Shown here: one piece after another, positions 1-64,000 of the stretch
Layout of the letters: each line of letters opens with the position of its first letter
Numbering within the stretch: the stretch's first letter is position 1
Source of the DNA: Halorubrum saccharovorum DSM 1137
GTDB lineage: Archaea > Halobacteriota > Halobacteria > Halobacteriales > Haloferacaceae
DNA length: 64,000 bases
Reading direction: 5' to 3'
Assembly (NCBI RefSeq): GCF_000337915.1
Contig: NZ_AOJE01000021.1
Span: 4,980 to 68,979, forward strand
Notes under the pieces: model-generated
What the model was told of the DNA's origin: nothing
Database searches by the model: none
Seen by the model: the letters and a program-made list of their open reading frames with translations, nothing else
Translations under genes and position numbers: made by a program

Positions 1-10
1 GCGCCATCAG

Positions 11-29
11 AGATGTGTATAAGAGACAG
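11..29 (+). other. Nextera/Tn5 mosaic-end adapter remnant
   Basis: Bases 11-29 read AGATGTGTATAAGAGACAG, which is exactly the 19-bp Tn5 mosaic end used in Nextera library adapters. The minus-strand reading frame across it ends in the peptide VSYTHL, a well-known sign of this contaminant in databases. It is not natural sequence of the organism. The first ten bases may also be artefactual. Confidence 0.95.
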
Positions 30-50
30 AGCGAAGCGAGTCTCGCCATC

Positions 51-213
51 GAGTTCGAACCCGCCCGAGCCCACTAATCGGCGCCGCGAACAACTCGTGA
101 GCGGCGCCGTTGTGACTGTTTGAGAGCGGGTTCGAAGCAGGGAGCGGAGCGAGCGAGGCGAGCGGAGCGAGCGAGGCGAGCGGAGTGAGTGAGGTTCGAA
201 CCCGCCCGAGCCC
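51..213. repeat. GC-rich inverted and short tandem repeats
   Basis: This gene-free stretch is highly structured. TTCGAACCCGC at 54-64 pairs with GCGGGTTCGAA at 126-136. Nested inside, GGCGCCGC at 80-87 pairs with GCGGCGCC at 101-108. Downstream, about 140-195 is a degenerate array of the words GGAGCGAGCGAGGCGAGC. The segment GTTCGAACCCGCCCGAGCCC occurs at both 53-72 and 194-213, flanking the block as a direct repeat. No gene is seen. It may be a dispersed non-coding repeat, and assembly here is suspect because of the adjacent adapter. Confidence 0.6.
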
Positions 214-287
214 GAAGTCTCCCGGTCCTCGGAACGAGCCGGGATCGGCCACAGCGTTTTGTGCGCTCGCCGTGACGTGGTTCCCGT

Positions 288-971
288 ATGCCCGAAGAAA
301 CCGTTCACGAGTCGCGGCAGTCGCGGAGCCGACAGGCGCTTGCCACCTACTTCCGACGCATCGCGCGGGCGCTCGGCCGCGGAGAGCCGGTTCCCGTCGA
401 CGACGCCGGCACGGTGACGGTCGATCCGGCCGCGAAACAGGAGGTCGAGATCGAACTCGAACGCGCGGACGGGACGGTCCACTTCGAGGTCGAGATGGAG
501 TGGCCGGAGGCGGAGGGGCAGATCGACGACGAGGCCGCCGCGAGCAAGGGGACCTTCGAGCTGTACGCGGACAACGCCGACGAGTGGCGCTGGCGGCTCG
601 TCCACGACAACGGGAACATCATCGCCGACGGCGGCGAGGGGTACTCGGACAAGCGGGACGCCGAGTCCGGCATCGAGAGCGTCCAGCGGAACGCGCCCGG
701 CGCCCACGTGATCGACGTCTCCCGCGACGAGGAGACGCCCGACGAGGGGGGGAGCAACGCCACCTTCGAGCTGTTCCGCGACAAGGCGGACGACTACCGC
801 TGGCGACTCCGCCACACCAACGGCAACGTCATCGCCGACGGCGGGCAGGGGTACGCCTCCAAGCAGAAGGCGAAACAGGGGCTCAACAGCGTGAAGTCGA
901 ACGCGCCCGGCGCCGCGGTCGAGGAGCCGGGAGACGACGAGGCGATCGACGAAGAGGGTGAGGAGGAGTAG
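288..971 (+). CDS. HVO_2922-type protein: amphi-Trp domain plus two DUF1508 (YegP-like) repeats
   Basis: This is a 227-aa acidic protein. Residues about 1-75 resemble the amphi-Trp domain, with a basic start followed by a beta-rich segment ending in FEVEMEWPE. Two similar modules follow, at about 85-142 and 157-212, each with the pattern FELxxDxADxxRWRLxHxNGNxIADGGxGY. That is the DUF1508/YegP fold, so the repeats are an internal duplication. The biochemical role of this family is not established. The next gene begins 7 nt after the stop, so the two are probably co-transcribed. Confidence 0.85.
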   Translation: MPEETVHESRQSRSRQALATYFRRIARALGRGEPVPVDDAGTVTVDPAAKQEVEIELERADGTVHFEVEMEWPEAEGQIDDEAAASKGTFELYADNADEWRWRLVHDNGNIIADGGEGYSDKRDAESGIESVQRNAPGAHVIDVSRDEETPDEGGSNATFELFRDKADDYRWRLRHTNGNVIADGGQGYASKQKAKQGLNSVKSNAPGAAVEEPGDDEAIDEEGEEE

Positions 972-978
972 TCGAACG

Positions 979-1434
979 ATGGTCCCCGACGACACCACCT
1001 CCACCGACGACATCGATTCCGCCGACGCTGCCTCCCAAGCCGTAGGCGGCACCGCCTCGAACGACTTCCTGACACCGGGAGACGACGCGCCCGCCGACCT
1101 GGTCGACGTGCTCCTCTACGGGCTCGTCGGCGGCATCGCCGGCTCGGTGCTGTCGTTCGTCCCCTTCGCCACCGTCCTCGGCGGCGTGATCGCCGGCTAC
1201 CTCTGTGGCGGCCGGACGGCGGACGCGCTCAAGACGGGCACGGTCGCGGGGGTCGTGATGACGCTGCCGTTCGCGGCCATCGTGTTCTTCCTGCTGTTCG
1301 TCCTCGGCTTCGCCGGGGCGCCCGCAGAGTTCGGGATCATCGCGCTGTTAGTGGTCGGGGTCGCCGCCGCCTACACGCTCGGGTCCGGGATCGTCGGCGG
1401 GGTTCTCGGGCACTACCTCCGCGGGCAGTTCTGA
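979..1434 (+). CDS. DUF5518-like membrane protein
   Basis: The protein has 151 aa. An acidic N-terminal tail of about 40 residues is followed by three to four hydrophobic helices: LLYGLVGGIAGSVLSFVPFA, a Gly-rich segment ending IAGYLCGG, a segment around LPFAAIVFFLLFVLGF, and one around IIALLVVGVAAAYTLG. The Gly-rich first helices match the haloarchaeal DUF5518 family. The ATG at 979 was chosen over a GTG at 958 because that GTG lies inside the previous gene and would add a tail of arginines and serines. Its function is unknown. It lies 7 nt after the amphi-Trp/DUF1508 gene. Confidence 0.75.
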   Translation: MVPDDTTSTDDIDSADAASQAVGGTASNDFLTPGDDAPADLVDVLLYGLVGGIAGSVLSFVPFATVLGGVIAGYLCGGRTADALKTGTVAGVVMTLPFAAIVFFLLFVLGFAGAPAEFGIIALLVVGVAAAYTLGSGIVGGVLGHYLRGQF

Positions 1435-1508
1435 CCTCCCGTTGATCCCGTCCGCGCCGCCGCGGACCGCACCGCTTATTCGCCGCCCGTTGCTACCTCG
1501 GCCCGGAC

Positions 1509-2672
1509 ATGGACGCGCTCGACGCCAAGTACCCGTTCTTCGCGACCGCCCGTGAGGCGGTCGCCGACGCCGCGGTGTCGCTGCCGGAGCTCGTCGCGGC
1601 CGACGCGCCGGCGGTCGAGCGCGCCCGAGAGCGCGTCGAGCGGGCCCTGATGGACGGGACGATCGCTTCCGAGAGCGGCGCCTTCCCCGCCGAGTCGGCG
1701 TACGACGTGCAGGCGGAGCTGCTCTCGTACCCCATCGCTCGGATCCTCGTCTCGCTTTTAGACTCCGAGCCCGCGATCGAGAAGTACGCCGCCGCCGAGG
1801 CCGCGACCGCGATCGACCGTATCCGCGAAGACCTCGCGACAGACGACGAGCTGCGGTCGACGTCGACGCCGACCGTCGCGCTGGACGACGTGCTCGCCGA
1901 GTTCGACCTCGCGGACGCGGTGCGACCGGAGTCCCTCCGATCGGACGTGGGAGCCGCCGGTGCGACCGCGACCGGAAGCGAGTCAGGCACCGGCCGAGAC
2001 CCGGAGCACTACTGGATCGCCGTGGGGCCGTACCTCCGGCTCACGTCGCCCTCGTGGGGCGAGTCGTGGCGGCTCGTCAACCGCGCGCTCGCCGACGGCG
2101 AGGTGCGCGTCTCCCGCGAGGAGCTGCTGGACGCGCTCGAAGCCGCGGTCGAGGACCGAGTCCGCGAGGGGCTGCCGTTCGAACTGGCGGCGGGAGAGGG
2201 GATCGCCGCGGAGCTCGAGTCCGGCGTCGCGGACCTCAAGCGGTTGCTCTCCGAGCGCACCTACGCCGGCCCGGTCGACGTGGTCGCGCCCGACCTGTTC
2301 CCGCCCTGCATGCGGAACCTGATCGAGAAGGCCGAGCGCGGCACGGATCTCTCCCCGCCGGAGTCGTTCGCGCTGATGGCGTTCCTCGTCGGGATCGGCA
2401 TGAGTCCCGACGAAGTGGTCGCGTTCTGCGCCGACACGAGCCTCGACGCCGAGGGGATCCGGTACCAGACCGAGTACCTGAGCGACGACCGAGGGAGCCA
2501 GTACCCGCCGCCGACCTGCGAGACGCTGGCGAACTACGGGATCTGTCACAACGAAGCGGACCACATGCAGGTCGCCGCCGACCCGCTCGCGTACTACGAG
2601 CAGCGCGTGGCCGAAGCCGACGAGATCACCGACTGGCGGGAGGAGAACGCGGCAGAAGCTGGGAGCGAGTAG
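1509..2672 (+). CDS. priL: DNA primase large subunit PriL
   Basis: PriL is the regulatory iron-sulfur subunit of the archaeal/eukaryotic-type primase. It works with catalytic PriS to make RNA primers at replication forks. The 387-aa length and the N-terminus, starting MDALDAKYPFF, fit haloarchaeal PriL. Four cysteines in the C-terminal half, C267 (PPCMRNL), C307 (VAFCAD), C337 and C346 (PPTCETLANYGICHN), match the cluster ligand pattern. Residues about 150-165 form a low-complexity linker. A TTATT box at about 1476 sits some 30 nt before the ATG. The gene converges with the small membrane gene that ends 5 nt away. Confidence 0.95.
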   Translation: MDALDAKYPFFATAREAVADAAVSLPELVAADAPAVERARERVERALMDGTIASESGAFPAESAYDVQAELLSYPIARILVSLLDSEPAIEKYAAAEAATAIDRIREDLATDDELRSTSTPTVALDDVLAEFDLADAVRPESLRSDVGAAGATATGSESGTGRDPEHYWIAVGPYLRLTSPSWGESWRLVNRALADGEVRVSREELLDALEAAVEDRVREGLPFELAAGEGIAAELESGVADLKRLLSERTYAGPVDVVAPDLFPPCMRNLIEKAERGTDLSPPESFALMAFLVGIGMSPDEVVAFCADTSLDAEGIRYQTEYLSDDRGSQYPPPTCETLANYGICHNEADHMQVAADPLAYYEQRVAEADEITDWREENAAEAGSE

Positions 2673-2677
2673 CCGCC

Positions 2678-2896
2678 CTACGCGTCGTCGCCGTTCGCGC
2701 GGATGAGGTACGCACCGACGAGCGCCATTAACAGGACGAACGCAGCGAGCAGCGCGACGAGGGCGATCGCACCGGTCTCCGGCAGCCCGTCGGGACCGCC
2801 GAACGCGACCCCGATCCCGACCAGTCCGGCGACGAAGACCGCGGCCGCGGACAGAGAGACCGCGATCTGCCGACGAAGCTCCGCGTCGATTTCCAT
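2678..2896 (-). CDS. small two-helix membrane protein
   Basis: The protein has 72 aa. It starts with a short charged segment (MEIDAELRRQ), followed by two hydrophobic helices at about residues 10-32 and 43-64 and a short charged tail. No motif suggests a function. It is convergent with priL. An AT-rich run (TTTTTAGC on its own strand, about 2918-2926) lies 25-30 nt upstream and probably serves as the TATA box of a leaderless transcript. Confidence 0.75.
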   Translation of the reverse strand: MEIDAELRRQIAVSLSAAAVFVAGLVGIGVAFGGPDGLPETGAIALVALLAAFVLLMALVGAYLIRANGDDA

Positions 2897-3077
2897 GTCC
2901 GCGAGTTTCCGTCGCCGCTAAAAAAGGACTTCGATGAGGGCGGCGAGGTCGTCGTGACCGATCCGGCGGAAACAGTTCGAACGAAGAATATCGCCCGTTC
3001 GACCCGTCTCAGCGGCGGTCTTATCCGTTTCCGTCCCCTATTTCGGCGCGAAGCGAGGGTCTCCCTCGCGATCATCC

Positions 3078-3746
3078 ATGACGCACGCTCGAAACACACC
3101 CGCGTCAGCAGCCGCCGAACAGGCCCCGTCGCGAGAGCCGTCCGCAACGCCGTCGACGGCACCACCGTCGGCCGCCCCCGACACACCCGACGACCGTTCC
3201 GCGCGCGCCGCCGCCGAGGAGATGACGGTCCGCCCGCTCCGCGACCGACGCTACGTCGTCGAGACCGACGGCGGCACCTACGTGGTCGCGCTCGACGCCG
3301 GCACCTGCACCTGTCCGGACCACGCGATCCGCGACTCACGCTGTAAGCACCTCCGCCGCGTCGCGATGGAGGTGACCGCGGCGTCCGTCCCCGCGCCCGA
3401 CCAGCGCGTCGGCGCCTGCGCGGTCTGCGGCGCGGAGACGTTCGTCCCGTTCGACGCCGGCGGCGCGCACCTCTGTGACCGGCACGCGTTCGAGCCGGGC
3501 ACGGTCGTCCGCGACCGCGAGACGGGGAAGCGGCTCGTCGTCGTCGAAGTCACGGCCGAGCGCGCCGACGCCTATCGGACCGAGGAGGGACGCGCCGTCG
3601 CCGAGTACCCGACGAACGCCGAGTACGGCGTCCACGAGCCCGTCGTCGAGGCGGTCTACGCGGAGTCGGTCCGTCCGGGCCGGAGCGTCGCGGACTGCGA
3701 CCGGTACGGGTTCCCCGCCTCCAGGCTCACCCGGCGAGGTGACTGA
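3078..3746 (+). CDS. SWIM zinc-finger protein
   Basis: This is a 222-aa protein. After about 50 residues of Ala/Pro-rich linker it has a SWIM motif, CTCPDHAIRDSRCKHLRRV (CxC...CxH), at about residues 76-94. A second metal site, CAVCG...HLCDRH, follows at about 114-136. SWIM domains bind zinc and act in DNA or protein binding. Here the partner is unknown. The 3' end overlaps the small convergent zinc-ribbon gene by 20 nt. Confidence 0.85.
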   Translation: MTHARNTPASAAAEQAPSREPSATPSTAPPSAAPDTPDDRSARAAAEEMTVRPLRDRRYVVETDGGTYVVALDAGTCTCPDHAIRDSRCKHLRRVAMEVTAASVPAPDQRVGACAVCGAETFVPFDAGGAHLCDRHAFEPGTVVRDRETGKRLVVVEVTAERADAYRTEEGRAVAEYPTNAEYGVHEPVVEAVYAESVRPGRSVADCDRYGFPASRLTRRGD

Positions 3747-3918
3747 TGTCGCGGCGGAGCGTGTATCCCTTCGGGACCCCGACAGCCCCCAGACAGTCCT
3801 CGCACAGCACGCGCTCGTAGTCGCGGTTCGTCTCCTTCTCCAGCAGCGAGACGGCTCCGATCGGGAACACCGACTCGCACCGATCGCACTCGACCTTGTC
3901 GCCGTCGACGATCTTCAT
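3727..3918 (-). CDS. small zinc-ribbon protein
   Basis: This is a 63-aa protein with two CxxC pairs (CDRC and CEDC) about 30 residues apart, typical of a single zinc ribbon. The start MKIVDGDKVECDRC was preferred because a clear TATA box (TTTATATACC, 3940-3949 on the minus strand) lies about 26 nt upstream, giving a leaderless mRNA. A longer reading frame from 3969 would run through this promoter. Role unknown. Confidence 0.8.
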   Translation of the reverse strand: MKIVDGDKVECDRCESVFPIGAVSLLEKETNRDYERVLCEDCLGAVGVPKGYTLRRDISHLAG

Positions 3919-4043
3919 CACCTCCCCGTTCCCGAGATCGGTATATAAAGTCGCGGACGGCGTTATCACTCCGGATAGCGGGTTCGATAAAAGTGGAGTT
4001 CGAGAGTCGTCGACGCGGTCTGAGTCTCGGTGGTCGTCCGGCG

Positions 4044-4382
4044 TTAGCCGAAGAGCTCGCCGAGGCCCTCGCCGCCGTCGCCGTCTTCCTCGTCGTCGTC
4101 CGCCGCTTCCTCGGCGGCTTCCTCTTCCTCGTCCTCCTCCTCGTCGGCCTCGTCGGCCTCAGCGGCGTCCGCGGAGCCGCCCGAGGCGGCGCCGGCGGCG
4201 GGGGCCGCGGCGGCCGTCTCGACGGCCTCCTCGATGTCGACGTCCTCCAGCGCGGCGACGAGCGCCTTGACGCGGGATTCCTCGACGTCGACGCCGGCGG
4301 CTTCGAGCACGCCGGTGACGTTGTCTTCGTTGATCTCTTCGCCAGTCTCGTTCAGGATGAGCGCAGCGTAAACGTATTCCAT
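4044..4382 (-). CDS. rpl12: 50S ribosomal protein P1 (L12)
   Basis: This is the acidic stalk protein, 112 aa, that recruits translation factors to the ribosome. The N-terminal dimerisation domain ([14 protein letters not shown]) is followed by an Ala/Gly hinge and a Glu/Asp-rich tail. It ends in GLGELFG, the C-terminal peptide typical of archaeal P1 that contacts GTPases. It is the last gene of the rpl1-rpl10-rpl12 operon, 18 nt after rpl10. Confidence 0.97.
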
Positions 4383-4400
4383 TGGTGTGTCCTCGTAGTG

Positions 4401-5438
4401 TTATCCGAACATCGCGCCGAGACCGTCGCCGCCGTCGCCGCCGTCGTCGTCGGCGTCGTCGTCGGTCGCCTCAGCGTCGTCCGTGTCGTCTTCTTCCTCC
4501 GCCTGTTCCTCCTCGTCGGCGTCGTCCGTCTCGGGAGCCGGGGCGGCTTCGACGCCCTGCAGCTCCTCGGGGAGCGCCTCCTCGTCGTCGATCTGGGCCG
4601 CGAGCGAGCGGAGCTGGGCGTCGGCCTTCCCGATGAGGTCGGGCACGACGTCCGGGCTCTCGATCTCCGCGAACAGCCCGACGGACTTCGCCTCGCCGGA
4701 CGCCTTCGCGAGAAGGCTTCCGACCGTGGCGGCCGTCGGGTACTCGGCGTTGATCGAGAGGTTTCGCGCGGCGGCGGCCGCCGAGCGGATGTCCGCTTCG
4801 TACTCGTCGACGTCGATTTCGAGCTCGTCCGGCTCGAACAGGACGCCCTCGGAGTAGACGCCCTTGAGGTCGAGCCCGACTTCCTTCGGCTCGATGCCGA
4901 GCTCGGTCAGGACGTTCGCGAGGTCGTCGTCGACGACCTCGCCCTCTTCGAGGACCTTGGAGTCCTCGGTGACCATGATCGAGCCGTCCTGGATGCGGGC
5001 GGCCGCGCCGACCGTCTGGAGCTCGCCGACGAACGGCCCCGGGTCGACGCCCGTGTCACCCTCGGGGATGACGACGTCGTTGGGGGCGACCTCGCCCGCG
5101 TTGATCGGGGCGGGGGTCTTCGAGGCTTCCAGCTGCTTGAAGAGACCGAACGGGTTGTCGTTCGTGCCGATGAGCGCGACCTGACCCGCGACGTACTGGG
5201 TCAGCTCTTCGACGCCGTCGTTCACCTCTTCGAGCGCGCGGACGGTGAGCGTGTTGCGGCTCATCCGGACGTCCGCGGAGCCGTGCAGCTCGCGGCGCAT
5301 GGCCTGGAGCTGTCGGCTCGGGATGCCGGCGACGCCGACGATCCCGACGGAGTTGAACGACTCGATGAAGTCGACGAGCTCGTCGACCTCCTCCTGTTTC
5401 CACTGCGGGATCGTCTCGGTCTTGCGGACCGAGCTCAT
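4401..5438 (-). CDS. rpl10: 50S ribosomal protein L10 (P0)
   Basis: This 345-aa protein is the base of the ribosomal stalk. It binds 23S rRNA through its N-terminal domain (about 1-110) and P1 dimers through C-terminal helices. The archaeal/eukaryal insertion domain is present at about 110-190. The very acidic tail ends GDGLGAMFG, matching the tail of the neighbouring P1. Its ATG overlaps the stop of rpl1 by 4 nt, so translation is probably coupled. Confidence 0.97.
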
Positions 5439-6073
5439 ACGGGCACCTCCTTCGCGGGACCCATCGTGGTCTTCACGTAGATCCCGTCGATGTTGAGCGG
5501 CCCCTTCTCGAGGCTCGCTTCGAGTCGCCGGATGATGACGTCGATGTTGTCCGAAATCGCGTCGGGGCCCATGTCTTCGGCACCGACACGGGTGTGGAAC
5601 GTGCGCCGGTCGCGCGACCGGAGCTGCACGGTGTTTTTCATCCGGTTGACTGTGTCGACGACGTCGTCGTCCGGCTGTAGTGGGGTAGGCATCTTCCCGC
5701 GCGGACCCAGGACGGTACCGAGGTACCGACCGATGTCCTGCATCAGGCTGGCCTCTGCGACGAAGAAGTCGGTCTCGCCGGCCAGATCCTTTGCGCGGTC
5801 GTCGTCGTCTCCTAAGTCTTCGAGGTCGTCGCTGTCGAGCACTTCGTCAGCGACCTCCTCTGCGCGGACGGCGGTTTCGCCCTCCGCGAAGACGACGATC
5901 TGTGTCTCCTGCCCCGTTCCAGCCGGCAGCACGACGGACTCGTCGATGCGGTTCGACGGATCGTTGAGGTCGAGATCTCGCAGGTTGATCGCGATGTCCA
6001 CGGTCTCGCGGAAGTTCCGCTCGGGCGCATCGTCGAGTGCGAGGGTTACGGCCTCTTGTATTGTGTCTGCCAT
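5435..6073 (-). CDS. rpl1: 50S ribosomal protein L1
   Basis: This 212-aa protein forms the L1 stalk of the large subunit. In archaea it also represses its own operon by binding its mRNA. The sequence is intact, with the conserved block [12 protein letters not shown] and a C-terminal segment around [16 protein letters not shown]. The start MADTIQEAV was chosen because a strong Shine-Dalgarno sequence (GGAGGTGA) lies 3-4 nt upstream and the length fits the family. An in-frame ATG at 6151 would sit on top of the promoter. Confidence 0.97.
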
Positions 6074-6164
6074 TTTCACCTCCGTAGTACGCAGGTCGCT
6101 CCTACGGGTCAGTGAAACAGGCGAAGCCTGTCTCACCGGAAAGTGGTTCATCGGAGGTTTAAAA
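6074..6164 (-). promoter_or_regulatory. rpl1 operon promoter and structured leader, probable L1 autoregulatory site
   Basis: On the minus strand a TTTTAAA box (about 6157-6164) implies a start near 6135 and a leader of about 60-65 nt. The leader can fold into a 10-bp hairpin (GTGAGACAGG with CCTGTTTCAC, loop CTTCG; about 6112-6136). A second stem follows, CCGTAG with CTACGG (about 6082-6107), whose 3' arm runs into the Shine-Dalgarno sequence. Haloarchaeal L1 operons are known to carry a leader that mimics the L1 site of 23S rRNA. Assigning that role here is inference. Confidence 0.7.
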
Positions 6165-6334
6165 GCGTCGAACCGCCGGTCCGGGTGTGAACCGGAGACA
6201 GGGGACGTGCGGGCGGTTCGCGCGTCGACCCACCAACACCGGTTCGACGGGCGTCGAAAGAGAGAACGTCGCGTAGGGGAACCCTTTTGATGCCGCTCGC
6301 CGACCCACGAGGTAATGACTCAGGGTGGTCCGGC

Positions 6335-7885
6335 GTGACGATGGACGACCGTATCGAGGATCTCCGCGAGCGACGTGAGCGAGCGGCGCTCGGCGGCGGC
6401 GAAGACCGGATCGAGTCCCAACACGAGAAGGGGAAGATGACCGCGCGCGAGCGCATCGACTACTTCCTCGACGACGGAACCTTCCACGAGTTCGACCGGT
6501 TCCGAACCCACCGGAACCACAAGTTCGGAATGGAGGAACAGCAGATTCCCGGTGACGGCGTCGTCACGGGGTACGGCGAGGTGAACGGGCGGAAGACGTT
6601 CGTCTTCGCGCACGACTTCACCGTCTTCGGCGGGTCGCTCGGCGAGGTGTTCGCCGAGAAGGTGTGTAAGGTGATGGACAAGGCGATGGACGTGGGCGCG
6701 CCGGTCGTCGGGCTCAACGACTCCGCGGGCGCCCGCATTCAGGAGGGGGTCGAGGCGCTCGGCGGCTTCGCGGAGATATTCCGGCGCAACACGGAGGCGT
6801 CCGGCGTGATCCCACAGATATCGGCGATCATGGGCCCGTGCGCGGGGGGAGCGGTCTACTCCCCGGCGATCACGGACTTCACGTTCATGGTCAAGGACAC
6901 CTCGCACATGTTCATCACCGGCCCGGACGTCATCGAGACCGTCACGGGCGAGGAGGTGAGCTTCGAGGAGCTCGGCGGCGCGGTCACCCACACCTCGACC
7001 TCCGGCGTCGCGCACTTCGCGGAGGAGAGCGAGGAGGAGGCGTTAGACGACATCGCGCGGCTGCTCTCGTACCTCCCCGCCAACAACGTCGAGGACCCGC
7101 CCCGCGTCGAGCCGTGGGACGACCCCGAACGCGCCGACGAGGGGCTGGGCGACATCGTCCCCGACGCGCCGCGGAAGCCGTACGACATGAAGGACGTGAT
7201 CGGCAGCGTCGTCGACGAGGGCTCCTTCTTCGAGGTGCAGGAGAACTTCGCGAAGAACGTCGTCATCGGGTTCGGTCGACTCGACGGCCACTCGATCGGG
7301 ATCGTCGCCAATAACCCCCGCGTGAACGCGGGCACGCTCGACATCGAGTCGAGCCAGAAGGGCGCGCGGTTCGTCCGCTTCTGTGACGCGTTCAACATCC
7401 CCATCCTCACCTTCGAGGACGTGCCCGGGTTCATGCCCGGCACCGATCAGGAACACAACGGGATCATCCGTCACGGCGCGAAGCTGCTGTACGCCTTCTC
7501 GGAGGCGACGGTGCCGCTTCTCACGGTCATCACCCGGAAGGCGTACGGCGGGGCCTACTGCGTGATGTCGTCGAAACACATCGGCGGCGACGTGAACTAC
7601 GCGTGGCCCACCGCCGAGATCGCGGTGATGGGGCCGAAGGGCGCTGTCAACGTCCTCTACCGCGAGGAGCTGGCCGAGGCCGACGACCCGGACGCGCGTC
7701 GGCAGGAGCTCATCGACGAGTACCGCGAGGAGTTCGCGAACCCGTACAGCGCCGCCGACCGGGGCTTCGTCGACGACGTGATCGAGCCCGCAGAGACCCG
7801 CGCACGGCTGATCGACGACCTCCAGATGCTGAAGGGGAAGCGCTCGGAGGCGCCCGAGAAGAAACACGGCAACATCCCGATCTGA
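6335..7885 (+). CDS. pccB: acyl-CoA (propionyl/acetyl-CoA) carboxylase, carboxyltransferase subunit
   Basis: This subunit moves the carboxyl group from carboxybiotin to acyl-CoA, yielding methylmalonyl-CoA from propionyl-CoA. About 516 aa cover the two crotonase-like carboxyltransferase halves. Visible family blocks are [41 protein letters not shown] and [13 protein letters not shown]. The start is a GTG at 6335 ([12 protein letters not shown]), with GGTGG just upstream and a TTTT box about 50 nt upstream. An ATG two codons later is a possible alternative. It overlaps pccX by one nucleotide. The substrate (acetyl, propionyl or both) cannot be fixed from sequence. Confidence 0.93.
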
Positions 7886-8217
7886 TGGCGGCCGACGCAT
7901 CCGAATCGGACGAGACCGCATCCGGGTCGGGCGACGCCGCACCGTCCGGTGACGACGGCGTCGCCCTCGACGGCCTGTCGATCCCGGACGACGCCGACGA
8001 CGCCGAGGCCGCCGCCATCGCCGTCGCCGTCGCGGCTCACCTCCGGGACGGCGAGCGTGCGGCGGCTGCGGCCGCCGCGGACGACGAGCCGGACTGGGAG
8101 GGCGAGCGCTGGTCGTTCGCGGGTCGAGTCGACCGCCTGCAGAACCGGTCGGTCCGCGTTCCCGTCGACGCGCCGACGGACCCGTGGACCGCGGCCGGCC
8201 GCGCCGATCGGTTCTGA
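7885..8217 (+). CDS. pccX: small third subunit of haloarchaeal propionyl-CoA carboxylase (PccX-like)
   Basis: This 110-aa acidic protein starts in a TGATG overlap with the end of pccB. An Asp/Ser-rich start is followed by a helix with [14 protein letters not shown] and a conserved-looking C-terminal block, [18 protein letters not shown]. Size, position and this C-terminal block match the small haloarchaeal subunit PccX, reported as needed for carboxylase activity in Haloferax mediterranei. The equivalence here rests on context and pattern, not on a search. Confidence 0.82.
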
Positions 8218-8227
8218 GCCGGAGCGC

Positions 8228-8470
8228 TCACACCTCGCGCGACTCGTCGGCGTCGCCGTCCCCCGCGTCCTCGATCGACTCGGGGCGCCACTCCTCCGCC
8301 GAGCCGCCATCGAGGAGTCGGTTGAGGACGATCGGCACGACGCCCGCGAGGAGCGCGAGGATACCTATCCGAACGAGCAGCGATGCGTCGGTCAAAAGCG
8401 TCGCGGCGAGGTACGCGCCCGCCGCGACCAGCACCGACGGCAACACGTAGGGATTTCCGGCCGAGAGCAT
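8228..8470 (-). CDS. small two-helix membrane protein between pccX and pccA
   Basis: The protein has 80 aa. Two hydrophobic helices (around VLPSVLVAAGAYLAATLL and VRIGILALLAGVVPIVL) are followed by a charged Asp/Glu tail. The start MLSAGNPYV is supported by a TTAAGA box about 26 nt upstream on the minus strand. The gene lies opposite to the flanking carboxylase genes and interrupts them. Function unknown. Confidence 0.7.
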   Translation of the reverse strand: MLSAGNPYVLPSVLVAAGAYLAATLLTDASLLVRIGILALLAGVVPIVLNRLLDGGSAEEWRPESIEDAGDGDADESREV

Positions 8471-8605
8471 GTCCGGATATGGCGGGCGGCAGGCTCTTAA
8501 CCGTCTCGGGGAGACGACCGTCGACACGTTACGACGATCGTCGTCACCGATCGTCGTCACGGACCGATAGAATGAGGTGGGCTATGGTGGAAACAACGTG
8601 CAGGA

Positions 8606-10504
8606 ATGTTCGACAAGGTTCTGGTCGCGAATCGCGGGGAGATCGCGGTTCGGGTGATGCGCGCGTGTGCGGAGTTGGGTGTCGACACCGTCGCCGTCTA
8701 CAGCGACGCGGATAAACACGCGGGGCACGTCCGGTACGCCGACGAGGCGTACAACGTGGGGCCCGCCCGCGCCGCCGACTCGTACCTCGACGGCGAGGCG
8801 GTCGTCGACGCCGCGCGAGCGGCCGGAGCCGACGCGATTCACCCCGGCTACGGATTCCTCGCCGAGAACGCCGACTTCGCGGCCCGCGTCGAGGCCGCCG
8901 CCGGGATCACCTGGGTCGGCCCCTCCAGCGACGCGATGGAGCGGCTCGGGGAGAAGACCCACGCGCGCCGCGTGATGGACGACGCCGACGTGCCCATCGT
9001 CCCCGGGACGACGGAGCCCGTCACCGACGTCGACGCGGTGACCGAGTTCGGCGACGAACACGGCTATCCCGTCGCGATCAAGGCCGAGGGAGGCGGCGGC
9101 GGCCGCGGGATGAAGGTCGTCGAAAGCGCCGGAGAGGCCGAGGAGGCGCTCGAATCCGCCAAGCGCGAGGGCGAGGCCTACTTCTCGAACGACTCCGTCT
9201 ACCTCGAACGCTACCTCCAGAACCCCCGCCACATCGAGGTGCAGATCGTCGCGGACGACCCCGACGGGGACGCGGGCGACGACGCCGACCGGTCCCTCGA
9301 CGAGGCCGACGTGGTCCACCTCGGCGAGCGCGACTGCTCGCTCCAGCGCCGCCACCAGAAGGTGATCGAGGAGGGTCCCTCCCCCGCGCTCTCCGACGAA
9401 CTGCGCGAGCGGATCGGCGAGGCCGCCCGCCGCGGCGTCGCCGCCGCCGACTACACCAACGCCGGCACCGTCGAGTTCCTCGTCGAGGAGGACGTGGACC
9501 GCGACCCGTCGGAGCCGCTCGGGCCTGACACGCCGTTCTACTTCCTCGAAGTCAACACGCGAATCCAGGTCGAACACACCGTCACCGAGGAGCTCACCGG
9601 GATCGACATCGTGAAAGAGCAGCTCCGGGTCGCCGCCGGGGAGGGCCTCTCGGTCTCGCAGGACGACGTCGAGTTAGGGGGCCACGCGATCGAGTTCCGG
9701 ATCAACGCCGAGAACGCCGCGAAGGAGTTCCAGCCGGCCAACGAGGGGCGGCTCGACACGTACGACCCGCCGGGCGGGATCGGCGTCCGCGTCGACGACG
9801 CGCTCCGGCAGGGCGACGAGCTCGTCACCGACTACGACTCGATGATCGCGAAGCTGATCGTGTGGGCCCCGGACCGCGAGGAGTGTCTCGCCCGGTCGAA
9901 GCGCGCGCTCGCGGAGTACGAGCTCGACGGCGTCGTCACCATCGTCCCGTTCCACCGGCTCATGCTCGACGACCAGCGGTTCGTCGACGGCACGCACACG
10001 ACGAAGTACCTCGACGAGGAGTTAGACGCCGACCTCGTCGCCGACGCACAGGAGAAGTGGGGCACTGAGTCGGCGTCGGCGAGCGACGACGACGAGGAGG
10101 TGTCCGAACGCGAGTTCACCGTCGAGGTGAACGGCAAGCGCTTCGAGGTCGAACTGGAGGAGCGCGGCGCGCCCGCGATCGCGGTGCCGGAGGGCGGGGC
10201 GGGCGGCGCCGGTGCCGGGGGCCAACAGCGCCCCCCGCAGGCGAAGTCCGACGACGGCGGCGACGACGGCGGCGTCGACGTGGCCGAGGGCGGCGAGGCG
10301 ATCGAGGCGGAGATGCAGGGGACGATCCTCTCGGTCGACGTCGACGAGGGCGACGAGGTCGCCGCCGGCGACGTGGTCTGCGTGCTGGAAGCGATGAAGA
10401 TGGAGAACGACGTGGTCGCCGAACGCGGCGGCACCGTCGCGAGCGTCCACGTCGGCGAGGGCGACAGCGTCGACATGGGCGACGTGCTGATCGTGCTGGA
10501 ATAG
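8606..10504 (+). CDS. pccA: acyl-CoA carboxylase biotin carboxylase / biotin carrier subunit
   Basis: This 632-aa fusion performs ATP-dependent carboxylation of biotin. The N-terminal biotin carboxylase domain starts [16 protein letters not shown], has the ATP-grasp glycine loop [12 protein letters not shown] near residue 165, and has the active-site block [17 protein letters not shown] Gly/Asp-rich linker (about 530-560) joins it to the C-terminal carrier domain, whose EAMKMEND motif places the biotinyl lysine at K598. It is the partner of the pccB and pccX products. It is separated from them by one oppositely oriented gene and has its own upstream region. Confidence 0.95.
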
Positions 10505-10510
10505 GGAGGG

Positions 10511-11353
10511 CTACCGTCCCCGTAACCCCAGCATCTCCCGCGTCTCCGCGGGCGTCGCCACCGGCCGGCCCAGCTCTTCTGCGATCCGCGCCGCTCGCGC
10601 CACTAACTGCTCGTTGCTCGCCAGTCCGCCCTCCTCGTAGTACCGGTTGTCCTCCAGTCCGACCCGGACGTGCCCCCCGAGGAGGATCGATTGCGTCGTC
10701 AGCGGGAGCTGGTGGGGGCCGAACCCGATCACGTTGAACTCGACGCCCTCGGGGAGCGCCTCGACCCGGTTCATCAGGTTCCGCGGGTGCGGCGGCGACG
10801 TGGTCCCACCGCCGAACAGGAAGTTGAGATACGGCGGCTCATCGAGGTCGTCCAGGATCGCCAGCGACTCGTTGAGGTGGCCGTCGTTGAACACCTCCAG
10901 TTCGGGTTTGATGTCGCGCTCGCGCATCTCCGAATGCAGCGACGCCACCAGTTCCCGGGTGTTCTCCGAGGTGAGCCGATCGTAGCGGTTGAGCGGTCCC
11001 ATGTCGAGCGACGCCATCTCCGGCGCGGGATCGGTCCGCAGCGGCTCGTGTCGGAGGGCGTCGGGCGCGCCGGTCCCGCCGGTGGAGTGCTGGAGGACCG
11101 CGTCGTCGGTGGCGTCGCGGACCGCGTCGGCGACCTCCTGAAAGCGCTCGGTCGAGAAGGCGCGCTCGCCGTTGTCGCGGCGCGCGTGGAGGTGAAGCAC
11201 GCTCGCGCCCGCGTCCTCGCAGGCCGCCGCGGCCGCCGCGATCTCCTCGGGGGTCTCGGGGAGGTCGGGATGAGCCTCCTTGCCGTGGACGCCGCCCGTC
11301 AGCGCCGCGGTGACGACGACCGGCTTTCCGCCGAGACAGTCGTCGTAGGTCAT
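10511..11353 (-). CDS. beta-keto acid cleavage (BKACE / 3-keto-5-aminohexanoate cleavage) family enzyme
   Basis: This is a 280-aa TIM-barrel enzyme of the BKACE (DUF849) family, which condenses a beta-keto acid with acetyl-CoA and splits it. Family blocks seen are VVTAALTGGVHGKEAHP near the N-terminus, the metal-binding HLHAR near residue 56, and the C-terminal GGHVRVGLEDN. The true substrate of this member cannot be told. Its start overlaps the stop of the upstream 78-aa gene by 4 nt, indicating a two-gene operon. Confidence 0.88.
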   Translation of the reverse strand: MTYDDCLGGKPVVVTAALTGGVHGKEAHPDLPETPEEIAAAAAACEDAGASVLHLHARRDNGERAFSTERFQEVADAVRDATDDAVLQHSTGGTGAPDALRHEPLRTDPAPEMASLDMGPLNRYDRLTSENTRELVASLHSEMRERDIKPELEVFNDGHLNESLAILDDLDEPPYLNFLFGGGTTSPPHPRNLMNRVEALPEGVEFNVIGFGPHQLPLTTQSILLGGHVRVGLEDNRYYEEGGLASNEQLVARAARIAEELGRPVATPAETREMLGLRGR

Positions 11354-11586
11354 CGATCGGCGTCGGGGCGCTCGGTTTCGTCAGACGAGGACTCCGGCTC
11401 GACGTAGAACTCGCAGTCCGTCTCCGGGTCGAGGCCGTATCGAGCGTTGCAGATGTCGGCGCGCATGGGTTGGACGAACGACTCCGTCACGGTACAGAAC
11501 GCTCGGGGCTCGCCGAAGTCGGCCCCGTCGAAGGTGGCCCCGTCACCCGCCTCGCGATACGTCAAGTGTGGACACGCTTCAACCAT
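11350..11586 (-). CDS. small four-cysteine protein, co-transcribed with the BKACE gene
   Basis: This 78-aa protein has cysteines at about residues 5, 31, 46 and 58 (EACPHL, AFCTVT, ICNARYG, DCEFYV), spaced as in a possible metal site. The tail is rich in Asp, Glu and Ser. Its last codons overlap the BKACE start by 4 nt. No function is recognised. The tight coupling suggests expression together with that enzyme. Confidence 0.75.
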   Translation of the reverse strand: MVEACPHLTYREAGDGATFDGADFGEPRAFCTVTESFVQPMRADICNARYGLDPETDCEFYVEPESSSDETERPDADR

Positions 11587-11684
11587 ATCGGACGAAGGCG
11601 GGCGAGCGGCTTGAAACCACGCGTCGGGGCAGAGGGACCGTCCTGACCGACGGTGTTTAACCGAACGCCCGAAAAGGGGGCGAC

Positions 11685-12032
11685 ATGGAGTCGGTCGACG
11701 ACTGGCAGGCGGCGATCGCGGAGGCCGGGGAACTGACCGGCCCGATCGCCGCGGCCGTCGTCGACGAGCACGGCGACCGCGGGAAACGCGCGATCGAGGC
11801 GGTCGGAGAGGGACGGGTGAAACGCTACCGCGACTTCACCGTCGTCGTCGGCCACGACGACGAGTACGTGGTCGAGGACGGCGAGTGCAACTGCGCCGAC
11901 GCGACGTACAACCTCGACGCCGACGACCCCTCCGAGCGGTGCTGGCACGCGATCGCGGTCGACGTGGCGGACGCGGTCGACGCGGTCGATCACCACGACA
12001 TGTGGTACTCGGAGGTCCGAGAGTTCCTGTGA
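11685..12032 (+). CDS. small SWIM-like metal-binding protein
   Basis: The protein has 115 aa. After a mixed N-terminal half (MESVDDWQAAIAEAG) it has a beta pair, RYRDFTVVVGHDDEYVVED. Then comes a CxC(x16)CxH pattern, starting CNCADATYNL and ending ERCWHAIAV, which resembles a SWIM zinc motif. A TTTAAC box lies about 30 nt before the ATG. Role unknown. Confidence 0.75.
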   Translation: MESVDDWQAAIAEAGELTGPIAAAVVDEHGDRGKRAIEAVGEGRVKRYRDFTVVVGHDDEYVVEDGECNCADATYNLDADDPSERCWHAIAVDVADAVDAVDHHDMWYSEVREFL

Positions 12033-12156
12033 GCCGGCGCTGAGCGGAATCGGACAGCCTGGCCAGCCGCCGCTCACCCGGATGAAACGCCGATACGTCG
12101 GATTTTCCCCCCGTCAGTCGAAAACGTTTACAACGGCGGCCGGTCTCCCCTACGGT

Positions 12157-12648
12157 ATGGCGGACTGTCCACTCGCCGACGACTGCCCCAGTTTCGACGA
12201 ACGAATCGAGGGGATGGGGTGTCAACACTACGGCAACAAGGGCGGCGCGGAGTGGTGTAACCACTACGACATGCCCATCTACGAGCTGAAACAGCAGCCG
12301 GTCCAGCCCGGCGAAGAGGTCGTCGTCGAGGTCGACGACATCCACGAGAGCGGCGCGGGCGTCGGCCGCACCGACGACGGCTTCATCGTCCTCGTCGACG
12401 GCCTGCTTCCCCCGGCGCGCGCCGAGGTCCGGATCCATCGCGTGAAATCGAGCCACGCGACCGCACAGGACGTCGTCGAACGCCTCCCCGACGACCCGGA
12501 GGAGGACGACGATGACGGCCCCGAAAACGCTGCTGACGCCGGCGGCGACGAAGACGAGGACGAGGACGAGGACGACGAGGGCGGCCGGCGCCGAGACCGC
12601 CCCGACCGCGAGCGGCTCGGCAGCCGCGAGAACTTCTGGGGCAAGTAG
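12157..12648 (+). CDS. TRAM-domain protein with N-terminal cysteine cluster
   Basis: This is a 163-aa protein. The N-terminus has four Cys and one His within 40 residues (ADCPLADDCP, GCQHYGN, EWCNHY). The central part, about 50-105, is a TRAM RNA-binding barrel with GEEVVVEVDDIHESGAGVGR. The tail is a long Asp/Glu run. The start MADCPL was chosen because GTTTACA sits about 26 nt upstream; an ATG at 12082 lies upstream of this promoter. Haloarchaeal TRAM proteins are thought to act as RNA chaperones. The cysteine part is of unknown use. Confidence 0.85.
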   Translation: MADCPLADDCPSFDERIEGMGCQHYGNKGGAEWCNHYDMPIYELKQQPVQPGEEVVVEVDDIHESGAGVGRTDDGFIVLVDGLLPPARAEVRIHRVKSSHATAQDVVERLPDDPEEDDDDGPENAADAGGDEDEDEDEDDEGGRRRDRPDRERLGSRENFWGK

Positions 12649-12802
12649 GTGCGTCTCGGGGGCGGCCCCACCCCACGGACAGTCCGGACGCCGCCGATAT
12701 CCGCCGATTCGCATCTCGTTTCGCATCTCGTTTCGGCCTCACCGTTCCATCCAGCCTCGCCGAAACCGCCGTTTTTTGAGCGCGCGTCCCCTGACGACGC
12801 GT

Positions 12803-13306
12803 ATGGTCGCAGACGACGGGGCCTCCGATCCCGGTCCGGACCCCGATCCTGACGACATCGACGCCGAGGCGCTGTTGGAGCGCGCGGGGTTCGACGCCGA
12901 CGAGAGCGTCCTCACCCGCCGACAGGCCGAGGTGCTGGCCCTCCGCGAGCGGGGGCTCCGCCAGTCCGACATCGCGGACCGGCTGGGCACGTCGCGCGCC
13001 AACGTCTCCAGCGTCGAGGCCAGCGCCCGCGACAACGTGGCGAGCGCCCGCGAGACAGTGGCGTTCGCGGAGGCGCTCGCCGCCCCGGTCCGCGTCGAGA
13101 TCGAGGCGGGGACCGACCTCTACGACGCGCCGAAGCGCGTGTACGACGCCTGCGACGAGGCGGGCGTGAAGGTGAACCAGACCGCGCCCGACCTGATGAA
13201 GACGATCGGCGAGGGGGCGGGCGACGCGGTCCACGGGCGCGAGGTGCGCGACCGGCTGTTCGTCACCGTCGACGCCACGGGGACGATCCGGGTGCGGCGG
13301 CCCTAG
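12803..13306 (+). CDS. Tfx-family transcriptional regulator
   Basis: This is a 167-aa DNA-binding protein. A helix-turn-helix is clear at about residues 37-75: LTRRQAEVLALRERGLRQSDIA, then DRLGTSRANVSSVE. The C-terminal half matches the Tfx family, named after a regulator of the molybdenum formylmethanofuran dehydrogenase operon in Methanothermobacter. Its target here is unknown; a sulfite-oxidase-type molybdoprotein gene lies 2 kb downstream. A T-rich box about 28 nt before the ATG supports the start. Confidence 0.85.
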   Translation: MVADDGASDPGPDPDPDDIDAEALLERAGFDADESVLTRRQAEVLALRERGLRQSDIADRLGTSRANVSSVEASARDNVASARETVAFAEALAAPVRVEIEAGTDLYDAPKRVYDACDEAGVKVNQTAPDLMKTIGEGAGDAVHGREVRDRLFVTVDATGTIRVRRP

Positions 13307-13338
13307 AGCGACGACGAAAACCGTTCTTCCGCGTCAGG

Positions 13339-14418
13339 TCACTCCTCCAGCCGCTCTGCCACCCCCACGAGCGTCGCGCCCGCGGTCACGGTCGCCTCGC
13401 GGGCGATCGAGTAGACGATCCCGTCGCGGTCGGCCGCGGCGGTCTGGAGGGACTCGAAGGTCGTCGGGTCGTGAACGACGCCGAGCGGGTCGCCCGCCGC
13501 GACCTCGTCGCCGACCGACAGACCGCGCTCCGGGGTGAACAGCCCCGACTCGGCGGCCTCGACGCGCCCGAGGTGGTTCCGCGCGACCGTCCCGTCCCAC
13601 GGCGCCGGCTTTCCGGGGAGAAGTCCCTCGTGGCGGAGCACGCCGAGCATCCCGTCGACGCCGGCGGCAACCGCCTCGGGGACGACCTCGCGGCTGTGCG
13701 CGAGTTCGGGCGTGACCGTGGGGATCCCCTCCCGGGTGGCGGCGACGCGGAGTTTGCCCGCGAAGCCGCGTTCGGTCCACTCCGCGTCCGCCTCGTCATC
13801 AGAACTCGTCGAGTTCTGATTGGCTCGCAAATCTTCCGATTTGCGATCGTCGCCCGCGGCCTCCGCGAGCAGGAGGTCGGTGCCGAACGCCTCCGCGAGC
13901 CCCCGGCAGGCCGCGTCGCCGCGCATGTACACCGCGTGGGTGAGCATCGCGGGCGAGCCGGTGTGGAGGTCGACGACCGCGTCCGCCGCGCTCGCGAACC
14001 GCCACAGCCGGGCCGCCATCCGCTCGTGGAGGGTCCCGTCGGCGTCGCCGGGCCAGCAGCGGTTCATGTTCGAGTGGATCGCGTCGAGCGACTCCGGGGT
14101 GGTGTACGAGACGCGGTCGAAGGTGAGCGGGTCAGCGACCGGGACGGTGACGAGGGTTCCGGCGAGTTCCGCGTCGACCGCGTCCTCGCTCGCTCCCGTC
14201 AGCCGCTCGTGGAGCCGCCGGAGGGCCGCCGTCCCGTTCACCTCCCGGCCGTGTTGGGCCGCCTGCGCGTAGACGACCGGGCCGCCGCCGGCGGGAACGT
14301 CGAGTTCGGGACCGTCCGGGCCGTCGACGAGGTCCCCCTCGCCGTAGACGTGAACGGTCGTGCGGATCGGGACCCCCGAGGGAAGCCGCGCGAGGACGAG
14401 GTCGCGAGCGTCGTGCAT
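13339..14418 (-). CDS. succinylglutamate desuccinylase/aspartoacylase (AstE/AspA) family hydrolase
   Basis: This is a 359-aa zinc hydrolase of the M14-like AstE/AspA family. The first metal motif is QHGREVNG (HxxE, near residue 54), the DLHTG histidine comes at about 150, and the substrate segment is NMNRCWPG. Residues about 191-207 (RKSEDLRANQNSTSS) have no family counterpart and are encoded by two perfect palindromes, so they look like an in-frame insertion. The C-terminal domain (about 265-359) resembles a small beta-barrel with [12 protein letters not shown]. The substrate is unknown. Confidence 0.82.
   Translation of the reverse strand: MHDARDLVLARLPSGVPIRTTVHVYGEGDLVDGPDGPELDVPAGGGPVVYAQAAQHGREVNGTAALRRLHERLTGASEDAVDAELAGTLVTVPVADPLTFDRVSYTTPESLDAIHSNMNRCWPGDADGTLHERMAARLWRFASAADAVVDLHTGSPAMLTHAVYMRGDAACRGLAEAFGTDLLLAEAAGDDRKSEDLRANQNSTSSDDEADAEWTERGFAGKLRVAATREGIPTVTPELAHSREVVPEAVAAGVDGMLGVLRHEGLLPGKPAPWDGTVARNHLGRVEAAESGLFTPERGLSVGDEVAAGDPLGVVHDPTTFESLQTAAADRDGIVYSIAREATVTAGATLVGVAERLEE
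13798..13846. repeat. paired palindromes inside the AstE-like gene
   Basis: Two hairpin sequences stand 4 nt apart. The first, 13798-13820, has arms ATCAGAACTC and GAGTTCTGAT around GTC. The second, 13825-13846, has arms TCGCAAATC and GATTTGCGA around TTCC. Both are far more AT-rich than the surrounding gene and keep its frame open. This is the signature of a short inserted palindromic repeat. Confidence 0.85.
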
Positions 14419-14570
14419 ACCGAAGCGTCGGTGCTGAGAGGCTTATAAATCGGGGCGCGGAGGTCGCCGGCGCCGCGTCGCGGCCGCCGACCGGCGCCGC
14501 GCACGCGACCACCAGATCCGGCGGGGCGACCACGGACGCTAAGTCGGTGGGACGCCGACGCCGATCCGAG

Positions 14571-15398
14571 ATGCGGGTCACCCTCCTCGGCACCGGCGAC
14601 ACCACCGGGACGCCGACGGTCGGCTGCGACTGCGACACCTGCGCCGCGGCGCGCGAGCGCGGGGTGTCGCGCTCGCGGTTCTCCGTCCACGTCGCCAACG
14701 AGCGCACGGGCGAGTCGCTTCTCGTCGACTTCAGCCCCGACTTCCGGAGCCAGTTCCTCGATCACGACGTGTCGCTGCCCGACGCCGGGCTCGTGACGCA
14801 CATCCACTTCGACCACCTCGACGGGCTCGGCAACGTCTACCGACTGGTCGACGGGCTCCCCGTCCACGCGCCGTCGGAGACCGACCCCGCGACCGACGAG
14901 AGCGTCGCGGAGACGATCCGCGCGAAGTACGACTACCTCGAAGACCGGATCGGCGTCCACTCCCGCGAGCCGTTCGAGCCCTTCGAGACGTGCGGGTTCG
15001 AGGTCCGGTTCGTCCCCGTCGACCACCCGCCGCTCCTGTGTTACGGCGTCGTGATCGAAGACCCCGCGACGGGCGGGACGCTCGCGCTCACGGGCGACAC
15101 GAGCTACGACGTGCCGGAGCGGTCTCGGGAGGCGCTGTCCGACGCCGACCTCCTGCTCGCCGACGCCATCGTCCCCGCGTCGCTCTGCGAGCACCACCCG
15201 ATCGGCGGACGCCACGAGGGACCCGACAGCGTCCCCCGCACGTTCGGCACGAAGCACATGACCCGGGAGGGCGCGCTCGCGCTCGCCGACGAGCTGGACG
15301 CCGACCGAACCCGCCTCGTCCACCTCGCGCACTACTACCCGCCAGACGAGGCGTTCGAAGAGCCGCTGGCGGTGGACGGGGAAGTGTACGAGCTGTAG
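14571..15398 (+). CDS. PhnP-like metallo-beta-lactamase-fold hydrolase
   Basis: This is a 275-aa protein. It begins MRVTLLGTGDTTGTPTVGCDCDTC, with Cys residues as in PhnP/RNase Z relatives. The metal motif THIHFDHLDG (HxHxDH) is at about residues 77-86. Further histidine ligands occur around VDHPP, in CEHHPIGG, and near the C-terminus in LVHLAHYY. PhnP-like enzymes are cyclic phosphodiesterases, but no phn genes are nearby, so the substrate is open. The start at 14571 was chosen over an upstream ATG (14547) that would add only Arg-rich residues. Confidence 0.87.
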   Translation: MRVTLLGTGDTTGTPTVGCDCDTCAAARERGVSRSRFSVHVANERTGESLLVDFSPDFRSQFLDHDVSLPDAGLVTHIHFDHLDGLGNVYRLVDGLPVHAPSETDPATDESVAETIRAKYDYLEDRIGVHSREPFEPFETCGFEVRFVPVDHPPLLCYGVVIEDPATGGTLALTGDTSYDVPERSREALSDADLLLADAIVPASLCEHHPIGGRHEGPDSVPRTFGTKHMTREGALALADELDADRTRLVHLAHYYPPDEAFEEPLAVDGEVYEL

Positions 15399-15466
15399 CC
15401 GACGAGCGGCGGCGCGGGGCGTTCGAACTGTGCCCTTTTGTCTCGGTAGCACGTAACAGGGTCGAG

Positions 15467-16567
15467 ATGGGTACGCGATCCGGGATCGCCGGGAGGCTCC
15501 GCGACGCGCTCGACCGCGTCGAGCCGCCGCCGCGCGCGGTCGACTGGTCGCTGTTCGCGTTCGTCGTCGCCGAGGCCGTCACCGGTCTCGTCTCGTTCAC
15601 GGTGGGCGTCCCCGAGGGGTGGCCGCTGTTCTGGCTCCACCGCGCGCTCGGGATCGGAATTATCGCCCTGCTCGCGTGGAAGCTCGCGCGGGTCCGACGC
15701 CGGCTCGCGGATCCCGATCTGTGGCGGCGGTCGACCGCGCTGTCGGTCCTGACGCTGGTCGCCGCCCTCGGCGCGCTCTCGACCGGGATCGCGTGGGTCT
15801 TCGGGCTCGACATGCGGCTCTCCTACTGGACGCTCCTCTCGGTCCACGTCGGCTTCGGCCTCGCCTTGGTTCCGCTCGTGGCCGCGCACGCGACGACCCG
15901 GTTCCGGCTCCCGCGCCGCGTCGACTTCGAGCGCCGCCGGACGGCGGTGCGCTACGCCGTCCTGCTGGCCGCGGGCGCGGCGACGTACCGGCTCCAGCAG
16001 GGGGTCAACGACGCCCTCGACACCGCCGGGGCGGACCGGCGGTTCACCGGGTCGCAGCCCCGCGAAGGTGACGGAAACGGGGCGTTCCCGATCACCTCGT
16101 GGGTCGCCGACGACCCCGATCCGATCGACCGGGAGTCCTACCGGTTGGCGGTCGACGGGCTCGTGAGCGATCCGGTCGAGCTGACGGCCGACGAGCTGGC
16201 GGCGGGCCACGAGACGGAGGCCCTGCTCGACTGTACCAGCGGCTGGTACACGGTCCAGGAGTGGGGCGGGATCCGGGTCGGCGACCTGCTGGACGCGGCG
16301 GGCGAACTCGACGACGACGACGCGTACGTGCGATTCGTCTCGGTGACGGGGTACCGCTGGAGCCTCCCGATCGACGAGGCCAGAGACGCCCTGCTCGCGA
16401 CCCGCGTCGGCGGCGAGCGACTGAGCCACGGCCACGGCGCGCCCGCCCGGTTGGTCGCGCCCGACCGCCGCGGGTTCCAGTGGGTGAAGTGGGTGACGCG
16501 CGTGGAGGTCAGGTCGGAGTACGATCTCGGCCAGTGGGTCGTGACGCTGGTGAGCGGGTTCGAGTAG
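15467..16567 (+). CDS. membrane molybdopterin oxidoreductase: cytochrome-b-like helices fused to a sulfite-oxidase-type domain
   Basis: The protein has 366 aa. The N-terminal 165 residues hold four hydrophobic helices with histidines (WLHRALGIG, SVHVGFGLA, AAHATTRF), suggesting a b-type haem anchor. The C-terminal half is an oxidoreductase molybdopterin-binding domain. It has the Mo-ligand cysteine in LLDCTSGWYTVQEWGG and the family block GAPARLVAPDRRGFQWVKW. It lacks the C-terminal Mo-co dimerisation domain of true sulfite oxidases. Substrate unknown. A CTTTTG box about 30 nt upstream supports the ATG. Confidence 0.85.
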   Translation: MGTRSGIAGRLRDALDRVEPPPRAVDWSLFAFVVAEAVTGLVSFTVGVPEGWPLFWLHRALGIGIIALLAWKLARVRRRLADPDLWRRSTALSVLTLVAALGALSTGIAWVFGLDMRLSYWTLLSVHVGFGLALVPLVAAHATTRFRLPRRVDFERRRTAVRYAVLLAAGAATYRLQQGVNDALDTAGADRRFTGSQPREGDGNGAFPITSWVADDPDPIDRESYRLAVDGLVSDPVELTADELAAGHETEALLDCTSGWYTVQEWGGIRVGDLLDAAGELDDDDAYVRFVSVTGYRWSLPIDEARDALLATRVGGERLSHGHGAPARLVAPDRRGFQWVKWVTRVEVRSEYDLGQWVVTLVSGFE

Positions 16568-16600
16568 CCGGCTCGCCGGCAGTCCGGGTGGAGGGGCCGA

Positions 16601-19048
16601 CTACTCGTACTCGCTCCCGACGACTTCGCGGATGCGCTCCGCGGTCACCTGCCCGACGCCGGTGACTTCGAGCAGATCGTCCTCGTTCGCGGTCATCACG
16701 GCCTCGACGGTGCCGAAGTGCTCCAAGAGCGACCGCGCGGTGACCGGCCCGATGTCGGCGATGGAGGAGACGACGTACTCCTGCTGTTCCGCGCGGGTCT
16801 TCGTCGTCTTCTCGCCGTGGACGCTCACCTCGCGGTCGCGCGTCTCCTGCTCGCGCTTGGCGATCGTCGCCAGCAGTTCGGTGGTGTCGTCCTCTCCCTC
16901 GGTGCGGAGGACGCTCACGTCGAAGTCGACCGCGAGCGACGCGAGCGCGCCGCGGATCGCGTTCGGGTCGATGTCGCGCTGGCCGTAGAGGTTCGTCCCC
17001 TCGACGACCATCACGGGTCGGGCGTACGCCCGCGAGAGCTCGCCGATCTGCTCGAACATCGAGCGATCGGAATCGAGCATCGAGTCGACGAAGTCGGCCG
17101 CGGACTTGCGCTCGACGGCGACGCGGTCCGAGAGCACGTAGTCGCCGACCGCGAGCGTCTCAAGCCGGGTGACGAGCCCGTCGCGCGTCGAGAGGTCCTT
17201 CGCGATCGAGGAGTCGAGCTCGCGCTGGTCGACGACGACCTCGACGCCCTCGTCGACGCCGGCGGTGGCGACGACGCCGTCGTCGCCTTCGTTCGTCTCG
17301 GCCTCGGATCCGGCGTCGTCCGCCTCTCCGTCGGCGTCCCCGTTCCGCGCTTCCTCCGCGAAGTCGGTGAGGCCGGCGTCCTCGTCGTCGCTCGCTTCGG
17401 CGCTCTCGTCGTCATCGATCTCTGCCTCGGCGTCGTCGTCGGCGGAATCCCCGGAACCGCCGCTGAACGCGTCGAGCCCGGCCTGCCCGTCGTCGCCGAC
17501 GGTCTCCTCGATGTCGTCGGTGGCCTCCTTCAGCTCCGCGAGCTGGCTGGCCATCTTCTTCTCGCGGCGCCGGGAGATCCAGAAGAACGCCTCGTCGCGG
17601 GTGTCCTCGGCCATCAGGACGACCACCTTCCCCTCGGCCTGTCGGCCGGTCCGACCCTTGCGCTGGATCGAGCGGATCGCGGTCGGGACCGGCTCGTAGA
17701 AGCAGACGAGGTCGACCTCGGGAACGTCGAGGCCCTCCTCGGCGACGCTCGTGGAGACGAGCACCTCGAACGCGCCGTCCTTGAACTCGTCGAGCGTCTC
17801 CTGCTGCTGTGTCTGGCTCATCCCGTCGGAGCCCTCCTTGTCGCCCTGGCCGACGAACTTCCGCACGTCGAAGCTCGCGGAGAGGAACTCCACGAGCGCC
17901 TCGGCGGTGTCGCGGGACTCGGTGAACAGGATGGCGCGCTCGCCCTCGTTGATCCCGAGCGTCTCCGCCAGCAGGATCCGAGCCTTCGAGAACTTCGGGT
18001 GGAGCCCGTCGAACGACTCGGCCTTCCGCATCGCCTCGCGCACCTTCGGGTCCGCGACCATCCGCTGGCTCGCCTTCGACGCGCCCGACGAGCGGGCGGC
18101 CTCGCGCTGGCGCTCGAAGTAGCGCCGGACGGACTCGACCGACTGGGTCTCGACCAGCTCGGTGGCGCGGCGGAGCTTCATCACCTCGGCGTGGGTGCTC
18201 ATCCCCTTGTACCCGGCCGACTGATCGTTGTCCATCATCTGCTTGAGCTGCCCCCGCATCTTGTTGAGGTCCTTCTGCGAGAGGTCGGGGTTCGTCGTGT
18301 TCGTCACGCCGAGCGACTTGAGCTTCTCTAGTCGGTCGGTGATCACCTCGTTGAGGGCGTCACGGATGTCGAGGACCTCGTCCGGGAGCGTCACCTGCTC
18401 CCACCGCACGTCGGTGTCGTGGGTGTACTCGTCGACGTCGGCGTCCTCCTCGGTCATCACCTCGACGTTCACGAGCCCGAGGTTCTCGCAGACCGTCTCG
18501 ATCTCCTCGGTGTCGCCGCCGGGCGAGGCCGACATCCCGGTGACGAGCGGATCGGCCGCGTCGGCGTGGTAGCGCTCCGCGATGTAGACGTACGCGTAGT
18601 CGCCGGTGGCGCGGTGGCACTCGTCGAAGGTGCAGTGGGTCACGTCGCGCAGCGAGATCCGGTTGCCGACCAGGTCGTTCTCGACGACCTGCGGGGTCGC
18701 GATCACGATCCGGGCGTCGTCCCAGAGCGCGGCGCGGTCGTCCGGCTTCACGTCGCCGGTGAACACGACGATCTCGTCGTCCGGAACCGAGAGCGCCTCT
18801 CGGTAGAAGTCGGCGTGCTGCTGGACGAGGGGTTTGGTTGGGGCCAAGAAGAGCGCCTTCCCGCCCGCCTCGTGGAGGCGCTCGGCGGTGACGAGCAGGC
18901 TGACCGTCGTCTTGCCGAGGCCGGTCGGGAGACAGACGAGGGTGTGTTCGTCGGCGGCGGCGTCCGCCAGTTGGAGCTGGTAACGGCGCTCCTGGAGGAA
19001 GTCGTCGACGAGCAGGGGTCTGTCGATGCCGGCGGCCTCGGTCGCCAT
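16601..19048 (-). CDS. hef: Hef: SF2 helicase / XPF-ERCC4 nuclease
   Basis: This 815-aa protein processes stalled replication forks and other branched DNA. The helicase part carries Walker A PTGLGKTT (41-48), a DECH box (FDECHRATGDY) and the C-terminal helicase block SVAEEGLDVPEVD with QRKGRTGRQ. A very acidic linker of about 90 residues (about 515-600) follows. Then comes the ERCC4 nuclease domain with VVVDQREL and the catalytic ERK (near residue 646), and a C-terminal helix-hairpin-helix pair (IADIGPVTARSLLEHFG, VTGVGQVTAERIREVV). The length and domain order are complete. Confidence 0.95.
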   Translation of the reverse strand: MATEAAGIDRPLLVDDFLQERRYQLQLADAAADEHTLVCLPTGLGKTTVSLLVTAERLHEAGGKALFLAPTKPLVQQHADFYREALSVPDDEIVVFTGDVKPDDRAALWDDARIVIATPQVVENDLVGNRISLRDVTHCTFDECHRATGDYAYVYIAERYHADAADPLVTGMSASPGGDTEEIETVCENLGLVNVEVMTEEDADVDEYTHDTDVRWEQVTLPDEVLDIRDALNEVITDRLEKLKSLGVTNTTNPDLSQKDLNKMRGQLKQMMDNDQSAGYKGMSTHAEVMKLRRATELVETQSVESVRRYFERQREAARSSGASKASQRMVADPKVREAMRKAESFDGLHPKFSKARILLAETLGINEGERAILFTESRDTAEALVEFLSASFDVRKFVGQGDKEGSDGMSQTQQQETLDEFKDGAFEVLVSTSVAEEGLDVPEVDLVCFYEPVPTAIRSIQRKGRTGRQAEGKVVVLMAEDTRDEAFFWISRRREKKMASQLAELKEATDDIEETVGDDGQAGLDAFSGGSGDSADDDAEAEIDDDESAEASDDEDAGLTDFAEEARNGDADGEADDAGSEAETNEGDDGVVATAGVDEGVEVVVDQRELDSSIAKDLSTRDGLVTRLETLAVGDYVLSDRVAVERKSAADFVDSMLDSDRSMFEQIGELSRAYARPVMVVEGTNLYGQRDIDPNAIRGALASLAVDFDVSVLRTEGEDDTTELLATIAKREQETRDREVSVHGEKTTKTRAEQQEYVVSSIADIGPVTARSLLEHFGTVEAVMTANEDDLLEVTGVGQVTAERIREVVGSEYE

Positions 19049-19100
19049 CGGCGGTGCTTGGCCGGCACCGGCCTAAAGCCTTCGCGAAGCGGGGTGAAAG

Positions 19101-19205
19101 TTATCGGTCGCCGGAGCGCTCCTCTCGGAACTCCTCCGGCACGTCCTCGTCGACCAGCTCCGCCCACTCTACGAGCCGGTCTCCAGATGGCGTTTGCGCA
19201 CTCAT
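19101..19205 (-). CDS. 34-aa acidic microprotein upstream of hef
   Basis: A short frame encodes MSAQTPSGDRLVEWAELVDE and 14 more acidic or charged residues, ending ERSGDR, then TAA. A TATA-like box (GTTAAT, 19231-19236 on the minus strand) lies about 28 nt before the ATG, the spacing of leaderless haloarchaeal genes. It stands 52 nt ahead of hef on the same strand, so the two may share a transcript. No known domain is recognised. Confidence 0.6.
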   Translation of the reverse strand: MSAQTPSGDRLVEWAELVDEDVPEEFREERSGDR

Positions 19206-19323
19206 CAGGGGACGGATCTCAGTGGTACGTATTAACAGTTACCCCGATTCCACGCAATTCGGCATCAGTCCAGCGACGAACGGGACTCGCACCCCTTTTA
19301 CCGCTCACGCGCCTCTTGCCGGC

Positions 19324-19767
19324 ATGAGCAACCTCGACGAGTTCCTCGCGGGCGAGCGGCTCGACGACGTGGTCTTCTACCTGAGCGACGCGTACCTCGA
19401 CGACGACTCCCGACTCCGCAGCGTCGGCACCGAGACGGACGGCGGGGTCCGACTGATCCTCGACGGCGAGACCGGGCGGTCCGCGTTCGAGGCCGGCACG
19501 GGGATGGGAGCGATGGAGTTCGCGAAGACGGCGATGGGCGCGGAGGGCGAGATCGCCGGCTCGCTCGACGACGGGACGTGCCCGTTCGCCGAGGAGGCAC
19601 CCGACGACGACCACGAGATCCGGTTCGTCTTCGCGTTCGCGGAGGCGCAAAACGAGGAGGTCGGCGGCCTCTACGCCGAGGGCGACGTGGTCCACGCGTA
19701 CGCCCACTGCACCTGCGGGGAGAGCTACTCGCACAAGTGGGTCGTCGGCGAGCGGGACGCCGAGTAG
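19324..19767 (+). CDS. DUF5807-like conserved haloarchaeal protein
   Basis: This is a 147-aa protein starting MSNLDEFLAGERLDDVVFYL. The C-terminal end contains a Cys/His cluster, HAYAHCTCGESYSHKW, that could bind metal. Another Cys sits in the middle (DGTCPFAEE). A CTTTTA box about 26 nt before the ATG supports the start. The sequence resembles the haloarchaeal DUF5807 family; the role is unknown. It is divergent from the microprotein and hef. Confidence 0.78.
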   Translation: MSNLDEFLAGERLDDVVFYLSDAYLDDDSRLRSVGTETDGGVRLILDGETGRSAFEAGTGMGAMEFAKTAMGAEGEIAGSLDDGTCPFAEEAPDDDHEIRFVFAFAEAQNEEVGGLYAEGDVVHAYAHCTCGESYSHKWVVGERDAE

Positions 19768-19783
19768 AGCCCCCGCGAGCGAC

Positions 19784-21457
19784 CTACTCCCGTTCGGGCG
19801 CGTCGTCTTCCGGCACCGCTCCCTCGACGAGCGACTGGTCGGCGTACCGCTCCCGGAGGTCCTTCTTCGAGAACTTCCCGGTGGCGGTCTTCGGCACCTC
19901 GTCGATGAACTCCACCGCGTCGGGCACCCACCACTTCGGGTATTCCTCGCGGAGTCCCGACTCGATCTCCTCGACGAGCGCCTCGCGGTCGACACCCTCA
20001 CCCGCGACGACGAACGCGACCGGGCGCTCCTGCCAGCGCTCGTGGGGGACGCCGATCACGGTCGCCTCGCTGACGCCGTCGTACGCCATGATCGCGTTCT
20101 CCAACTCGACGCTTGAGATCCACTCGCCGCCCGACTTGATCACGTCTTTCGTGCGGTCGACGAGTTGGAGATACCCGTCCTCGTCGACGGTGACCACGTC
20201 GCCCGTCTTCAGCCAGCCGTCGACGAACTCCTCCTCGCTGGCGTCGGGGCGCGCGAAGTACTCCTGTGTCACCCACGGGCCGCGGATCCGCAGTTCGCCG
20301 AACGCCTCGCCGTTCCACGGGATCTCCTCGCCGTCCTCGTCGATCACCTCGAACTCCAGGCCGGGGACGACGAGCCCCTGCTTCGAGCGCTTGTCGACCT
20401 GCGTCTCGTAGTCGGCGTCGCGGAGGTCGCTCGTGAGATGGGAGACGGTGCCGATCGGCGACAGCTCCGTCATCCCCCACGCGTGGAGCACCTCGACGCC
20501 CCGGTCGTCGTACCACTCGATCAGCGACCGCGGGGCGGCCGCGCCGCCGACGATCACGGTGTCGAGCGTCGAGAGGTCGACGTCGTTGCCCTCGGCGATG
20601 TACTCCCGGAGCCCGAGCCACACCGTCGGGACGCCCGCGGAGATCGTCACGCCCTCCTCCTCGATCAGCGCCGCGAGGTCGGACGGCTCCGGCGACGGCC
20701 CGGGGTAGACGTGTTTCGCGCCCGCCGCGGTCGCGGTGAACGGCATCCCCCACGCGTTGACGTGGAACATGGGGACGACCGGCATGACAACGTCGGAGTC
20801 CTCCATCGGGATCCCCTGCGGCGTCTGCGAGGCCATCGTGTGGCTCCACAGCATCGACTGGGTGTACTCGACGCCCTTCGGCTTCCCCGTCGTGCCGGAG
20901 GTGTAACAGAGGCCGGCGGGCCGGTCGCCGTCGAGGTCGGGCCAGTCGTACTCGGTCGACCGGTCGGCGATGAACTCCTCGTAGGGGGTCGCGTCGAGCG
21001 CGTCGGTCTCGGACGATCCCATGACGACGAAGTCGACGCCGTCGAACTCCGGGGCCCCGTCCGCCTCGCCCTCGTCGCCCCCGGCGGCCGAGGCGAGCTT
21101 CGGCGCCAGCGACGGGTCGACGAAGACGATCTCGTCGGCCGCGTCCTCGACGATGAACCGGATGTGCTCGTCCGGCAGGAGGGGGTTGATCGTGTGGAGC
21201 TGCGCGCCGGTGTTCGGGACGCCGAAGTACGTCTCGAAGTGCCGGGTGTGGTTCCAGCAGAACGTCGCGACTCGGTCGCCGCGCTCGATGCCGTACTCGT
21301 CTAAGGCGTTGGCGAGCTGCGCCGTGCGGTCGGCGTACTCGGCGTACGTGTGCCGCGTGCGCCCCTCGTGAGTCCGGGAGACTATCTCGGTGTCCGGATA
21401 CAGTCGTTCGGCGCGCCACAGGAACGGTCGGAGCGTCTGGGAGTGTCCACCGGGCAT
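19784..21457 (-). CDS. medium/long-chain acyl-CoA ligase (AMP-forming)
   Basis: This 557-aa ANL-superfamily enzyme activates fatty acids to acyl-CoA via acyl-AMP. The AMP/phosphate loop is CYTSGTTGKPKGVEYTQ near residue 187. The adenylate-binding block is WGMTELSP. The hinge DRTKDVIKSGGEWISS precedes the C-terminal lid, which carries the catalytic lysine in KTATGKFSKKDLRE. It resembles the AlkK-like group. TCATAGTT about 27 nt upstream is a likely TATA box. The chain length of the substrate cannot be told. Confidence 0.9.
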   Translation of the reverse strand: MPGGHSQTLRPFLWRAERLYPDTEIVSRTHEGRTRHTYAEYADRTAQLANALDEYGIERGDRVATFCWNHTRHFETYFGVPNTGAQLHTINPLLPDEHIRFIVEDAADEIVFVDPSLAPKLASAAGGDEGEADGAPEFDGVDFVVMGSSETDALDATPYEEFIADRSTEYDWPDLDGDRPAGLCYTSGTTGKPKGVEYTQSMLWSHTMASQTPQGIPMEDSDVVMPVVPMFHVNAWGMPFTATAAGAKHVYPGPSPEPSDLAALIEEEGVTISAGVPTVWLGLREYIAEGNDVDLSTLDTVIVGGAAAPRSLIEWYDDRGVEVLHAWGMTELSPIGTVSHLTSDLRDADYETQVDKRSKQGLVVPGLEFEVIDEDGEEIPWNGEAFGELRIRGPWVTQEYFARPDASEEEFVDGWLKTGDVVTVDEDGYLQLVDRTKDVIKSGGEWISSVELENAIMAYDGVSEATVIGVPHERWQERPVAFVVAGEGVDREALVEEIESGLREEYPKWWVPDAVEFIDEVPKTATGKFSKKDLRERYADQSLVEGAVPEDDAPERE

Positions 21458-21542
21458 ACCTCACACACCACGAGGTCGAGAACTATGAACATTCGCATGA
21501 TTGATCGTGAAGATAGAACGCGTCGGCTGCGAGAGGCGAGCG

Positions 21543-22841
21543 CTACCCCCGGAACAGGCTCGCGTGGACCGGCGCGTGGTCGGGTTCGGGGCGCGGGGAC
21601 TCGTCGCCCCCGCCGCCGCCGTCGGAGACGGCGCGCCCGGCGGTCCCGTCGGCGAGGAAGTCGCGGAGGGGCGGGCCGACGTGTTCGGGCTCGACGAGGA
21701 ACGCGTCGTGGCCGTGGTCGGAGTCGATCACGTGGTGGGCGACCGGGGCGTCGCCGGCGCGGAACGCGTCGGCGAGCGACGACGACTGCTCGACGGTGAA
21801 GTGCCAGTCGGCGGTGAAGCTCAACAACAGCGCCTCGCCCTCGAACGCCCCGAGGGCGTCGGCGTCGGTGCCGTGGCCCGCGGCGAGGTCGTACTCGTCC
21901 ATCGCGCGCGTGAGGTAGAGGTAGCTGTTGGCGTCGAACCGGTCGCTGAACCCCTCCGCCTGGTAGTCGAGATACGACTCCACCTCGCGGTACGGGAAGA
22001 ACGCCGCCGTCGGCTCCGGCGGCAGTCCCAGGTCCCCCTCCTCGCGCGTCAGCGAGTCCCGGCCCGCGGAGCGCCGCCCGAACTTCCGCTCCATCGACGC
22101 CTTCGAGAGGTACATGATGTGGCCGATCTGGCGGGCCAGCGCGAGCCCCTCGTCGGGCGAGGGGCGTCCCTCGCCGTAGTAGTCGCCCCCGTTCCAGTTC
22201 GGGTCGGCGCGGATGGCCCGTCGGGCGACCGCGTCGAGCGCGAGACACTGCGCGTCGAGGCGCCCGGCGGTCGCGATGGCGACCACGCGGTCGACATCGT
22301 CGGGGTAACGCTTCGCCCACTCCAGAACGTTCATGCCGCCGACGCTGCCGCCGACGACGGCGCGGAGCCGGCCCACGCCGAGGTGGTCCAGCAGGCGGCG
22401 CTGCGCGCGCGCCCAGTCCTCGACCTGCACCGGCGGGAAGGCGGTCCCCCACCGGTCGTGGTCGGGTTCCTCGGGGAGGTCGAGGTCGGCGGGGCGCTCG
22501 CTCGCCGGGCCCGTGGTGCCGTAACAGGAGCCGGGGACGTTCGCGCAGACGACGTAGTACTCGGTGGTGTCGATCGCCTTCCCCGGGCCGACGATGTCGT
22601 CCCACCACGCGCGGGCCTGCCCGGCCTGCCCGGCCCCGCGGGTCCCCTCGTCTCGCTCCGGCGCGGGCGACCGGGCGACGTTCTGGCTGCCGGTGAGGGC
22701 GTGACACACCAACACGACGTTGTCGCCGTCGAACTCGCCGTGGGTCTCGTAGGCGACCTCCAGGTTCGGGACCGACTGGCCGCACTCGAAGGTGAACTCC
22801 CCGAGCGAGGCGACGCCGTGGTCGGTCGGGACGGTGCTCAC
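21543..22841 (-). CDS. metX: homoserine O-acetyltransferase
   Basis: This 432-aa alpha/beta-hydrolase transfers an acetyl group from acetyl-CoA to homoserine in methionine synthesis. It shows [12 protein letters not shown] and the substrate block [12 protein letters not shown]. The nucleophile elbow is [12 protein letters not shown], and the late catalytic Asp/His lie near FTADWHFTV and [13 protein letters not shown]. The final 35 residues form a Gly/Asp-rich tail. It follows metY by only 4 nt, and the two enzymes catalyse successive steps. Confidence 0.94.
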
Positions 22842-22845
22842 GGCG

Positions 22846-24159
22846 TCACACCTCCGGGCCGTCCGCTGTCCGCCCTTCCGCGGCGCGCTCGCCGGCGGCG
22901 AGCCCCCGGTCGAGGTCGGCGATCACGTCGTCCGGGTCCTCGATCCCGACGGAGAGCCGGAGCATCTCCGGGTAGACGCCGGCGAGCCGCTGTTGGGTCT
23001 CGTCCATCTGGGCGTGGGTCGTGGAGGCGGGATGGATGACGAGCGTCTTCGCGTCCCCGATGTTCGCGAGGAAGCTCGTCAGGTCGACCGCCTCGCAGAA
23101 CGTCTTGGCGGCCTCGTAGCCGCCGTCGACGCCGAAGGTGACCATCCCGCCGTAGCCGTCGAGGTACTCGGCGGCGTTGCCGTGGCTCTGGTGGTCCTCG
23201 AAGCCGGGGTACGCCACCCAGTCGACCCGGTCGTCGTCGCGGAGGAACTCGGCCACGGTCCGGGCGTTCTCGCAGTGGCGCTCCATCCGGAGCGGGAGCG
23301 TGTTGAGCCCCTGAATCGTCTGCCACGCGTCGAACGGCGACTGCTGGCCGCCGGTCGGGCGCACCCCGCGCTGGCGGGCGACGTTGGCGAAGGCGGCGTC
23401 GCCGAACTGCTCGACGAAGTCGATCGGGTAGGCCGGGGACTGGCCGTCGAGCTCGTCGTAGTCGGCGTCCGGGTGGTCCCACGGGAACTGCCCGCCGTCG
23501 ACGACGACGCCGCCGACGGTCGTGCCGTTGCCCGTGATCCACTTCGTCGTCGACTCCCAGACGATGTCGGCGCCGTGCTCGAACGGCCGGCAGAGGTAGG
23601 GGGTGGCGAACGTGTTGTCGACGACGAGGGGAACCGCGTGCTCGTGGGCTATCTCGGCGAGCCGCTCGAAGTCGGGCGTGACGAGCGAGGGGTTCGCGAC
23701 CGTCTCGACGTGGACGAACGCGGTGTCCTCGTCGATCGCGTCGGCGTACGCCTCGTAGTCGAGGGTGTCGACGAGCCGCGCTTCGACCCCCCGGCGGTTC
23801 GCGATGCTCGTGAGGTACGCGGCCGTGCCGCCGTACATCTCGGAGCTGGCGACGACGTTGTCGCCGGCGCTGGCGAGCACGGTCGCGATCGCGTCGAGCG
23901 CGGCCATCCCCGAGCCGGTCGCGACCGCGTCGGAGCCGCCCGACAGGTCGGCGATGCGGTCTTCGAGGACGCTCACGGTCGGGTTGGAGAGCCGGGAGTA
24001 GATGTGGCCCTCCGCCCGGAGCGCGTACATCTCCGCCGCCGTGTCCGCGTCGTCGAAGACGAAGGAGGTCGTCTGGTGGATCGGGGTCGCGCGCGACCCG
24101 GTCGCCGGGTCGGCCTCGGCGCCGGCGTGGAGACTCCGGGTGTTGAACCCACGTGTCAT
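22846..24159 (-). CDS. metY: O-acetylhomoserine sulfhydrylase (aminocarboxypropyltransferase)
   Basis: This 437-aa PLP enzyme of the Cys/Met metabolism family makes homocysteine from O-acetylhomoserine and sulfide. Family marks are the N-terminal [12 protein letters not shown], the block [17 protein letters not shown], and the PLP lysine in [17 protein letters not shown]. The upstream region on this strand has GGTTATAG and ATATATG runs as candidate promoter elements. It is the first gene of a two-gene metY-metX operon. Confidence 0.94.
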
Positions 24160-24314
24160 GTGTGTAGTGCATATATCTACAAACGTCTATAACCCACAGT
24201 TACGGCAAGTGATGCCTCTGCCTGTGTCAGAGCGGGGGCGAGCAGTCGCACGACGGCCGCCTGCCGCCCGGCCGAAGCGTGAGTTTATCCCCGGTCGCGA
24301 GCCTACGGTCGGTA

Positions 24315-25736
24315 ATGGCAGTCGCCGATCCTCCCGTTCCGGAACTCACCGGACGCGCGAACGCCTGCGCCGACCGGCTCCGCGCCGCGGACCGGGTGCT
24401 GCTCGCGTCCCACATCGACGCGGACGGGCTCACCAGCGGCGCGGTCGCCTCGACCGCGCTCGCGCGCGCCGGGATCGACCACGAGGTCGTCTTCGAGAAG
24501 CAGCTCGACGCCGAGTCGATCGCGGGGATCGCCGCCCGCGAGTTCGACGTGGTGCTGTTCACCGACTTCGGCTCCGGCCAGCTCGACGTGATCGCCGACC
24601 ACGAGGATCGGGGCGACTTCGTCCCCGTGATCGCCGACCACCACCAGCCGGCCGACCGCGACACGGAGTTCCATCTCAATCCGCTACTGGAGGGGCTCGA
24701 CGGCGCGAGCGAGCTGTCGGGCGCCGGCGCGAGCTACGTGCTCGCCCGCGCGCTGGAGGGGAGGGACGGCGACAACCGCGACCTCGCCGCGCTGGCGGTG
24801 GTCGGCGCCGTCGGCGACATGCAGGACTCCGACGGGGGGCTCGTCGGCGCCAACGAGGCGATCGTCGCCGACGGCGTCGACGCCGGCGTCATCGAGACGC
24901 GGACGGACCTCGACTTATACGGCAGGCAAACGCGCCCGCTCCCGAAGCTGCTGGAGTACGCCTCCGACGTGAAGATCCCGGGCGTCTCGAACGACGAGGC
25001 GGGCGCGATCGCCTTCCTCACCGACCTCGATATCGACGTGAAACGCGACGGGGAGTGGCGGCGCTGGGTCGACCTCGACGCCGAGGAGCGGCAGGCGCTC
25101 GCGTCCGCGCTGATGCGCCGCGCCGTCGCCTCCGGCGTCCCCGCCGACCGGATCGAGGCGCTCGTCGGCACCTCATACACCCTCGTCGACGAGGAGCCGG
25201 GCACGGAGCTACGGGACGTGAGCGAGTTCTCCACCCTCCTCAACGCCACCGCTCGGTACGAGCGCGCCGACGTGGGGCTCGCGGTGTGCCTCGGCGACCG
25301 CGGCGACGCCCTCGCCGAGGCGCGTAGACTCCTCCGGAACCATCGGAAGAACCTCTCAGAGGGGCTTCAGTGGGTGAAAAGCGAAGGCGTCACGGACGAG
25401 CAGAACCTCCAGTGGTTCGACGCCGGCTCGCGGATCCGCGAGACGATCGTCGGCATCGTCGCCGGGATGGCGATCGGCTCGCCGGCCCTCGACCGCTCGA
25501 AGCCCGTGATCGCGTTCGCGGAGGAGAGCGCCGAGGAGCTGAAAGTCTCCTCCCGCGGATCGCACGCGCTGGTTCGACGGGGACTCGACCTCTCAGCGGT
25601 GATGCAGGAAGCGAGCCAAGCCGTCGGTGGCGACGGCGGGGGACACGACGTGGCCGCGGGCGCGACGATCCCGATCGCCGAGCGGGACGCGTTCCTCGCC
25701 GAGGCGGACCGGTTGGTCGGCGAACAGCTGTCGTGA
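24315..25736 (+). CDS. DHH-family phosphoesterase (RecJ-like single-strand exonuclease)
   Basis: This 473-aa protein is probably a single-strand-specific nuclease of the archaeal RecJ/GAN type. The first motif is LLASHIDADGLTSG (about 34-47). The DHH motif is VIADHHQPADRD at about 108-119, and GDMQDSDGG lies in the catalytic core. The C-terminal DHHA1 domain ends with GGDGGGHDVAAGATIP, which contacts substrate. TTTATCC about 27 nt before the ATG at 24315 decides this start over an upstream ATG at 24279. Confidence 0.88.
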   Translation: MAVADPPVPELTGRANACADRLRAADRVLLASHIDADGLTSGAVASTALARAGIDHEVVFEKQLDAESIAGIAAREFDVVLFTDFGSGQLDVIADHEDRGDFVPVIADHHQPADRDTEFHLNPLLEGLDGASELSGAGASYVLARALEGRDGDNRDLAALAVVGAVGDMQDSDGGLVGANEAIVADGVDAGVIETRTDLDLYGRQTRPLPKLLEYASDVKIPGVSNDEAGAIAFLTDLDIDVKRDGEWRRWVDLDAEERQALASALMRRAVASGVPADRIEALVGTSYTLVDEEPGTELRDVSEFSTLLNATARYERADVGLAVCLGDRGDALAEARRLLRNHRKNLSEGLQWVKSEGVTDEQNLQWFDAGSRIRETIVGIVAGMAIGSPALDRSKPVIAFAEESAEELKVSSRGSHALVRRGLDLSAVMQEASQAVGGDGGGHDVAAGATIPIAERDAFLAEADRLVGEQLS

Positions 25737-25780
25737 GGGGGTCGCGGCTCTCGGCCCGACCGCGACGGAGCCCCGATCGC

Positions 25781-25892
25781 TTCAGTGTCGGTCACTTCAG
25801 CGCCGGTCACTTCAGCGCCGGTCACTTCAGCGCCGGTCACTTCAGCGCCGGTCACTTCAGCGCCGGTCACTTCAGCGCCGGTCACTTCAGCG
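25781..25892. repeat. 15-bp tandem repeat, seven full copies
   Basis: The unit TTCAGCGCCGGTCAC (plus strand) repeats at 25781, 25796, 25811, 25826, 25841, 25856 and 25871, with a partial eighth at 25886. The first copy carries two C-to-T differences; the others are identical. Read on the minus strand, each unit contains TGA out of frame but stays open in another frame as a VTGAE pentapeptide. The array begins at the last codons of the membrane-protein gene. Confidence 0.95.
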
Positions 25893-26181
25893 TCGCGTAG
25901 GTCAGCAGCGACACCGCGAGCAGTTCCAGCACGCGCATCCCGAGCACGACCTGTCCCACGAGCGGATCCATCGCGTACAGCGTCCGCATGCTGCTGAAGA
26001 AGAAGGCGATAGAGACCAGGTTCTCGATCAGTAGCACCGCGCTGAACCCCAGCAGTCCGAGCAGTAGCGTCGAGCCGAACTCGCGGTAGTTGCGGAGCCA
26101 GACCGCGGCCAGCACCGCCAACAGCGCGCTGTTGACCCCCGTGATCAGGATGCCGACTGCGGTGGGAGTGACGGGGTTCAT
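25882..26181 (-). CDS. small three-helix membrane protein (DUF7521-like)
   Basis: This 99-aa protein has three or four hydrophobic segments, around GILITGVNSALLAVLAAVWL, GLLGFSAVLLIENLVSIAFFF and LVGQVVLGMRVLELLAVSLL. Its ATG overlaps the stop of the upstream winged-helix gene by 4 nt. Its stop falls in the first unit of the 15-bp array. Pairing a small HTH regulator with such a membrane protein is common in haloarchaea. The function is unknown and the family name is tentative. Confidence 0.78.
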   Translation of the reverse strand: MNPVTPTAVGILITGVNSALLAVLAAVWLRNYREFGSTLLLGLLGFSAVLLIENLVSIAFFFSSMRTLYAMDPLVGQVVLGMRVLELLAVSLLTYATLK

Positions 26182-26459
26182 TCGGCGTCTACCTCCGAGG
26201 TGATCTCCTCGAACGTCTCCGCGTGGCGCTCGAAGCTGTCGGTCGGGAAGTAGAGCTTCCCGTAGTCGTGGTCGCTCGGCTCGACGACGTCGTGGTCTTG
26301 CAGCATTTCAAGGTGGTGAGTGATCGTGTTGTAGTCGACGTCCAGTTCCTCCGCGAGTTCGTTCGCGTTCCGGGGGCGGGCACGGAGTTCCCGGACGATC
26401 CGGACCCTGTTGGCACCACCGCGGCTCGCGACGAACAGGTACCACAGGGCCTTCTCCAT
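26178..26459 (-). CDS. winged-helix (ArsR-like) transcriptional regulator
   Basis: This 93-aa protein has a single winged-helix domain. Blocks are NRVRIVRELRARPRNANELA, then EELDVDYNTITHHLEMLQDH, then the wing VVEPSDHDYGKLYFPTDSF. The start MEKALWYLFVASRGG is chosen because CATAACC lies about 27 nt upstream. It is translationally coupled to the membrane protein that follows. The signal sensed is unknown; no metal-binding cysteines are present. Confidence 0.85.
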   Translation of the reverse strand: MEKALWYLFVASRGGANRVRIVRELRARPRNANELAEELDVDYNTITHHLEMLQDHDVVEPSDHDYGKLYFPTDSFERHAETFEEITSEVDAE

Positions 26460-26550
26460 CTGGTGTACTGTTGTGTTGGGTAGGTTATGAAAGTCGTTTC
26501 GGCGCGAACGGTGCGGCCCGGGGAAGGATCGAGAGGCCACGGGCGGCGCG

Positions 26551-28080
26551 TCAGCCGACCGTCCGGCGGACCCAGCCGGACGAGCCGGTCGGCGACGGGT
26601 CGGACGGCTCTCGGATCTGGCGGTTCCCCTCGCCGTCGACCGCGCGGACGACGACCTCGTGCGTGCCGTCGGGGTCGAAGACGTGGCGCCACTGCCGCCA
26701 GACGTCGGCGTCGGGAAGCTGGCCGGAGAGCGTCGCGTCGGTCCACGAGTCGCCGCCGTCGGTCGAGACCTCGACCCGCTCGATCCCGCGCGTCCCGGCG
26801 TAGGCGTGGCCGGCCAGCTCGATCCGACCGTCGTCGATCTCCGTGACTCCCTCGTCCCAGAGCTTGGCGACCGTCTTCACCTCGCCGGTCCCCTCCCAGC
26901 CGCGCTCCTCCCAGTAACCGTCCTCTTCGACGTTCAGCAGTTCTATCTCCGAGAGCCACTTCACGTTCGTCTCCCCCCAGTGGCCCGGGATCAACACCCG
27001 GACCGGGTGCCCGTGGCCGGCTGGGAGCTCCTTCCCGTTCATCCCCCACGCGAGGAACCCCTCCGCGAGCACGTCGACCGGGAACTGGACGTAGTACCCG
27101 TCCTCACCGCGCAGCATCGCGCAGTCGCAGTCGCCCTCGGGGTCGACGGACTCAAGCAGCGGGCGGATCGGCGTCCCCGTCCAGACGGCGTTGTCCAACT
27201 TGCGTCCGTTCAGATCCTCGCCGACGCACCGCAGCGTCACCGCGCGGTGTTCGACGGGGCGGTCGATCAGTTCGTCGAAGGTCACCGTTCGCTCGGTTCC
27301 GGTCTCCCCGGTGAACGTCAGCGACCACTCGGTCGCGGCGACTGCCGGATCGAACTCCGCGATGTCGACGTTGTAGAACTCGCCGATCGGACTCACCGTA
27401 CCGAGGAGATCGTCGCTTTCGACCGCCAGCGCGGACGCTTCGACCTCCCGAAGCCGCGCGGTCGCGCCCTCGGACCGCGGGGCGTCGGCGAGCGGCTCGT
27501 CGTCTCCCCCGAGCGACCGCCGCCCGACGACCGCCGCGGCGACGAACGCCAGCGTCCCCGCGACGGCTCCGAGCGTCCGGCGACGCACCGCGTCGACGGC
27601 GCCGGTCGGCCCCTCCGGGGCAGAGGGGTCGTCGCCGGAGGTCGGCCCGGGAGAGTTCGAGGGAGCGGGGAGCCCGCCGATCCCGACGACGGCCGCCGGG
27701 GGGAGCGCCGCACCCAGCGCCTGCGCCGAGATACCGGTCAGTCCCGCGGCGAGCAGCCACGACGCCGCGCCGGCGGCCGCGGCGCCGACCAGGGAGCGGT
27801 CGACGCGCGCTCCGATCCGGAGGCCGGCGAGCGCGACCGCACCGAACAGCCCGATCACGGCCGCGAACGCCATGGCGATGTGGATGAGGTGGCCTGCGTC
27901 GCCGACGGTCTCGATCATGAACGTCACGATCGGCCCGGGGGTCAGGTTGACGATGGCCTGGTCGACGGGTCGGACGACGAACGACGGCGACCACCCCGTG
28001 ACGAGGTACGATCCGGCGACCGCAGCGGTTCCGGCCGCCGCCGCGAGGAACGCCTCTCGGTGTTCGGTAACGTCGATCAT
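26551..28080 (-). CDS. membrane-anchored sulfite-oxidase-type molybdoenzyme
   Basis: The protein has 509 aa. The N-terminal 130 residues contain three to four hydrophobic helices, and one more precedes the catalytic part (TLGAVAGTLAFVAAAVVGRR, about 168-187). The molybdopterin domain has VTLRCVGEDLNGRKLDNAVWTG, with the Mo-ligand Cys, and GHGHPVRVLIPGHWGETNVKW. A C-terminal Mo-co dimerisation domain follows (about 410-500, with VEVSTDGGDSW). It begins 3 nt after the spondin-domain lipoprotein gene. It likely acts at the outer face of the membrane. Confidence 0.88.
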   Translation of the reverse strand: MIDVTEHREAFLAAAAGTAAVAGSYLVTGWSPSFVVRPVDQAIVNLTPGPIVTFMIETVGDAGHLIHIAMAFAAVIGLFGAVALAGLRIGARVDRSLVGAAAAGAASWLLAAGLTGISAQALGAALPPAAVVGIGGLPAPSNSPGPTSGDDPSAPEGPTGAVDAVRRRTLGAVAGTLAFVAAAVVGRRSLGGDDEPLADAPRSEGATARLREVEASALAVESDDLLGTVSPIGEFYNVDIAEFDPAVAATEWSLTFTGETGTERTVTFDELIDRPVEHRAVTLRCVGEDLNGRKLDNAVWTGTPIRPLLESVDPEGDCDCAMLRGEDGYYVQFPVDVLAEGFLAWGMNGKELPAGHGHPVRVLIPGHWGETNVKWLSEIELLNVEEDGYWEERGWEGTGEVKTVAKLWDEGVTEIDDGRIELAGHAYAGTRGIERVEVSTDGGDSWTDATLSGQLPDADVWRQWRHVFDPDGTHEVVVRAVDGEGNRQIREPSDPSPTGSSGWVRRTVG

Positions 28081-28083
28081 GAT

Positions 28084-29049
28084 CTACGTCGGGGTTACAG
28101 TCACTTGAACCACGTCCTCGGCGGCGGGGTACTCGTGGCCGTCATCGACGTCGCTCAGCCGGCGCACGGTGCCTCCCTCCTCGGCGCCCTGGGTAGGCGC
28201 GTCCTGTGCCGGCGCCTGGTCGGGACCGGTGCCCGGCGGTTCGGCGTTCGGCTCCGTGCCCGCGTCGAACAGCGCCACGGCGTCCGTGACGTCGCCGTCG
28301 ACCGGCTCGCCGTCCGCGGGCCAGAGCGAGATCCCCTCGTCGCCGGTGGAGACGAACACGTCGTTCGACGGGACGAACATCGAGGCGAAGGAGAGCCGCT
28401 GGCCGGGCGCGACCTCGGTCTCGAACTCGAAGGCGCCGCCGGGCGCGATCGGCGGGGCTCCCGGGACCTCTCCGGTCGGATCGTTCGGGTCCGCGACGGT
28501 CTCCGCGGGGGTGTACGCGCCCGAATGGTGGACCTCCATCGACGCACCGAGCTCGTCGACGAGCCCGTCTTCGCCCTCGAACCCCGTCGGCAGCCCGGCC
28601 TCGGCGAGCGCTTCGAGCCCGATCGACGCCGAGCCGTCGAGTTCGTACATCGGATTCGCGCCCTCGTGGACGGCGTACGCGCCCGGCGTGAGCCACACGT
28701 CGCCGTCGGTCGACGTGTCCGCGGGGTAGAACGACGAGGAGGCGACGTTCTCGATCCGGACCCGGACCGGGACGGACTCCGTCATCCCGTCGTCGCCGTC
28801 CGTCTCCTCGCCGTCGTCACCCATTTCGTCGCCGTCGTCACCCATTTCGTCGCCGTCGTCGCTCATTCCGCCGCTATCGTCTCCGCCCATCCCGTCGCCA
28901 TCGCCACCCATTCCGTCGTCGCCGTCCATCTCGTCGTCGTTCTCCATCTCTCCATCAGTCCCGTCTCCGCCGAGACAGCCGGCGAACGCCAGCGTCGCGA
29001 GTCCACCGCTCGTCGCCAGGAACCGTCGCCGCGTGTCGTGTTCCGTCAT
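28084..29049 (-). CDS. spondin-domain lipoprotein
   Basis: This is a 321-aa secreted protein. The N-terminus DTRRRFLATSGG, followed by LAFAGC, is a twin-arginine signal with a lipobox cysteine near residue 24. A low-complexity Asp/Gly/Met linker with repeated DDGDEMG comes next (about 30-88). From about 90 the sequence matches the Spondin_N fold, with VRVRIENVAS, LTPGAYAVHEG and FASMFVPSNDVFVS. It is the first gene of an operon with the molybdoenzyme. A TATAT run about 32 nt upstream is a likely promoter. The ligand is unknown. Confidence 0.87.
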   Translation of the reverse strand: MTEHDTRRRFLATSGGLATLAFAGCLGGDGTDGEMENDDEMDGDDGMGGDGDGMGGDDSGGMSDDGDEMGDDGDEMGDDGEETDGDDGMTESVPVRVRIENVASSSFYPADTSTDGDVWLTPGAYAVHEGANPMYELDGSASIGLEALAEAGLPTGFEGEDGLVDELGASMEVHHSGAYTPAETVADPNDPTGEVPGAPPIAPGGAFEFETEVAPGQRLSFASMFVPSNDVFVSTGDEGISLWPADGEPVDGDVTDAVALFDAGTEPNAEPPGTGPDQAPAQDAPTQGAEEGGTVRRLSDVDDGHEYPAAEDVVQVTVTPT

Positions 29050-29190
29050 GTCCCCGACGAGGGCGATGACAGGGATATAGATTTTTCAACTACCGAACAA
29101 CTTTGGGTCGAAGTCGGGACAGGATCCGTTCAAAGTTCGTTCGGGATCGGGGCGCCGTCTCGGGGTCGGGATCTGGCTGGGACGCCGGGG

Positions 29191-29256
29191 TCGCCGGGAG
29201 AGACGGGGTCGCCGGGAGAGACGGAATCGCCGGGAGAGACGGAATCGCTGGGAGAG
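29191..29256. repeat. 18-bp tandem repeat, about 3.7 copies
   Basis: The unit TCGCCGGGAGAGACGGRR repeats at 29191, 29209 and 29227, with a partial copy at 29245. It lies in the 270-nt gap between the spondin-lipoprotein promoter and the 3' end of the response-regulator gene. No gene is recognised in that gap otherwise. Confidence 0.9.
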
Positions 29257-29319
29257 CCCCACGTCGTCAGTATCGACGGCGACGAGGAAGAATCGGATCG
29301 ACGGGAGAGCGACGACGCG

Positions 29320-29883
29320 TCAGGCCTCGCCGAGGTCGCGGAACATCGCGCGGTAGTCGTCCGACGACAGCGACTCACCGAGCTCGTCGATGTCGGCGTC
29401 GAGCGTTTCGAGCCGCTCGACCAGTTCGGCGTACGCCTCGTTTCCCTCGCGTTGGGCCGCCGGTTTCTGGGCGTTGAGCACCGCGCGCTTGCTCGCTAGC
29501 GCCGCAGCCTCCTGGATCAGGTCGTCGTACTCGCTGCGGGTCAACAGCGTGTCGATCGCCGCCAGGAGCTTCGAGCGGCTGACGGGCTTTGTGAGGTATA
29601 AGTCGAACCCCATGTCGATGATGTCGAAGTCGGGTTCGACCGCGGTGACCATCGCGACGCGGCAGTCGTAGCCCGCCTCGCGGATGTGTTCGAGCACGTC
29701 GTCGCCGCTTCCGTCGGGGAGGCGTCGGTCGAGCAACACCACGTCGACCGCGCCGTCGACCCGGTCGATCGCTTCGGCGGCGGTCTCGGCGAGGTCGACG
29801 TCGTACCGCTCTTCGAGGAAGCCGGCGTACAGCGCGGCGATGTCGGGCTCGTCCTCAACAACGAGGACTGACGGCTCGCTCAC
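29320..29883 (-). CDS. HalX-type response regulator
   Basis: This is a 187-aa two-domain regulator. The receiver (1-115) has the acidic pair in VVEDEPD, the phospho-acceptor D52 (LLDRRLPD), T80 and the conserved K99 (LYLTKP). The C-terminal helical HalX domain (about 115-180) starts near RSEYDDLIQEAAAL and is haloarchaea-specific, with no DNA-binding motif. No histidine kinase gene is adjacent. It lies divergent from the KaiC-like ATPase gene, just before the motility locus. Confidence 0.92.
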   Translation of the reverse strand: MSEPSVLVVEDEPDIAALYAGFLEERYDVDLAETAAEAIDRVDGAVDVVLLDRRLPDGSGDDVLEHIREAGYDCRVAMVTAVEPDFDIIDMGFDLYLTKPVSRSKLLAAIDTLLTRSEYDDLIQEAAALASKRAVLNAQKPAAQREGNEAYAELVERLETLDADIDELGESLSSDDYRAMFRDLGEA

Positions 29884-30027
29884 CGCCGATCACCGCCGGA
29901 GTCGACGGGGGACGCTTCACCGGGCATACACGAAGGGGCGGTGTGTCGAGGAATAAACCTGTCGGCGTCCGTGCGGTCGGCCCGTCGGATCGTCTTTTAT
30001 ATACACCGACCGCCAACAACGGGACGA

Positions 30028-30756
30028 ATGTCAGAACTCGTCTCCACCGGGGTCGAGGGGCTCGACTCGATCCTCACCGGCGGTATCACGGAGCGATCGA
30101 CGGTACTCGTCTCCGGAAACCCCGGTACCGGGAAGAGTATCTTCGGGATCCAGTACCTCCATCACGGCGTCACCGAGCACGGCGAGCGAGGGGTGTACGT
30201 CTCCTTCGAGGAGGACGAAGCGGACATCCGCGGCGCCGCGGAATCGATCGGGTTAGAGGGGTTCGACGACCTCGTCGACAGCGGCGACATCGTCATCCTC
30301 GACAAGCGCGAGATGCTGCGCGAGACCGACTTCTCGACGGCGGTCGACAAGCTCCTCGACACGATCGAGGACGGGGACTTCGACCGGCTGGTGCTCGACT
30401 CACTGTCGATGTTCCAGCTCTTCTTCGACGCCGAACAGGAGAAGCGGACGTACCTGCTGAAGTTCTCGGACATCCTCAAGGCGAACGGGCTGACCTCCCT
30501 GCTCATCAACGAACAGGGCGCGGTGTTCCCCGACACCGAGGTCGGGTTGGAGAACTTCCTCACCGACGGGAACATCTACTTCATCCAGACGCCGACCGAC
30601 TCCGGCGTCAACCGGTACGTCTGGGTGGCAAAGATGCGGAAACAGGACATCGACACCGACATCTTCCCGATGGAGATCGGGGAGGGCGGGATCACCGTCC
30701 ACGAGCGGGCCGGCGGGTTCTCGATGATGGGTCGGTCCGACGAACCCTCGTTCTAA
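30028..30756 (+). CDS. KaiC-like RecA-superfamily ATPase
   Basis: This is a 242-aa single-domain KaiC/RAD55-type protein. Walker A is GNPGTGKS (30-37), the segment VYVSFEEDEADIRG carries the catalytic glutamates, and Walker B is LVLDSLSMF. It resembles ArlH in fold but is a separate paralogue, since ArlH is encoded later. TTTTATATAC about 27 nt before the ATG at 30028 supports a leaderless start over an upstream frame. Such proteins often act in signalling or regulation; the target is unknown. Confidence 0.87.
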   Translation: MSELVSTGVEGLDSILTGGITERSTVLVSGNPGTGKSIFGIQYLHHGVTEHGERGVYVSFEEDEADIRGAAESIGLEGFDDLVDSGDIVILDKREMLRETDFSTAVDKLLDTIEDGDFDRLVLDSLSMFQLFFDAEQEKRTYLLKFSDILKANGLTSLLINEQGAVFPDTEVGLENFLTDGNIYFIQTPTDSGVNRYVWVAKMRKQDIDTDIFPMEIGEGGITVHERAGGFSMMGRSDEPSF

Positions 30757-30820
30757 CGCTCGGCGAGAATCGCGGACGGCACAGGGGTAAACGCGGTGCA
30801 GCGGGGACGAACGCGGACGG

Positions 30821-31159
30821 TCACGGACTGGACGAGAGGTCGCGCCACACGTCGTCGAGGCGGTTCTTCACCGCGGAGCGCTCCTCGACCTCGACGGTGA
30901 GTCCGTCGCGGAAGTCGACCTCGACTCCGTCGACCTTTCGACGGTACACCTTCACGCGGCGGTGCTCGTCCGAGAGCGGACGGTCGTGAAGCTCCAGGAG
31001 GTCGGCCTCTTCCAGCTCGTTGATCCGGCGGTAACACGTCGCGATCGGGACATCGAGCTCGTCGCTGAGATCCTGTGCGGACTTCGCGTCACCGGTCGCG
31101 GTCAGGATCTCCGTGTTGTACTTGTTGCCGAGCACCGTGATCAGATCGTCCCCCACCAT
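30821..31159 (-). CDS. winged-helix transcriptional regulator next to the archaellin region
   Basis: This is a 112-aa protein. The HTH core is ILTATGDAKSAQDLSDELDV followed by PIATCYRRINELEEADLLEL, with a wing RRVKVYRRKVDGVEVDF. The motif with CYRRI resembles haloarchaeal ArsR-like regulators found near motility genes. It is transcribed away from the archaellin genes and divergently from the small membrane gene at 31344. CTTTTAAG about 29 nt upstream is its likely TATA box. A role in archaellum control is plausible from position only. Confidence 0.83.
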   Translation of the reverse strand: MVGDDLITVLGNKYNTEILTATGDAKSAQDLSDELDVPIATCYRRINELEEADLLELHDRPLSDEHRRVKVYRRKVDGVEVDFRDGLTVEVEERSAVKNRLDDVWRDLSSSP

Positions 31160-31343
31160 TCACGTTATCGCCATTGATTTTTGGAACTTAAAAGGGTACC
31201 GGTGATCGTTACAGAAAGAGATACCAGTCTGAAACGCCGTCGCGCAGTGTGTCGGGCGTTCGGGTTCATCGGCTATGCACGGGTGTTATCGCCGGTGATA
31301 TCCGCCGCCGTAAGTTTATAAGCCGACTCTGGCCACGGTGCGT

Positions 31344-31682
31344 ATGGAGCTCATCGAGGGGCTGTATCTCGTGACGACTACCGTGCTGGCCGGCGCGAGC
31401 GCGACGCTGCTCACGTTCGCGGTCTCGGCGTATCGGTCGTCGGGGGGGACAGCGATGGCGTACCTCGCGGTCGGATTCGGGCTCGTCGTCCTCGCCGCCG
31501 TGGCGACGCCGGTCGCCGCCTTCCGGACATCGTTCGCGAACCCGCAGGCGCTACTGCTCGTCAACACCGGGCTGCTGGCGGCGTCGATGGCGCTGGTCGC
31601 GGGGAGCCTCGCGGTGTACGAGCCAGGCACGCAGGAGTTCGTGATCCCCGACTCCGAACTGGCGCGGATCCAAGACCGGTGA
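31344..31682 (+). CDS. small three-helix membrane protein (DUF7521-like), second copy
   Basis: This is a 112-aa protein with three hydrophobic helices, at about residues 5-28, 37-60 and 70-92, and a short polar tail. The ATG at 31344 is supported by GTTTATAAG about 26 nt upstream. It is divergent from the winged-helix gene, so it repeats in another orientation the regulator/membrane pair seen near 26 kb. Function unknown. Confidence 0.78.
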   Translation: MELIEGLYLVTTTVLAGASATLLTFAVSAYRSSGGTAMAYLAVGFGLVVLAAVATPVAAFRTSFANPQALLLVNTGLLAASMALVAGSLAVYEPGTQEFVIPDSELARIQDR

Positions 31683-32051
31683 GGTAAGCGCGGTCGCGCG
31701 CGCCGATCGGAGATAGCAGCGTGGGACATCCGGGCTCGACGAGAGCAGTTTCCGACGAGAGTAGTTCCCGACGAGAGTGTTTCCAGGCGATCGCACGCGA
31801 TGGCGCCGCAGATTCGTGTCCCGATCGCGGATATTTCAGTGTCGTATACGGAACGCTATCAGATCCAGCGGCGATAATTCGATCAGGATATCGTTGTTGT
31901 GTTCAAAAATTATTATTTAGAAATTAACCCGATAATCGCAACACAGCAGTGTTTTATCAGTTCAAATAATCGGCGCGGAGTCTTTAATAGGGAAATCATG
32001 CTCCCTAGCGATAACGCCCGCCGGGCAGGCCGGGGGCCAACGCAACACACA
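31683..32051 (+). promoter_or_regulatory. archaellin upstream region with AT-rich tract and short repeats
   Basis: This 369-nt gap holds no convincing gene. Three 15-16-bp direct repeats (GACGAGAGNAGTTYCC type) lie at 31738-31784. A tract from about 31860 to 31990 is markedly AT-rich for this genome, with AAAAATTATTATTTAGAAAT near 31913. A TTTAATA box at 31983-31989 places a start near 32012, giving a leader of about 40 nt without a Shine-Dalgarno sequence. This is the likely archaellin promoter region. Confidence 0.65.
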
Positions 32052-32642
32052 ATGTTCGAAACAATACTCGACGAGGAAGAGCGCGGTCAAGTGGGGATCG
32101 GAACCCTCATCGTGTTCATCGCGATGGTGCTGGTGGCGGCGATCGCCGCCGGCGTTCTGATCAACACGGCCGGCTTCCTCCAGACGCAGGCCGAGGCGAC
32201 GGGCGAAGAGAGTACGAGTCAGGTGAGTGATCGGCTGCAGGTCGTCAGCCAGTCCGGGAACGTGACTGACGGGAGTAGTTCTCGTGTCGTCGATCAGTTG
32301 AATATCACTGTGGCGCAGTCACCAGGAGCCGGAAACATCGATCTCAACGAAACGAGTGCCGAGCTCATCGGTACGCAAGGTCAGGAGACCTTCCAGCTCG
32401 ACAGTGACTTTGTGTCGATCGATATCTACACCGGGGATCCGGGAGATGTCGTTCTGACCGACGCCAGTGACCGCGCAGATGTCGGGATTAACCTCGACGA
32501 TGCTGCTAATGGTGTCTATGGGACTCTCGAAGGAGGCGACCGGCTCGAACTGACGTTCACGACGGCGTCGGGTGCAACCACGAGCGCAGAGCTCCGCGTC
32601 CCGACGACGCTTACCGACGATCAGACTTCGGTGAGGCTGTAA
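32052..32642 (+). CDS. arlA1: archaellin (filament subunit), first copy
   Basis: This is a 196-aa major filament protein. The class III signal ends at ERG before [10 protein letters not shown], followed by the hydrophobic polymerisation helix up to INTAGFLQ. The rest is a beta-rich surface domain with a few Asn glycosylation sequons (NVT, NIT, NET). The signal would be cut by the prepilin peptidase PibD and the subunits added at the filament base. It stands 2 nt before the second archaellin. The gene body is more AT-rich than its surroundings. Confidence 0.95.
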
Positions 32643-32644
32643 CA

Positions 32645-33355
32645 ATGTTCGAGTTTATCAACGACAATGACGAGCGCGGTCAGGTCGGTATCGGGACACT
32701 CATCGTGTTCATCGCGATGGTTCTGGTGGCGGCGATCGCCGCCGGCGTTCTGATCAACACGGCCGGCTTCCTCCAATCACAGGCGGAGGCCACCGGTCAG
32801 GAGAGTACTGACCTCGTGTCCGAGCGGATCGACGTGACGAGCGAAGTCGGTATCGTGGGGAACAACAGCACGGGCGAGTTGAAGGCAATCAAAATCAGCG
32901 TGTCCGGTGCCGCCGGAGCCGACCAGATTGATTTGTCAGAAAGTACAATCCAAGCGGTCGGTCCGAACGGACAGGCGAATCTCGTCTTCACGGACGCGAA
33001 CGCCACCGGGGATACCCCCGTGAATGCGAGCCAGCTCAACGCGAGTACATTCGCGGTCCAGGATGACGATGGGAATTTCCAAGCGAGTGGTGACGCCGTC
33101 CTCGATAGAGACACGGATTACACTATCGTGATCAACCCGGCGTCAGAACCGTTCGGTGACGCAACGAATGATCAACTGTATAATGTTAGTGGCGGTGAAA
33201 CATACAACTACGCACACAGGAATGCGAGCCTCACTGCGTTCGGTGAGAGCGACTCCTCGTCGCTCGACATTGTCTCGCCATCGTCGGCGACGACTTCTGT
33301 CGAACTGGACGCACCTGACCTCTTCACCACCGATGGCGAAGCGGTCCGGCTCTAA
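32645..33355 (+). CDS. arlA2: archaellin (filament subunit), second copy
   Basis: This is a 236-aa archaellin with the same signal and polymerisation helix as its neighbour. It has a longer, different surface domain rich in sequons (NST, NAT, NAS, NVS). Near the 5' end, 77 bp (32699-32775) differ from 32106-32182 in the first gene by a single base, while the remainder diverges strongly. Codon use in the surface part is AT-richer than usual here. Confidence 0.95.
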
Positions 33356-33377
33356 CGAGCCTCGAACAGCCCCCTAA

Positions 33378-33392
33378 CCGCCTTCACGGCGG
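33378..33392 (+). terminator. possible hairpin terminator after the archaellins
   Basis: CCGCC and GGCGG pair around TTCAC, 22 nt after the second archaellin stop. No long T tract follows, so it is only a candidate 3'-end structure. A CTATTTTC box at about 33412 then serves the next gene. Confidence 0.35.
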
Positions 33393-33441
33393 AATCGCTC
33401 CGCCCGGAACACCTATTTTCTCGCGCCACCACGGCTACGCC

Positions 33442-34158
33442 ATGAGTGACCACGAGGCACCGCCGGCCGACCCCGACGAGCTCGACTTCACCGACGACGA
33501 GAGCGTCGTCGAGATCGGGGAGAGCCGATACGTCGTCGGGACGAACGGCCGGCCCAACGTCGGCCGGTCGCAGCCGGAGCGGCGCCCCGCCGACGAGACG
33601 GGATTCACGCCCGCTGATCCGGCGAATCCGGAGGAGCGTCGACCGCCGGATCCGGGCGGCGGACCGGGAGGGGCGGCCGGCGGGAGTGACGCCGGACCAC
33701 CCCGCGGCGCGGGGGGCCAACCGCAGGGCGGGAACCCCGGCCAGCCGCAGGGGAACCGCGCCCATCGCGGAGCGGCCACTCCCGCCCAGCGCGGCGCTCC
33801 CGGGGTCGACCGCCAGTCGGTGAGCCGGTGGCTGGCGAACTCCTTCGACGGCGACGGGTTCACCTACGGGATCGACGCGACGCTCCACGTCGACGGCGAG
33901 ACCACCCGTCAGCGGATGGTCTCGAACGACGTGACGGCGACGTTCGACTCGCTCGTGACGTGGTTCGCGTCCAACGCGGGCCCGAGTTCGCCCACCCCGG
34001 AGGCGCTCGGGCTCCTGCTCGTCGCCAGCGAGACGACCGTCGACGTCCCGCCGGTGGCGATCAAGCGTTTCGCCGCGAGCCAGGGGCTCTCGGCGAGCGA
34101 CAGCATCGGCGATCTCGTGCGCGCGGCGGAGGAGGCCGACGGCTTCCGGATCGAGTAG
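33442..34158 (+). CDS. conserved haloarchaeal protein in the motility locus (DUF7500-like)
   Basis: This is a 238-aa protein. The acidic N-terminus (about 1-35) includes VVEIGESRYVVGTNG. A long Pro/Gly/Gln/Arg linker follows (about 40-130). The C-terminal 100 residues look folded: SRWLANSFDGDGFTYGIDAT, then two helical segments ending GFRIE. The two-part layout resembles proteins called DUF7500 beside archaellum genes, but that name is tentative. Its own TATA box lies about 27 nt upstream. Function unknown. Confidence 0.72.
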   Translation: MSDHEAPPADPDELDFTDDESVVEIGESRYVVGTNGRPNVGRSQPERRPADETGFTPADPANPEERRPPDPGGGPGGAAGGSDAGPPRGAGGQPQGGNPGQPQGNRAHRGAATPAQRGAPGVDRQSVSRWLANSFDGDGFTYGIDATLHVDGETTRQRMVSNDVTATFDSLVTWFASNAGPSSPTPEALGLLLVASETTVDVPPVAIKRFAASQGLSASDSIGDLVRAAEEADGFRIE

Positions 34159-34161
34159 GGG

Positions 34162-34632
34162 TTACAAGAACACGAGCAGCGCGACGCCGAGCAGCGCGAA
34201 GGCCGCGTACAGCCCGGCCATCACCTCGCGTTTCAGCGGGCTCCCGAGCGGCTCCGCGGTCAGCCGGCGGATCGGCGGGAGGATCGCGATGCCGCCGAGT
34301 ATCAGGGGGAAAGCACCGATCTGCGGGACCCGCGTGAGCGCGACGACGATCGTCCCGTAGCCGAGCACGTAGCAGCCGCGGCGCCAGAGCTGCTCGCGGT
34401 CGGTGAGCTCCTCGGTCGGGACGAATCCCGATCCGCCGCCGCTTCCGTCGGTTCCGCCGGCGGTCCCGCCGCCTGCGCCTCCGGACTCGGCGGCAACCTG
34501 CTGAGCCTGCCGCTGCACGTACTCGTCGAGCTCCTCGGCGGCGTCCTCCGTTTGGGGGGCGCCGCACTCGACGCAGAAGCGGGCATCGTCGTCGAGCGAG
34601 GAGTCGCACCGGGGACAGGTCTTCATCCTCAT
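34162..34632 (-). CDS. zinc-ribbon membrane protein
   Basis: This is a 156-aa protein. The N-terminal ribbon CPRCDSSLDDDARFCVECG has two CxxC pairs. A Gly/Ser-rich linker (about 45-75) leads to hydrophobic helices around YVLGYGTIVVALTRV, FPLILGGIAILPP and AGLYAAFALLGVALLVFL. The start is either MRMK (34632) or MK (34626); CTTAACT lies 24-30 nt upstream. It is convergent with the preceding unknown gene. Role unknown. Confidence 0.75.
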   Translation of the reverse strand: MRMKTCPRCDSSLDDDARFCVECGAPQTEDAAEELDEYVQRQAQQVAAESGGAGGGTAGGTDGSGGGSGFVPTEELTDREQLWRRGCYVLGYGTIVVALTRVPQIGAFPLILGGIAILPPIRRLTAEPLGSPLKREVMAGLYAAFALLGVALLVFL

Positions 34633-34855
34633 CGAAAGGGCACCACGGGCGGACTTAACTCTTCGGAGCTTTGCTGACGACCCGATCCCGCTCCGGTCTG
34701 TCGATGCGCTCCGGGTACTCACCGTTGCGGAGCGCCCCGGTTCTCCGAGTCGATAATCGGGAGGGTACGCTTTAGTCGCTGAGATCCCGAGGGCGTACCA
34801 ACCGACGGCGGGCCGTCGGAGCGATTCGGCCCGTCACGACGAAACGGACACCACG

Positions 34856-37267
34856 ATGACCTCCAGACCTCCACCGGACGACGCGGATCGGTCCGGCCAG
34901 ACGACAGCCGATATCCGCGGCTGGCGCGCCGATTCGAGGATCGGACGCACCGGCTCGCACACCGGAGGGGGCGGCGAGACCGCAGCGGGGGGCGCGAAGA
35001 CCCGGCCCCGCGCTCGGCTCTCGGATCTCCGCGCCGTGCTGCTCGCAGTCACGGTGCTTCTCTCGCTCGTGGGCGCGGCGGCCGCGGGCCCCGCCGCGGC
35101 GACCCTCTCCGGAGGAGACGCGGCGGTAGTCGACGGAAGCCCGGCGGCAGCCGGCGGAGGCGACACCGCCCCCGCAATCGCGACCGACGACGAGGCGAAA
35201 CCGAACGGCGCCGCCCAGAGGGAGATCAGCGGGTCGTTTGGCCGGTCAATGTACACCGGGACGGCGGGGGATCCGGTGGAGATCAGACACGTCGTGGGTT
35301 CGTCCGGGGACGACAGCGCGTACCTGCTGATCGGCGGGAACCGTCTCACGGATTCGGGCGGGACGGTCGGCTTCGTCGACGTCGTCAAGGCGTCCGGCGG
35401 ATCCACGACGATCAACACGCGGCTCCTCGGGACGAACGAGAGCAACGTCGAGAGCTGTAGCGCCTCCGGCGTGACCTGCGACCTCGAGTTCAGGGACGAG
35501 GCCGGCGACGTGATCGCGGAGAACCTCTCGGAGCTGTCCGGAGCGACCGGTGCGGGCGGGCTCGCGCACCCCCTCGTCCCGCAGCGATACCGGCTCGCGG
35601 TCACGAACGGCACGTTCGTCGTCCGCGACTCCGGTGCCGTGGACCCGGTCAAGGTGGCGGCGGAGTCCGACCTCGTGTTGCGGAAACCGACGTTCAACGA
35701 CAGCGTCGAGGTGTTCACGACCGCGGACAGCGAGGTGGTCACCGACGGCGAGGGCGGGAGCGAGTCGCTCGGCGCGCTCAGGGAGAACGGGCTCGACCGC
35801 ACGGCGGTGACGAAGGGCGACCGCGTCGTGCTCGGCTTCGAATCGACCGGGATCTGGGGCGCCCTGTCGCACTTCGCCGAGCGGCGGTCGGGCGAGTCGA
35901 TCGAGGCCGGGAGCCAGATCGATCACCGGGTCCTCGCCGACCTCCTCGAAGCGGAGGAGGGCGTCTCCCTGCGGATCCGGCAGACGAACCCCGGGCGAAA
36001 CGAACGGGGAGCGGAGTTCGACCTCGCGAGCGCCGATCCGGACGACGTCACGCTCCATCTCGCGGAGGGAAAGACGCTCGAACGCGGCAACAGCGATCGG
36101 GCGCCGAGCCGGTTCTACCTCGCGATAGACACGAGCGACGGGGGGCCGTTCACCGACGACCCCGAGCCGGGCGACGAGTTCGCGGTCGAGTTCGCGCTGG
36201 AGGGAACCGAGGGCGAGCGGTACGCGTTCCGTGACGGGCAGGAGCCACCCGAGGCGTTCGAACCGAAATCGGCCGCGGACGACCGGCTGTCCGAGCAGTA
36301 CCCGTATCACGAGAGCGCCGAGGGTCGGGTGAGCGCCGAGGCGTCGTTCAGCGTCCGCGAACGTTACCTCCGGTACGACCACGTCACCGCCGACGGCGAC
36401 CTCCTCGTCGAGGCCGACAACGGGACCATCACCGGAACGACCTCGATCCTCCCCGCGACGGATCTGTCGGCGACGATAGTCAGGGACGGCGACGAGAAAC
36501 CGTCACGGACCGAGTCTGAACTGACGATCGACGACGGGAACTTCTCCGTGGATAGCGGGCTCACCAACGTGACGCCGGGAACGAAGGCCAGCTATCGGCT
36601 GTTCCGGGGACAGTCGCTGCAGGACAGCCGGACGGTTCTCGTCGTCGGCGACGCCGAAAACCCCGCCCAGTTACGGCTGGCGAACGGGACGACCACGAAC
36701 CTCACGGTGACCCGGGGCGAGTCGCTGTCGAACCTCTCCGCGACGGTGCGAAACGTCGGACAGTTGGAGGCCCGGGAGCAGTTGTCAATCGACATCGACG
36801 ACGGGCGGATCGTCGAGGAGCGCCACGTCGCGGTCGGGCCGGAGGCCTCGAAAAACGAGACGTTCGGCGAAATCGACATCGGGTTGGAACCCGGCGAGTA
36901 CCCGTACGCGCTCGCGATCGACGGCCACAGCGTGAACGGGACGCTGACCGTGGAGGCGGACCCGTCGGTGACGCGCGTCGACGAGCCCGGCGCCGACGAA
37001 GGCGGCTCGGCGGCAAACGGCGGAGGGAACGGTGAAGGGGAAAGCGGCGGAGACGACGAGGCGGGCGTCGGCTCGGACGGGGGGGGCTCGGACGAGGGGG
37101 ACTCGGACGGGGGGGACTCGGGCGGGAGGGATGAAGGGGGCGCCCCTGGCGACGCGCCCGACGACGCGACGACGACGACGTTCCTCCCCTTCGGGATCGG
37201 GACCAGGGAGACGTTCGGGGGGACAGTCCTCGTGGGCGCGACGTACCTCCTCGGCCACTGGGTGTGA
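34856..37267 (+). CDS. S-layer-like secreted surface protein (DUF7827-type) within the motility locus
   Basis: This is an 803-aa protein. After a basic 55-residue lead comes a hydrophobic export segment, LRAVLLAVTVLLSLVGAAAA (about 58-77). The block after EISGSFGRSMYTGTAGDPVE with SAYLLIGGNRL resembles repeat modules of haloarchaeal S-layer glycoproteins (DUF7827). Several Asn sequons are present. A Gly/Ser/Asp/Glu-rich linker (about 710-770) leads to a short hydrophobic C-terminus ending YLLGHWV, probably membrane-embedded. It sits between the archaellins and cheY. Role inferred as envelope-associated; no enzyme motif. Confidence 0.75.
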   Translation: MTSRPPPDDADRSGQTTADIRGWRADSRIGRTGSHTGGGGETAAGGAKTRPRARLSDLRAVLLAVTVLLSLVGAAAAGPAAATLSGGDAAVVDGSPAAAGGGDTAPAIATDDEAKPNGAAQREISGSFGRSMYTGTAGDPVEIRHVVGSSGDDSAYLLIGGNRLTDSGGTVGFVDVVKASGGSTTINTRLLGTNESNVESCSASGVTCDLEFRDEAGDVIAENLSELSGATGAGGLAHPLVPQRYRLAVTNGTFVVRDSGAVDPVKVAAESDLVLRKPTFNDSVEVFTTADSEVVTDGEGGSESLGALRENGLDRTAVTKGDRVVLGFESTGIWGALSHFAERRSGESIEAGSQIDHRVLADLLEAEEGVSLRIRQTNPGRNERGAEFDLASADPDDVTLHLAEGKTLERGNSDRAPSRFYLAIDTSDGGPFTDDPEPGDEFAVEFALEGTEGERYAFRDGQEPPEAFEPKSAADDRLSEQYPYHESAEGRVSAEASFSVRERYLRYDHVTADGDLLVEADNGTITGTTSILPATDLSATIVRDGDEKPSRTESELTIDDGNFSVDSGLTNVTPGTKASYRLFRGQSLQDSRTVLVVGDAENPAQLRLANGTTTNLTVTRGESLSNLSATVRNVGQLEAREQLSIDIDDGRIVEERHVAVGPEASKNETFGEIDIGLEPGEYPYALAIDGHSVNGTLTVEADPSVTRVDEPGADEGGSAANGGGNGEGESGGDDEAGVGSDGGGSDEGDSDGGDSGGRDEGGAPGDAPDDATTTTFLPFGIGTRETFGGTVLVGATYLLGHWV

Positions 37268-37307
37268 TCCGGGACGACTCGGCCACCCGGCACCGGTTCG
37301 GCCGCGT

Positions 37308-37329
37308 CGGTTCTCAGCGCTGAGAACCG
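37308..37329. promoter_or_regulatory. 22-bp perfect palindrome upstream of cheY
   Basis: Arms CGGTTCTCAGC and GCTGAGAACCG meet without a spacer. The palindrome lies 41 nt after the stop of the surface-protein gene and 12 nt before a TTAAGT box (37341-37346) that precedes the cheY ATG by about 30 nt. The position suits an operator just upstream of the promoter, or a terminator for the surface-protein gene. Confidence 0.6.
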
Positions 37330-37373
37330 CGGGGGAGTGGTTAAGTGAACGCTGTCCCGCCTTCCAGATAACT

Positions 37374-37730
37374 ATGGCAACGCGCGTGCTTATCGCGGAC
37401 GACTCGGAGTTCATGCGGAACTTGCTCCGGGAGATCCTCGAAGGGGAGTTCGAGATCGTCGGCGAGGCCGAAAACGGCGTTGAGGCGGTCAACATGTACG
37501 AAGAACACGGTCCCGACCTCGTGATGATGGACATCGTGATGCCGATCCGAGACGGGATCGAGGCGACGACGGAGATCCTCGAAGCGAACCCGGATGCGAC
37601 GGTGATCATGTGCACCAGCGTCGGACAGGAGGAGAAGATGAAGGCCGCCATCAAAGCGGGCGCCGAGGGGTATATCACGAAGCCGTTCCAGAAGCCGAAC
37701 GTGCTCGACGCCATCGGATCGGCGGTATAA
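37374..37730 (+). CDS. cheY: chemotaxis response regulator CheY
   Basis: This is a 118-aa single receiver domain. Acidic residues D9 and D10 (ADDSEF), phospho-acceptor D53 (MMDIVMP), T81 and K103 (YITKPFQKP) are all present. Phospho-CheY signals to the archaellum motor, in haloarchaea via CheF. Its stop overlaps the cheC start by one nucleotide (TAATG). Confidence 0.95.
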   Translation: MATRVLIADDSEFMRNLLREILEGEFEIVGEAENGVEAVNMYEEHGPDLVMMDIVMPIRDGIEATTEILEANPDATVIMCTSVGQEEKMKAAIKAGAEGYITKPFQKPNVLDAIGSAV

Positions 37731-38929
37731 TGCGCGTCGACGTCCGAGCGCTCGGCGCCTGCAACCGGCTCGCGGAGCGGGGGGCCGGACAGGCCGCCGG
37801 GGCGCTCACCGACCTGACGGGCACGGACCTCTCCGTGGAGGTCACGGGCGCCAGCGTCGCCAGCGGCGAGGACCTCGCCGAGGCGTTTGCCGGTCGGGAG
37901 TCGATCGGCGTGAGCGTGGGGCTCCGCGGCGGGCTTGAGGGCGAGGCGGTCCTCGCGTTCGACGCGGACAACGTCGACGCCCTGCTCTCGCTGCTGCCGG
38001 GCGGGGCGTCGATGGGGCGCAGCGCGGTGACGGAGGTCGGGAACATCGCGCTCGGCGGGTTCCTCGACGGCTGGGCGAACTATCTCGGGAAGGCGATCGA
38101 CATGACGCCACCCCGGTACTTCGAGGCCGACGGCGCCGCCGTCCTCCCCGACGGAGCGCTCGCCGGCGACGGCGTGTTCCTCTTCGAAAGTCGGCTGGAC
38201 GCGACGACGACCGATCTCGACTTCTCGATCTACATGCTCCCCGACTCCGGGGAGTTCCGCGACCTCGTCGTGGGCAAGACCGCACCCGCCGCCGCGCCGG
38301 GCGCGGACGGCGGGGCCGGGAACGACGGCGTCGACACCACTGCGGTCCCCTACGAGTCGCTGGCGACGTTCGCGTCGCTGGCGAAGCGCGGCTCCGCGAA
38401 CGCCGCGGACAACATCGCGATGATGACGGGCCTCGACACGAGCGTCGACGTGAGCCGGCTGCGGTTCGTCCCCCTCGCCGACGTGCCCGCCGAGGTCGGC
38501 GTCGAGCCGCACGCGGGGACCGTCTTCGAGCTGCAGGGCGAGCCGAGCGGCTACCTCGCGATCCTCTTCGAAGAGGAGTCCGCGGCGAGGATCGCGGCCT
38601 CGATGCTCCCGAGCGAGCCGGACGAGCCGCTCGGCGGGATGGCCGAGAACGCGCTCTGCGAGCTCGGCAACGTGATGACGAGCGGGTTCATCGACGGCTG
38701 GGCGAACGTGCTCGGCACCTCGATCACTCACTCGCCCCCGGAGTTCGTCCACGACATCGGCTCGGCCACGATCAGCCCGCTGATCGCCAAGCTGAGTCAA
38801 CGGCAGGACTACGGGTTCGTGATCGACGCCGCGATCCGGACGGAGGGCGTACAGACGCGGTGCGACGTGTACGCGCTCCCGGACGAGCGCGAACTGACGC
38901 GAGCGCTCGATCGGCTCTCGGAGTCGTGA
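37730..38929 (+). CDS. cheC: double-domain CheC phosphatase
   Basis: This is a 399-aa protein with two CheC/CheX-type domains. Each has the catalytic signature ExxN with a later Pro pair: EVGNIALGGFLDGWANYL...TPP, and ELGNVMTSGFIDGWANVL...SPP. CheC removes phosphate from CheY-P. Usual CheC proteins have one domain of about 200 aa, so this is a tandem duplication with both sites kept. It overlaps both cheY and cheD. Confidence 0.93.
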   Translation: MRVDVRALGACNRLAERGAGQAAGALTDLTGTDLSVEVTGASVASGEDLAEAFAGRESIGVSVGLRGGLEGEAVLAFDADNVDALLSLLPGGASMGRSAVTEVGNIALGGFLDGWANYLGKAIDMTPPRYFEADGAAVLPDGALAGDGVFLFESRLDATTTDLDFSIYMLPDSGEFRDLVVGKTAPAAAPGADGGAGNDGVDTTAVPYESLATFASLAKRGSANAADNIAMMTGLDTSVDVSRLRFVPLADVPAEVGVEPHAGTVFELQGEPSGYLAILFEEESAARIAASMLPSEPDEPLGGMAENALCELGNVMTSGFIDGWANVLGTSITHSPPEFVHDIGSATISPLIAKLSQRQDYGFVIDAAIRTEGVQTRCDVYALPDERELTRALDRLSES

Positions 38930-39456
38930 GCCATCCCCCGTCGTCTCGCGAGCGAACGCTCTCCCGCGACGGATCCGGAGCCGCAGACGCCGGTCGGATC
39001 AAGGTCGGAGTCAGCGATCTGTCGGTCGCGACCGGCGGAGAGACGCTGACGACGAGCGGCCTCGGCTCGTGCGTCGCCGTGGCGCTCGTCGACCGGTCGA
39101 CCGGCGTCAGGGGGCTGTTACACGCAATGTTACCGAACGGCACCGAGACCGATACCGGCATCGAGCGTCCGGGCAAGTACGTCGACACCGGCATCGAGAC
39201 GCTGATCGCGGAGTTGGAGGCCGCGGGCGCGTCCCCCGACCGCCTCGAGGCGCGCGTCGCCGGCGGCGCGGAGATGCTCGACCTCACGGACGCGGTCGGA
39301 CCGAGGAACGTCGCACGGGCCGAGCAGTGCCTCGACGCCGCCGGGATCCCGGTGGTCGAGCGCGCCGTCGGCGACGGCGTCGGCCGGACCGTCCGGTTCA
39401 GGGCTGACGGGCGGCTGGTGGTTCGGGCGGCCGACGGGTTCGAGCGGACGCTCTGA
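38926..39456 (+). CDS. cheD: CheD receptor glutamine deamidase
   Basis: This is a 176-aa protein starting with a GTG that overlaps the cheC stop (GTGA). Catalytic Cys is C49 in TSGLGSCVAV, His is H66 in GLLHAMLP, and KYVDTGIETLI and RVAGGAEML are family blocks. CheD deamidates chemoreceptors and interacts with CheC. The first 20 residues form a Ser/Arg-rich tail. Confidence 0.93.
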   Translation: MSHPPSSRERTLSRDGSGAADAGRIKVGVSDLSVATGGETLTTSGLGSCVAVALVDRSTGVRGLLHAMLPNGTETDTGIERPGKYVDTGIETLIAELEAAGASPDRLEARVAGGAEMLDLTDAVGPRNVARAEQCLDAAGIPVVERAVGDGVGRTVRFRADGRLVVRAADGFERTL

Positions 39457-39571
39457 GATCGAACCGTTGAGAAGGCTCCTCGGAGTCGCCGGAATCCACC
39501 ACCGAAATGTCTTCTCACAGCTGATATTTTGAGGGGTGAATTGAAGTGTGTTCTGAGGGTCGTTCACGGTA

Positions 39572-41413
39572 ATGGGCCTCGAACTACCGGTGTGGGGAGC
39601 TCCAACGGCCGCATGGATAGTCGCCACGCTGGGGCTCGTCGGTGCGAGCGTCCTCGACAGGTTCCTCGACGATGACGGCTCCGACGACGACGATTCCGGG
39701 GGCATGGGCGGCGGCGACGACGATCCCTTCGGCGGCGGAATGGGCGGCGGCGGTGGCGGGATGGGCGGCGGTGGCGGGATGGGCGGCGGTGGCGGGATGG
39801 GCGGCGACGACTTCGACGACTTCGACGGGATGGACGAGTGGGACGACGGGTTCGACGACGGCGGCGGTGGCGGCGCCGGCGCCGACACCGACGAACTGGA
39901 GAAACGGCTCGACGACCTGGAGAATGAGGTCGCCTCGCTCTCGTCGACCGTCTCGACCGTCCGCTCGGAGAACGAGGAGATCTCGGCCGCCGTCGACGAC
40001 ATCGAGGAGGACGTGCGGAACTTACTCGACATCTACGAGATGGTCACTCGCGGCATCAATCCGTTCGTCGACGACTCCAGCGGCTTCGACGGAGTCGACG
40101 GCGGCGGAGAGGGATCGTTCGGCCTCTTCGACGACGATGAGGGGGAGAACGCGACCGACGACGATCTCGACGAAGACGTCGCGAACGCGGACGCCGACGG
40201 GTTCTTCGACGACGACCTGCTCGACGACGACTTCGAAGACGACAACGACGATGAGTTCGCCGAGCTGGACGAGGGACCGGGCGACGAGCACACGGACGAC
40301 GGCGACTCCGCCGACGCCGCGTCCGAGACCGCGGCGGCGGACGACGGAGACGACATGAACGACGATGGAAAGAGCTTCAGCGAGCTGAAAGAGGAGTACG
40401 ACGCCGGGGAGGCCGACTGGGCCGACGAGGACGGCGCCGAAACGGACGCGGACGGGTCGGCGGACGAAGACACGCTCGACGGCGGACCGACCGACGACGA
40501 GGCCGACTCGTTCGAGGAGGACCTCGGCACCGAGCCGGATCCGTTCGACGACGGGATTGGTGACGGCGTCGGCTTCGACGAGGGGATGGACTCCTTCGAG
40601 GAGCCTGACGACGGCCCGGCGACGAACGGCCACGCGCCGGAACCCGATCCGGAGCCCGAGCCGGAACCCGATCCGGAGCCCGACCGCTCGCGCGGCCAGC
40701 GGCCCGGCGGCGACCCCGCCGAGGCGAACGGCGGCGGCTTCGAGTACGTCCAGCAGGACGAGCTCTCGGGGACCCGCGGCAAGCCGTACCTCACGGAGCT
40801 GCCCGGCGACTACGTCGGGGACCTCCTCGTGATGGAGTGGCTGGAGTTCCTCGTCTCCGAGAGCGATGTCACCGACGCGGTGCGCGCGATCAACTACTAC
40901 GAGCGCATCGAGTGGGTGGGCCCCGACGCGGCCGCGCGGCTCCGCGACTTCCTCTCCGGGTTCGGGACGATCGACCGCAACCTCGTCGACCGACCGGGGA
41001 CCGACCGGCTGGTCCGCGAACACCACACCCGCAGCCTCCGGTACGTGACCCAGCTCAACGGGACCAGCGGCCACCTGCTGCTGCTCGACCGCTGGGACGA
41101 CCTCGCCGGCGGCTCGCTGGTCGGCGGCGGCCCGCCGCGAACCGGGGCTGGTCGCGGGGGACGCGGGGAGTACGGACGACGCGAGGGCGGGCTCGACCGG
41201 CGCGCGAGCGGGAACGGTCACGGGGACGAGGCGGGGCGGCGGGACGGCCACGCGGAGCGCCGCGACGGCCGCGACGGCCGCGACGACCTCGACGACCGCC
41301 GCGGCTCCGAGGGGCGCGAGCGCAACGGCGGCTCCCCGCGCCCGATGAACGACCCGAACCCGCGTTCCGACCGCGCCGACCCGGCCGACGGAGGGTGGGG
41401 CGATGGGCGTTAG
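39572..41413 (+). CDS. arlCE: archaellum accessory fusion protein ArlCE (FlaC/E) with N-terminal helix
   Basis: This is a 613-aa fusion. A hydrophobic start (TAAWIVATLGLVGASVL, about 12-28) is followed by a Gly/Met repeat. The ArlC-type coiled coil comes next (about 110-165: EKRLDDLENEVASL, EIYEMVTRG-like YEMVTRGINPF). A very acidic linker of about 200 residues follows, then the ArlD/E domain (about 400-475: YLTELPGDYVGDLLVMEWLE) and an Arg/Gly/Asp-rich tail. It forms part of the cytosolic ring that links the motor to chemotaxis. No separate arlD is seen here. Its end overlaps arlF by 11 nt. Confidence 0.9.
   Translation: MGLELPVWGAPTAAWIVATLGLVGASVLDRFLDDDGSDDDDSGGMGGGDDDPFGGGMGGGGGGMGGGGGMGGGGGMGGDDFDDFDGMDEWDDGFDDGGGGGAGADTDELEKRLDDLENEVASLSSTVSTVRSENEEISAAVDDIEEDVRNLLDIYEMVTRGINPFVDDSSGFDGVDGGGEGSFGLFDDDEGENATDDDLDEDVANADADGFFDDDLLDDDFEDDNDDEFAELDEGPGDEHTDDGDSADAASETAAADDGDDMNDDGKSFSELKEEYDAGEADWADEDGAETDADGSADEDTLDGGPTDDEADSFEEDLGTEPDPFDDGIGDGVGFDEGMDSFEEPDDGPATNGHAPEPDPEPEPEPDPEPDRSRGQRPGGDPAEANGGGFEYVQQDELSGTRGKPYLTELPGDYVGDLLVMEWLEFLVSESDVTDAVRAINYYERIEWVGPDAAARLRDFLSGFGTIDRNLVDRPGTDRLVREHHTRSLRYVTQLNGTSGHLLLLDRWDDLAGGSLVGGGPPRTGAGRGGRGEYGRREGGLDRRASGNGHGDEAGRRDGHAERRDGRDGRDDLDDRRGSEGRERNGGSPRPMNDPNPRSDRADPADGGWGDGR
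39740..39805. repeat. in-frame Gly/Met tandem repeat in arlCE
   Basis: Units starting ATGGGCGGCGGTGGCGGG lie at 39761 and 39779, preceded by a 21-bp variant at 39740 and followed by a partial unit at 39797. Each encodes MGGGGG. Such repeats vary in copy number by slippage. Confidence 0.9.
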
Positions 41414-41876
41414 CGTCTCCGCGTCGACGGCCATCATCGTGGCGGGACTGTTCTTCGCGTTCACGACGTTCTACCCCGTCGCGGCCAACGGGTTCGATCG
41501 CGTCAGCGACGCGCAGCACGGGATCAACGAGCGCGCGCTCGAACGGCAGAACACGGCGTTCGCGGTGTCGAACGCGACCTACGACGGCGGGACCGGTAAT
41601 CTCACCGTCACCGCCACCAACGACGGCTCGCTCGGGCTCGTCGCCGGCGACGCAACGCTGCTCGTCGACAACGAGTACGTCGACGTGGGGGGGCCGAACG
41701 CGACCACGACAGTCGACGGCGACGGCGACACGGCTCTCTGGCTCGGCGGCGAAACGTTGACCATCACGGTCGACGAGAGCGGCCTCTCGACCGACGTGGG
41801 CGCGGGGACCCGCGTCGTCCTCGTCGTCGAGTCCGGCGTTCGCGACACGGCGACCGTAACGGAGGTGAGCGCGTAG
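41403..41876 (+). CDS. arlF: archaellum stator protein ArlF
   Basis: This is a 157-aa protein. One N-terminal hydrophobic helix (STAIIVAGLFFAFTTFYPVA) anchors it. The rest is a beta-sandwich domain with ATNDGSLGLVAGDATLLVDN that binds the S-layer from the pseudoperiplasm. It overlaps arlCE and abuts arlG, as is usual in archaellum operons. Confidence 0.93.
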   Translation: MGVSVSASTAIIVAGLFFAFTTFYPVAANGFDRVSDAQHGINERALERQNTAFAVSNATYDGGTGNLTVTATNDGSLGLVAGDATLLVDNEYVDVGGPNATTTVDGDGDTALWLGGETLTITVDESGLSTDVGAGTRVVLVVESGVRDTATVTEVSA

Positions 41877-42371
41877 ATGGCGAGCGTCCCCGTCTCCCAC
41901 CTCATCCTGTTCATCGCGAGCCTCGTGATCGCGGCGGGCGTGGTCGGCACGATCACCACGGGGGTCGACCGAGTGAGCGCCGCCGTCGACGACGCCGGGC
42001 TGGACGCGACCGAGACGCTCCGGACCGACGTGACGATCATCTCCGACGCGAACGCGGGGGTGTACAACGCCAGCACCCAGAACGTGACCCTCTTGATAAA
42101 GAACACCGGCACCTATCGGCTCGCGCCCGACGGCTCGGGGCTCGACATCGTCTTCGACGGCCGGTACGTCCCGCCGAGCGCGATCGACGGCGAACTCGTC
42201 TCCGCCGACGCGGGCGCGGCGTGGAGTCGCGGCGACGTGTTGCGGCTCACGATCGACGCGAACGAGCTCGACGGGACGAGCGGCGGCCTCGACGACGGCG
42301 ACCACCGGGTGTACGTCACCGCCAACGGCGACGAGGAGCTGTTCCAGTTCCGCGTGGAGGGCGGTAACTGA
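41877..42371 (+). CDS. arlG: archaellum protein ArlG
   Basis: This is a 164-aa protein. An N-terminal helix (HLILFIASLVIAAGVVGTI) and a beta-sandwich with NVTLLIKNTGTYRLAPDGS match ArlG, which forms filaments that cap and position ArlF. The ATG follows the arlF stop directly, and its stop overlaps the arlH start (TGATG). Confidence 0.93.
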   Translation: MASVPVSHLILFIASLVIAAGVVGTITTGVDRVSAAVDDAGLDATETLRTDVTIISDANAGVYNASTQNVTLLIKNTGTYRLAPDGSGLDIVFDGRYVPPSAIDGELVSADAGAAWSRGDVLRLTIDANELDGTSGGLDDGDHRVYVTANGDEELFQFRVEGGN

Positions 42372-43120
42372 TGCCTCACGACAACCTCCTCTCCCTCGGC
42401 CTCGGCGAGCGCGACCGGCTGAACAAGGAGCTCGGCGGGGGGATCCCCCGCGGCAGCATCGTCCTCATGGAGGGCGACTACGGCGCCGGCAAAAGCGCCA
42501 TCTCCCAGCGGTTCGCCTACGGGCTCGTCGAGGAGGGCGCGTCGGTGACGATGATGTCGACGGAGCTCACCGTCCGAGGGTTCATCGACCAGATGCACTC
42601 GCTGGAGTACGACATGGTGAAACCGCTCTTACAGGAGGAGCTGCTCTTCCTCCACGCCGACTTCGACTCCGGCGGGGCGTTCTCCGACGACGACGGGGAG
42701 CGGAAGGAGCTGCTCAAGCGGCTGATGAACGCGGAGGCGATGTGGAACTCCGACGTGATCTTCCTCGACACGTTCGACGCCATCTTCCGGAACGACCCCA
42801 CCTTCGAGGCGCTGGTCCGGAAGAACGAGGAGCGGCAGGCCGCCCTGGAGATCATCTCCTTCTTCCGTGAGATCATCTCGCAGGGGAAGGTGGTGGTTCT
42901 CACCGTCGACCCCTCGGCCGTCGACGACGACGCGATCGGACCGTTCCGGTCGATCGCAGACGTGTTCCTCGAATTGGAGATGATCGAAGTGGGCAACGAC
43001 ATCCGCCGCCAGATCAACGTGAAGCGCTTCGCGGGCATGGGCGAGCAGGTCGGCGACACGATCGGCTTCTCGGTCCGCTCGGGGACCGGAATCGTCATCG
43101 AGAGCCGGAGCGTCGCCTGA
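42371..43120 (+). CDS. arlH: archaellum regulator ATPase ArlH
   Basis: This is a 249-aa RecA/KaiC-like protein. Walker A is GDYGAGKS (35-42) and Walker B is around DVIFLDTFDAIF. ArlH binds ATP but hydrolyses it poorly. It docks on ArlI to control assembly and rotation. Confidence 0.95.
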   Translation: MPHDNLLSLGLGERDRLNKELGGGIPRGSIVLMEGDYGAGKSAISQRFAYGLVEEGASVTMMSTELTVRGFIDQMHSLEYDMVKPLLQEELLFLHADFDSGGAFSDDDGERKELLKRLMNAEAMWNSDVIFLDTFDAIFRNDPTFEALVRKNEERQAALEIISFFREIISQGKVVVLTVDPSAVDDDAIGPFRSIADVFLELEMIEVGNDIRRQINVKRFAGMGEQVGDTIGFSVRSGTGIVIESRSVA

Positions 43121-43124
43121 ACAG

Positions 43125-43193
43125 ATGGACGAGTCCACGCACAGCCGTCCCGGCGACCGGGACGCGACCGATTCGGCAGGAGACGCGGAGTAG
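43125..43193 (+). CDS. possible 22-aa leader-type ORF between arlH and arlI
   Basis: An ATG 4 nt after arlH opens a 22-codon frame (MDESTHSRPGDRDATDSAGD, then AE) ending 3 nt before the arlI ATG. Coupled spacing on both sides suggests it could be translated as a bridge. The composition is hydrophilic and no family is recognised. It may be chance. Confidence 0.3.
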   Translation: MDESTHSRPGDRDATDSAGDAE

Positions 43194-43196
43194 ACC

Positions 43197-44870
43197 ATGA
43201 CCGAACACGGCACAGCGAAACCGTCGGACGAGCTCCGGAAGGCGGCCATGCGGCGACCGCATCTCCGCGAGCACCTGCGGGAGTTCAAACAGATCACCGG
43301 GGAGTTCCCGCAGTTCATCGAGGAGCCGAAAGACGAGTACGAGTCGAACCGCCCCAACGTCATCTACCCCGTCGGGGGGCCGATCTACAGCCACATCTAC
43401 GGCGACCTCGGGCAGGACACGAAGTACTACGCCATCGAGCCGGAGGTCTCCGGGCCGCAGGCGGAAGTCCTCAACGAGGTGAAAAACCGCCTCCTCACGG
43501 TGAGCGGTCAGCACAGCGCTCCCGACAGCGAGGCCGAGTACGACGACCTCATCGAGGAGCTGTTAGAGGAGGTCACCCACGTCGACGAGCAGAACCAGGG
43601 GTTCCGCGGCAGCCTCTCGAAGGTGCTCAACATGGGGAAGCTCTCGGTCACCGAAGAGACCTACGAGAACATCCGCTACCGGCTCAACCGCGACATCGTC
43701 GGACTCGGCCCGCTCGAACCGGTGATGCGCGACCCGGCCAACGAGGACATTCACGTCATCGGGCCGAAGGAGTGCCACGTCGATCACGGCACCTTCGGCA
43801 TGCTGGAAACCACCGTCGACTTCGGCACGCCGCAGGAGTTCGACAACTGGCTGCGCAACATGGGCGAGCGGATCGGCGACCCGCTCTCCGACTCCGACCC
43901 CATCGTCGACTCCACGCTGCCGGACGGGTCGCGTATCAACATCATCTACTCCGACGACGTGTCGCTGAAGGGCTCCTCGCTCACGATCCGGCAGGGCGAG
44001 GAGGTGCCGCTGTCGATCAACCAGATCACCAACTGGGGGACGCTGTCGCCGGAGCTGGCGGCGTACCTCTGGCTCTGTCTGGAGAACGAGCAGACCGTCT
44101 TCGTCGTCGGGGAGACGGCGTCCGGGAAGACGACGACGCTGAACGCTATCCTCTCGTACATTCCGGACGACTCGAAGATCTACACCGCGGAGGACACCGC
44201 CGAGGTCATCCCGCCGCACAGCACCTGGCAGCAGCTGTTGACCCGGGAGGGCGGCGGCGAGGGCTCCTCGGACGTGGACATGTTCGACCTGGTCGCCGCC
44301 GCGCTGCGGTCGCGCCCCGACTACATCATCGTGGGCGAGGTGCGGGGCGCCGAGGGGCGCATGGCGTTCCAGGCGGCCCAGACGGGGCACCCGGTCATGC
44401 TGACGTTCCACGCGTCCGACATCGTCTCGATGATCCAGCGGTTCACCTCCGAGCCGATCAACGTCCCGGAGACGTTCATGGACAACGCCGACGTGGCGCT
44501 GTTCCAGAACCGGGTGAAACAGGGCGATAAGGTGTTGCGCCGGGTGACGAGCGTCCAGGAGATCGAGGGGTACTCCAAGGAGATGGAGGGGGTCGTCACC
44601 CGCGAGGTGTTCAGCTGGGACCCCGTCGAAGACGAGATCGTCTTCCAGGGGATGAACAACTCCTACGTGTTAGAAGAGCAGATCGCGACGCTGCTGGGGT
44701 ACGCCGACACCCGCGATATCTACGACGACCTGGAGTTCCGCGCCGAGCTGATAAACCGGATGATCCAGGAGGGCATCTTGGGCTACCACGAGGTGAACGA
44801 CGCGATCAACTCCTTCCAGCGCGACGGCGTCGAGGGGCTCCCCTTCGACATGCACCGGAACGTCAGATAG
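43197..44870 (+). CDS. arlI: archaellum motor ATPase ArlI
   Basis: This is a 557-aa type II/IV secretion superfamily hexameric ATPase that powers filament assembly and rotation. Walker A VGETASGKTTTLNAIL begins near residue 303. The Asp box is YTAEDTAEVI, Walker B is YIIVGEVRGAEGR and the His box is VMLTFHASD. The N-terminal domain of about 250 aa is complete. Confidence 0.96.
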   Translation: MTEHGTAKPSDELRKAAMRRPHLREHLREFKQITGEFPQFIEEPKDEYESNRPNVIYPVGGPIYSHIYGDLGQDTKYYAIEPEVSGPQAEVLNEVKNRLLTVSGQHSAPDSEAEYDDLIEELLEEVTHVDEQNQGFRGSLSKVLNMGKLSVTEETYENIRYRLNRDIVGLGPLEPVMRDPANEDIHVIGPKECHVDHGTFGMLETTVDFGTPQEFDNWLRNMGERIGDPLSDSDPIVDSTLPDGSRINIIYSDDVSLKGSSLTIRQGEEVPLSINQITNWGTLSPELAAYLWLCLENEQTVFVVGETASGKTTTLNAILSYIPDDSKIYTAEDTAEVIPPHSTWQQLLTREGGGEGSSDVDMFDLVAAALRSRPDYIIVGEVRGAEGRMAFQAAQTGHPVMLTFHASDIVSMIQRFTSEPINVPETFMDNADVALFQNRVKQGDKVLRRVTSVQEIEGYSKEMEGVVTREVFSWDPVEDEIVFQGMNNSYVLEEQIATLLGYADTRDIYDDLEFRAELINRMIQEGILGYHEVNDAINSFQRDGVEGLPFDMHRNVR

Positions 44871-44872
44871 CC

Positions 44873-46609
44873 ATGGCGGTGAAGGAGGTCGGCAACGGGC
44901 TCGCGACCGCGGCCGAGTTGACCTCGGCCGTGATGGAGTCGTACGACAAGCTCGACATCTCGAAGCGGAAGTACGTCGGGCTCGTGTTGCTGCCCGCGGT
45001 CGCCGTCTTCCTCGCGAGCGTCGTCGGCCTGTTCGTCCTCCCGCTTCCGTTCGCCGCGCGGGTTCCCGTCCCGATGTTCGGCGGGCTCGTGTTGGTGGCG
45101 GCGGTGATCTACCCGAAGATCTACCTCTCCAGTTTGGAGACGCAGATCGACAACCAGCTGCACCTCGTGATGACGCACATGACCGTGCTGTCGACGACGA
45201 ACATCGACCGCATGGAGGTGTTCCGGACCTTGGCGAAGGAGGAGGAGTACGGCGTCGCAGCCGAGGAGATCGGCCGCGTCGTCCACCTCGTCGACACCTG
45301 GAACCAGAGCCTCGACGACGCGTGTCGCCGGCGGGCCGAGGAGGTCCCCTCCGACGCGATGGCTGACTTCTTCGACCGGCTCGGCTACACGATGGGAGCG
45401 GGCCAGTCGTTAGAGGAGTTCCTCGTCTCCGAGCAGGACGTCATGCTCGCCAAGTACGAGACGCTGTACGAGTCCTCGCTGTCGAACCTGGAAGTGATGA
45501 AAGACCTTTACATGTCGATGATCCTCTCGATGACGTTCGCCCTCGTCTTCGCGATCGTCCTCCCGATCCTCACCGGCAACAATCCGACCGCGACGGTGGC
45601 GGCGGTCATCGTCCTCTTCGTGTTCGTCCAGCTCGGCTTCTACGCGATGATCCGGGCGACCTCGCCGTACGACCCGATCTGGTTCCATCCCGACGAGCGC
45701 GCCCCCGGCGACCTGAAACTGTGGGCGTCGCTCGGGCTCGGCGGCGGGCTCTCCTTCCTCATCATCGGGATCACGGCCGCCGGGATGTTCGGGTACGGAC
45801 CGGGGCTCCCCGGACTGCTCTTCTTCCTCGACGACGTGCGGCTCCCGCTGTACCTCGCGGTGCCGATCTCGCCGCTGTTTATCACCGGAGTCGTCCTCCG
45901 GCAGGAGGAACAGCAGATCACGGCCCGCGACGGCGAGTTCCCCTCCTTCGTCCGGGCGCTCGGCGCCACCGAGAGCGCCAAGCAGTCGACGACGACGGAC
46001 GTGTTGACCACCCTGCGCGACAAGAACTTCGGCGACCTCTCGCCGGCGATCGAACGGCTCTACCGCCGACTCAACATGCGCATCAGCACCGAGGGGGCGT
46101 GGAAACAGTTCACCTTCGACACCCGGTCGTACCTCATCCAGAAGTTCTCGGAGATGTACCTCGTCGGTCGTCGGATGGGGGGCGATCCGAAACAGCTCGG
46201 CGAGCTGATCTCGAAGAACATGAACGCCGTCAACCAGCTCCGCGAACAGCGCCGGCAGGCGGCGATGACCTTCATCGGCCTGCTGTACGGGATCACCGCG
46301 GCGGCGACGTTCGCCTTCTTCATCGGACTTGAGATCGTCGCCATCCTCGCCGACCTGACCGCCGACTTCCAGCTCGACCAGATGGACATCGGCCAGATCG
46401 TCTACCCCGGCGCGTACGACATCCCGCTGATCGAGTACCTGCTGCTCACGGTGGTGCTGTTCAACGCCGCGCTCTCCTCCCAGATGATCCGCCGGATCGA
46501 CGGCGGTAACCCCGCGAACGGGTACATCCACTTCGTGCTACTGACGTGGCTCGGCGCGGCGACGGCGATCGCGACCCGGACGCTGGTGAACGCCCTCCTG
46601 TCGATCTAA
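44873..46609 (+). CDS. arlJ: archaellum membrane platform protein ArlJ
   Basis: This is a 578-aa polytopic protein with two type II secretion F-like domains. Hydrophobic stretches are at about 35-62, 65-85, 210-262, 280-345, 460-490 and 520-578. It anchors ArlI and the filament in the membrane. It begins 2 nt after arlI. Its stop overlaps the convergent epimerase gene by 4 nt. Confidence 0.95.
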   Translation: MAVKEVGNGLATAAELTSAVMESYDKLDISKRKYVGLVLLPAVAVFLASVVGLFVLPLPFAARVPVPMFGGLVLVAAVIYPKIYLSSLETQIDNQLHLVMTHMTVLSTTNIDRMEVFRTLAKEEEYGVAAEEIGRVVHLVDTWNQSLDDACRRRAEEVPSDAMADFFDRLGYTMGAGQSLEEFLVSEQDVMLAKYETLYESSLSNLEVMKDLYMSMILSMTFALVFAIVLPILTGNNPTATVAAVIVLFVFVQLGFYAMIRATSPYDPIWFHPDERAPGDLKLWASLGLGGGLSFLIIGITAAGMFGYGPGLPGLLFFLDDVRLPLYLAVPISPLFITGVVLRQEEQQITARDGEFPSFVRALGATESAKQSTTTDVLTTLRDKNFGDLSPAIERLYRRLNMRISTEGAWKQFTFDTRSYLIQKFSEMYLVGRRMGGDPKQLGELISKNMNAVNQLREQRRQAAMTFIGLLYGITAAATFAFFIGLEIVAILADLTADFQLDQMDIGQIVYPGAYDIPLIEYLLLTVVLFNAALSSQMIRRIDGGNPANGYIHFVLLTWLGAATAIATRTLVNALLSI

Positions 46610-47571
46610 CCGTCGAACAGCGTCGGATCGGGAGCGTCGTCGCCCGCGCCGTCCGCGGCCGCCTCGCGCCACGAGTGCGAGGGCGTCCACCCGAACAGCC
46701 GCTCCGCCTTGTCGATCGCGTACGCGCCCCGGTCGGCGACCTCCTCGACCGGGCTCTCAGCGAACGCACGCTCGTCGATCGCACAGTCGTCTGGGATCGC
46801 GCCGTACGACTCCCGCAACAGGTCGAGCAGGGGGCGACCGAGCGCGTTGTCGGCGGCGACGCAGTTGACGGCCTCGTGGGAGCCGGGCGCCACCGCCGGC
46901 TCCGCCCCCGCCGTGCCCGCGAGCGCGGCGGCGACGAGGTCGGCCACGTCGCGGGCGTCGACGTACGACCAGAAGTTGCCGGCGCCGGCGTCCAGATCGC
47001 CGACGTACCCGTCGCTCCGGCAGGCGTACTCGCCGGGGTACTGGATCCAGGAGGGCCGGATCGACACCGCGGGGACCTCCTCGCGGCGCGCGACCGCCCC
47101 CGCGGCCGCCTCCGCCGTCACCTTCGAGAGGCCGTAAGGGTCCTCCGGTCGGAGCGGGTGGTCCTCGGTGACCGGCAGTTCGTCCGGGAACGGCGTGGGC
47201 TCGGCGAAGAAGAAGCCGTAGGCGCCGTCGCTCGACGCCTGCACGATCCGGGCGTCGGCGCGTCCCGCGGCGTCGAGGACGTTCTTCGCGGCGTGAACGT
47301 TCGTCTCGAACACCCGCCCGTCGGGGTGGGTGCCGGCGACGGGGATCGCGGCCCAGTGCACGACCGCGTCGGGGTCGACGGCGTGGACGGTGTCGAGCGC
47401 CTCGCCGCGGTCGGCGAGGTCGGCCGCGCGGAACGAGACGTGCGGGGCCGGGTCGGCCTCCGAGCCGGGACGTTCGTAGTCGACGACGACGACCTCGTAC
47501 TCGCCCGCGAGCCGGTCGACGACCCAGCGCCCGGAGGCGCCGCGGCCGCCGGTGACGAGAACCGTTTCCAT
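46606..47571 (-). CDS. NAD-dependent epimerase/dehydratase
   Basis: This is a 321-aa extended short-chain dehydrogenase. The NAD motif is VTGGRGASGRW at residues 6-16. The catalytic tyrosine/lysine pair is in DPYGLSKVTAE and the upstream serine in VQASSDGAYG. Haloarchaea have several such sugar-nucleotide or metabolite epimerases, and the substrate cannot be told. TTTTCC about 28 nt upstream marks its promoter. It points towards the archaellum operon and shares its 3' end with arlJ. Confidence 0.88.
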   Translation of the reverse strand: METVLVTGGRGASGRWVVDRLAGEYEVVVVDYERPGSEADPAPHVSFRAADLADRGEALDTVHAVDPDAVVHWAAIPVAGTHPDGRVFETNVHAAKNVLDAAGRADARIVQASSDGAYGFFFAEPTPFPDELPVTEDHPLRPEDPYGLSKVTAEAAAGAVARREEVPAVSIRPSWIQYPGEYACRSDGYVGDLDAGAGNFWSYVDARDVADLVAAALAGTAGAEPAVAPGSHEAVNCVAADNALGRPLLDLLRESYGAIPDDCAIDERAFAESPVEEVADRGAYAIDKAERLFGWTPSHSWREAAADGAGDDAPDPTLFDG

Positions 47572-47666
47572 GCGTGCGGGTGGCCGTGACCGGGGAAAAG
47601 CGCACCGTCGTCGGTCGATCCTCCGCTCCCGGCAGCCTTTAATCGCGCGAGCGGTAAAATGCGGGT

Positions 47667-48539
47667 ATGGAATGGAAGACCGACTGGGGACTGCGTGGAC
47701 GGATGGCGTTCACGATGTTCCTCCTCTTCGCCCTCTACGTCGTGTTCGTCGGGGCTCTCGTGGCGTTCCTCGACGTAGGTAACCTGACGATTCTGCTCAT
47801 GCTCGGCGGGTTCTCGATCGCCCAGTACTTCTTCAGCGACAAGCTCGCGCTCCGGAGCATGGGCGCCCGCGAGGTGAGCGCCGAGGAGTACCCGGACCTC
47901 CACCGCCGGATCGAGCGGCTGAGCCAGCAGGCCGACCTCCCGAAGCCAACCGTCGCCGTCGCCGACACCCAGGTGCCGAACGCGTTCGCGACCGGCCGGA
48001 ACAAGAAGAACGCGACCGTCGCCGTGACAACCGGCCTGCTCCGGGCGCTCGACGACGACGAGCTCGACGGCGTGCTCGCCCACGAGCTCGCGCACGTGAA
48101 GAACCGCGACGTGATGGTGATGACCATCGCCTCGTTCCTCTCGACGATCGCCTTCTTCATCGTGCGGTGGGGGTGGCTGTTCAGCGGTGACAACCGACAG
48201 GGCGCGCCCGTCATCGTCGCGATCCTCGTGTCGATCGTCGTCTGGATCGTCTCGTTCCTGCTCATCCGCGCGCTCTCGCGGTACCGCGAGTACTCCGCCG
48301 ACCGCGGCGCGGCGCTCATCACGGGCAAGCCCGGCGCACTCGCGTCCGCGCTGATGACGATCGACGGGAGGATGGACAAGGTCCCCAAGGAGGACCTGCG
48401 CGAGGAGGCGGAGATGAACGCGTTCTTCATCATCCCGATCAAGTCGGGTATCGTCGGGAAGCTCGCCTCGACGCACCCCTCGACGGAGAACCGGATCGAG
48501 CGCCTCCGAGACCTGGAGCGCGAGATGGAGACGGCCTGA
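47667..48539 (+). CDS. htpX: HtpX-type M48 membrane metalloprotease
   Basis: This is a 290-aa protease for damaged or misfolded membrane proteins. Two N-terminal hydrophobic helices (about 14-58) and two later ones (about 150-200) are seen. The zinc site HELAH is H139-H143, with the third ligand in SRYREYSADR near 208. TTTAAT about 27 nt before the ATG gives a leaderless start. Confidence 0.94.
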   Translation: MEWKTDWGLRGRMAFTMFLLFALYVVFVGALVAFLDVGNLTILLMLGGFSIAQYFFSDKLALRSMGAREVSAEEYPDLHRRIERLSQQADLPKPTVAVADTQVPNAFATGRNKKNATVAVTTGLLRALDDDELDGVLAHELAHVKNRDVMVMTIASFLSTIAFFIVRWGWLFSGDNRQGAPVIVAILVSIVVWIVSFLLIRALSRYREYSADRGAALITGKPGALASALMTIDGRMDKVPKEDLREEAEMNAFFIIPIKSGIVGKLASTHPSTENRIERLRDLEREMETA

Positions 48540-48641
48540 AAAACCGACCCGCGACGAGAATCCCCGCCGCGATCGCTTCGCTTACTCCGCTTACTTCGCT
48601 ACTGCCCTCTTTATTCCGCTACTGCCCCTCCGCTTGCCTCG
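48540..48641. repeat. pyrimidine-rich low-complexity spacer
   Basis: The gap between two converging genes contains repeated words such as CTTCGCTTACTCCGCTTACT and CCGCTACTGCCC. No gene or clear hairpin terminator is seen. Confidence 0.5.
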
Positions 48642-49028
48642 CTACGTCGCCCGGTCGGCGGCGCCGTCGACCAGCTCTTCTGCGACCAGTTCCGGGCTCA
48701 TCAGGGCCGGATCGATCGCGAGGTCGGCGACGCCAGAGACGAACTCCGGCAGCGACTGTTCGGCGTACGTCACCGCGAGCACGTCCGGATGCAGCTCCTT
48801 CGCGATCGGGATCCCGGTGGCCTCCTCCACGTCGGTGAGGACGAAGTAGGCGGCCTCGGAGATACCGGCCTCGGAGAGCGTGTCGGCGGTGACGAGCCCG
48901 TCGATCCGGCGGATCTCGACGCCGAGCGCTTCGAGTTCTTCGCCGAGCCCGTGCTCGTCTGGGCCGGCGACGACGGCGATAGGCCCCTCGGCGCCACCGC
49001 CGTCGGGGCGGGCGGGTGTCCCCGCCAT
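48642..49028 (-). CDS. conserved unknown protein in the pyrG-guaAb operon (DUF7126-like)
   Basis: This is a 128-aa protein with a Rossmann-like pattern. A short tail leads to IAVVAGPDEHGLGEELEALG, then helix-strand alternation through YFVLTDVEEATGIPIAKEL and ending in an acidic helix. It resembles a TrkA-N-like nucleotide-binding half domain without an obvious ligand motif. Its ATG overlaps the guaAb stop by one nucleotide, so it is the third gene of the operon. Its link to nucleotide synthesis is inferred from position. Confidence 0.78.
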   Translation of the reverse strand: MAGTPARPDGGGAEGPIAVVAGPDEHGLGEELEALGVEIRRIDGLVTADTLSEAGISEAAYFVLTDVEEATGIPIAKELHPDVLAVTYAEQSLPEFVSGVADLAIDPALMSPELVAEELVDGAADRAT

Positions 49029-49945
49029 CACTCGTACTCGATCGTCGCGGGCGGCTTGTGGGTCACGTCGTAGACGACGCGCGCCACGTTCTCGTTCTCG
49101 CCGGTGATCCGGCTCTGAATCCGCTGGAGGGTGCTCCAGTCGAGCTCCTGAGCGCGCGCGGTCATCCCGTCGCGGCTCTCGACCGAGCGCACGGCGACGA
49201 CCCAGCCGTGGACGCGGTTGTCGCCCTTGACGCCGGTGGCCTTCCCGAGCACGGCGGCGAACGCCTGCCACGGGTCGTACTCCTCCAGCTCCTCCTCGAC
49301 GACGTGGGTGGCTTCGCGGGCGACCGCGGCCTTCTCCGGGGTCACCTCGCCGACGATCCGGACGGCGAGCCCGGGCCCGGGGAACGGCATGCGCTCGGAG
49401 ATGATCTCTTCGAGGCCGAGCTCACGGGCGACTTCCCGCACCTCGTCTTTGTACAGGTCGCGCACCGGTTCGACGATCCCCTCGAAGTCGACGACCTCGG
49501 GGAGCCCGCCCACGTTGTGGTGCGACTTGATGTTCCCCTCGGACTCGATGCGGTCGGGATAGATCGTCCCCTGCACGAGGTAGTCGGCGTCGACGTCGCG
49601 CGCGACGGTCTCGAACTCGTCGATGAACCCCTCGCCGATGACGTGGCGCTTCTCCTCCGGGTCGGTGACGCCCGCCAGGCGGTCGAAGAACCGGTCCTGC
49701 GCCTCGATCACCCGCAGCGACTCCATGAAGGAGAAGGTGTCTCGGATCTCCTCGGTCTCCCCCTTCCGCATCAGCCCCGTGTCGACGTACACCGGGGTGA
49801 GCTGGTCGCCGACCGCCTCGTACGCGAGCGTCGCCGCGACCGAGGAGTCGACGCCGCCCGACAGGGCGATCACGGCGTTCGCGTCGCCGATCGCCTCCCG
49901 TATCTCCGCTTTCGCCTCCGCGATGAATTCCTCCGTCTCGACCAT
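49028..49945 (-). CDS. guaAb: GMP synthase, ATP pyrophosphatase subunit
   Basis: This 305-aa subunit converts XMP to GMP using ammonia from a separate glutaminase subunit, as usual in archaea. The PP-loop is ALSGGVDSS (residues 27-35). [10 protein letters not shown] and the C-terminal GMP-synthase dimerisation domain, ending [12 protein letters not shown], are present. It directly abuts pyrG with no spacer. Confidence 0.95.
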
Positions 49946-51601
49946 CTATAGCCTCACGTCCGCGTTCCGCTCGGTTGTGTCCGTCGATCCCAGCGCCGCC
50001 TCGACCAGCGCGACGAACGGCGGGCTCGCGCGGTCCGGGCGCGACCGGAACTCGGGGTGCGCCTGCGTGCCGAAGAAGAACGGGTGATCGGCGCGTTCGA
50101 GGATCTCCATCCGGTTGTCGGCCCGGCCGGAGAAGTCCAGCCCGTCCGACTCCAGTTCGTCGATGTACTCGGGATTCACCTCGTAGCGGTGGCGGTGGCG
50201 CTCGGTACAGGAGTCGGCGTCGTACACCCGCGCCGCGAGCGTCCCCGGCTCGATGTCGGTCTCGTGGGCGCCGAGCCGCATCGTCCCGCCCATGTCCTCC
50301 GTCTCGTACTGCTCGGGGAGGAGATCGATGACGGGGTGGGGCGTGTCGGGGTCGATCTCGGCGGAGTGGGCGTCCTCTAAGCCGAGCACGTTGCGCGCGT
50401 GCTCGACGACCGCCATCTGGAAGCCCAAGCAGAGCCCGAGGAAGGGCACGTCGTTCTCGCGGGCGTACCGGACCGCCTCGATCTTCCCGTCCGTCCCGCG
50501 AGAGCCGAAGCCGCCGGGGACGACGACCGCGTCGGCCTCGGCGAGTCGTTCCTCGTGTTCCGCGCGGGTCTCGTCGGCGTCGACCCACAGCACGTTCACC
50601 TCGGTCTCGGTCTGGATCCCGGCGTGTTTCAGCGCCTCGTGGATCGACATGTACGCGTCTTCGAGGGCGTACTTGCCGACGAGCGCCACGTCGATCTCCT
50701 CCTCGCGGTCGCGGGTGACTAACTCGCGCCACTCCGTCGACCGCTCCGCCTTCGGGAGCGCCTCGTCAGCGAGCCCGAGCCGCTCCATCACGTGCTCGTC
50801 TAACCCCTCGTCTTCGACCATCAGGGGGACGTGGTAGATGTCCTCGACGTCCGGGTTCGAGAAGACGGCGTCCGTGGGAACGTCGCAGAACAGGGCGATC
50901 TTCTCTTTCGTCTCCGGGTCCAGCCGGTCCTCGGAGCGCCCGACGAGGATGTCGGGCTGGAGCCCGATCGACCGCAGCTCCTTCACCGAGTGCTGGGTCG
51001 GCTTCGTCTTCTGCTCGCCGTTCTTCGAGTAGGGGACCAGGGTGACGTGGGTGAAGAGGATGTCCTCGTCGTCCTCCTCGTGGGCGAACTGCCGGAGCGC
51101 TTCGAGGAAGGGCATCGACTCGATGTCGCCGACCGTCCCGCCGATCTCGATCAGGCAGACGTCGCTCCCCTCGGCGGCCTCCCGGATGCGCCGCTTGATG
51201 TCGTCGGTGACATGCGGGATGATCTGGACGGTCTTGCCCAGGTAGTCGCCGGCGCGCTCGCGCTCGATGACGTGCTGGTACGTCTTCCCCGTGGTGACGT
51301 TGTGATCGAACGTCATGTCGGTTCCGAGGAAGCGCTCGTAGTTGCCCAGGTCGAGGTCGACCTCGCCGCCGTCTTTGAGGACGTACACCTCGCCGTGCTC
51401 GTACGGGTTCATCGTCCCGGCATCGACGTTGAGATAAGGGTCCACCTTCACGGCGGTGACGTCGAAGCCAGCGTTGGCGAGGAGACGCCCGGTGCTGGCG
51501 GCGGTGATGCCCTTACCCAGTCCGGACATCACCCCGCCCGTGACGAACACGAACTTCCGACCCAGCGAGGGGTCGTACCCGGTGTCGGGATCCGTTGGCA
51601 T
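49946..51601 (-). CDS. pyrG: CTP synthase
   Basis: This 551-aa enzyme converts UTP to CTP with glutamine and ATP. The N-terminal synthetase domain begins [20 protein letters not shown]. The glutaminase domain has the catalytic Cys in [11 protein letters not shown] and the His/Glu in QAHPEF. A CGGTTTTGCC box about 28 nt upstream drives the pyrG-guaAb-unknown operon, which joins pyrimidine and purine nucleotide amination. Confidence 0.97.
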
Positions 51602-51769
51602 ATCGACCGTCCGTCAGGGGCCGGCAAAACCGTTTCGGACCCTTCGTTTCGGGTGGACGTTCGTGACTTTTGGCGACGAGGGACAGAGCGGCGGCGGGCG
51701 CGGGCCGCGGTACCCCGACGCCGGAGCGAAAGGTACTCACGGGACGCGGACGCACTCACCGCCCGTCCC

Positions 51770-52204
51770 ATGAACTGGTCCCCGATCCCTCCCGCGGTCG
51801 CGGCCGCCGTCGCGGTCGCGGTCAGCGTCACGCGTCGCGTCCCGGCGGTCGTCATGGAGTCGCCAATCGGTATCCCCGAACCGCGCGCGCTCACTCTGTA
51901 CATCCTCGGCGGACGCTTCGCGACGTTCGCCCTCGTGTACGGGCTGCTCCTCGGCGCCGCGTATTGGGTCGGTCGCGGCGGCGGCGACGCCCTCGACCTC
52001 GGCGCGACGACGCTGGCCGCCGGCGCCGTCGGCGGACTCGCGTACCTCGTCGGGTCCGGTGCCGTGCTGCTGTGGACCGGTCCCGATCAGGTCGTTATCG
52101 TCGCCCTCGGCACGGTCGGCTCTGCGGTCGCCGTCGGCGTCGAACTGGCGGTCGTCGCGTTCGCCGGCCTCGCGCTCGGGCGATCGCGGATAAGCGGTTA
52201 CTGA
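51770..52204 (+). CDS. four-helix membrane protein of unknown function
   Basis: This is a 144-aa protein with four hydrophobic segments, at about residues 5-20, 42-68, 76-98 and 104-132, and few charged residues. No family motif is recognised. The upstream region has no strong TATA box. It lies divergent from pyrG. Confidence 0.65.
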   Translation: MNWSPIPPAVAAAVAVAVSVTRRVPAVVMESPIGIPEPRALTLYILGGRFATFALVYGLLLGAAYWVGRGGGDALDLGATTLAAGAVGGLAYLVGSGAVLLWTGPDQVVIVALGTVGSAVAVGVELAVVAFAGLALGRSRISGY

Positions 52205-52256
52205 TGGAGGAGTGAAAAACGGCTTCAGTAGCCTCGTTAGTCGTTTATAAGTAGTT

Positions 52257-52600
52257 ATCCGTGATCGGTGGTGAACACCTCCAAAGCCCCAGCCGCTCGG
52301 CTATACGTGGTTGATCCCGGATCGTCGGTGAACACTCACAAAGCCCCAGCCGTGAGGACGACGCACGCTCGCTGTGCTCCTCGTCACTCGCTTCGCTCGT
52401 TCCTGTGGTGCTTGCGTCGCCTGCGTCGTCCTCACGGCTGCCCCTTTGAATCCTACCCCGCACAGCACCGCAACCGCACCTCACGCCTCCCCAACCTCGT
52501 CGGTCGCCCTCGCTTCGCTCCGGGCGACCGACTCCCTCGCGCGGCGCTCCTTCGCGGCCGCCGGTGGCGGCCGCTCGGAGGCGCGCGCCACCGCGATCCG
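52257..52600. repeat. structured non-coding element with three perfect hairpins
   Basis: Two related direct repeats, sharing GGTGAACAC and AAAGCCCCAGCCG, lie at about 52263-52298 and 52319-52353. A 19-bp perfect stem then pairs 52347-52365 with 52422-52440, around a 56-nt loop. An 11-bp stem follows (52499-52509 with 52522-52532), then a 9-bp stem with a GGT loop (52554-52562 with 52566-52574). Frames through it have no family likeness. It fits a dispersed, non-autonomous haloarchaeal repeat or a structured RNA; it has no transposase. Confidence 0.6.
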
Positions 52601-52602
52601 GG

Positions 52603-52611
52603 TTATAAATA
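52603..52611 (+). promoter_or_regulatory. strong TATA box without a downstream gene
   Basis: TTATAAATA is an excellent archaeal TATA element and would start RNA near 52635 on the plus strand. No protein gene follows. The next sequence holds a GGAAGA...TCTTCC hairpin and the tRNA-tail-like inverted repeat. It could drive a small RNA, or it could be part of the repeat element. Confidence 0.4.
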
Positions 52612-52697
52612 GCCGACGCTCGCCGAGTTTGAGTGAAGTTTTGCGAGGGAAGAGCGCTCCGAGAGCGTCTTCCGCATCACGGGGGTGGACCCCGGCG

Positions 52698-52770
52698 ATG
52701 CGAGGGGAGAGATTTGAACCACGGTCGCGCCAGAGGCGCTCCCTGATTCAAATCCTCCCCCCTGATGCAT
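52698..52770. repeat. tRNA-3'-end-like inverted repeat
   Basis: 52698-52724 nearly duplicates the 3' end of the tRNA-Leu gene (52792-52819), with one substitution and one missing base. A third, inverted relative (ATTCAAATCCTCCCCCCTGA, 52746-52765, then TGCAT) lets 52698-52770 fold into a long stem. Similar copies downstream of a tRNA gene are often attachment-site remnants, though no integrase is seen. Confidence 0.65.
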
Positions 52771-52792
52771 TCGCGCGTTGTGGACGCGCTCA

Positions 52793-52876
52793 TGCGAGGG
52801 GAGGGATTTGAACCCACGGACCTCTACAGGAGCGGAGCTTGAATCCGCCGCCGTTTCCGGGCTTGGCTACCCTCGC
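52793..52876 (-). tRNA. tRNA-Leu (anticodon CAA)
   Basis: This is an 84-nt class II tRNA. The acceptor stem GCGAGGG/CCCUCGC is perfect and the discriminator is A. The anticodon stem GCGGA/UCCGC frames the loop UUCAAGC, giving CAA (complement at 52839-52841), which reads UUG. A long variable arm, UCCUGUAGAGGUC, is typical of Leu. The T stem has one U-U mismatch (GUGGG/CCCUC). CCA is not encoded and no intron is seen. Confidence 0.88.
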
Positions 52877-52904
52877 ACGCGACCGAGGGTTCGGCGTCGC
52901 CCCC

Positions 52905-52912
52905 CTTTATTT
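52905..52912 (-). promoter_or_regulatory. TATA box of the tRNA-Leu gene
   Basis: AAATAAAG on the minus strand lies about 30 nt upstream of the first base of the mature tRNA-Leu, the expected archaeal spacing. Confidence 0.6.
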
Positions 52913-52973
52913 CGTCGGTTGGTCGCGCTCGGTCCGGGCATTGGGTTCGAGTCGAAGTCCCACGGTGGGTGAG

Positions 52974-53891
52974 CTACAGCGCGATCATCCCGACGCCGAC
53001 GACCGCGAGGAGGGCCGCGACGAGCCGGATCCGGAAGTAGCGCTCGCCGAGGATCACCCCGCCGAGCACGACGGCGACGATGGCCTGCGTGTTGATCACC
53101 GGCGAGGCGACGCTCGCGGGCAGCGCCGCGAACGCGACGGTGGTCAGGTGCTCGCCGAGCGCGATCAGGGCACCGGTCGCGAGGAACTTCGGCGCGTCGC
53201 CGCGCGTCACGCTCGGCGGATTCCGGACCGCACTCGGGAGCAACACGAGCGCGACGCCCGCGAGCAACAGCGGTACCCACAGCGTCCCGGGGATCGCGAG
53301 CTCCTGGAGCCCCACCCGCTTCCCGAGGTCGGAAAGGGCGTAACACGCCGCGCTCACCAAGGCGAACCGCGCCGGCCGCGAGTGAACCGCACTCGCGAGC
53401 GGGGCGAGCAGACTCCCGGGCTCGTAGTTGGCGACGTACACCGCGGCGGTAGCGACGACGACCCCGGCGACCTGTATCGGTGTGAGCACCTCGCCGAGCA
53501 GGAGCACCTCCAGCGGGAGCACGAACATCGGGACGACCTTGTTGATCGGGGTCACGTACGACACGTCGCCCTCGTCGATCGCCCGGAGGAAGAGCACGAA
53601 CGCGGCCGCGGTCGCCAGTGCGGTCCCGGCGACGACGGCGACGGCGGCGGGATCCACGCCGGCTGCCGCCCGGACGATCCCCCCGGACCCGCCGGTGGAC
53701 TCGGGCGCGGACCCGACCGCGGAGAGATCGGTCGTCGCGAGGGTAACCGGGAGGAACCACGCGATCGCCGAGGCGTTGAGGAGCACCGTGAGCCCGGCGG
53801 GCGGGTATCCCGAGAAGAGCCGCTTGAGCACGAGAACGTACGTCCCCCAGACGACCGCGGCGCCGATCGCGGAGAGGAGACCGGCGTCCAT
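52974..53891 (-). CDS. EamA/DMT-family transporter
   Basis: This is a 305-aa polytopic protein with about ten hydrophobic helices arranged as two EamA repeats. The first begins LLSAIGAAVVWGTYVLVLKRL and the second begins near ARFALVSAACYALSDLGKR. Each ends in a conserved LGE segment (VLLLGEVLTPIQVAGVVV; GGVILGERYFRIRLVAALL). DMT proteins export or import small metabolites; the substrate is unknown. The ATG at 53891 starts directly at the first helix, so a longer upstream frame was not used. Confidence 0.87.
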   Translation of the reverse strand: MDAGLLSAIGAAVVWGTYVLVLKRLFSGYPPAGLTVLLNASAIAWFLPVTLATTDLSAVGSAPESTGGSGGIVRAAAGVDPAAVAVVAGTALATAAAFVLFLRAIDEGDVSYVTPINKVVPMFVLPLEVLLLGEVLTPIQVAGVVVATAAVYVANYEPGSLLAPLASAVHSRPARFALVSAACYALSDLGKRVGLQELAIPGTLWVPLLLAGVALVLLPSAVRNPPSVTRGDAPKFLATGALIALGEHLTTVAFAALPASVASPVINTQAIVAVVLGGVILGERYFRIRLVAALLAVVGVGMIAL

Positions 53892-54056
53892 TGACCGACC
53901 CGACGCCCGGCGCGGGAAAGAACCGTTCGATCCGGCGGAGCAGGCCGGTCGACGCGAGGGGGGCGGCCGGGTCCGCGGGGCGCCTCCCCGCACGTCTCCC
54001 GGGAAACGGCCGTCTCCCGCGAAACGGTTAGGTCGCTGCGGGCGCGACGCGTGTCC

Positions 54057-54614
54057 ATGGACGAGCACACCCGCGATCCCGGCGTTGCCCCGCCGCTGGG
54101 AAACCCGACCGGGTGGCACGCGGCCGGCGAGGGCGACGGGGGCGAGGGCGCCGCCGCGGACGGTGACCCCGCCCCCGACACGCGGATCGCCGGGGGGCAC
54201 TGGGAGCACGCCACCCTCCGGCGGGCGACCGAGCACGGCGTCCGGCTGTTCAACGCCGGCGCGTACCACGAGTCGCACGATTGCTTCGAAGACGAGTGGT
54301 ACAACTACGGCAGCGGCACCGCCGAGAGCGCCTTCCTCCACGGGATGGTGCAGGTCGCCGCGGGCGCGTACAAGCGGGTCGACTTCGAGAGCGACGACGG
54401 GATGCGCTCGCTGTTCGAGACCGCGCTGGAGTACCTCCGCGGGCTCCCGGGCGACTTCTACGGGGTCGACCTCGACGAGGTCCGGGCGACCCTCCGGGCC
54501 GCGCTCGACGACCCGACCGCGATCGACGAGTGGGCGATCCCCATCGACGGCGCCCGCCCGGAGGCGTACCCCGCCGACTACGAGTACGCGGAGCGGCTCG
54601 ACGACGGGCACTGA
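54057..54614 (+). CDS. DUF309 protein
   Basis: This is a 185-aa protein. The first 45 residues are a Gly/Asp-rich tail. The DUF309 helical core follows, with [19 protein letters not shown] and [16 protein letters not shown] as conserved blocks. Residues H, E and D there resemble a metal site, but no activity is established for the family. The ATG at 54057 was chosen; a GTG at 54051 is a near alternative. Confidence 0.82.
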
Positions 54615-54700
54615 GCCGACGAAGGGGGGTGAACCGACGACGGGCCTGAGCCGCGTCCCCGATCCGAACGCCACTTATCGGCGGGTCCCCTTTCGGTCGT

Positions 54701-55504
54701 ATGGACGTTCACGACCTGGGCGAGGGGGAGCCGGAGGTCGCGGTCGTCGGCGCGATCCACGGCGACGAGCCCTGCGGCGCCCGCGCGGTCCGACGCCTCC
54801 TCGACGCCGACCTCGACCTCGAGCGCCCGGTGCGGCTGATCGTCGCCAACGAGGCGGCGCTCGACGCCGGGGTCCGGTACCTCGACGCCGACCTCAACCG
54901 GGCGTTCCCCGGCGATCCGGACGCGGAAGCGCACGAGGAGCGCCTCGCAGCCGAACTGCTCGACGCGCTCGACGGCTGCTCCACGCTCGCGATCCACTCG
55001 ACGCAGTCGTACGCCGAGCCGTTCGCCGTCGTCGACTCGATGGACGAGGTCGCCCGCGCGGTCGCCCCGCACCTCCCGGTCGACGCCGTGATCCAGACCG
55101 ACGCGTTCACCGAGGGACGCCTCATCGAACACCCGCACACCCTCGAAGTGGAGGCCGGTCTGCAGGGCTCCGACGCGGCCGCCGACAACGCCTACTGGCT
55201 CGCGCGGGCCTTCCTGGCGGCCACCGGCGTCATTACCGCGCCCGGCGCGGAGAGCGTGGTCGACGCCGGGGGTCGCGAGGACGTGGAGGTGTTCCGGCTC
55301 CGCGACCGCATCCCCAAGCCGGACGCCGACGTGTACGAGGTGTTCGCGCGGAACTTCGAACGCGTCGAGGCGGGCGAGGCCTTCGCGGCCGCCGACGACG
55401 AGCAGCTCCGCGCCGACGACCCCTTCTACCCCGTGTTGCTGTCGCCGTACGGTTATCGCGACCAGTTCGGCTACGTCGCGGACCGGGTCGGCACGATCGA
55501 GTGA
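54701..55504 (+). CDS. succinylglutamate desuccinylase/aspartoacylase family protein, second member
   Basis: This is a 267-aa zinc hydrolase. The metal motif is IHGDEPCG (HxxE, residues 19-22). DADLNRAFPG forms the substrate segment, and the third ligand His is in LAIHSTQSY near 104. A glutamate in TLEVEAGLQG fits the catalytic position. It is shorter than the 359-aa relative near 14 kb and lacks its C-terminal barrel. ACTTATCG about 28 nt upstream supports the ATG. The substrate is unknown. Confidence 0.85.
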   Translation: MDVHDLGEGEPEVAVVGAIHGDEPCGARAVRRLLDADLDLERPVRLIVANEAALDAGVRYLDADLNRAFPGDPDAEAHEERLAAELLDALDGCSTLAIHSTQSYAEPFAVVDSMDEVARAVAPHLPVDAVIQTDAFTEGRLIEHPHTLEVEAGLQGSDAAADNAYWLARAFLAATGVITAPGAESVVDAGGREDVEVFRLRDRIPKPDADVYEVFARNFERVEAGEAFAAADDEQLRADDPFYPVLLSPYGYRDQFGYVADRVGTIE

Positions 55505-55520
55505 GCGCGGGCCGCACGAG

Positions 55521-55919
55521 CTACTCGACCAGTTCGATCTCGTCGTCCCCGTTCGGCACCGCGCAGATGAACGCCCCCGGCTCCTCGCTCTCGTTCCGGT
55601 ACCAGTGCTCGACGCCGGCCGGAATGAAGAGCGCGTCTCCGGGGGCGACGACGTGCTCCTCGTCGCCGATCCCCACCACGTACTCGCCGGCGAGCACGTA
55701 CTGCTCGTGTTCGACCGCGTTCGTGTGGCGCGGGACCGCGGCGCCGGGGGCGAGCTCGAACCGCCGCATCGCGAAGTTGGGGGCGCCGTCGGACTCGTCG
55801 AGGAGGACGCCCTTCCGGAGCCCCTCGGCGGCGTCGACCGCCTCGTAGCCGATCTCGGCGCCGCGCTTCACGACGGGATCCGGTCCAGCCGTCGCCGCGT
55901 CGTCGGTGATGTCGCTCAT
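55521..55919 (-). CDS. cupin-domain protein
   Basis: This is a 132-aa single cupin barrel. Motif 1 is PRHTNAVEHEQYVLAGEYVV and motif 2 is PGDALFIPAGVEHWYRN, with the usual His and Glu metal ligands. It could be an isomerase, dioxygenase or sugar-binding protein; nothing nearby decides this. TTATAA 27 nt upstream gives a leaderless start. It is divergent from the site-2 protease gene. Confidence 0.88.
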   Translation of the reverse strand: MSDITDDAATAGPDPVVKRGAEIGYEAVDAAEGLRKGVLLDESDGAPNFAMRRFELAPGAAVPRHTNAVEHEQYVLAGEYVVGIGDEEHVVAPGDALFIPAGVEHWYRNESEEPGAFICAVPNGDDEIELVE

Positions 55920-56034
55920 ACCGACCGATCGCCCGCCGCCGGCTTATAAACGGCGGCGGGCCGAGACCGCGCTCCGCCGGCGCCGCTCCGCCGGCGCCCC
56001 GACGTTTAACCGCCCACCCGTCTAACTCGCGAGT

Positions 56035-57222
56035 ATGCGTGGAATCAAGATCGGGACGGTGTTGGGGATCCCGGTCAGACTCAACTGGACGTTTCTGATC
56101 GTACTGCCGCTCTTCGCGTATCTCATCGGCTCACAGGTCGGGGTGATCGCCGGGGTGATGAACGACGCGTTCGGCGCCGGCATCGACCCCGCCGCGGTCG
56201 GCGCGGGAGTCACGCCGTGGGCGCTCGGGCTGGCGGCCGCGCTGGGGCTGTTCGGCGGCGTTCTCCTCCACGAGTTCGGGCACTCGATCGTCGCCATGCG
56301 CTACGGCTACGAGATCGAATCGATCACACTCTGGCTGCTCGGCGGACTCGCCAACTTCGCGGAGTTCCCGGAAGACTGGAAACACGAGTTCTGGATCGCG
56401 ATCGCGGGGCCGGTCGTCAGCGTCGCGGTCGGGGTGGCCTGTTACGGCGTGTTCGCGCTCGCGCCGGTCGGTTCGAACGCCGTGTTGTTCGTCTTCGGCT
56501 ACCTCGCGCTGTTGAACGTCGTGCTCGCGGTGTTCAACATGCTGCCCGCCTTCCCGATGGACGGGGGGCGCGTCCTCCGGGCGATCCTCGCGCGGAACCA
56601 GCCGCACGCCCAAGCGACCCAGCGCGCCGCCGCGATCGGGAAGGTGTTCGCCTTCCTCATGGGGCTGATCGGGGTACTCAACTTCCAGCTACTGCTGATC
56701 GTGTTGGCCTTCTTCATCTACATCGCCGCCTCCGGCGAGGCCCAGCAGACGACGCTGAAGGCCGCGTTCGAGGACGTGACCGTCGACGACGTGATGACCC
56801 GCCGCGAGGACCTCCACACCGTCACCGAGGACACCTCGGTCGCGGACCTGATGAGCCGGATGTTCGAGGAGCGCCACACCGGCTACCCCGTGCTTCACGG
56901 CGGCGATCTCGTCGGGATGGTGACCTTGGAGGACGCGCGGTCGGTCAAGGAGGTCGAGCGGGACGCCTACCGGGTCGCGGACGTGATGGAGACCGACCTG
57001 GTCGGCGTCGGGCCCGAGGCCGACGCGATGACCGCGCTCCAGACGATGCAGGAGAACGGCGTCGGCCGGCTCCCCGTCGTCGACCGGAACGAAGAACTGG
57101 TCGGGATCATCTCCCGCACGGACTTGATGACCGCGTTCAACATCATCCAGACGGGCGGAACCCCGAGCGCCATCACCGGACGCCGACAGCAGCAGGCCGG
57201 GGGCGGTCCCGGCGTGTTCTGA
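56035..57222 (+). CDS. site-2 (M50) protease with CBS domains
   Basis: This is a 395-aa membrane protease that cuts transmembrane substrates. Hydrophobic helices occupy about 1-240. Zinc ligands are HEFGH (H79, E80, H83) and D176 in FNMLPAFPMDGGR. Two CBS domains (about 255-375: VDDVMTRREDLHTV, VADVMETDLVGVG) form a regulatory ligand-binding tail. GTTTAAC about 29 nt upstream is the TATA box. Confidence 0.93.
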   Translation: MRGIKIGTVLGIPVRLNWTFLIVLPLFAYLIGSQVGVIAGVMNDAFGAGIDPAAVGAGVTPWALGLAAALGLFGGVLLHEFGHSIVAMRYGYEIESITLWLLGGLANFAEFPEDWKHEFWIAIAGPVVSVAVGVACYGVFALAPVGSNAVLFVFGYLALLNVVLAVFNMLPAFPMDGGRVLRAILARNQPHAQATQRAAAIGKVFAFLMGLIGVLNFQLLLIVLAFFIYIAASGEAQQTTLKAAFEDVTVDDVMTRREDLHTVTEDTSVADLMSRMFEERHTGYPVLHGGDLVGMVTLEDARSVKEVERDAYRVADVMETDLVGVGPEADAMTALQTMQENGVGRLPVVDRNEELVGIISRTDLMTAFNIIQTGGTPSAITGRRQQQAGGGPGVF

Positions 57223-57261
57223 AGTGGCCGCCGCCGTTTGGCAACGCCCGCAGGGGACCGA

Positions 57262-57465
57262 CTACTCCCCGTCGGCGCTCGCGAAGAACTCCACGTCGCC
57301 GGCGATGACGGCGCTCGCGATCACCGCCGCGCCGACGAGTACCGCGACGACGAGCGTCGTCAGGGTCACGCCGAGCGTGTCTCCGCCGACGGCGACGCCG
57401 ACGAACGCGCCGACGGACCCGCCCACGCCGCCCGCGATGATCGCGAGCGTCTTCGCTTCGCTCAT
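57262..57465 (-). CDS. small two-helix membrane protein
   Basis: This is a 67-aa protein with a Gly/Val-rich helix (LAIIAGGVGGSVGAFVGVAV) and a second one (TLTTLVVAVLVGAAVIAS), then a short acidic end. The ATG at 57465 is supported by GTTTATC about 27 nt upstream. Function unknown. Confidence 0.72.
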   Translation of the reverse strand: MSEAKTLAIIAGGVGGSVGAFVGVAVGGDTLGVTLTTLVVAVLVGAAVIASAVIAGDVEFFASADGE

Positions 57466-57569
57466 AGGTGTCGGTTCACCAACACGGGAGATAAACGTTC
57501 GCGTCGGGTTCTCTCGGGTGATAACGGCTCGCTCGCGGTTGGCCGTGTCCAGTCTGACCCGCGACCGTC

Positions 57570-58511
57570 TCAGCGGGGGTACTGCCGACCGAGGTCGATG
57601 TCCGCTCCGCCGCGGTCGGCGTCGTCGCTCTGCTCCGTCTCCTCCTCTTCCCCTTCGCCCGCGTCGCCGCCCGGGCTCACGCTCCCGGTTCGATAGCCGG
57701 CCATATCGAGGGTGACGTACTCGAACCCCACGTCGGTGAGGTGTTCGTGGACCGCGTCGGCGAAGGCCGGGTCGAGCGCGCGCTCCAGTTCGTCGGGGGC
57801 GATCTCGACGCGCGCGAGCCCGTCGTGGTCGCGGACGCGGAACCCCTCGAACCCCCACTCGCGGAGCACCCGCTCGGCCTTCTCGACGCGGGTCAGTCGC
57901 TCTTCCGTCACCTCCAATCCGGTCGGGATCCGCGAGGATAGACACGCCATCGACGGCTTGTCGGCGACTGAGAGGCCGTACGCGTCGGCGATCTCGCGGA
58001 CCTCGTCTTTCGTGATCTCCGCGTCGAGAAGCGGCGAGAACACGTCCAGCTCCTCGACCGCGCGCAGTCCGGGGCGGTGACCCTCGCCGGGGTCGTCGGC
58101 GTTCGTCCCGTCGCAGACGGTGCCGATATCGAGCTCTTGTGCCGTCTCGTACATCCGGCCGAGCCGCATCGTCCGACAGTGGTAACAGCGGTCGCCGTCG
58201 TTGGCGACGAAGTTCGGGTCGTCAAGTTCGGAGAAGGTGACCGTCTCGTGGGAGATTCCGATCTCGTCGGCGACGCGCCTCGCGTCGTCGAGCTCCGCGG
58301 CCGGCAGCGTCTCGCTCCGCGCCGTACACGCGACCGCGTCGTCGCCAAGCGCGTCGCGCGCGAGCGCCGCGACGACCGAGGAGTCGACCCCGCCGGAGAA
58401 GGCGACGAGCACCGCGTCGCGCTCGGCGAGCGCGTCGCGGGCGGCCGCCGCTTTCGCCGCCGTCTCCGGGGCGAGATCGCTCCCGTCGGCGGCGAGGGTG
58501 TGCTGGCTCAT
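57570..58511 (-). CDS. larE: LarE-type ATP-dependent sacrificial sulfur transferase
   Basis: This is a 313-aa PP-loop ATPase. The loop [12 protein letters not shown] lies at about 34-45. RCYHCRTMR and MACLSSRIPTG carry cysteines like those of LarE, which inserts sulfur into the nickel-pincer cofactor of lactate racemase. The acidic C-terminal 45 residues are extra. No larB or larC is nearby, so another sulfur acceptor is possible. GAAAAAG about 27 nt upstream is a likely TATA box. It is divergent from the MutS2-like gene. Confidence 0.82.
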   Translation of the reverse strand: MSQHTLAADGSDLAPETAAKAAAARDALAERDAVLVAFSGGVDSSVVAALARDALGDDAVACTARSETLPAAELDDARRVADEIGISHETVTFSELDDPNFVANDGDRCYHCRTMRLGRMYETAQELDIGTVCDGTNADDPGEGHRPGLRAVEELDVFSPLLDAEITKDEVREIADAYGLSVADKPSMACLSSRIPTGLEVTEERLTRVEKAERVLREWGFEGFRVRDHDGLARVEIAPDELERALDPAFADAVHEHLTDVGFEYVTLDMAGYRTGSVSPGGDAGEGEEEETEQSDDADRGGADIDLGRQYPR

Positions 58512-58644
58512 AGACCGGGATTCGCGGTCGGCGGGAAAAAGCGCGTCGGCCGCGGACGATCGGGGAGAGTAGCGGGTCGAGGGGTCGCGCTCGCGAATCG
58601 GGACCCCCTATCCTTTTGCGCGTTGCCGCGATATCGGCGGACAG

Positions 58645-60651
58645 ATGGAGCTGGAGGCGATCCCCGGCGTCGGCGCGAAGACGGCCGCAGCGCTGCGCGA
58701 GCTCGACGACCCGGTCGCGACCGTCGAGTCCGGTGACGTGGCCGCGATCGCCCGCGCCCCCGGCGTCAACGAGGCCCGCGCGGCCCGCATCGCCCGCGGG
58801 GCGATCCGGCGGCGACACGGCGACGACGGGCGCGTGCTGGCGACCGACCGCGCCCGCGAGGTGTACCGGGAGGCGATCGACCTGCTGCGCGAGCGCACCG
58901 TCACCGACTACGCCGCCAAGCGGCTGGAGACGTTCTACCCCAGCGCCTCGGCCTCTCGGATCGAGGAGGCGCAGTCGTTCGTCGCGAGCGCGATCGAACG
59001 CGAGCCCGACCCCGCCGTCCGCGAGGCGCTCTCCGGGGTCGAACCCCTCACCGACCCGCCGACGGTTCGGGTGCGCGACCGGTGTCTCGCGACGGCCGAC
59101 GCCGAGACGCTCGCTCGCGCCGAGTCGGCGGTCCCGGAGCTGTCGGTCGAGACCGTCGAGGAGGCCCGCGACGTCTCCGAGCTCGCGCGGTCGTACGCCA
59201 CCGTGATCGTCTTGGACGAGGAGTTCGCCGGGCTCGACGTCGAGGGCGACGTGCACGTCCGGCCGAACGCGCTCGACGAGCCCGCCGAGACCGTCCCCGA
59301 GCGCCTGCTCGCCTTCTTCGCCGCGAACCGCGAGCGGCTGGAAGCGGCCGCGACGATCCACGAGGCGGCGAACCTCTCCCCCGCGGCGGACCTCGATCGG
59401 CTCCGCGACGCGCTCGCGCGGCTCGACGACGACGGGACGGTCGTCGGCGACGCGGAACTGGACCGGCTGACGGCCGCCGTCGACGACTTAGACGCCGCGG
59501 TGTCGACCGCGGAGTCGGTCGCCGACGACCGGCTCCGAGAGGCGATCCGCGAGCGCGACGTGACCATCGAGGGGACGGACTTCCTCTCGCTCGTCGAGCA
59601 GGGCGCCCGCGTCGACTCCCTGTTAGACCGCGAGCTCGCCGACGAGTACGACGAGGCGATCGAGCGCGCCCGCGAACACCTCGCGGACGCGCTCCGCTTG
59701 GAGCCCGAGGAGGCGGAGCTCGCCGATCGGGTGTTCGGCGGCGACCCCTCCTTCCCGGTCGAGCGCGACGAGAGCGCGGTCTCGCGGCTTCGGACCGAGC
59801 TCTCGGCGGCGCGCGACCGCCGAGCCGCTCGCCTGAAGGCGGAGCTGGCGAGCGACCTCGGCGACCTCCGCGAGCCGGTCGAGGAACTCGTCCGGGACGC
59901 GCTCGAACTCGACGTGGAGCTGGCGATCGCGCGGTTCGAACGCGACTTCGACTGCGCGATGCCGGAAGTGGTCGGGCCGGACGGGGGCGACGAGGCCGGA
60001 ACCGCCGAAGCGGCGGGCTTCCGTATCGAGGGGGGGCGCTCGCCGCTCCTCGACGTCGACTTCGGGGACGCCGAGCCGATCGACTACGCGGTGTCGGGCG
60101 CAACGCTCCTCTCGGGCGTCAACTCCGGCGGGAAGACCTCCACGCTCGACCTCGTGGCGCTCGTCGTCGTCCTGGCGCAGATGGGGATGCCCGTCCCCGC
60201 CGAGTCGGCGACCGTCGAGCGCTTCGAGGAGGTCCACTACTACGCCAAGTCGCAGGGGACCCTCGACGCCGGCGCGTTCGAGGCGACGCTCCGGGACTTC
60301 GGCGACCTCGTCGAGGGCGCGGACGGTCGGCTCGTCCTCGTCGACGAGCTGGAGTCGATCACGGAGCCGGGCGCCTCCGCGAAGATCATCGCGGGCATCC
60401 TGGAGGCGCTCGACGAGCAGGACGCCACCGCCGTCTTCGTCTCTCACCTGGCTCGCGAGATCAGAGACGCCGCCGACTTCGAAGTCGCCGTCGACGGGAT
60501 CGAGGCCGCCGGCCTCGTCGACGGCGAGCTCCGTGTGAACCGCTCGCCGCGCAAGGGCCACCTCGCGCGGTCGACGCCGGAGCTCATCGTCGAGAAGCTC
60601 GCCGGCGACCGCGACACCGACTTCTACGGGGACTTACTGGAGAAGTTCTGA
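58645..60651 (+). CDS. MutS2-like ATPase with N-terminal helix-hairpin-helix
   Basis: This is a 668-aa MutS-family protein. An N-terminal HhH (LEAIPGVGAKTAAALREL) and a second (IARAPGVNEARAARIARG) suit DNA binding. The middle is a long acidic helical core. The C-terminal ABC-type ATPase has Walker A LLSGVNSGGKTSTLD near 490, Walker B RLVLVDELESITEPG and the His switch FVSHLAREI. It lacks the mismatch-binding domain of MutS1 and the Smr domain of bacterial MutS2. It likely acts on branched DNA. Confidence 0.88.
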   Translation: MELEAIPGVGAKTAAALRELDDPVATVESGDVAAIARAPGVNEARAARIARGAIRRRHGDDGRVLATDRAREVYREAIDLLRERTVTDYAAKRLETFYPSASASRIEEAQSFVASAIEREPDPAVREALSGVEPLTDPPTVRVRDRCLATADAETLARAESAVPELSVETVEEARDVSELARSYATVIVLDEEFAGLDVEGDVHVRPNALDEPAETVPERLLAFFAANRERLEAAATIHEAANLSPAADLDRLRDALARLDDDGTVVGDAELDRLTAAVDDLDAAVSTAESVADDRLREAIRERDVTIEGTDFLSLVEQGARVDSLLDRELADEYDEAIERAREHLADALRLEPEEAELADRVFGGDPSFPVERDESAVSRLRTELSAARDRRAARLKAELASDLGDLREPVEELVRDALELDVELAIARFERDFDCAMPEVVGPDGGDEAGTAEAAGFRIEGGRSPLLDVDFGDAEPIDYAVSGATLLSGVNSGGKTSTLDLVALVVVLAQMGMPVPAESATVERFEEVHYYAKSQGTLDAGAFEATLRDFGDLVEGADGRLVLVDELESITEPGASAKIIAGILEALDEQDATAVFVSHLAREIRDAADFEVAVDGIEAAGLVDGELRVNRSPRKGHLARSTPELIVEKLAGDRDTDFYGDLLEKF

Positions 60652-60677
60652 GTCCGGCGGAGCAGTCGGAACGGGAG

Positions 60678-63629
60678 TCAGTCGTCGTCGGCCACCGCCG
60701 GCTTCCGGCGGTCGTCGCGCGGCCCCTCCAAGTCGATGTCGGGGAGCATGTCGCGGAGGTAGCGGCCGGTGTGCGAGTCCTCCTCGCGGGCCACCGCCTC
60801 CGGGGTCCCGCTCGCGACCAGCTCCCCGCCGCCGTCGCCGCCCTCGGGACCTAAGTCGATGACGCGGTCGGCGTTTTTCACCAGATCGAGCTCGTGTTCG
60901 ATGACGACCACCGTGTTGCCGGCGTCGACGAGGCGGTGGAGCACGTCGATCAGCTTGCGCTCGTCCTCCTTGTGGAGCCCCGTCGTCGGCTCGTCGAGCA
61001 GGTAGAGGGTGTCGCCGGTCGCCTTCTTGCCCAGCTCCTCGGCGAGCTTCACGCGCTGGGCCTCGCCGCCCGAGAGGGTGGTCGAGGGCTGACCGAGCTC
61101 CATGTAGCCGAGCCCCACGTCCTTCAAGAGCTTCAGGCGGCGCTGGAGCCCCTGGTGGCTCTCGAAGAAGTCGTACGCCTCGTCGACGCTCATGTCGAGC
61201 ACGTCCGAGATGGTCGCGCCCTTGTACTCCACGTCGAGCGTCTCGTCGTTGTAGCGCGCGCCGCCGCACTCCTCGCAGGGGACGTACACGTCCGAGAGGA
61301 AGTTCATCTCGATCTTCACGGTCCCCTGTCCGCCGCACTCCTCGCAGCGCCCGCCCTTCACGTTGAAGGAGAACCGCCCCTTCTCGTAGCCGCGGCGCTT
61401 CGACAGTTTCGTCTCCGCGAACAGCTCGCGGACGTAGTCGAACACGTCGGTGTACGTCGCGGGGTTCGACCGCGGCGTCCGCCCGATCGGCGACTGGTCG
61501 ATGAGCCGCACCGTCTCGATCTCATCCATCCCCTCGATCGCGTCGTGCTCGCCGGGGTCGACCGAGGTGTTGTCGTTCATCTCGCGGACGAGGCCCTTGT
61601 ACAGCACGTCGTGGACGAGCGTCGACTTCCCGGAGCCGGAGACGCCGGTGACGGTCGTCAGCGTGCCGAGCGGGAGCGCCACGTCGAGGTCCTTGAGGTT
61701 GTGCTGGCGGGCGCCCCGCACCGTCAGCTTTCCGTCCGGATCGCGGCGCTCGTCGGGTACGGGAATCTCCTTGCGGCCCGCGAGGTAGTCGCCCGTGACC
61801 GACTCGTCGGCGTCGATCACGTCGTCGAAATCGCCCTGCGCGACCACTTCGCCGCCGCGCTTACCGGGGCCGGGCCCCATGTCGATGATCTCGTCGGCGC
61901 GGCGCATCGTCTCCTCGTCATGCTCGACGACGACGAGGGTGTTCCCGAGGTCGCGGAGCCCCACGAGGGTGTTCAGCAGGCGGTCGTTGTCGCGCTGGTG
62001 GAGCCCGATCGACGGCTCGTCCAAGACGTACAGCACGCCCACGAGCCCCGAGCCGACCTGGGTGGCGAGCCGGATGCGCTGGCTCTCGCCGCCCGAGAGC
62101 GTCGACGCCTCCCGGTCGAGCGTGAGGTACTCTAAGCCGACCTCCTCCATGAAGCCGAGGCGCGCGCGGATCTCTTTGAGGATCTCCTCGGCGATTTTCG
62201 TGTCGCGCTCGTTCAGGTCGGCTTCCATCCCCTCGAAGTGCTCGCGCGCCTCCGCGATCGACATCTCGTTGACCTCGGTGATCGCGGTGTCCCCCACGAG
62301 GACGTGCCGCGACTGCTCTTTCAGGCGGGTGCCCTCGCACTCCGGACACGTCGTCACGGCCATGTACTCCTCGATGTGGTCGCGAGCGCGCTCGGAGTCG
62401 GTCTCGACGTGGCGGCGCTCCAGGTTCGGGATGACGCCCTCGAAGCGCTCGGTCTTCTCCCGGGTGCCGTTCTTCGTGGTCCACTCGAAGTGGACGAGGT
62501 CGTCGGTGCCGTAGAGGAACTGCCGACGAACCGACTCGTCGAGCTCCTCGAAGGGCGTCTCCAGCGAGACGCCGAAGTGGTCGGCGACGTTGTCGAGCTG
62601 GCGGGAGTAGTAGGTGCGGTCGTAGCTCCACGGCTCGAAGACGTGTTTGAGGGGCTTCGAGGGGTCTTCGATCACGAGGTCCTCGTCGACCTCCTTCGTC
62701 GAACCGATCCCCTCGCACTCGGGACAGGCGCCGTAGGGGCTGTTGAAGGAGAACGAGCGCGTCTCGATCGCCGAGAACTGCACGTCGGAGTTGGGGTTGC
62801 CGAGCTCCTCGGAGAACTCGACGACGAGGCGGTCGTCCGCGTCGGCGTCCTCCGCGAGCGATCCGGTCGAGCGCGCGTTCGACGCGAAGGGCACGTCCTC
62901 GGGCGGATCGGGGACGATCAGCTTGAGGGAGCCGCCGGCCTCCTCCAGGGCGGTCTCCACGGAGTCCGTGATCCGCGAGCGGGCGTCGGGCGAGACGGTC
63001 ACGCGGTCGACGATCACGTCGATCGTGTGGTCGTAGTTCTGGTCGAGGTCGGGGTCGTCTAAGGTCAGGTCGATCGGCTCGCCGTCGACCTCGACGCGGG
63101 CGTACCCGTCGCTCACGAGTTCCTCGAATAAGTCCTCGAAGGCGCCCTTCTGGTCGCGGACGACCGGTGCGGCGATCTTCGCGCGGGTCCCCTCGGGCAG
63201 TTCGAGGATCTGGTTTACCATGTCCTGTGCCGACTGCTCGCCGACCTCCTCGCCGGTGACGGGGTCGTACTGGGTGCCGATGCGGGCGTACAGCAGCCGG
63301 AGGTAGTCGTGCAGTTCGGTGACGGTCCCCACCGTCGAGCGGGGGTTGTTCGCGGCGTTCTTCTGATCGATGGAGATCGCGGGCGAGAGTCCCTCGACAG
63401 ACTCCACCTGCGGTTTGTCCATCTGCCCGAGGAAGTTGCGGGCGTACGCCGACAGCGACTCGATGTACCGCCGCTGCCCCTCGGCGTAGACGGTGTCGAA
63501 CGCGAGCGACGACTTCCCCGACCCGGAGAGCCCGGTGACGACGGTGAACTCCTCGCGCGGGATCCGGACGTCGAGGTCCTTGAGGTTGTGTTCCTCGGCG
63601 CCGCGGACCTCGATGTAGTCCTTGCTCAT
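60678..63629 (-). CDS. uvrA: excinuclease ABC subunit A
   Basis: This is a 983-aa damage-recognition ATPase of nucleotide excision repair, a system haloarchaea acquired from bacteria. The first Walker A is [14 protein letters not shown] (about 32-45) and the second is [14 protein letters not shown] (about 650). Zinc sites are CPEC repeats ([17 protein letters not shown]) and RCEECGGQG paired with CEECGG. Both LSGGE signatures are present. The end is a short charged tail. uvrB and uvrC are not in the window. Confidence 0.97.
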
Positions 63630-63752
63630 CTTGTCCCCTCGTTGCGTGCGCGCGCGGGAATACTCGTCGGTCTCGGCGGTCCACCCCCGTCGGTCTCGCC
63701 GTCTAACGCGCCCGCGACGGAGCGAGGGGAAGAAAAGCGTTCGCGGCGCTCG

Positions 63753-64000
63753 TCAGGGCTCGACCAGTTCGGAGGGCGGCGAGAGGTTCCGCCGACCGCC
63801 GAACGTGACGAGGAACAGGACGCCGACGCCGATCCCGTACGCCGCCATCAGCGGGAGCGTCGCGAGGAACATCGTGATCACGTCGGCGGGGGTGAACACC
63901 GCCGCGAACAGCATGATCCCGACGGTGACCTCGCGCCAGCGGTTCCGGAAGACCCGGTAGGGGACGCCGGCGTTGTTGAGCAGGAGCATCGCGATCGGGA
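63753..64000 (-). CDS. tatC: twin-arginine translocase TatC, C-terminal part
   Basis: Only the last 80 or so residues are inside the window; the gene continues beyond base 64000. The blocks FRNRWREVTVGIMLFAAVFT and PADVITMFLATLPLMAAYG are the last two helices of TatC, the channel that exports folded proteins with RR signals. Haloarchaea have two TatC types, and this fragment does not show which one it is. Confidence 0.88.
   Translation of the reverse strand, partial: PIAMLLLNNAGVPYRVFRNRWREVTVGIMLFAAVFTPADVITMFLATLPLMAAYGIGVGVLFLVTFGGRRNLSPPSELVEP

Follow-up and report, generated by a model that had tools for sequence, protein, structure and literature searches.

A block in which no gene was called (52257-52600) follows a small plus-strand gene that ends at 52204; the next feature beyond it is a minus-strand tRNA (52793-52876). 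The block belongs to the 64,000-nt stretch of the Halorubrum saccharovorum genome that was analysed as a whole, here termed the window. An initial annotation had described the block as gene-free, filled by two direct repeats and three perfect hairpins, and regular far beyond chance, and each of these statements was confirmed. The direct repeats occupy 52257-52295 and 52314-52352 (39 nt, 82% identity, 57 nt from start to start), and the hairpins of 19, 11 and 9 bp were re-found at the positions claimed. When 271 nt of the block were folded against dinucleotide shuffles, the plus strand gave z = -5.9 as RNA and the minus strand z = -5.5 as RNA and -4.9 as DNA, and in no case did any of the 200 shuffles fold as well.

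The block and its surroundings read as an ordered series of parts on the plus strand. A TTATAA motif (52245-52250, no strand assigned) stands upstream of the first direct-repeat unit; the units are tandem with a period of 57 nt, their number differs among copies, and the end of the second, CAAAGCCCCAGCCG, doubles as the 5' arm of stem 1. The family profile matches the whole core from 52339 to 52593 (score 220.9), and the core's roughly 255 bp comprise module A, made of the long stem 1 and an inner hairpin, and module B, made of stems 2 and 3. Module A with stem 1 spans 52339-52448 and is closed by a 30-nt arm pair (52339-52368/52419-52448). Its foot pairs CAAAG (52339-52343) with CTTTG (52444-52448) next to a conserved, unpaired, C-rich internal loop, and the 19-bp perfect stem CAGCCGTGAGGACGACGCA (52347-52365 with 52422-52440) is hypervariable yet complementary among copies. 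The imperfect inner hairpin (52366-52421) has covarying pairs round a conserved TC/TC mismatch, which reads GA/GA on the minus strand, and carries the motif CTCGCTTCGCTCG. The family signature GCCCCTTTGAATCCTACCC (52440-52458) fits the 19-mer GCCCCTTTSARTCCYRCCC and is followed by a conserved unpaired linker block, CCTCCCCAACC (52486-52496; consensus CCTCCCCAGCC). Stem 2 (52499-52532, arms 52499-52509/52522-52532, GTCGGTCGCCC/GGGCGACCGAC) is the perfect 11-bp hairpin and covaries. The conserved block TCCCTCGCGCG (52533-52543) leads into stem 3, approximately 52538-52591, whose GC-rich foot and perfect 9-bp inner stem (52554-52562/52566-52574) also covary, and a second TTATAA (52603-52608, no strand assigned) lies just past the core. 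C-tracts at 52282-52295, 52339-52352, 52440-52458 and 52486-52496, which are G-tracts on the minus strand, are conserved despite the variation of the stems; from their letters, the minus-strand tracts could form a candidate G-quadruplex.

Abundance and organization of the repeat family

The proposal that the block is a multi-copy haloarchaeal element was borne out by searches of Halorubrum and other genomes, which returned many copies and not a single one. Searching the own genome returned 63 matches; these fall at about 40 places, a lower bound, so that at least 40 places are occupied, and the genomes G100 and G013 hold at least 40 copies each. All 12 Halorubrum genomes were matched in the first family-level search, and with weaker core matches included, the family's 28 genera yielded 21 with a match. 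The 19-mer was found in 181 of 292 haloarchaeal genomes and in 51 of 77 genera, with zero matches in every genome for the reversed-pattern control, and its copies per genome ranged from 1 to about 148 across Halorubrum species. A profile was run over contiguous samples, comprising 178 kb from the own contig and 40-180 kb from each of five relatives. It located 34 elements, remnants included, at a density of about one every 15-35 kb, with 5 in the own contig and 3-8 in the sample of each relative. Copy-number figures derive from these searches and the 178-kb contiguous sample and correspond to roughly a hundred scattered copies per genome. The repeat takes up a noticeable share of the intergenic DNA in a whole genus and extends over most haloarchaeal genera sampled.

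Few copies were found on plasmids, with no annotated feature beneath the matches, and the phage records searched gave no match. A viral origin was rejected on these phage records and on three 19-mer matches in viral contigs that look like chance, having no stems by eye and no match to the covariance model. One Bacteroidales match to the 19-mer also looks like chance; stems were absent by eye.

The order of parts in the family was read from an alignment of 25 copies and from extended copies. A variable number of 57-nt units, each with TTATAA and the end CCAAAGCCCCAGCCG, precedes module A, the signature GCCCCTTTGAGTCCCRCCC, the linker with its conserved block, stem 2, TCCCTCGCGCG and stem 3, after which TTATAA returns. 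Among 130 full copies, many have a TTATAA starting 37 nt before the core, with another 94 nt before it if a second unit is present, and many have one starting about 9 nt after the core end; to the right of the core the motif is hardly found beyond 75 nt. No TTATAA was noticed by eye in copies from outside Halorubrum. The 130 copies carry no coding signal: core length modulo 3 is evenly spread and no frame is preferred, which leaves a 114-codon ORF listed at 52268 unsupported and led us to reject protein coding.

Outside Halorubrum, module A frequently comes as two inverted copies set back to back, and at L038, L040, L096, L129 and L152 these surround a spacer of about 40 nt. At some sites (G100, G115, G013, G000:C67) the 57-nt unit is repeated twice to several times in the manner of a minisatellite. 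Small extra double hairpins (e.g. ATCAGAACGCGAAGCGTTCTGAT...CACGAGAGCTTCGCTCTCGTG) are nested in loops at L009, L016, L017, L019 and L020 and at site C of G121, as if smaller palindromic repeats preferred the palindromes of the element.

Compensatory change and the nature of the fold

Preserved pairing had been expected of a new element or RNA family, and compensatory changes do occur in the stems, both within Halorubrum and across other genera. Double changes were seen in 32 of the 62 predicted pairs in Halorubrum and in 48 in other genera, with far lower values in controls. In the Halorubrum alignment 95.6% of cells are paired. Double changes occupy 154 cells, compared with 42.6 after shuffling and 3-16 with the partner slid. 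As the structure was derived from these same Halorubrum sequences, the test in other genera weighs more. A covariance model built from Halorubrum copies alone gave 76 matches in non-Halorubrum loci at E < 1e-6, and in the other-genus alignment, which is fitted to this model and so leans towards its structure, 93.2% of cells were paired and 556 held double changes (155.6 shuffled, 48-76 slid). These counts show that base pairing is maintained by compensatory change across genera. A match to a known element, named beforehand as an outcome that would refute the proposal, was found neither in Rfam nor in the phage records; Rfam 15 returned no family above its gathering threshold, whether in the window, at a permissive E-value or in six loci of other genera.

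An RNA transcribed from one strand is expected to show an excess of wobble pairs on that strand. Over the 37 robust pairs of the full copies (4582 cells), 4262 cells were Watson-Crick and 200 of other kinds, and the frequent wobble favouring the transcribed strand that is typical of structured RNAs was not found, with 52 G-T against 68 A-C. In other genera, with two conserved wobble pairs excluded, the counts were 2394 Watson-Crick, 29 G-T and 63 A-C. Wobble in the element is thus rare and near strand-symmetric, tilting slightly to the minus strand; the two conserved wobbles (G-T/T-G, in the inner hairpin) tilt to the plus strand. For tRNAs in the same loci G-T was found in 50 of 661 pairs (7.6%), a comparison limited in that the program brackets allowed pairs alone. 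Because wobble is rare and nearly strand-symmetric, the data favour a DNA hairpin rather than a transcribed RNA.

The initial annotation had considered the block possibly transcribed, and each copy might still encode a structured non-coding RNA or act at the RNA level as part of a 3' UTR, driven by TTATAA at one or both ends and with the fold under selection. We consider this unlikely, even with several features in its favour. Every stem covaries, gene ends are preferred, and the inner hairpin has its two conserved G-T/T-G pairs on the plus strand; TTATAA stands at fixed spacing on both sides of the core and is kept in 23 of the 27 convergent cases, in which the adjacent gene has its 3' end facing the element. 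A transcript starting some 25 nt downstream of TTATAA would meet the foot of the structure. Against it stand not only the rare and nearly symmetric wobble, unlike the 7.6% G-T of tRNAs from the same loci, but also the TTATAA unseen by eye in non-Halorubrum copies, a copy number that varies from 1 to about 148 among congeners, and the absence of a match in Rfam.

The block is probably an old member of a family of mobile haloarchaeal DNA repeats, non-coding and non-autonomous, and the earlier guess of a non-autonomous element is supported by the many copies, the preserved pairing and, in one subfamily, the sharply defined ends. A trans-acting enzyme would recognise the hairpins, probably on single-stranded DNA at replication or in a cruciform, and would copy the element into other intergenic spots, where copies may then decay by deletion and by gain or loss of 57-nt tandem units. 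The strong compensatory change in all stems counts against such a mobile element, being more typical of RNAs than of MITEs. One tentative explanation, which we hold to be rather unlikely, is a haloarchaea-wide class of hairpin-borne mobile DNA with a single-stranded folded intermediate and a new enzyme, in which stems drift rapidly yet stay complementary through arm-from-arm repair during hairpin formation. If such repair takes place, the covariation seen here would be a signature of DNA hairpins and not of RNA. The element is a test case for the question whether an intergenic element with strong covariation must be an RNA.

Ends of the element and related systems

The defined ends foreseen for such an element were found to be sharp in one subfamily, that of the Halorubrum genome G148; the window copy showed no terminal inverted repeats (TIRs). 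Where present, the TIRs CGGGAGTRGGTATWGCA...TGCAATACYCACTCCCG are 17 bp long, and the distance between them is mostly 430-550 bp. G148, G129, G139, G132 and G140 have them in abundance, other genomes lack them or nearly so, and they occurred in 10 of 130 full copies examined; as a general feature they were rejected, since a flank-versus-flank test over the 130 copies gave a tail of real cases only. The window copy, with a complete core and no recognisable terminal repeats, is for the latter reason probably old and immobile.

In TIR-bearing copies the unit measures 435-480 bp, and most copy pairs are 75-90% identical. Three copy pairs of G148 (units of 440-480 bp) are 99.3-99.6% identical, their identity stops exactly at the TIRs (CGGGAG/CTCCCG), and their flanks differ and hold no target-site duplication. 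Gene conversion between existing copies could account for part of this near-identity. G148 holds recent-looking copies to work with. The G148 flanks often read GATCGATAG and CTATCGATC, resembling a palindrome and continuing into further repeat, and the uninterrupted palindromic target joining GATCGATAG to CTATCGATC was not found. Outside TIR-bearing copies lies a further repeat, about 70 nt long (..GTCCGAAACGGCCGGTCGCTGAAGNNTGCTTCTTGATCGATAG), which may point either way (L351-L372); all its listed occurrences adjoin the element. An autonomous transposon with the same TIRs was sought in G148 and not found, the TIR pairs there enclosing only about 400-550 bp. Neither coding capacity in the element nor a longer relative with a transposase came to light, and the candidates examined (TIR pairs in G148 and Y1 transposases) yielded no mobilising enzyme.

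Among the papers searched, none describing the element was found, and its signature strings gave just one unrelated match in paper texts. The closest known systems are the small mobile repeats (SMRs) of Haloquadratum and the bacterial REP/BIME sequences. SMR-A and SMR-B are transposase-free, present in many copies and bounded by TIRs, make no target duplication, and are mobilised in a way that was called enigmatic (Dyall-Smith et al. 2011, PMC3119063). They are 80-110 bp long and near-identical to each other, and SMR-A inserts in palindromes of PATE/IS605 elements, the PATEs being heterogeneous and rich in palindromes (PMC3119063). The present element is likewise transposase-free, haloarchaeal and present in many copies, and its G148 subfamily has inverted repeats and no visible target duplication next to near-identical copies. 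It differs in its size (core about 255 bp, unit 435-480 bp, about 255-480 bp in all), in an identity mostly of 75-90%, in its three covarying stems and in a haloarchaea-wide range; SMRs and PATEs were set apart from it by their published descriptions. TIRs bound its copies sharply in G148 and G129.

MITEs (reviewed in PMC10969869) are also short, non-coding and present in many copies, and inverted terminal repeats are shared by the G148/G129 subfamily. The element differs from them in that neither a target duplication nor a parent transposon was found, no TIR pair in G148 being of transposase size, in that TIRs were not found in most copies, and in an internal covariation that MITEs do not need. 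Some bona fide MITEs also lack a target-site duplication. The class I intergenic repeats of halovirus HF2 are 58 bp long with AT-rich promoter motifs (PMC8707807), which recalls the 57-nt tandem unit with its TTATAA box; phage records held no match to the element, and the HF2 repeats were compared through that search alone.

The likeness to REP/BIME (REPIN) sequences and their RAYT transposases (PMC3733652, PMC2817692) includes high-copy intergenic palindromes whose foot is constant and whose stem varies, a preference for gene 3' ends at convergent or codirectional junctions, and inverted back-to-back pairs, seen here in other genera and resembling those of PMC3733652. A REP/BIME-like repeat spread by a REP-associated tyrosine transposase, that is, an IS200/IS605-type TnpA acting on single-stranded hairpins, is nevertheless very improbable. 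The Y1 transposases of the own genome adjoin TnpB genes and not the element, and they are absent from G013 and G057, yet G013 has at least 40 copies; as Y1 transposases do not track the element, mobilisation by RAYT/TnpA is unsupported in the present genomes. The element is archaeal, far longer and multi-stem, with units of 110-255 bp and not 20-40 bp, it has no associated RAYT-like gene, and its conserved foot is GCCCCTTTSARTCCYRCCC where a REP would have a palindrome with a GTAG or CGTC tag. The text of a survey from 2025 covering bacterial and archaeal REPs (PMC12306157) does not mention those haloarchaeal genera that were looked for in it. The element is outside every family whose defining features were tested, and it offers a case for how transposase-free small mobile repeats of haloarchaea move.

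Genomic placement and turnover of sites

All 34 elements of the contiguous samples are intergenic and none is centred in a predicted gene, the genes having been called by a simple codon-usage caller. Their junctions were 23 convergent, 11 codirectional and 0 divergent, against a background of 134 convergent among 657 (Fisher p = 1e-8, an optimistic value since some sites shared between species entered the count more than once); locus-level counts gave a weaker convergent preference and some divergent cases. A host chromosomal signal, such as a site of chromosome organisation or, where genes converge, a terminator or insulator, would suit this enrichment and the broad conservation, but is hardly credible given that sites are not kept between species, copy number swings widely among congeners and many copies have decayed to remnants.

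Only two of the 20 own copies sit where one of the G100 copies examined also lies; nearer relatives share more sites. Presence and absence were seen at sites A-D and at the L349 site, with no clean empty site accompanied by a duplication; filled and empty sites differ beyond the element because intergenic DNA diverges fast. Among Halorubrum species whose two flanks could be joined at the L349 site, most have only some 25-112 nt there, and G148, G105 and G140 are filled, which looks like a gain since the empty state is the commoner. The site of the window copy is full in G121, G139 and G148, partially deleted in G132, G119, G129 and G105, reduced to a remnant in G134 and G130, and without the element in G140. 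Three strings resembling tRNA 3' ends (TGCGAGGGGAGGGATTTGAACC and shorter ones) precede the minus-strand tRNA in the window (strings at 52642-52805) and recur at the same place in relatives; they look like duplicated tRNA ends or remnants of an old integration site.
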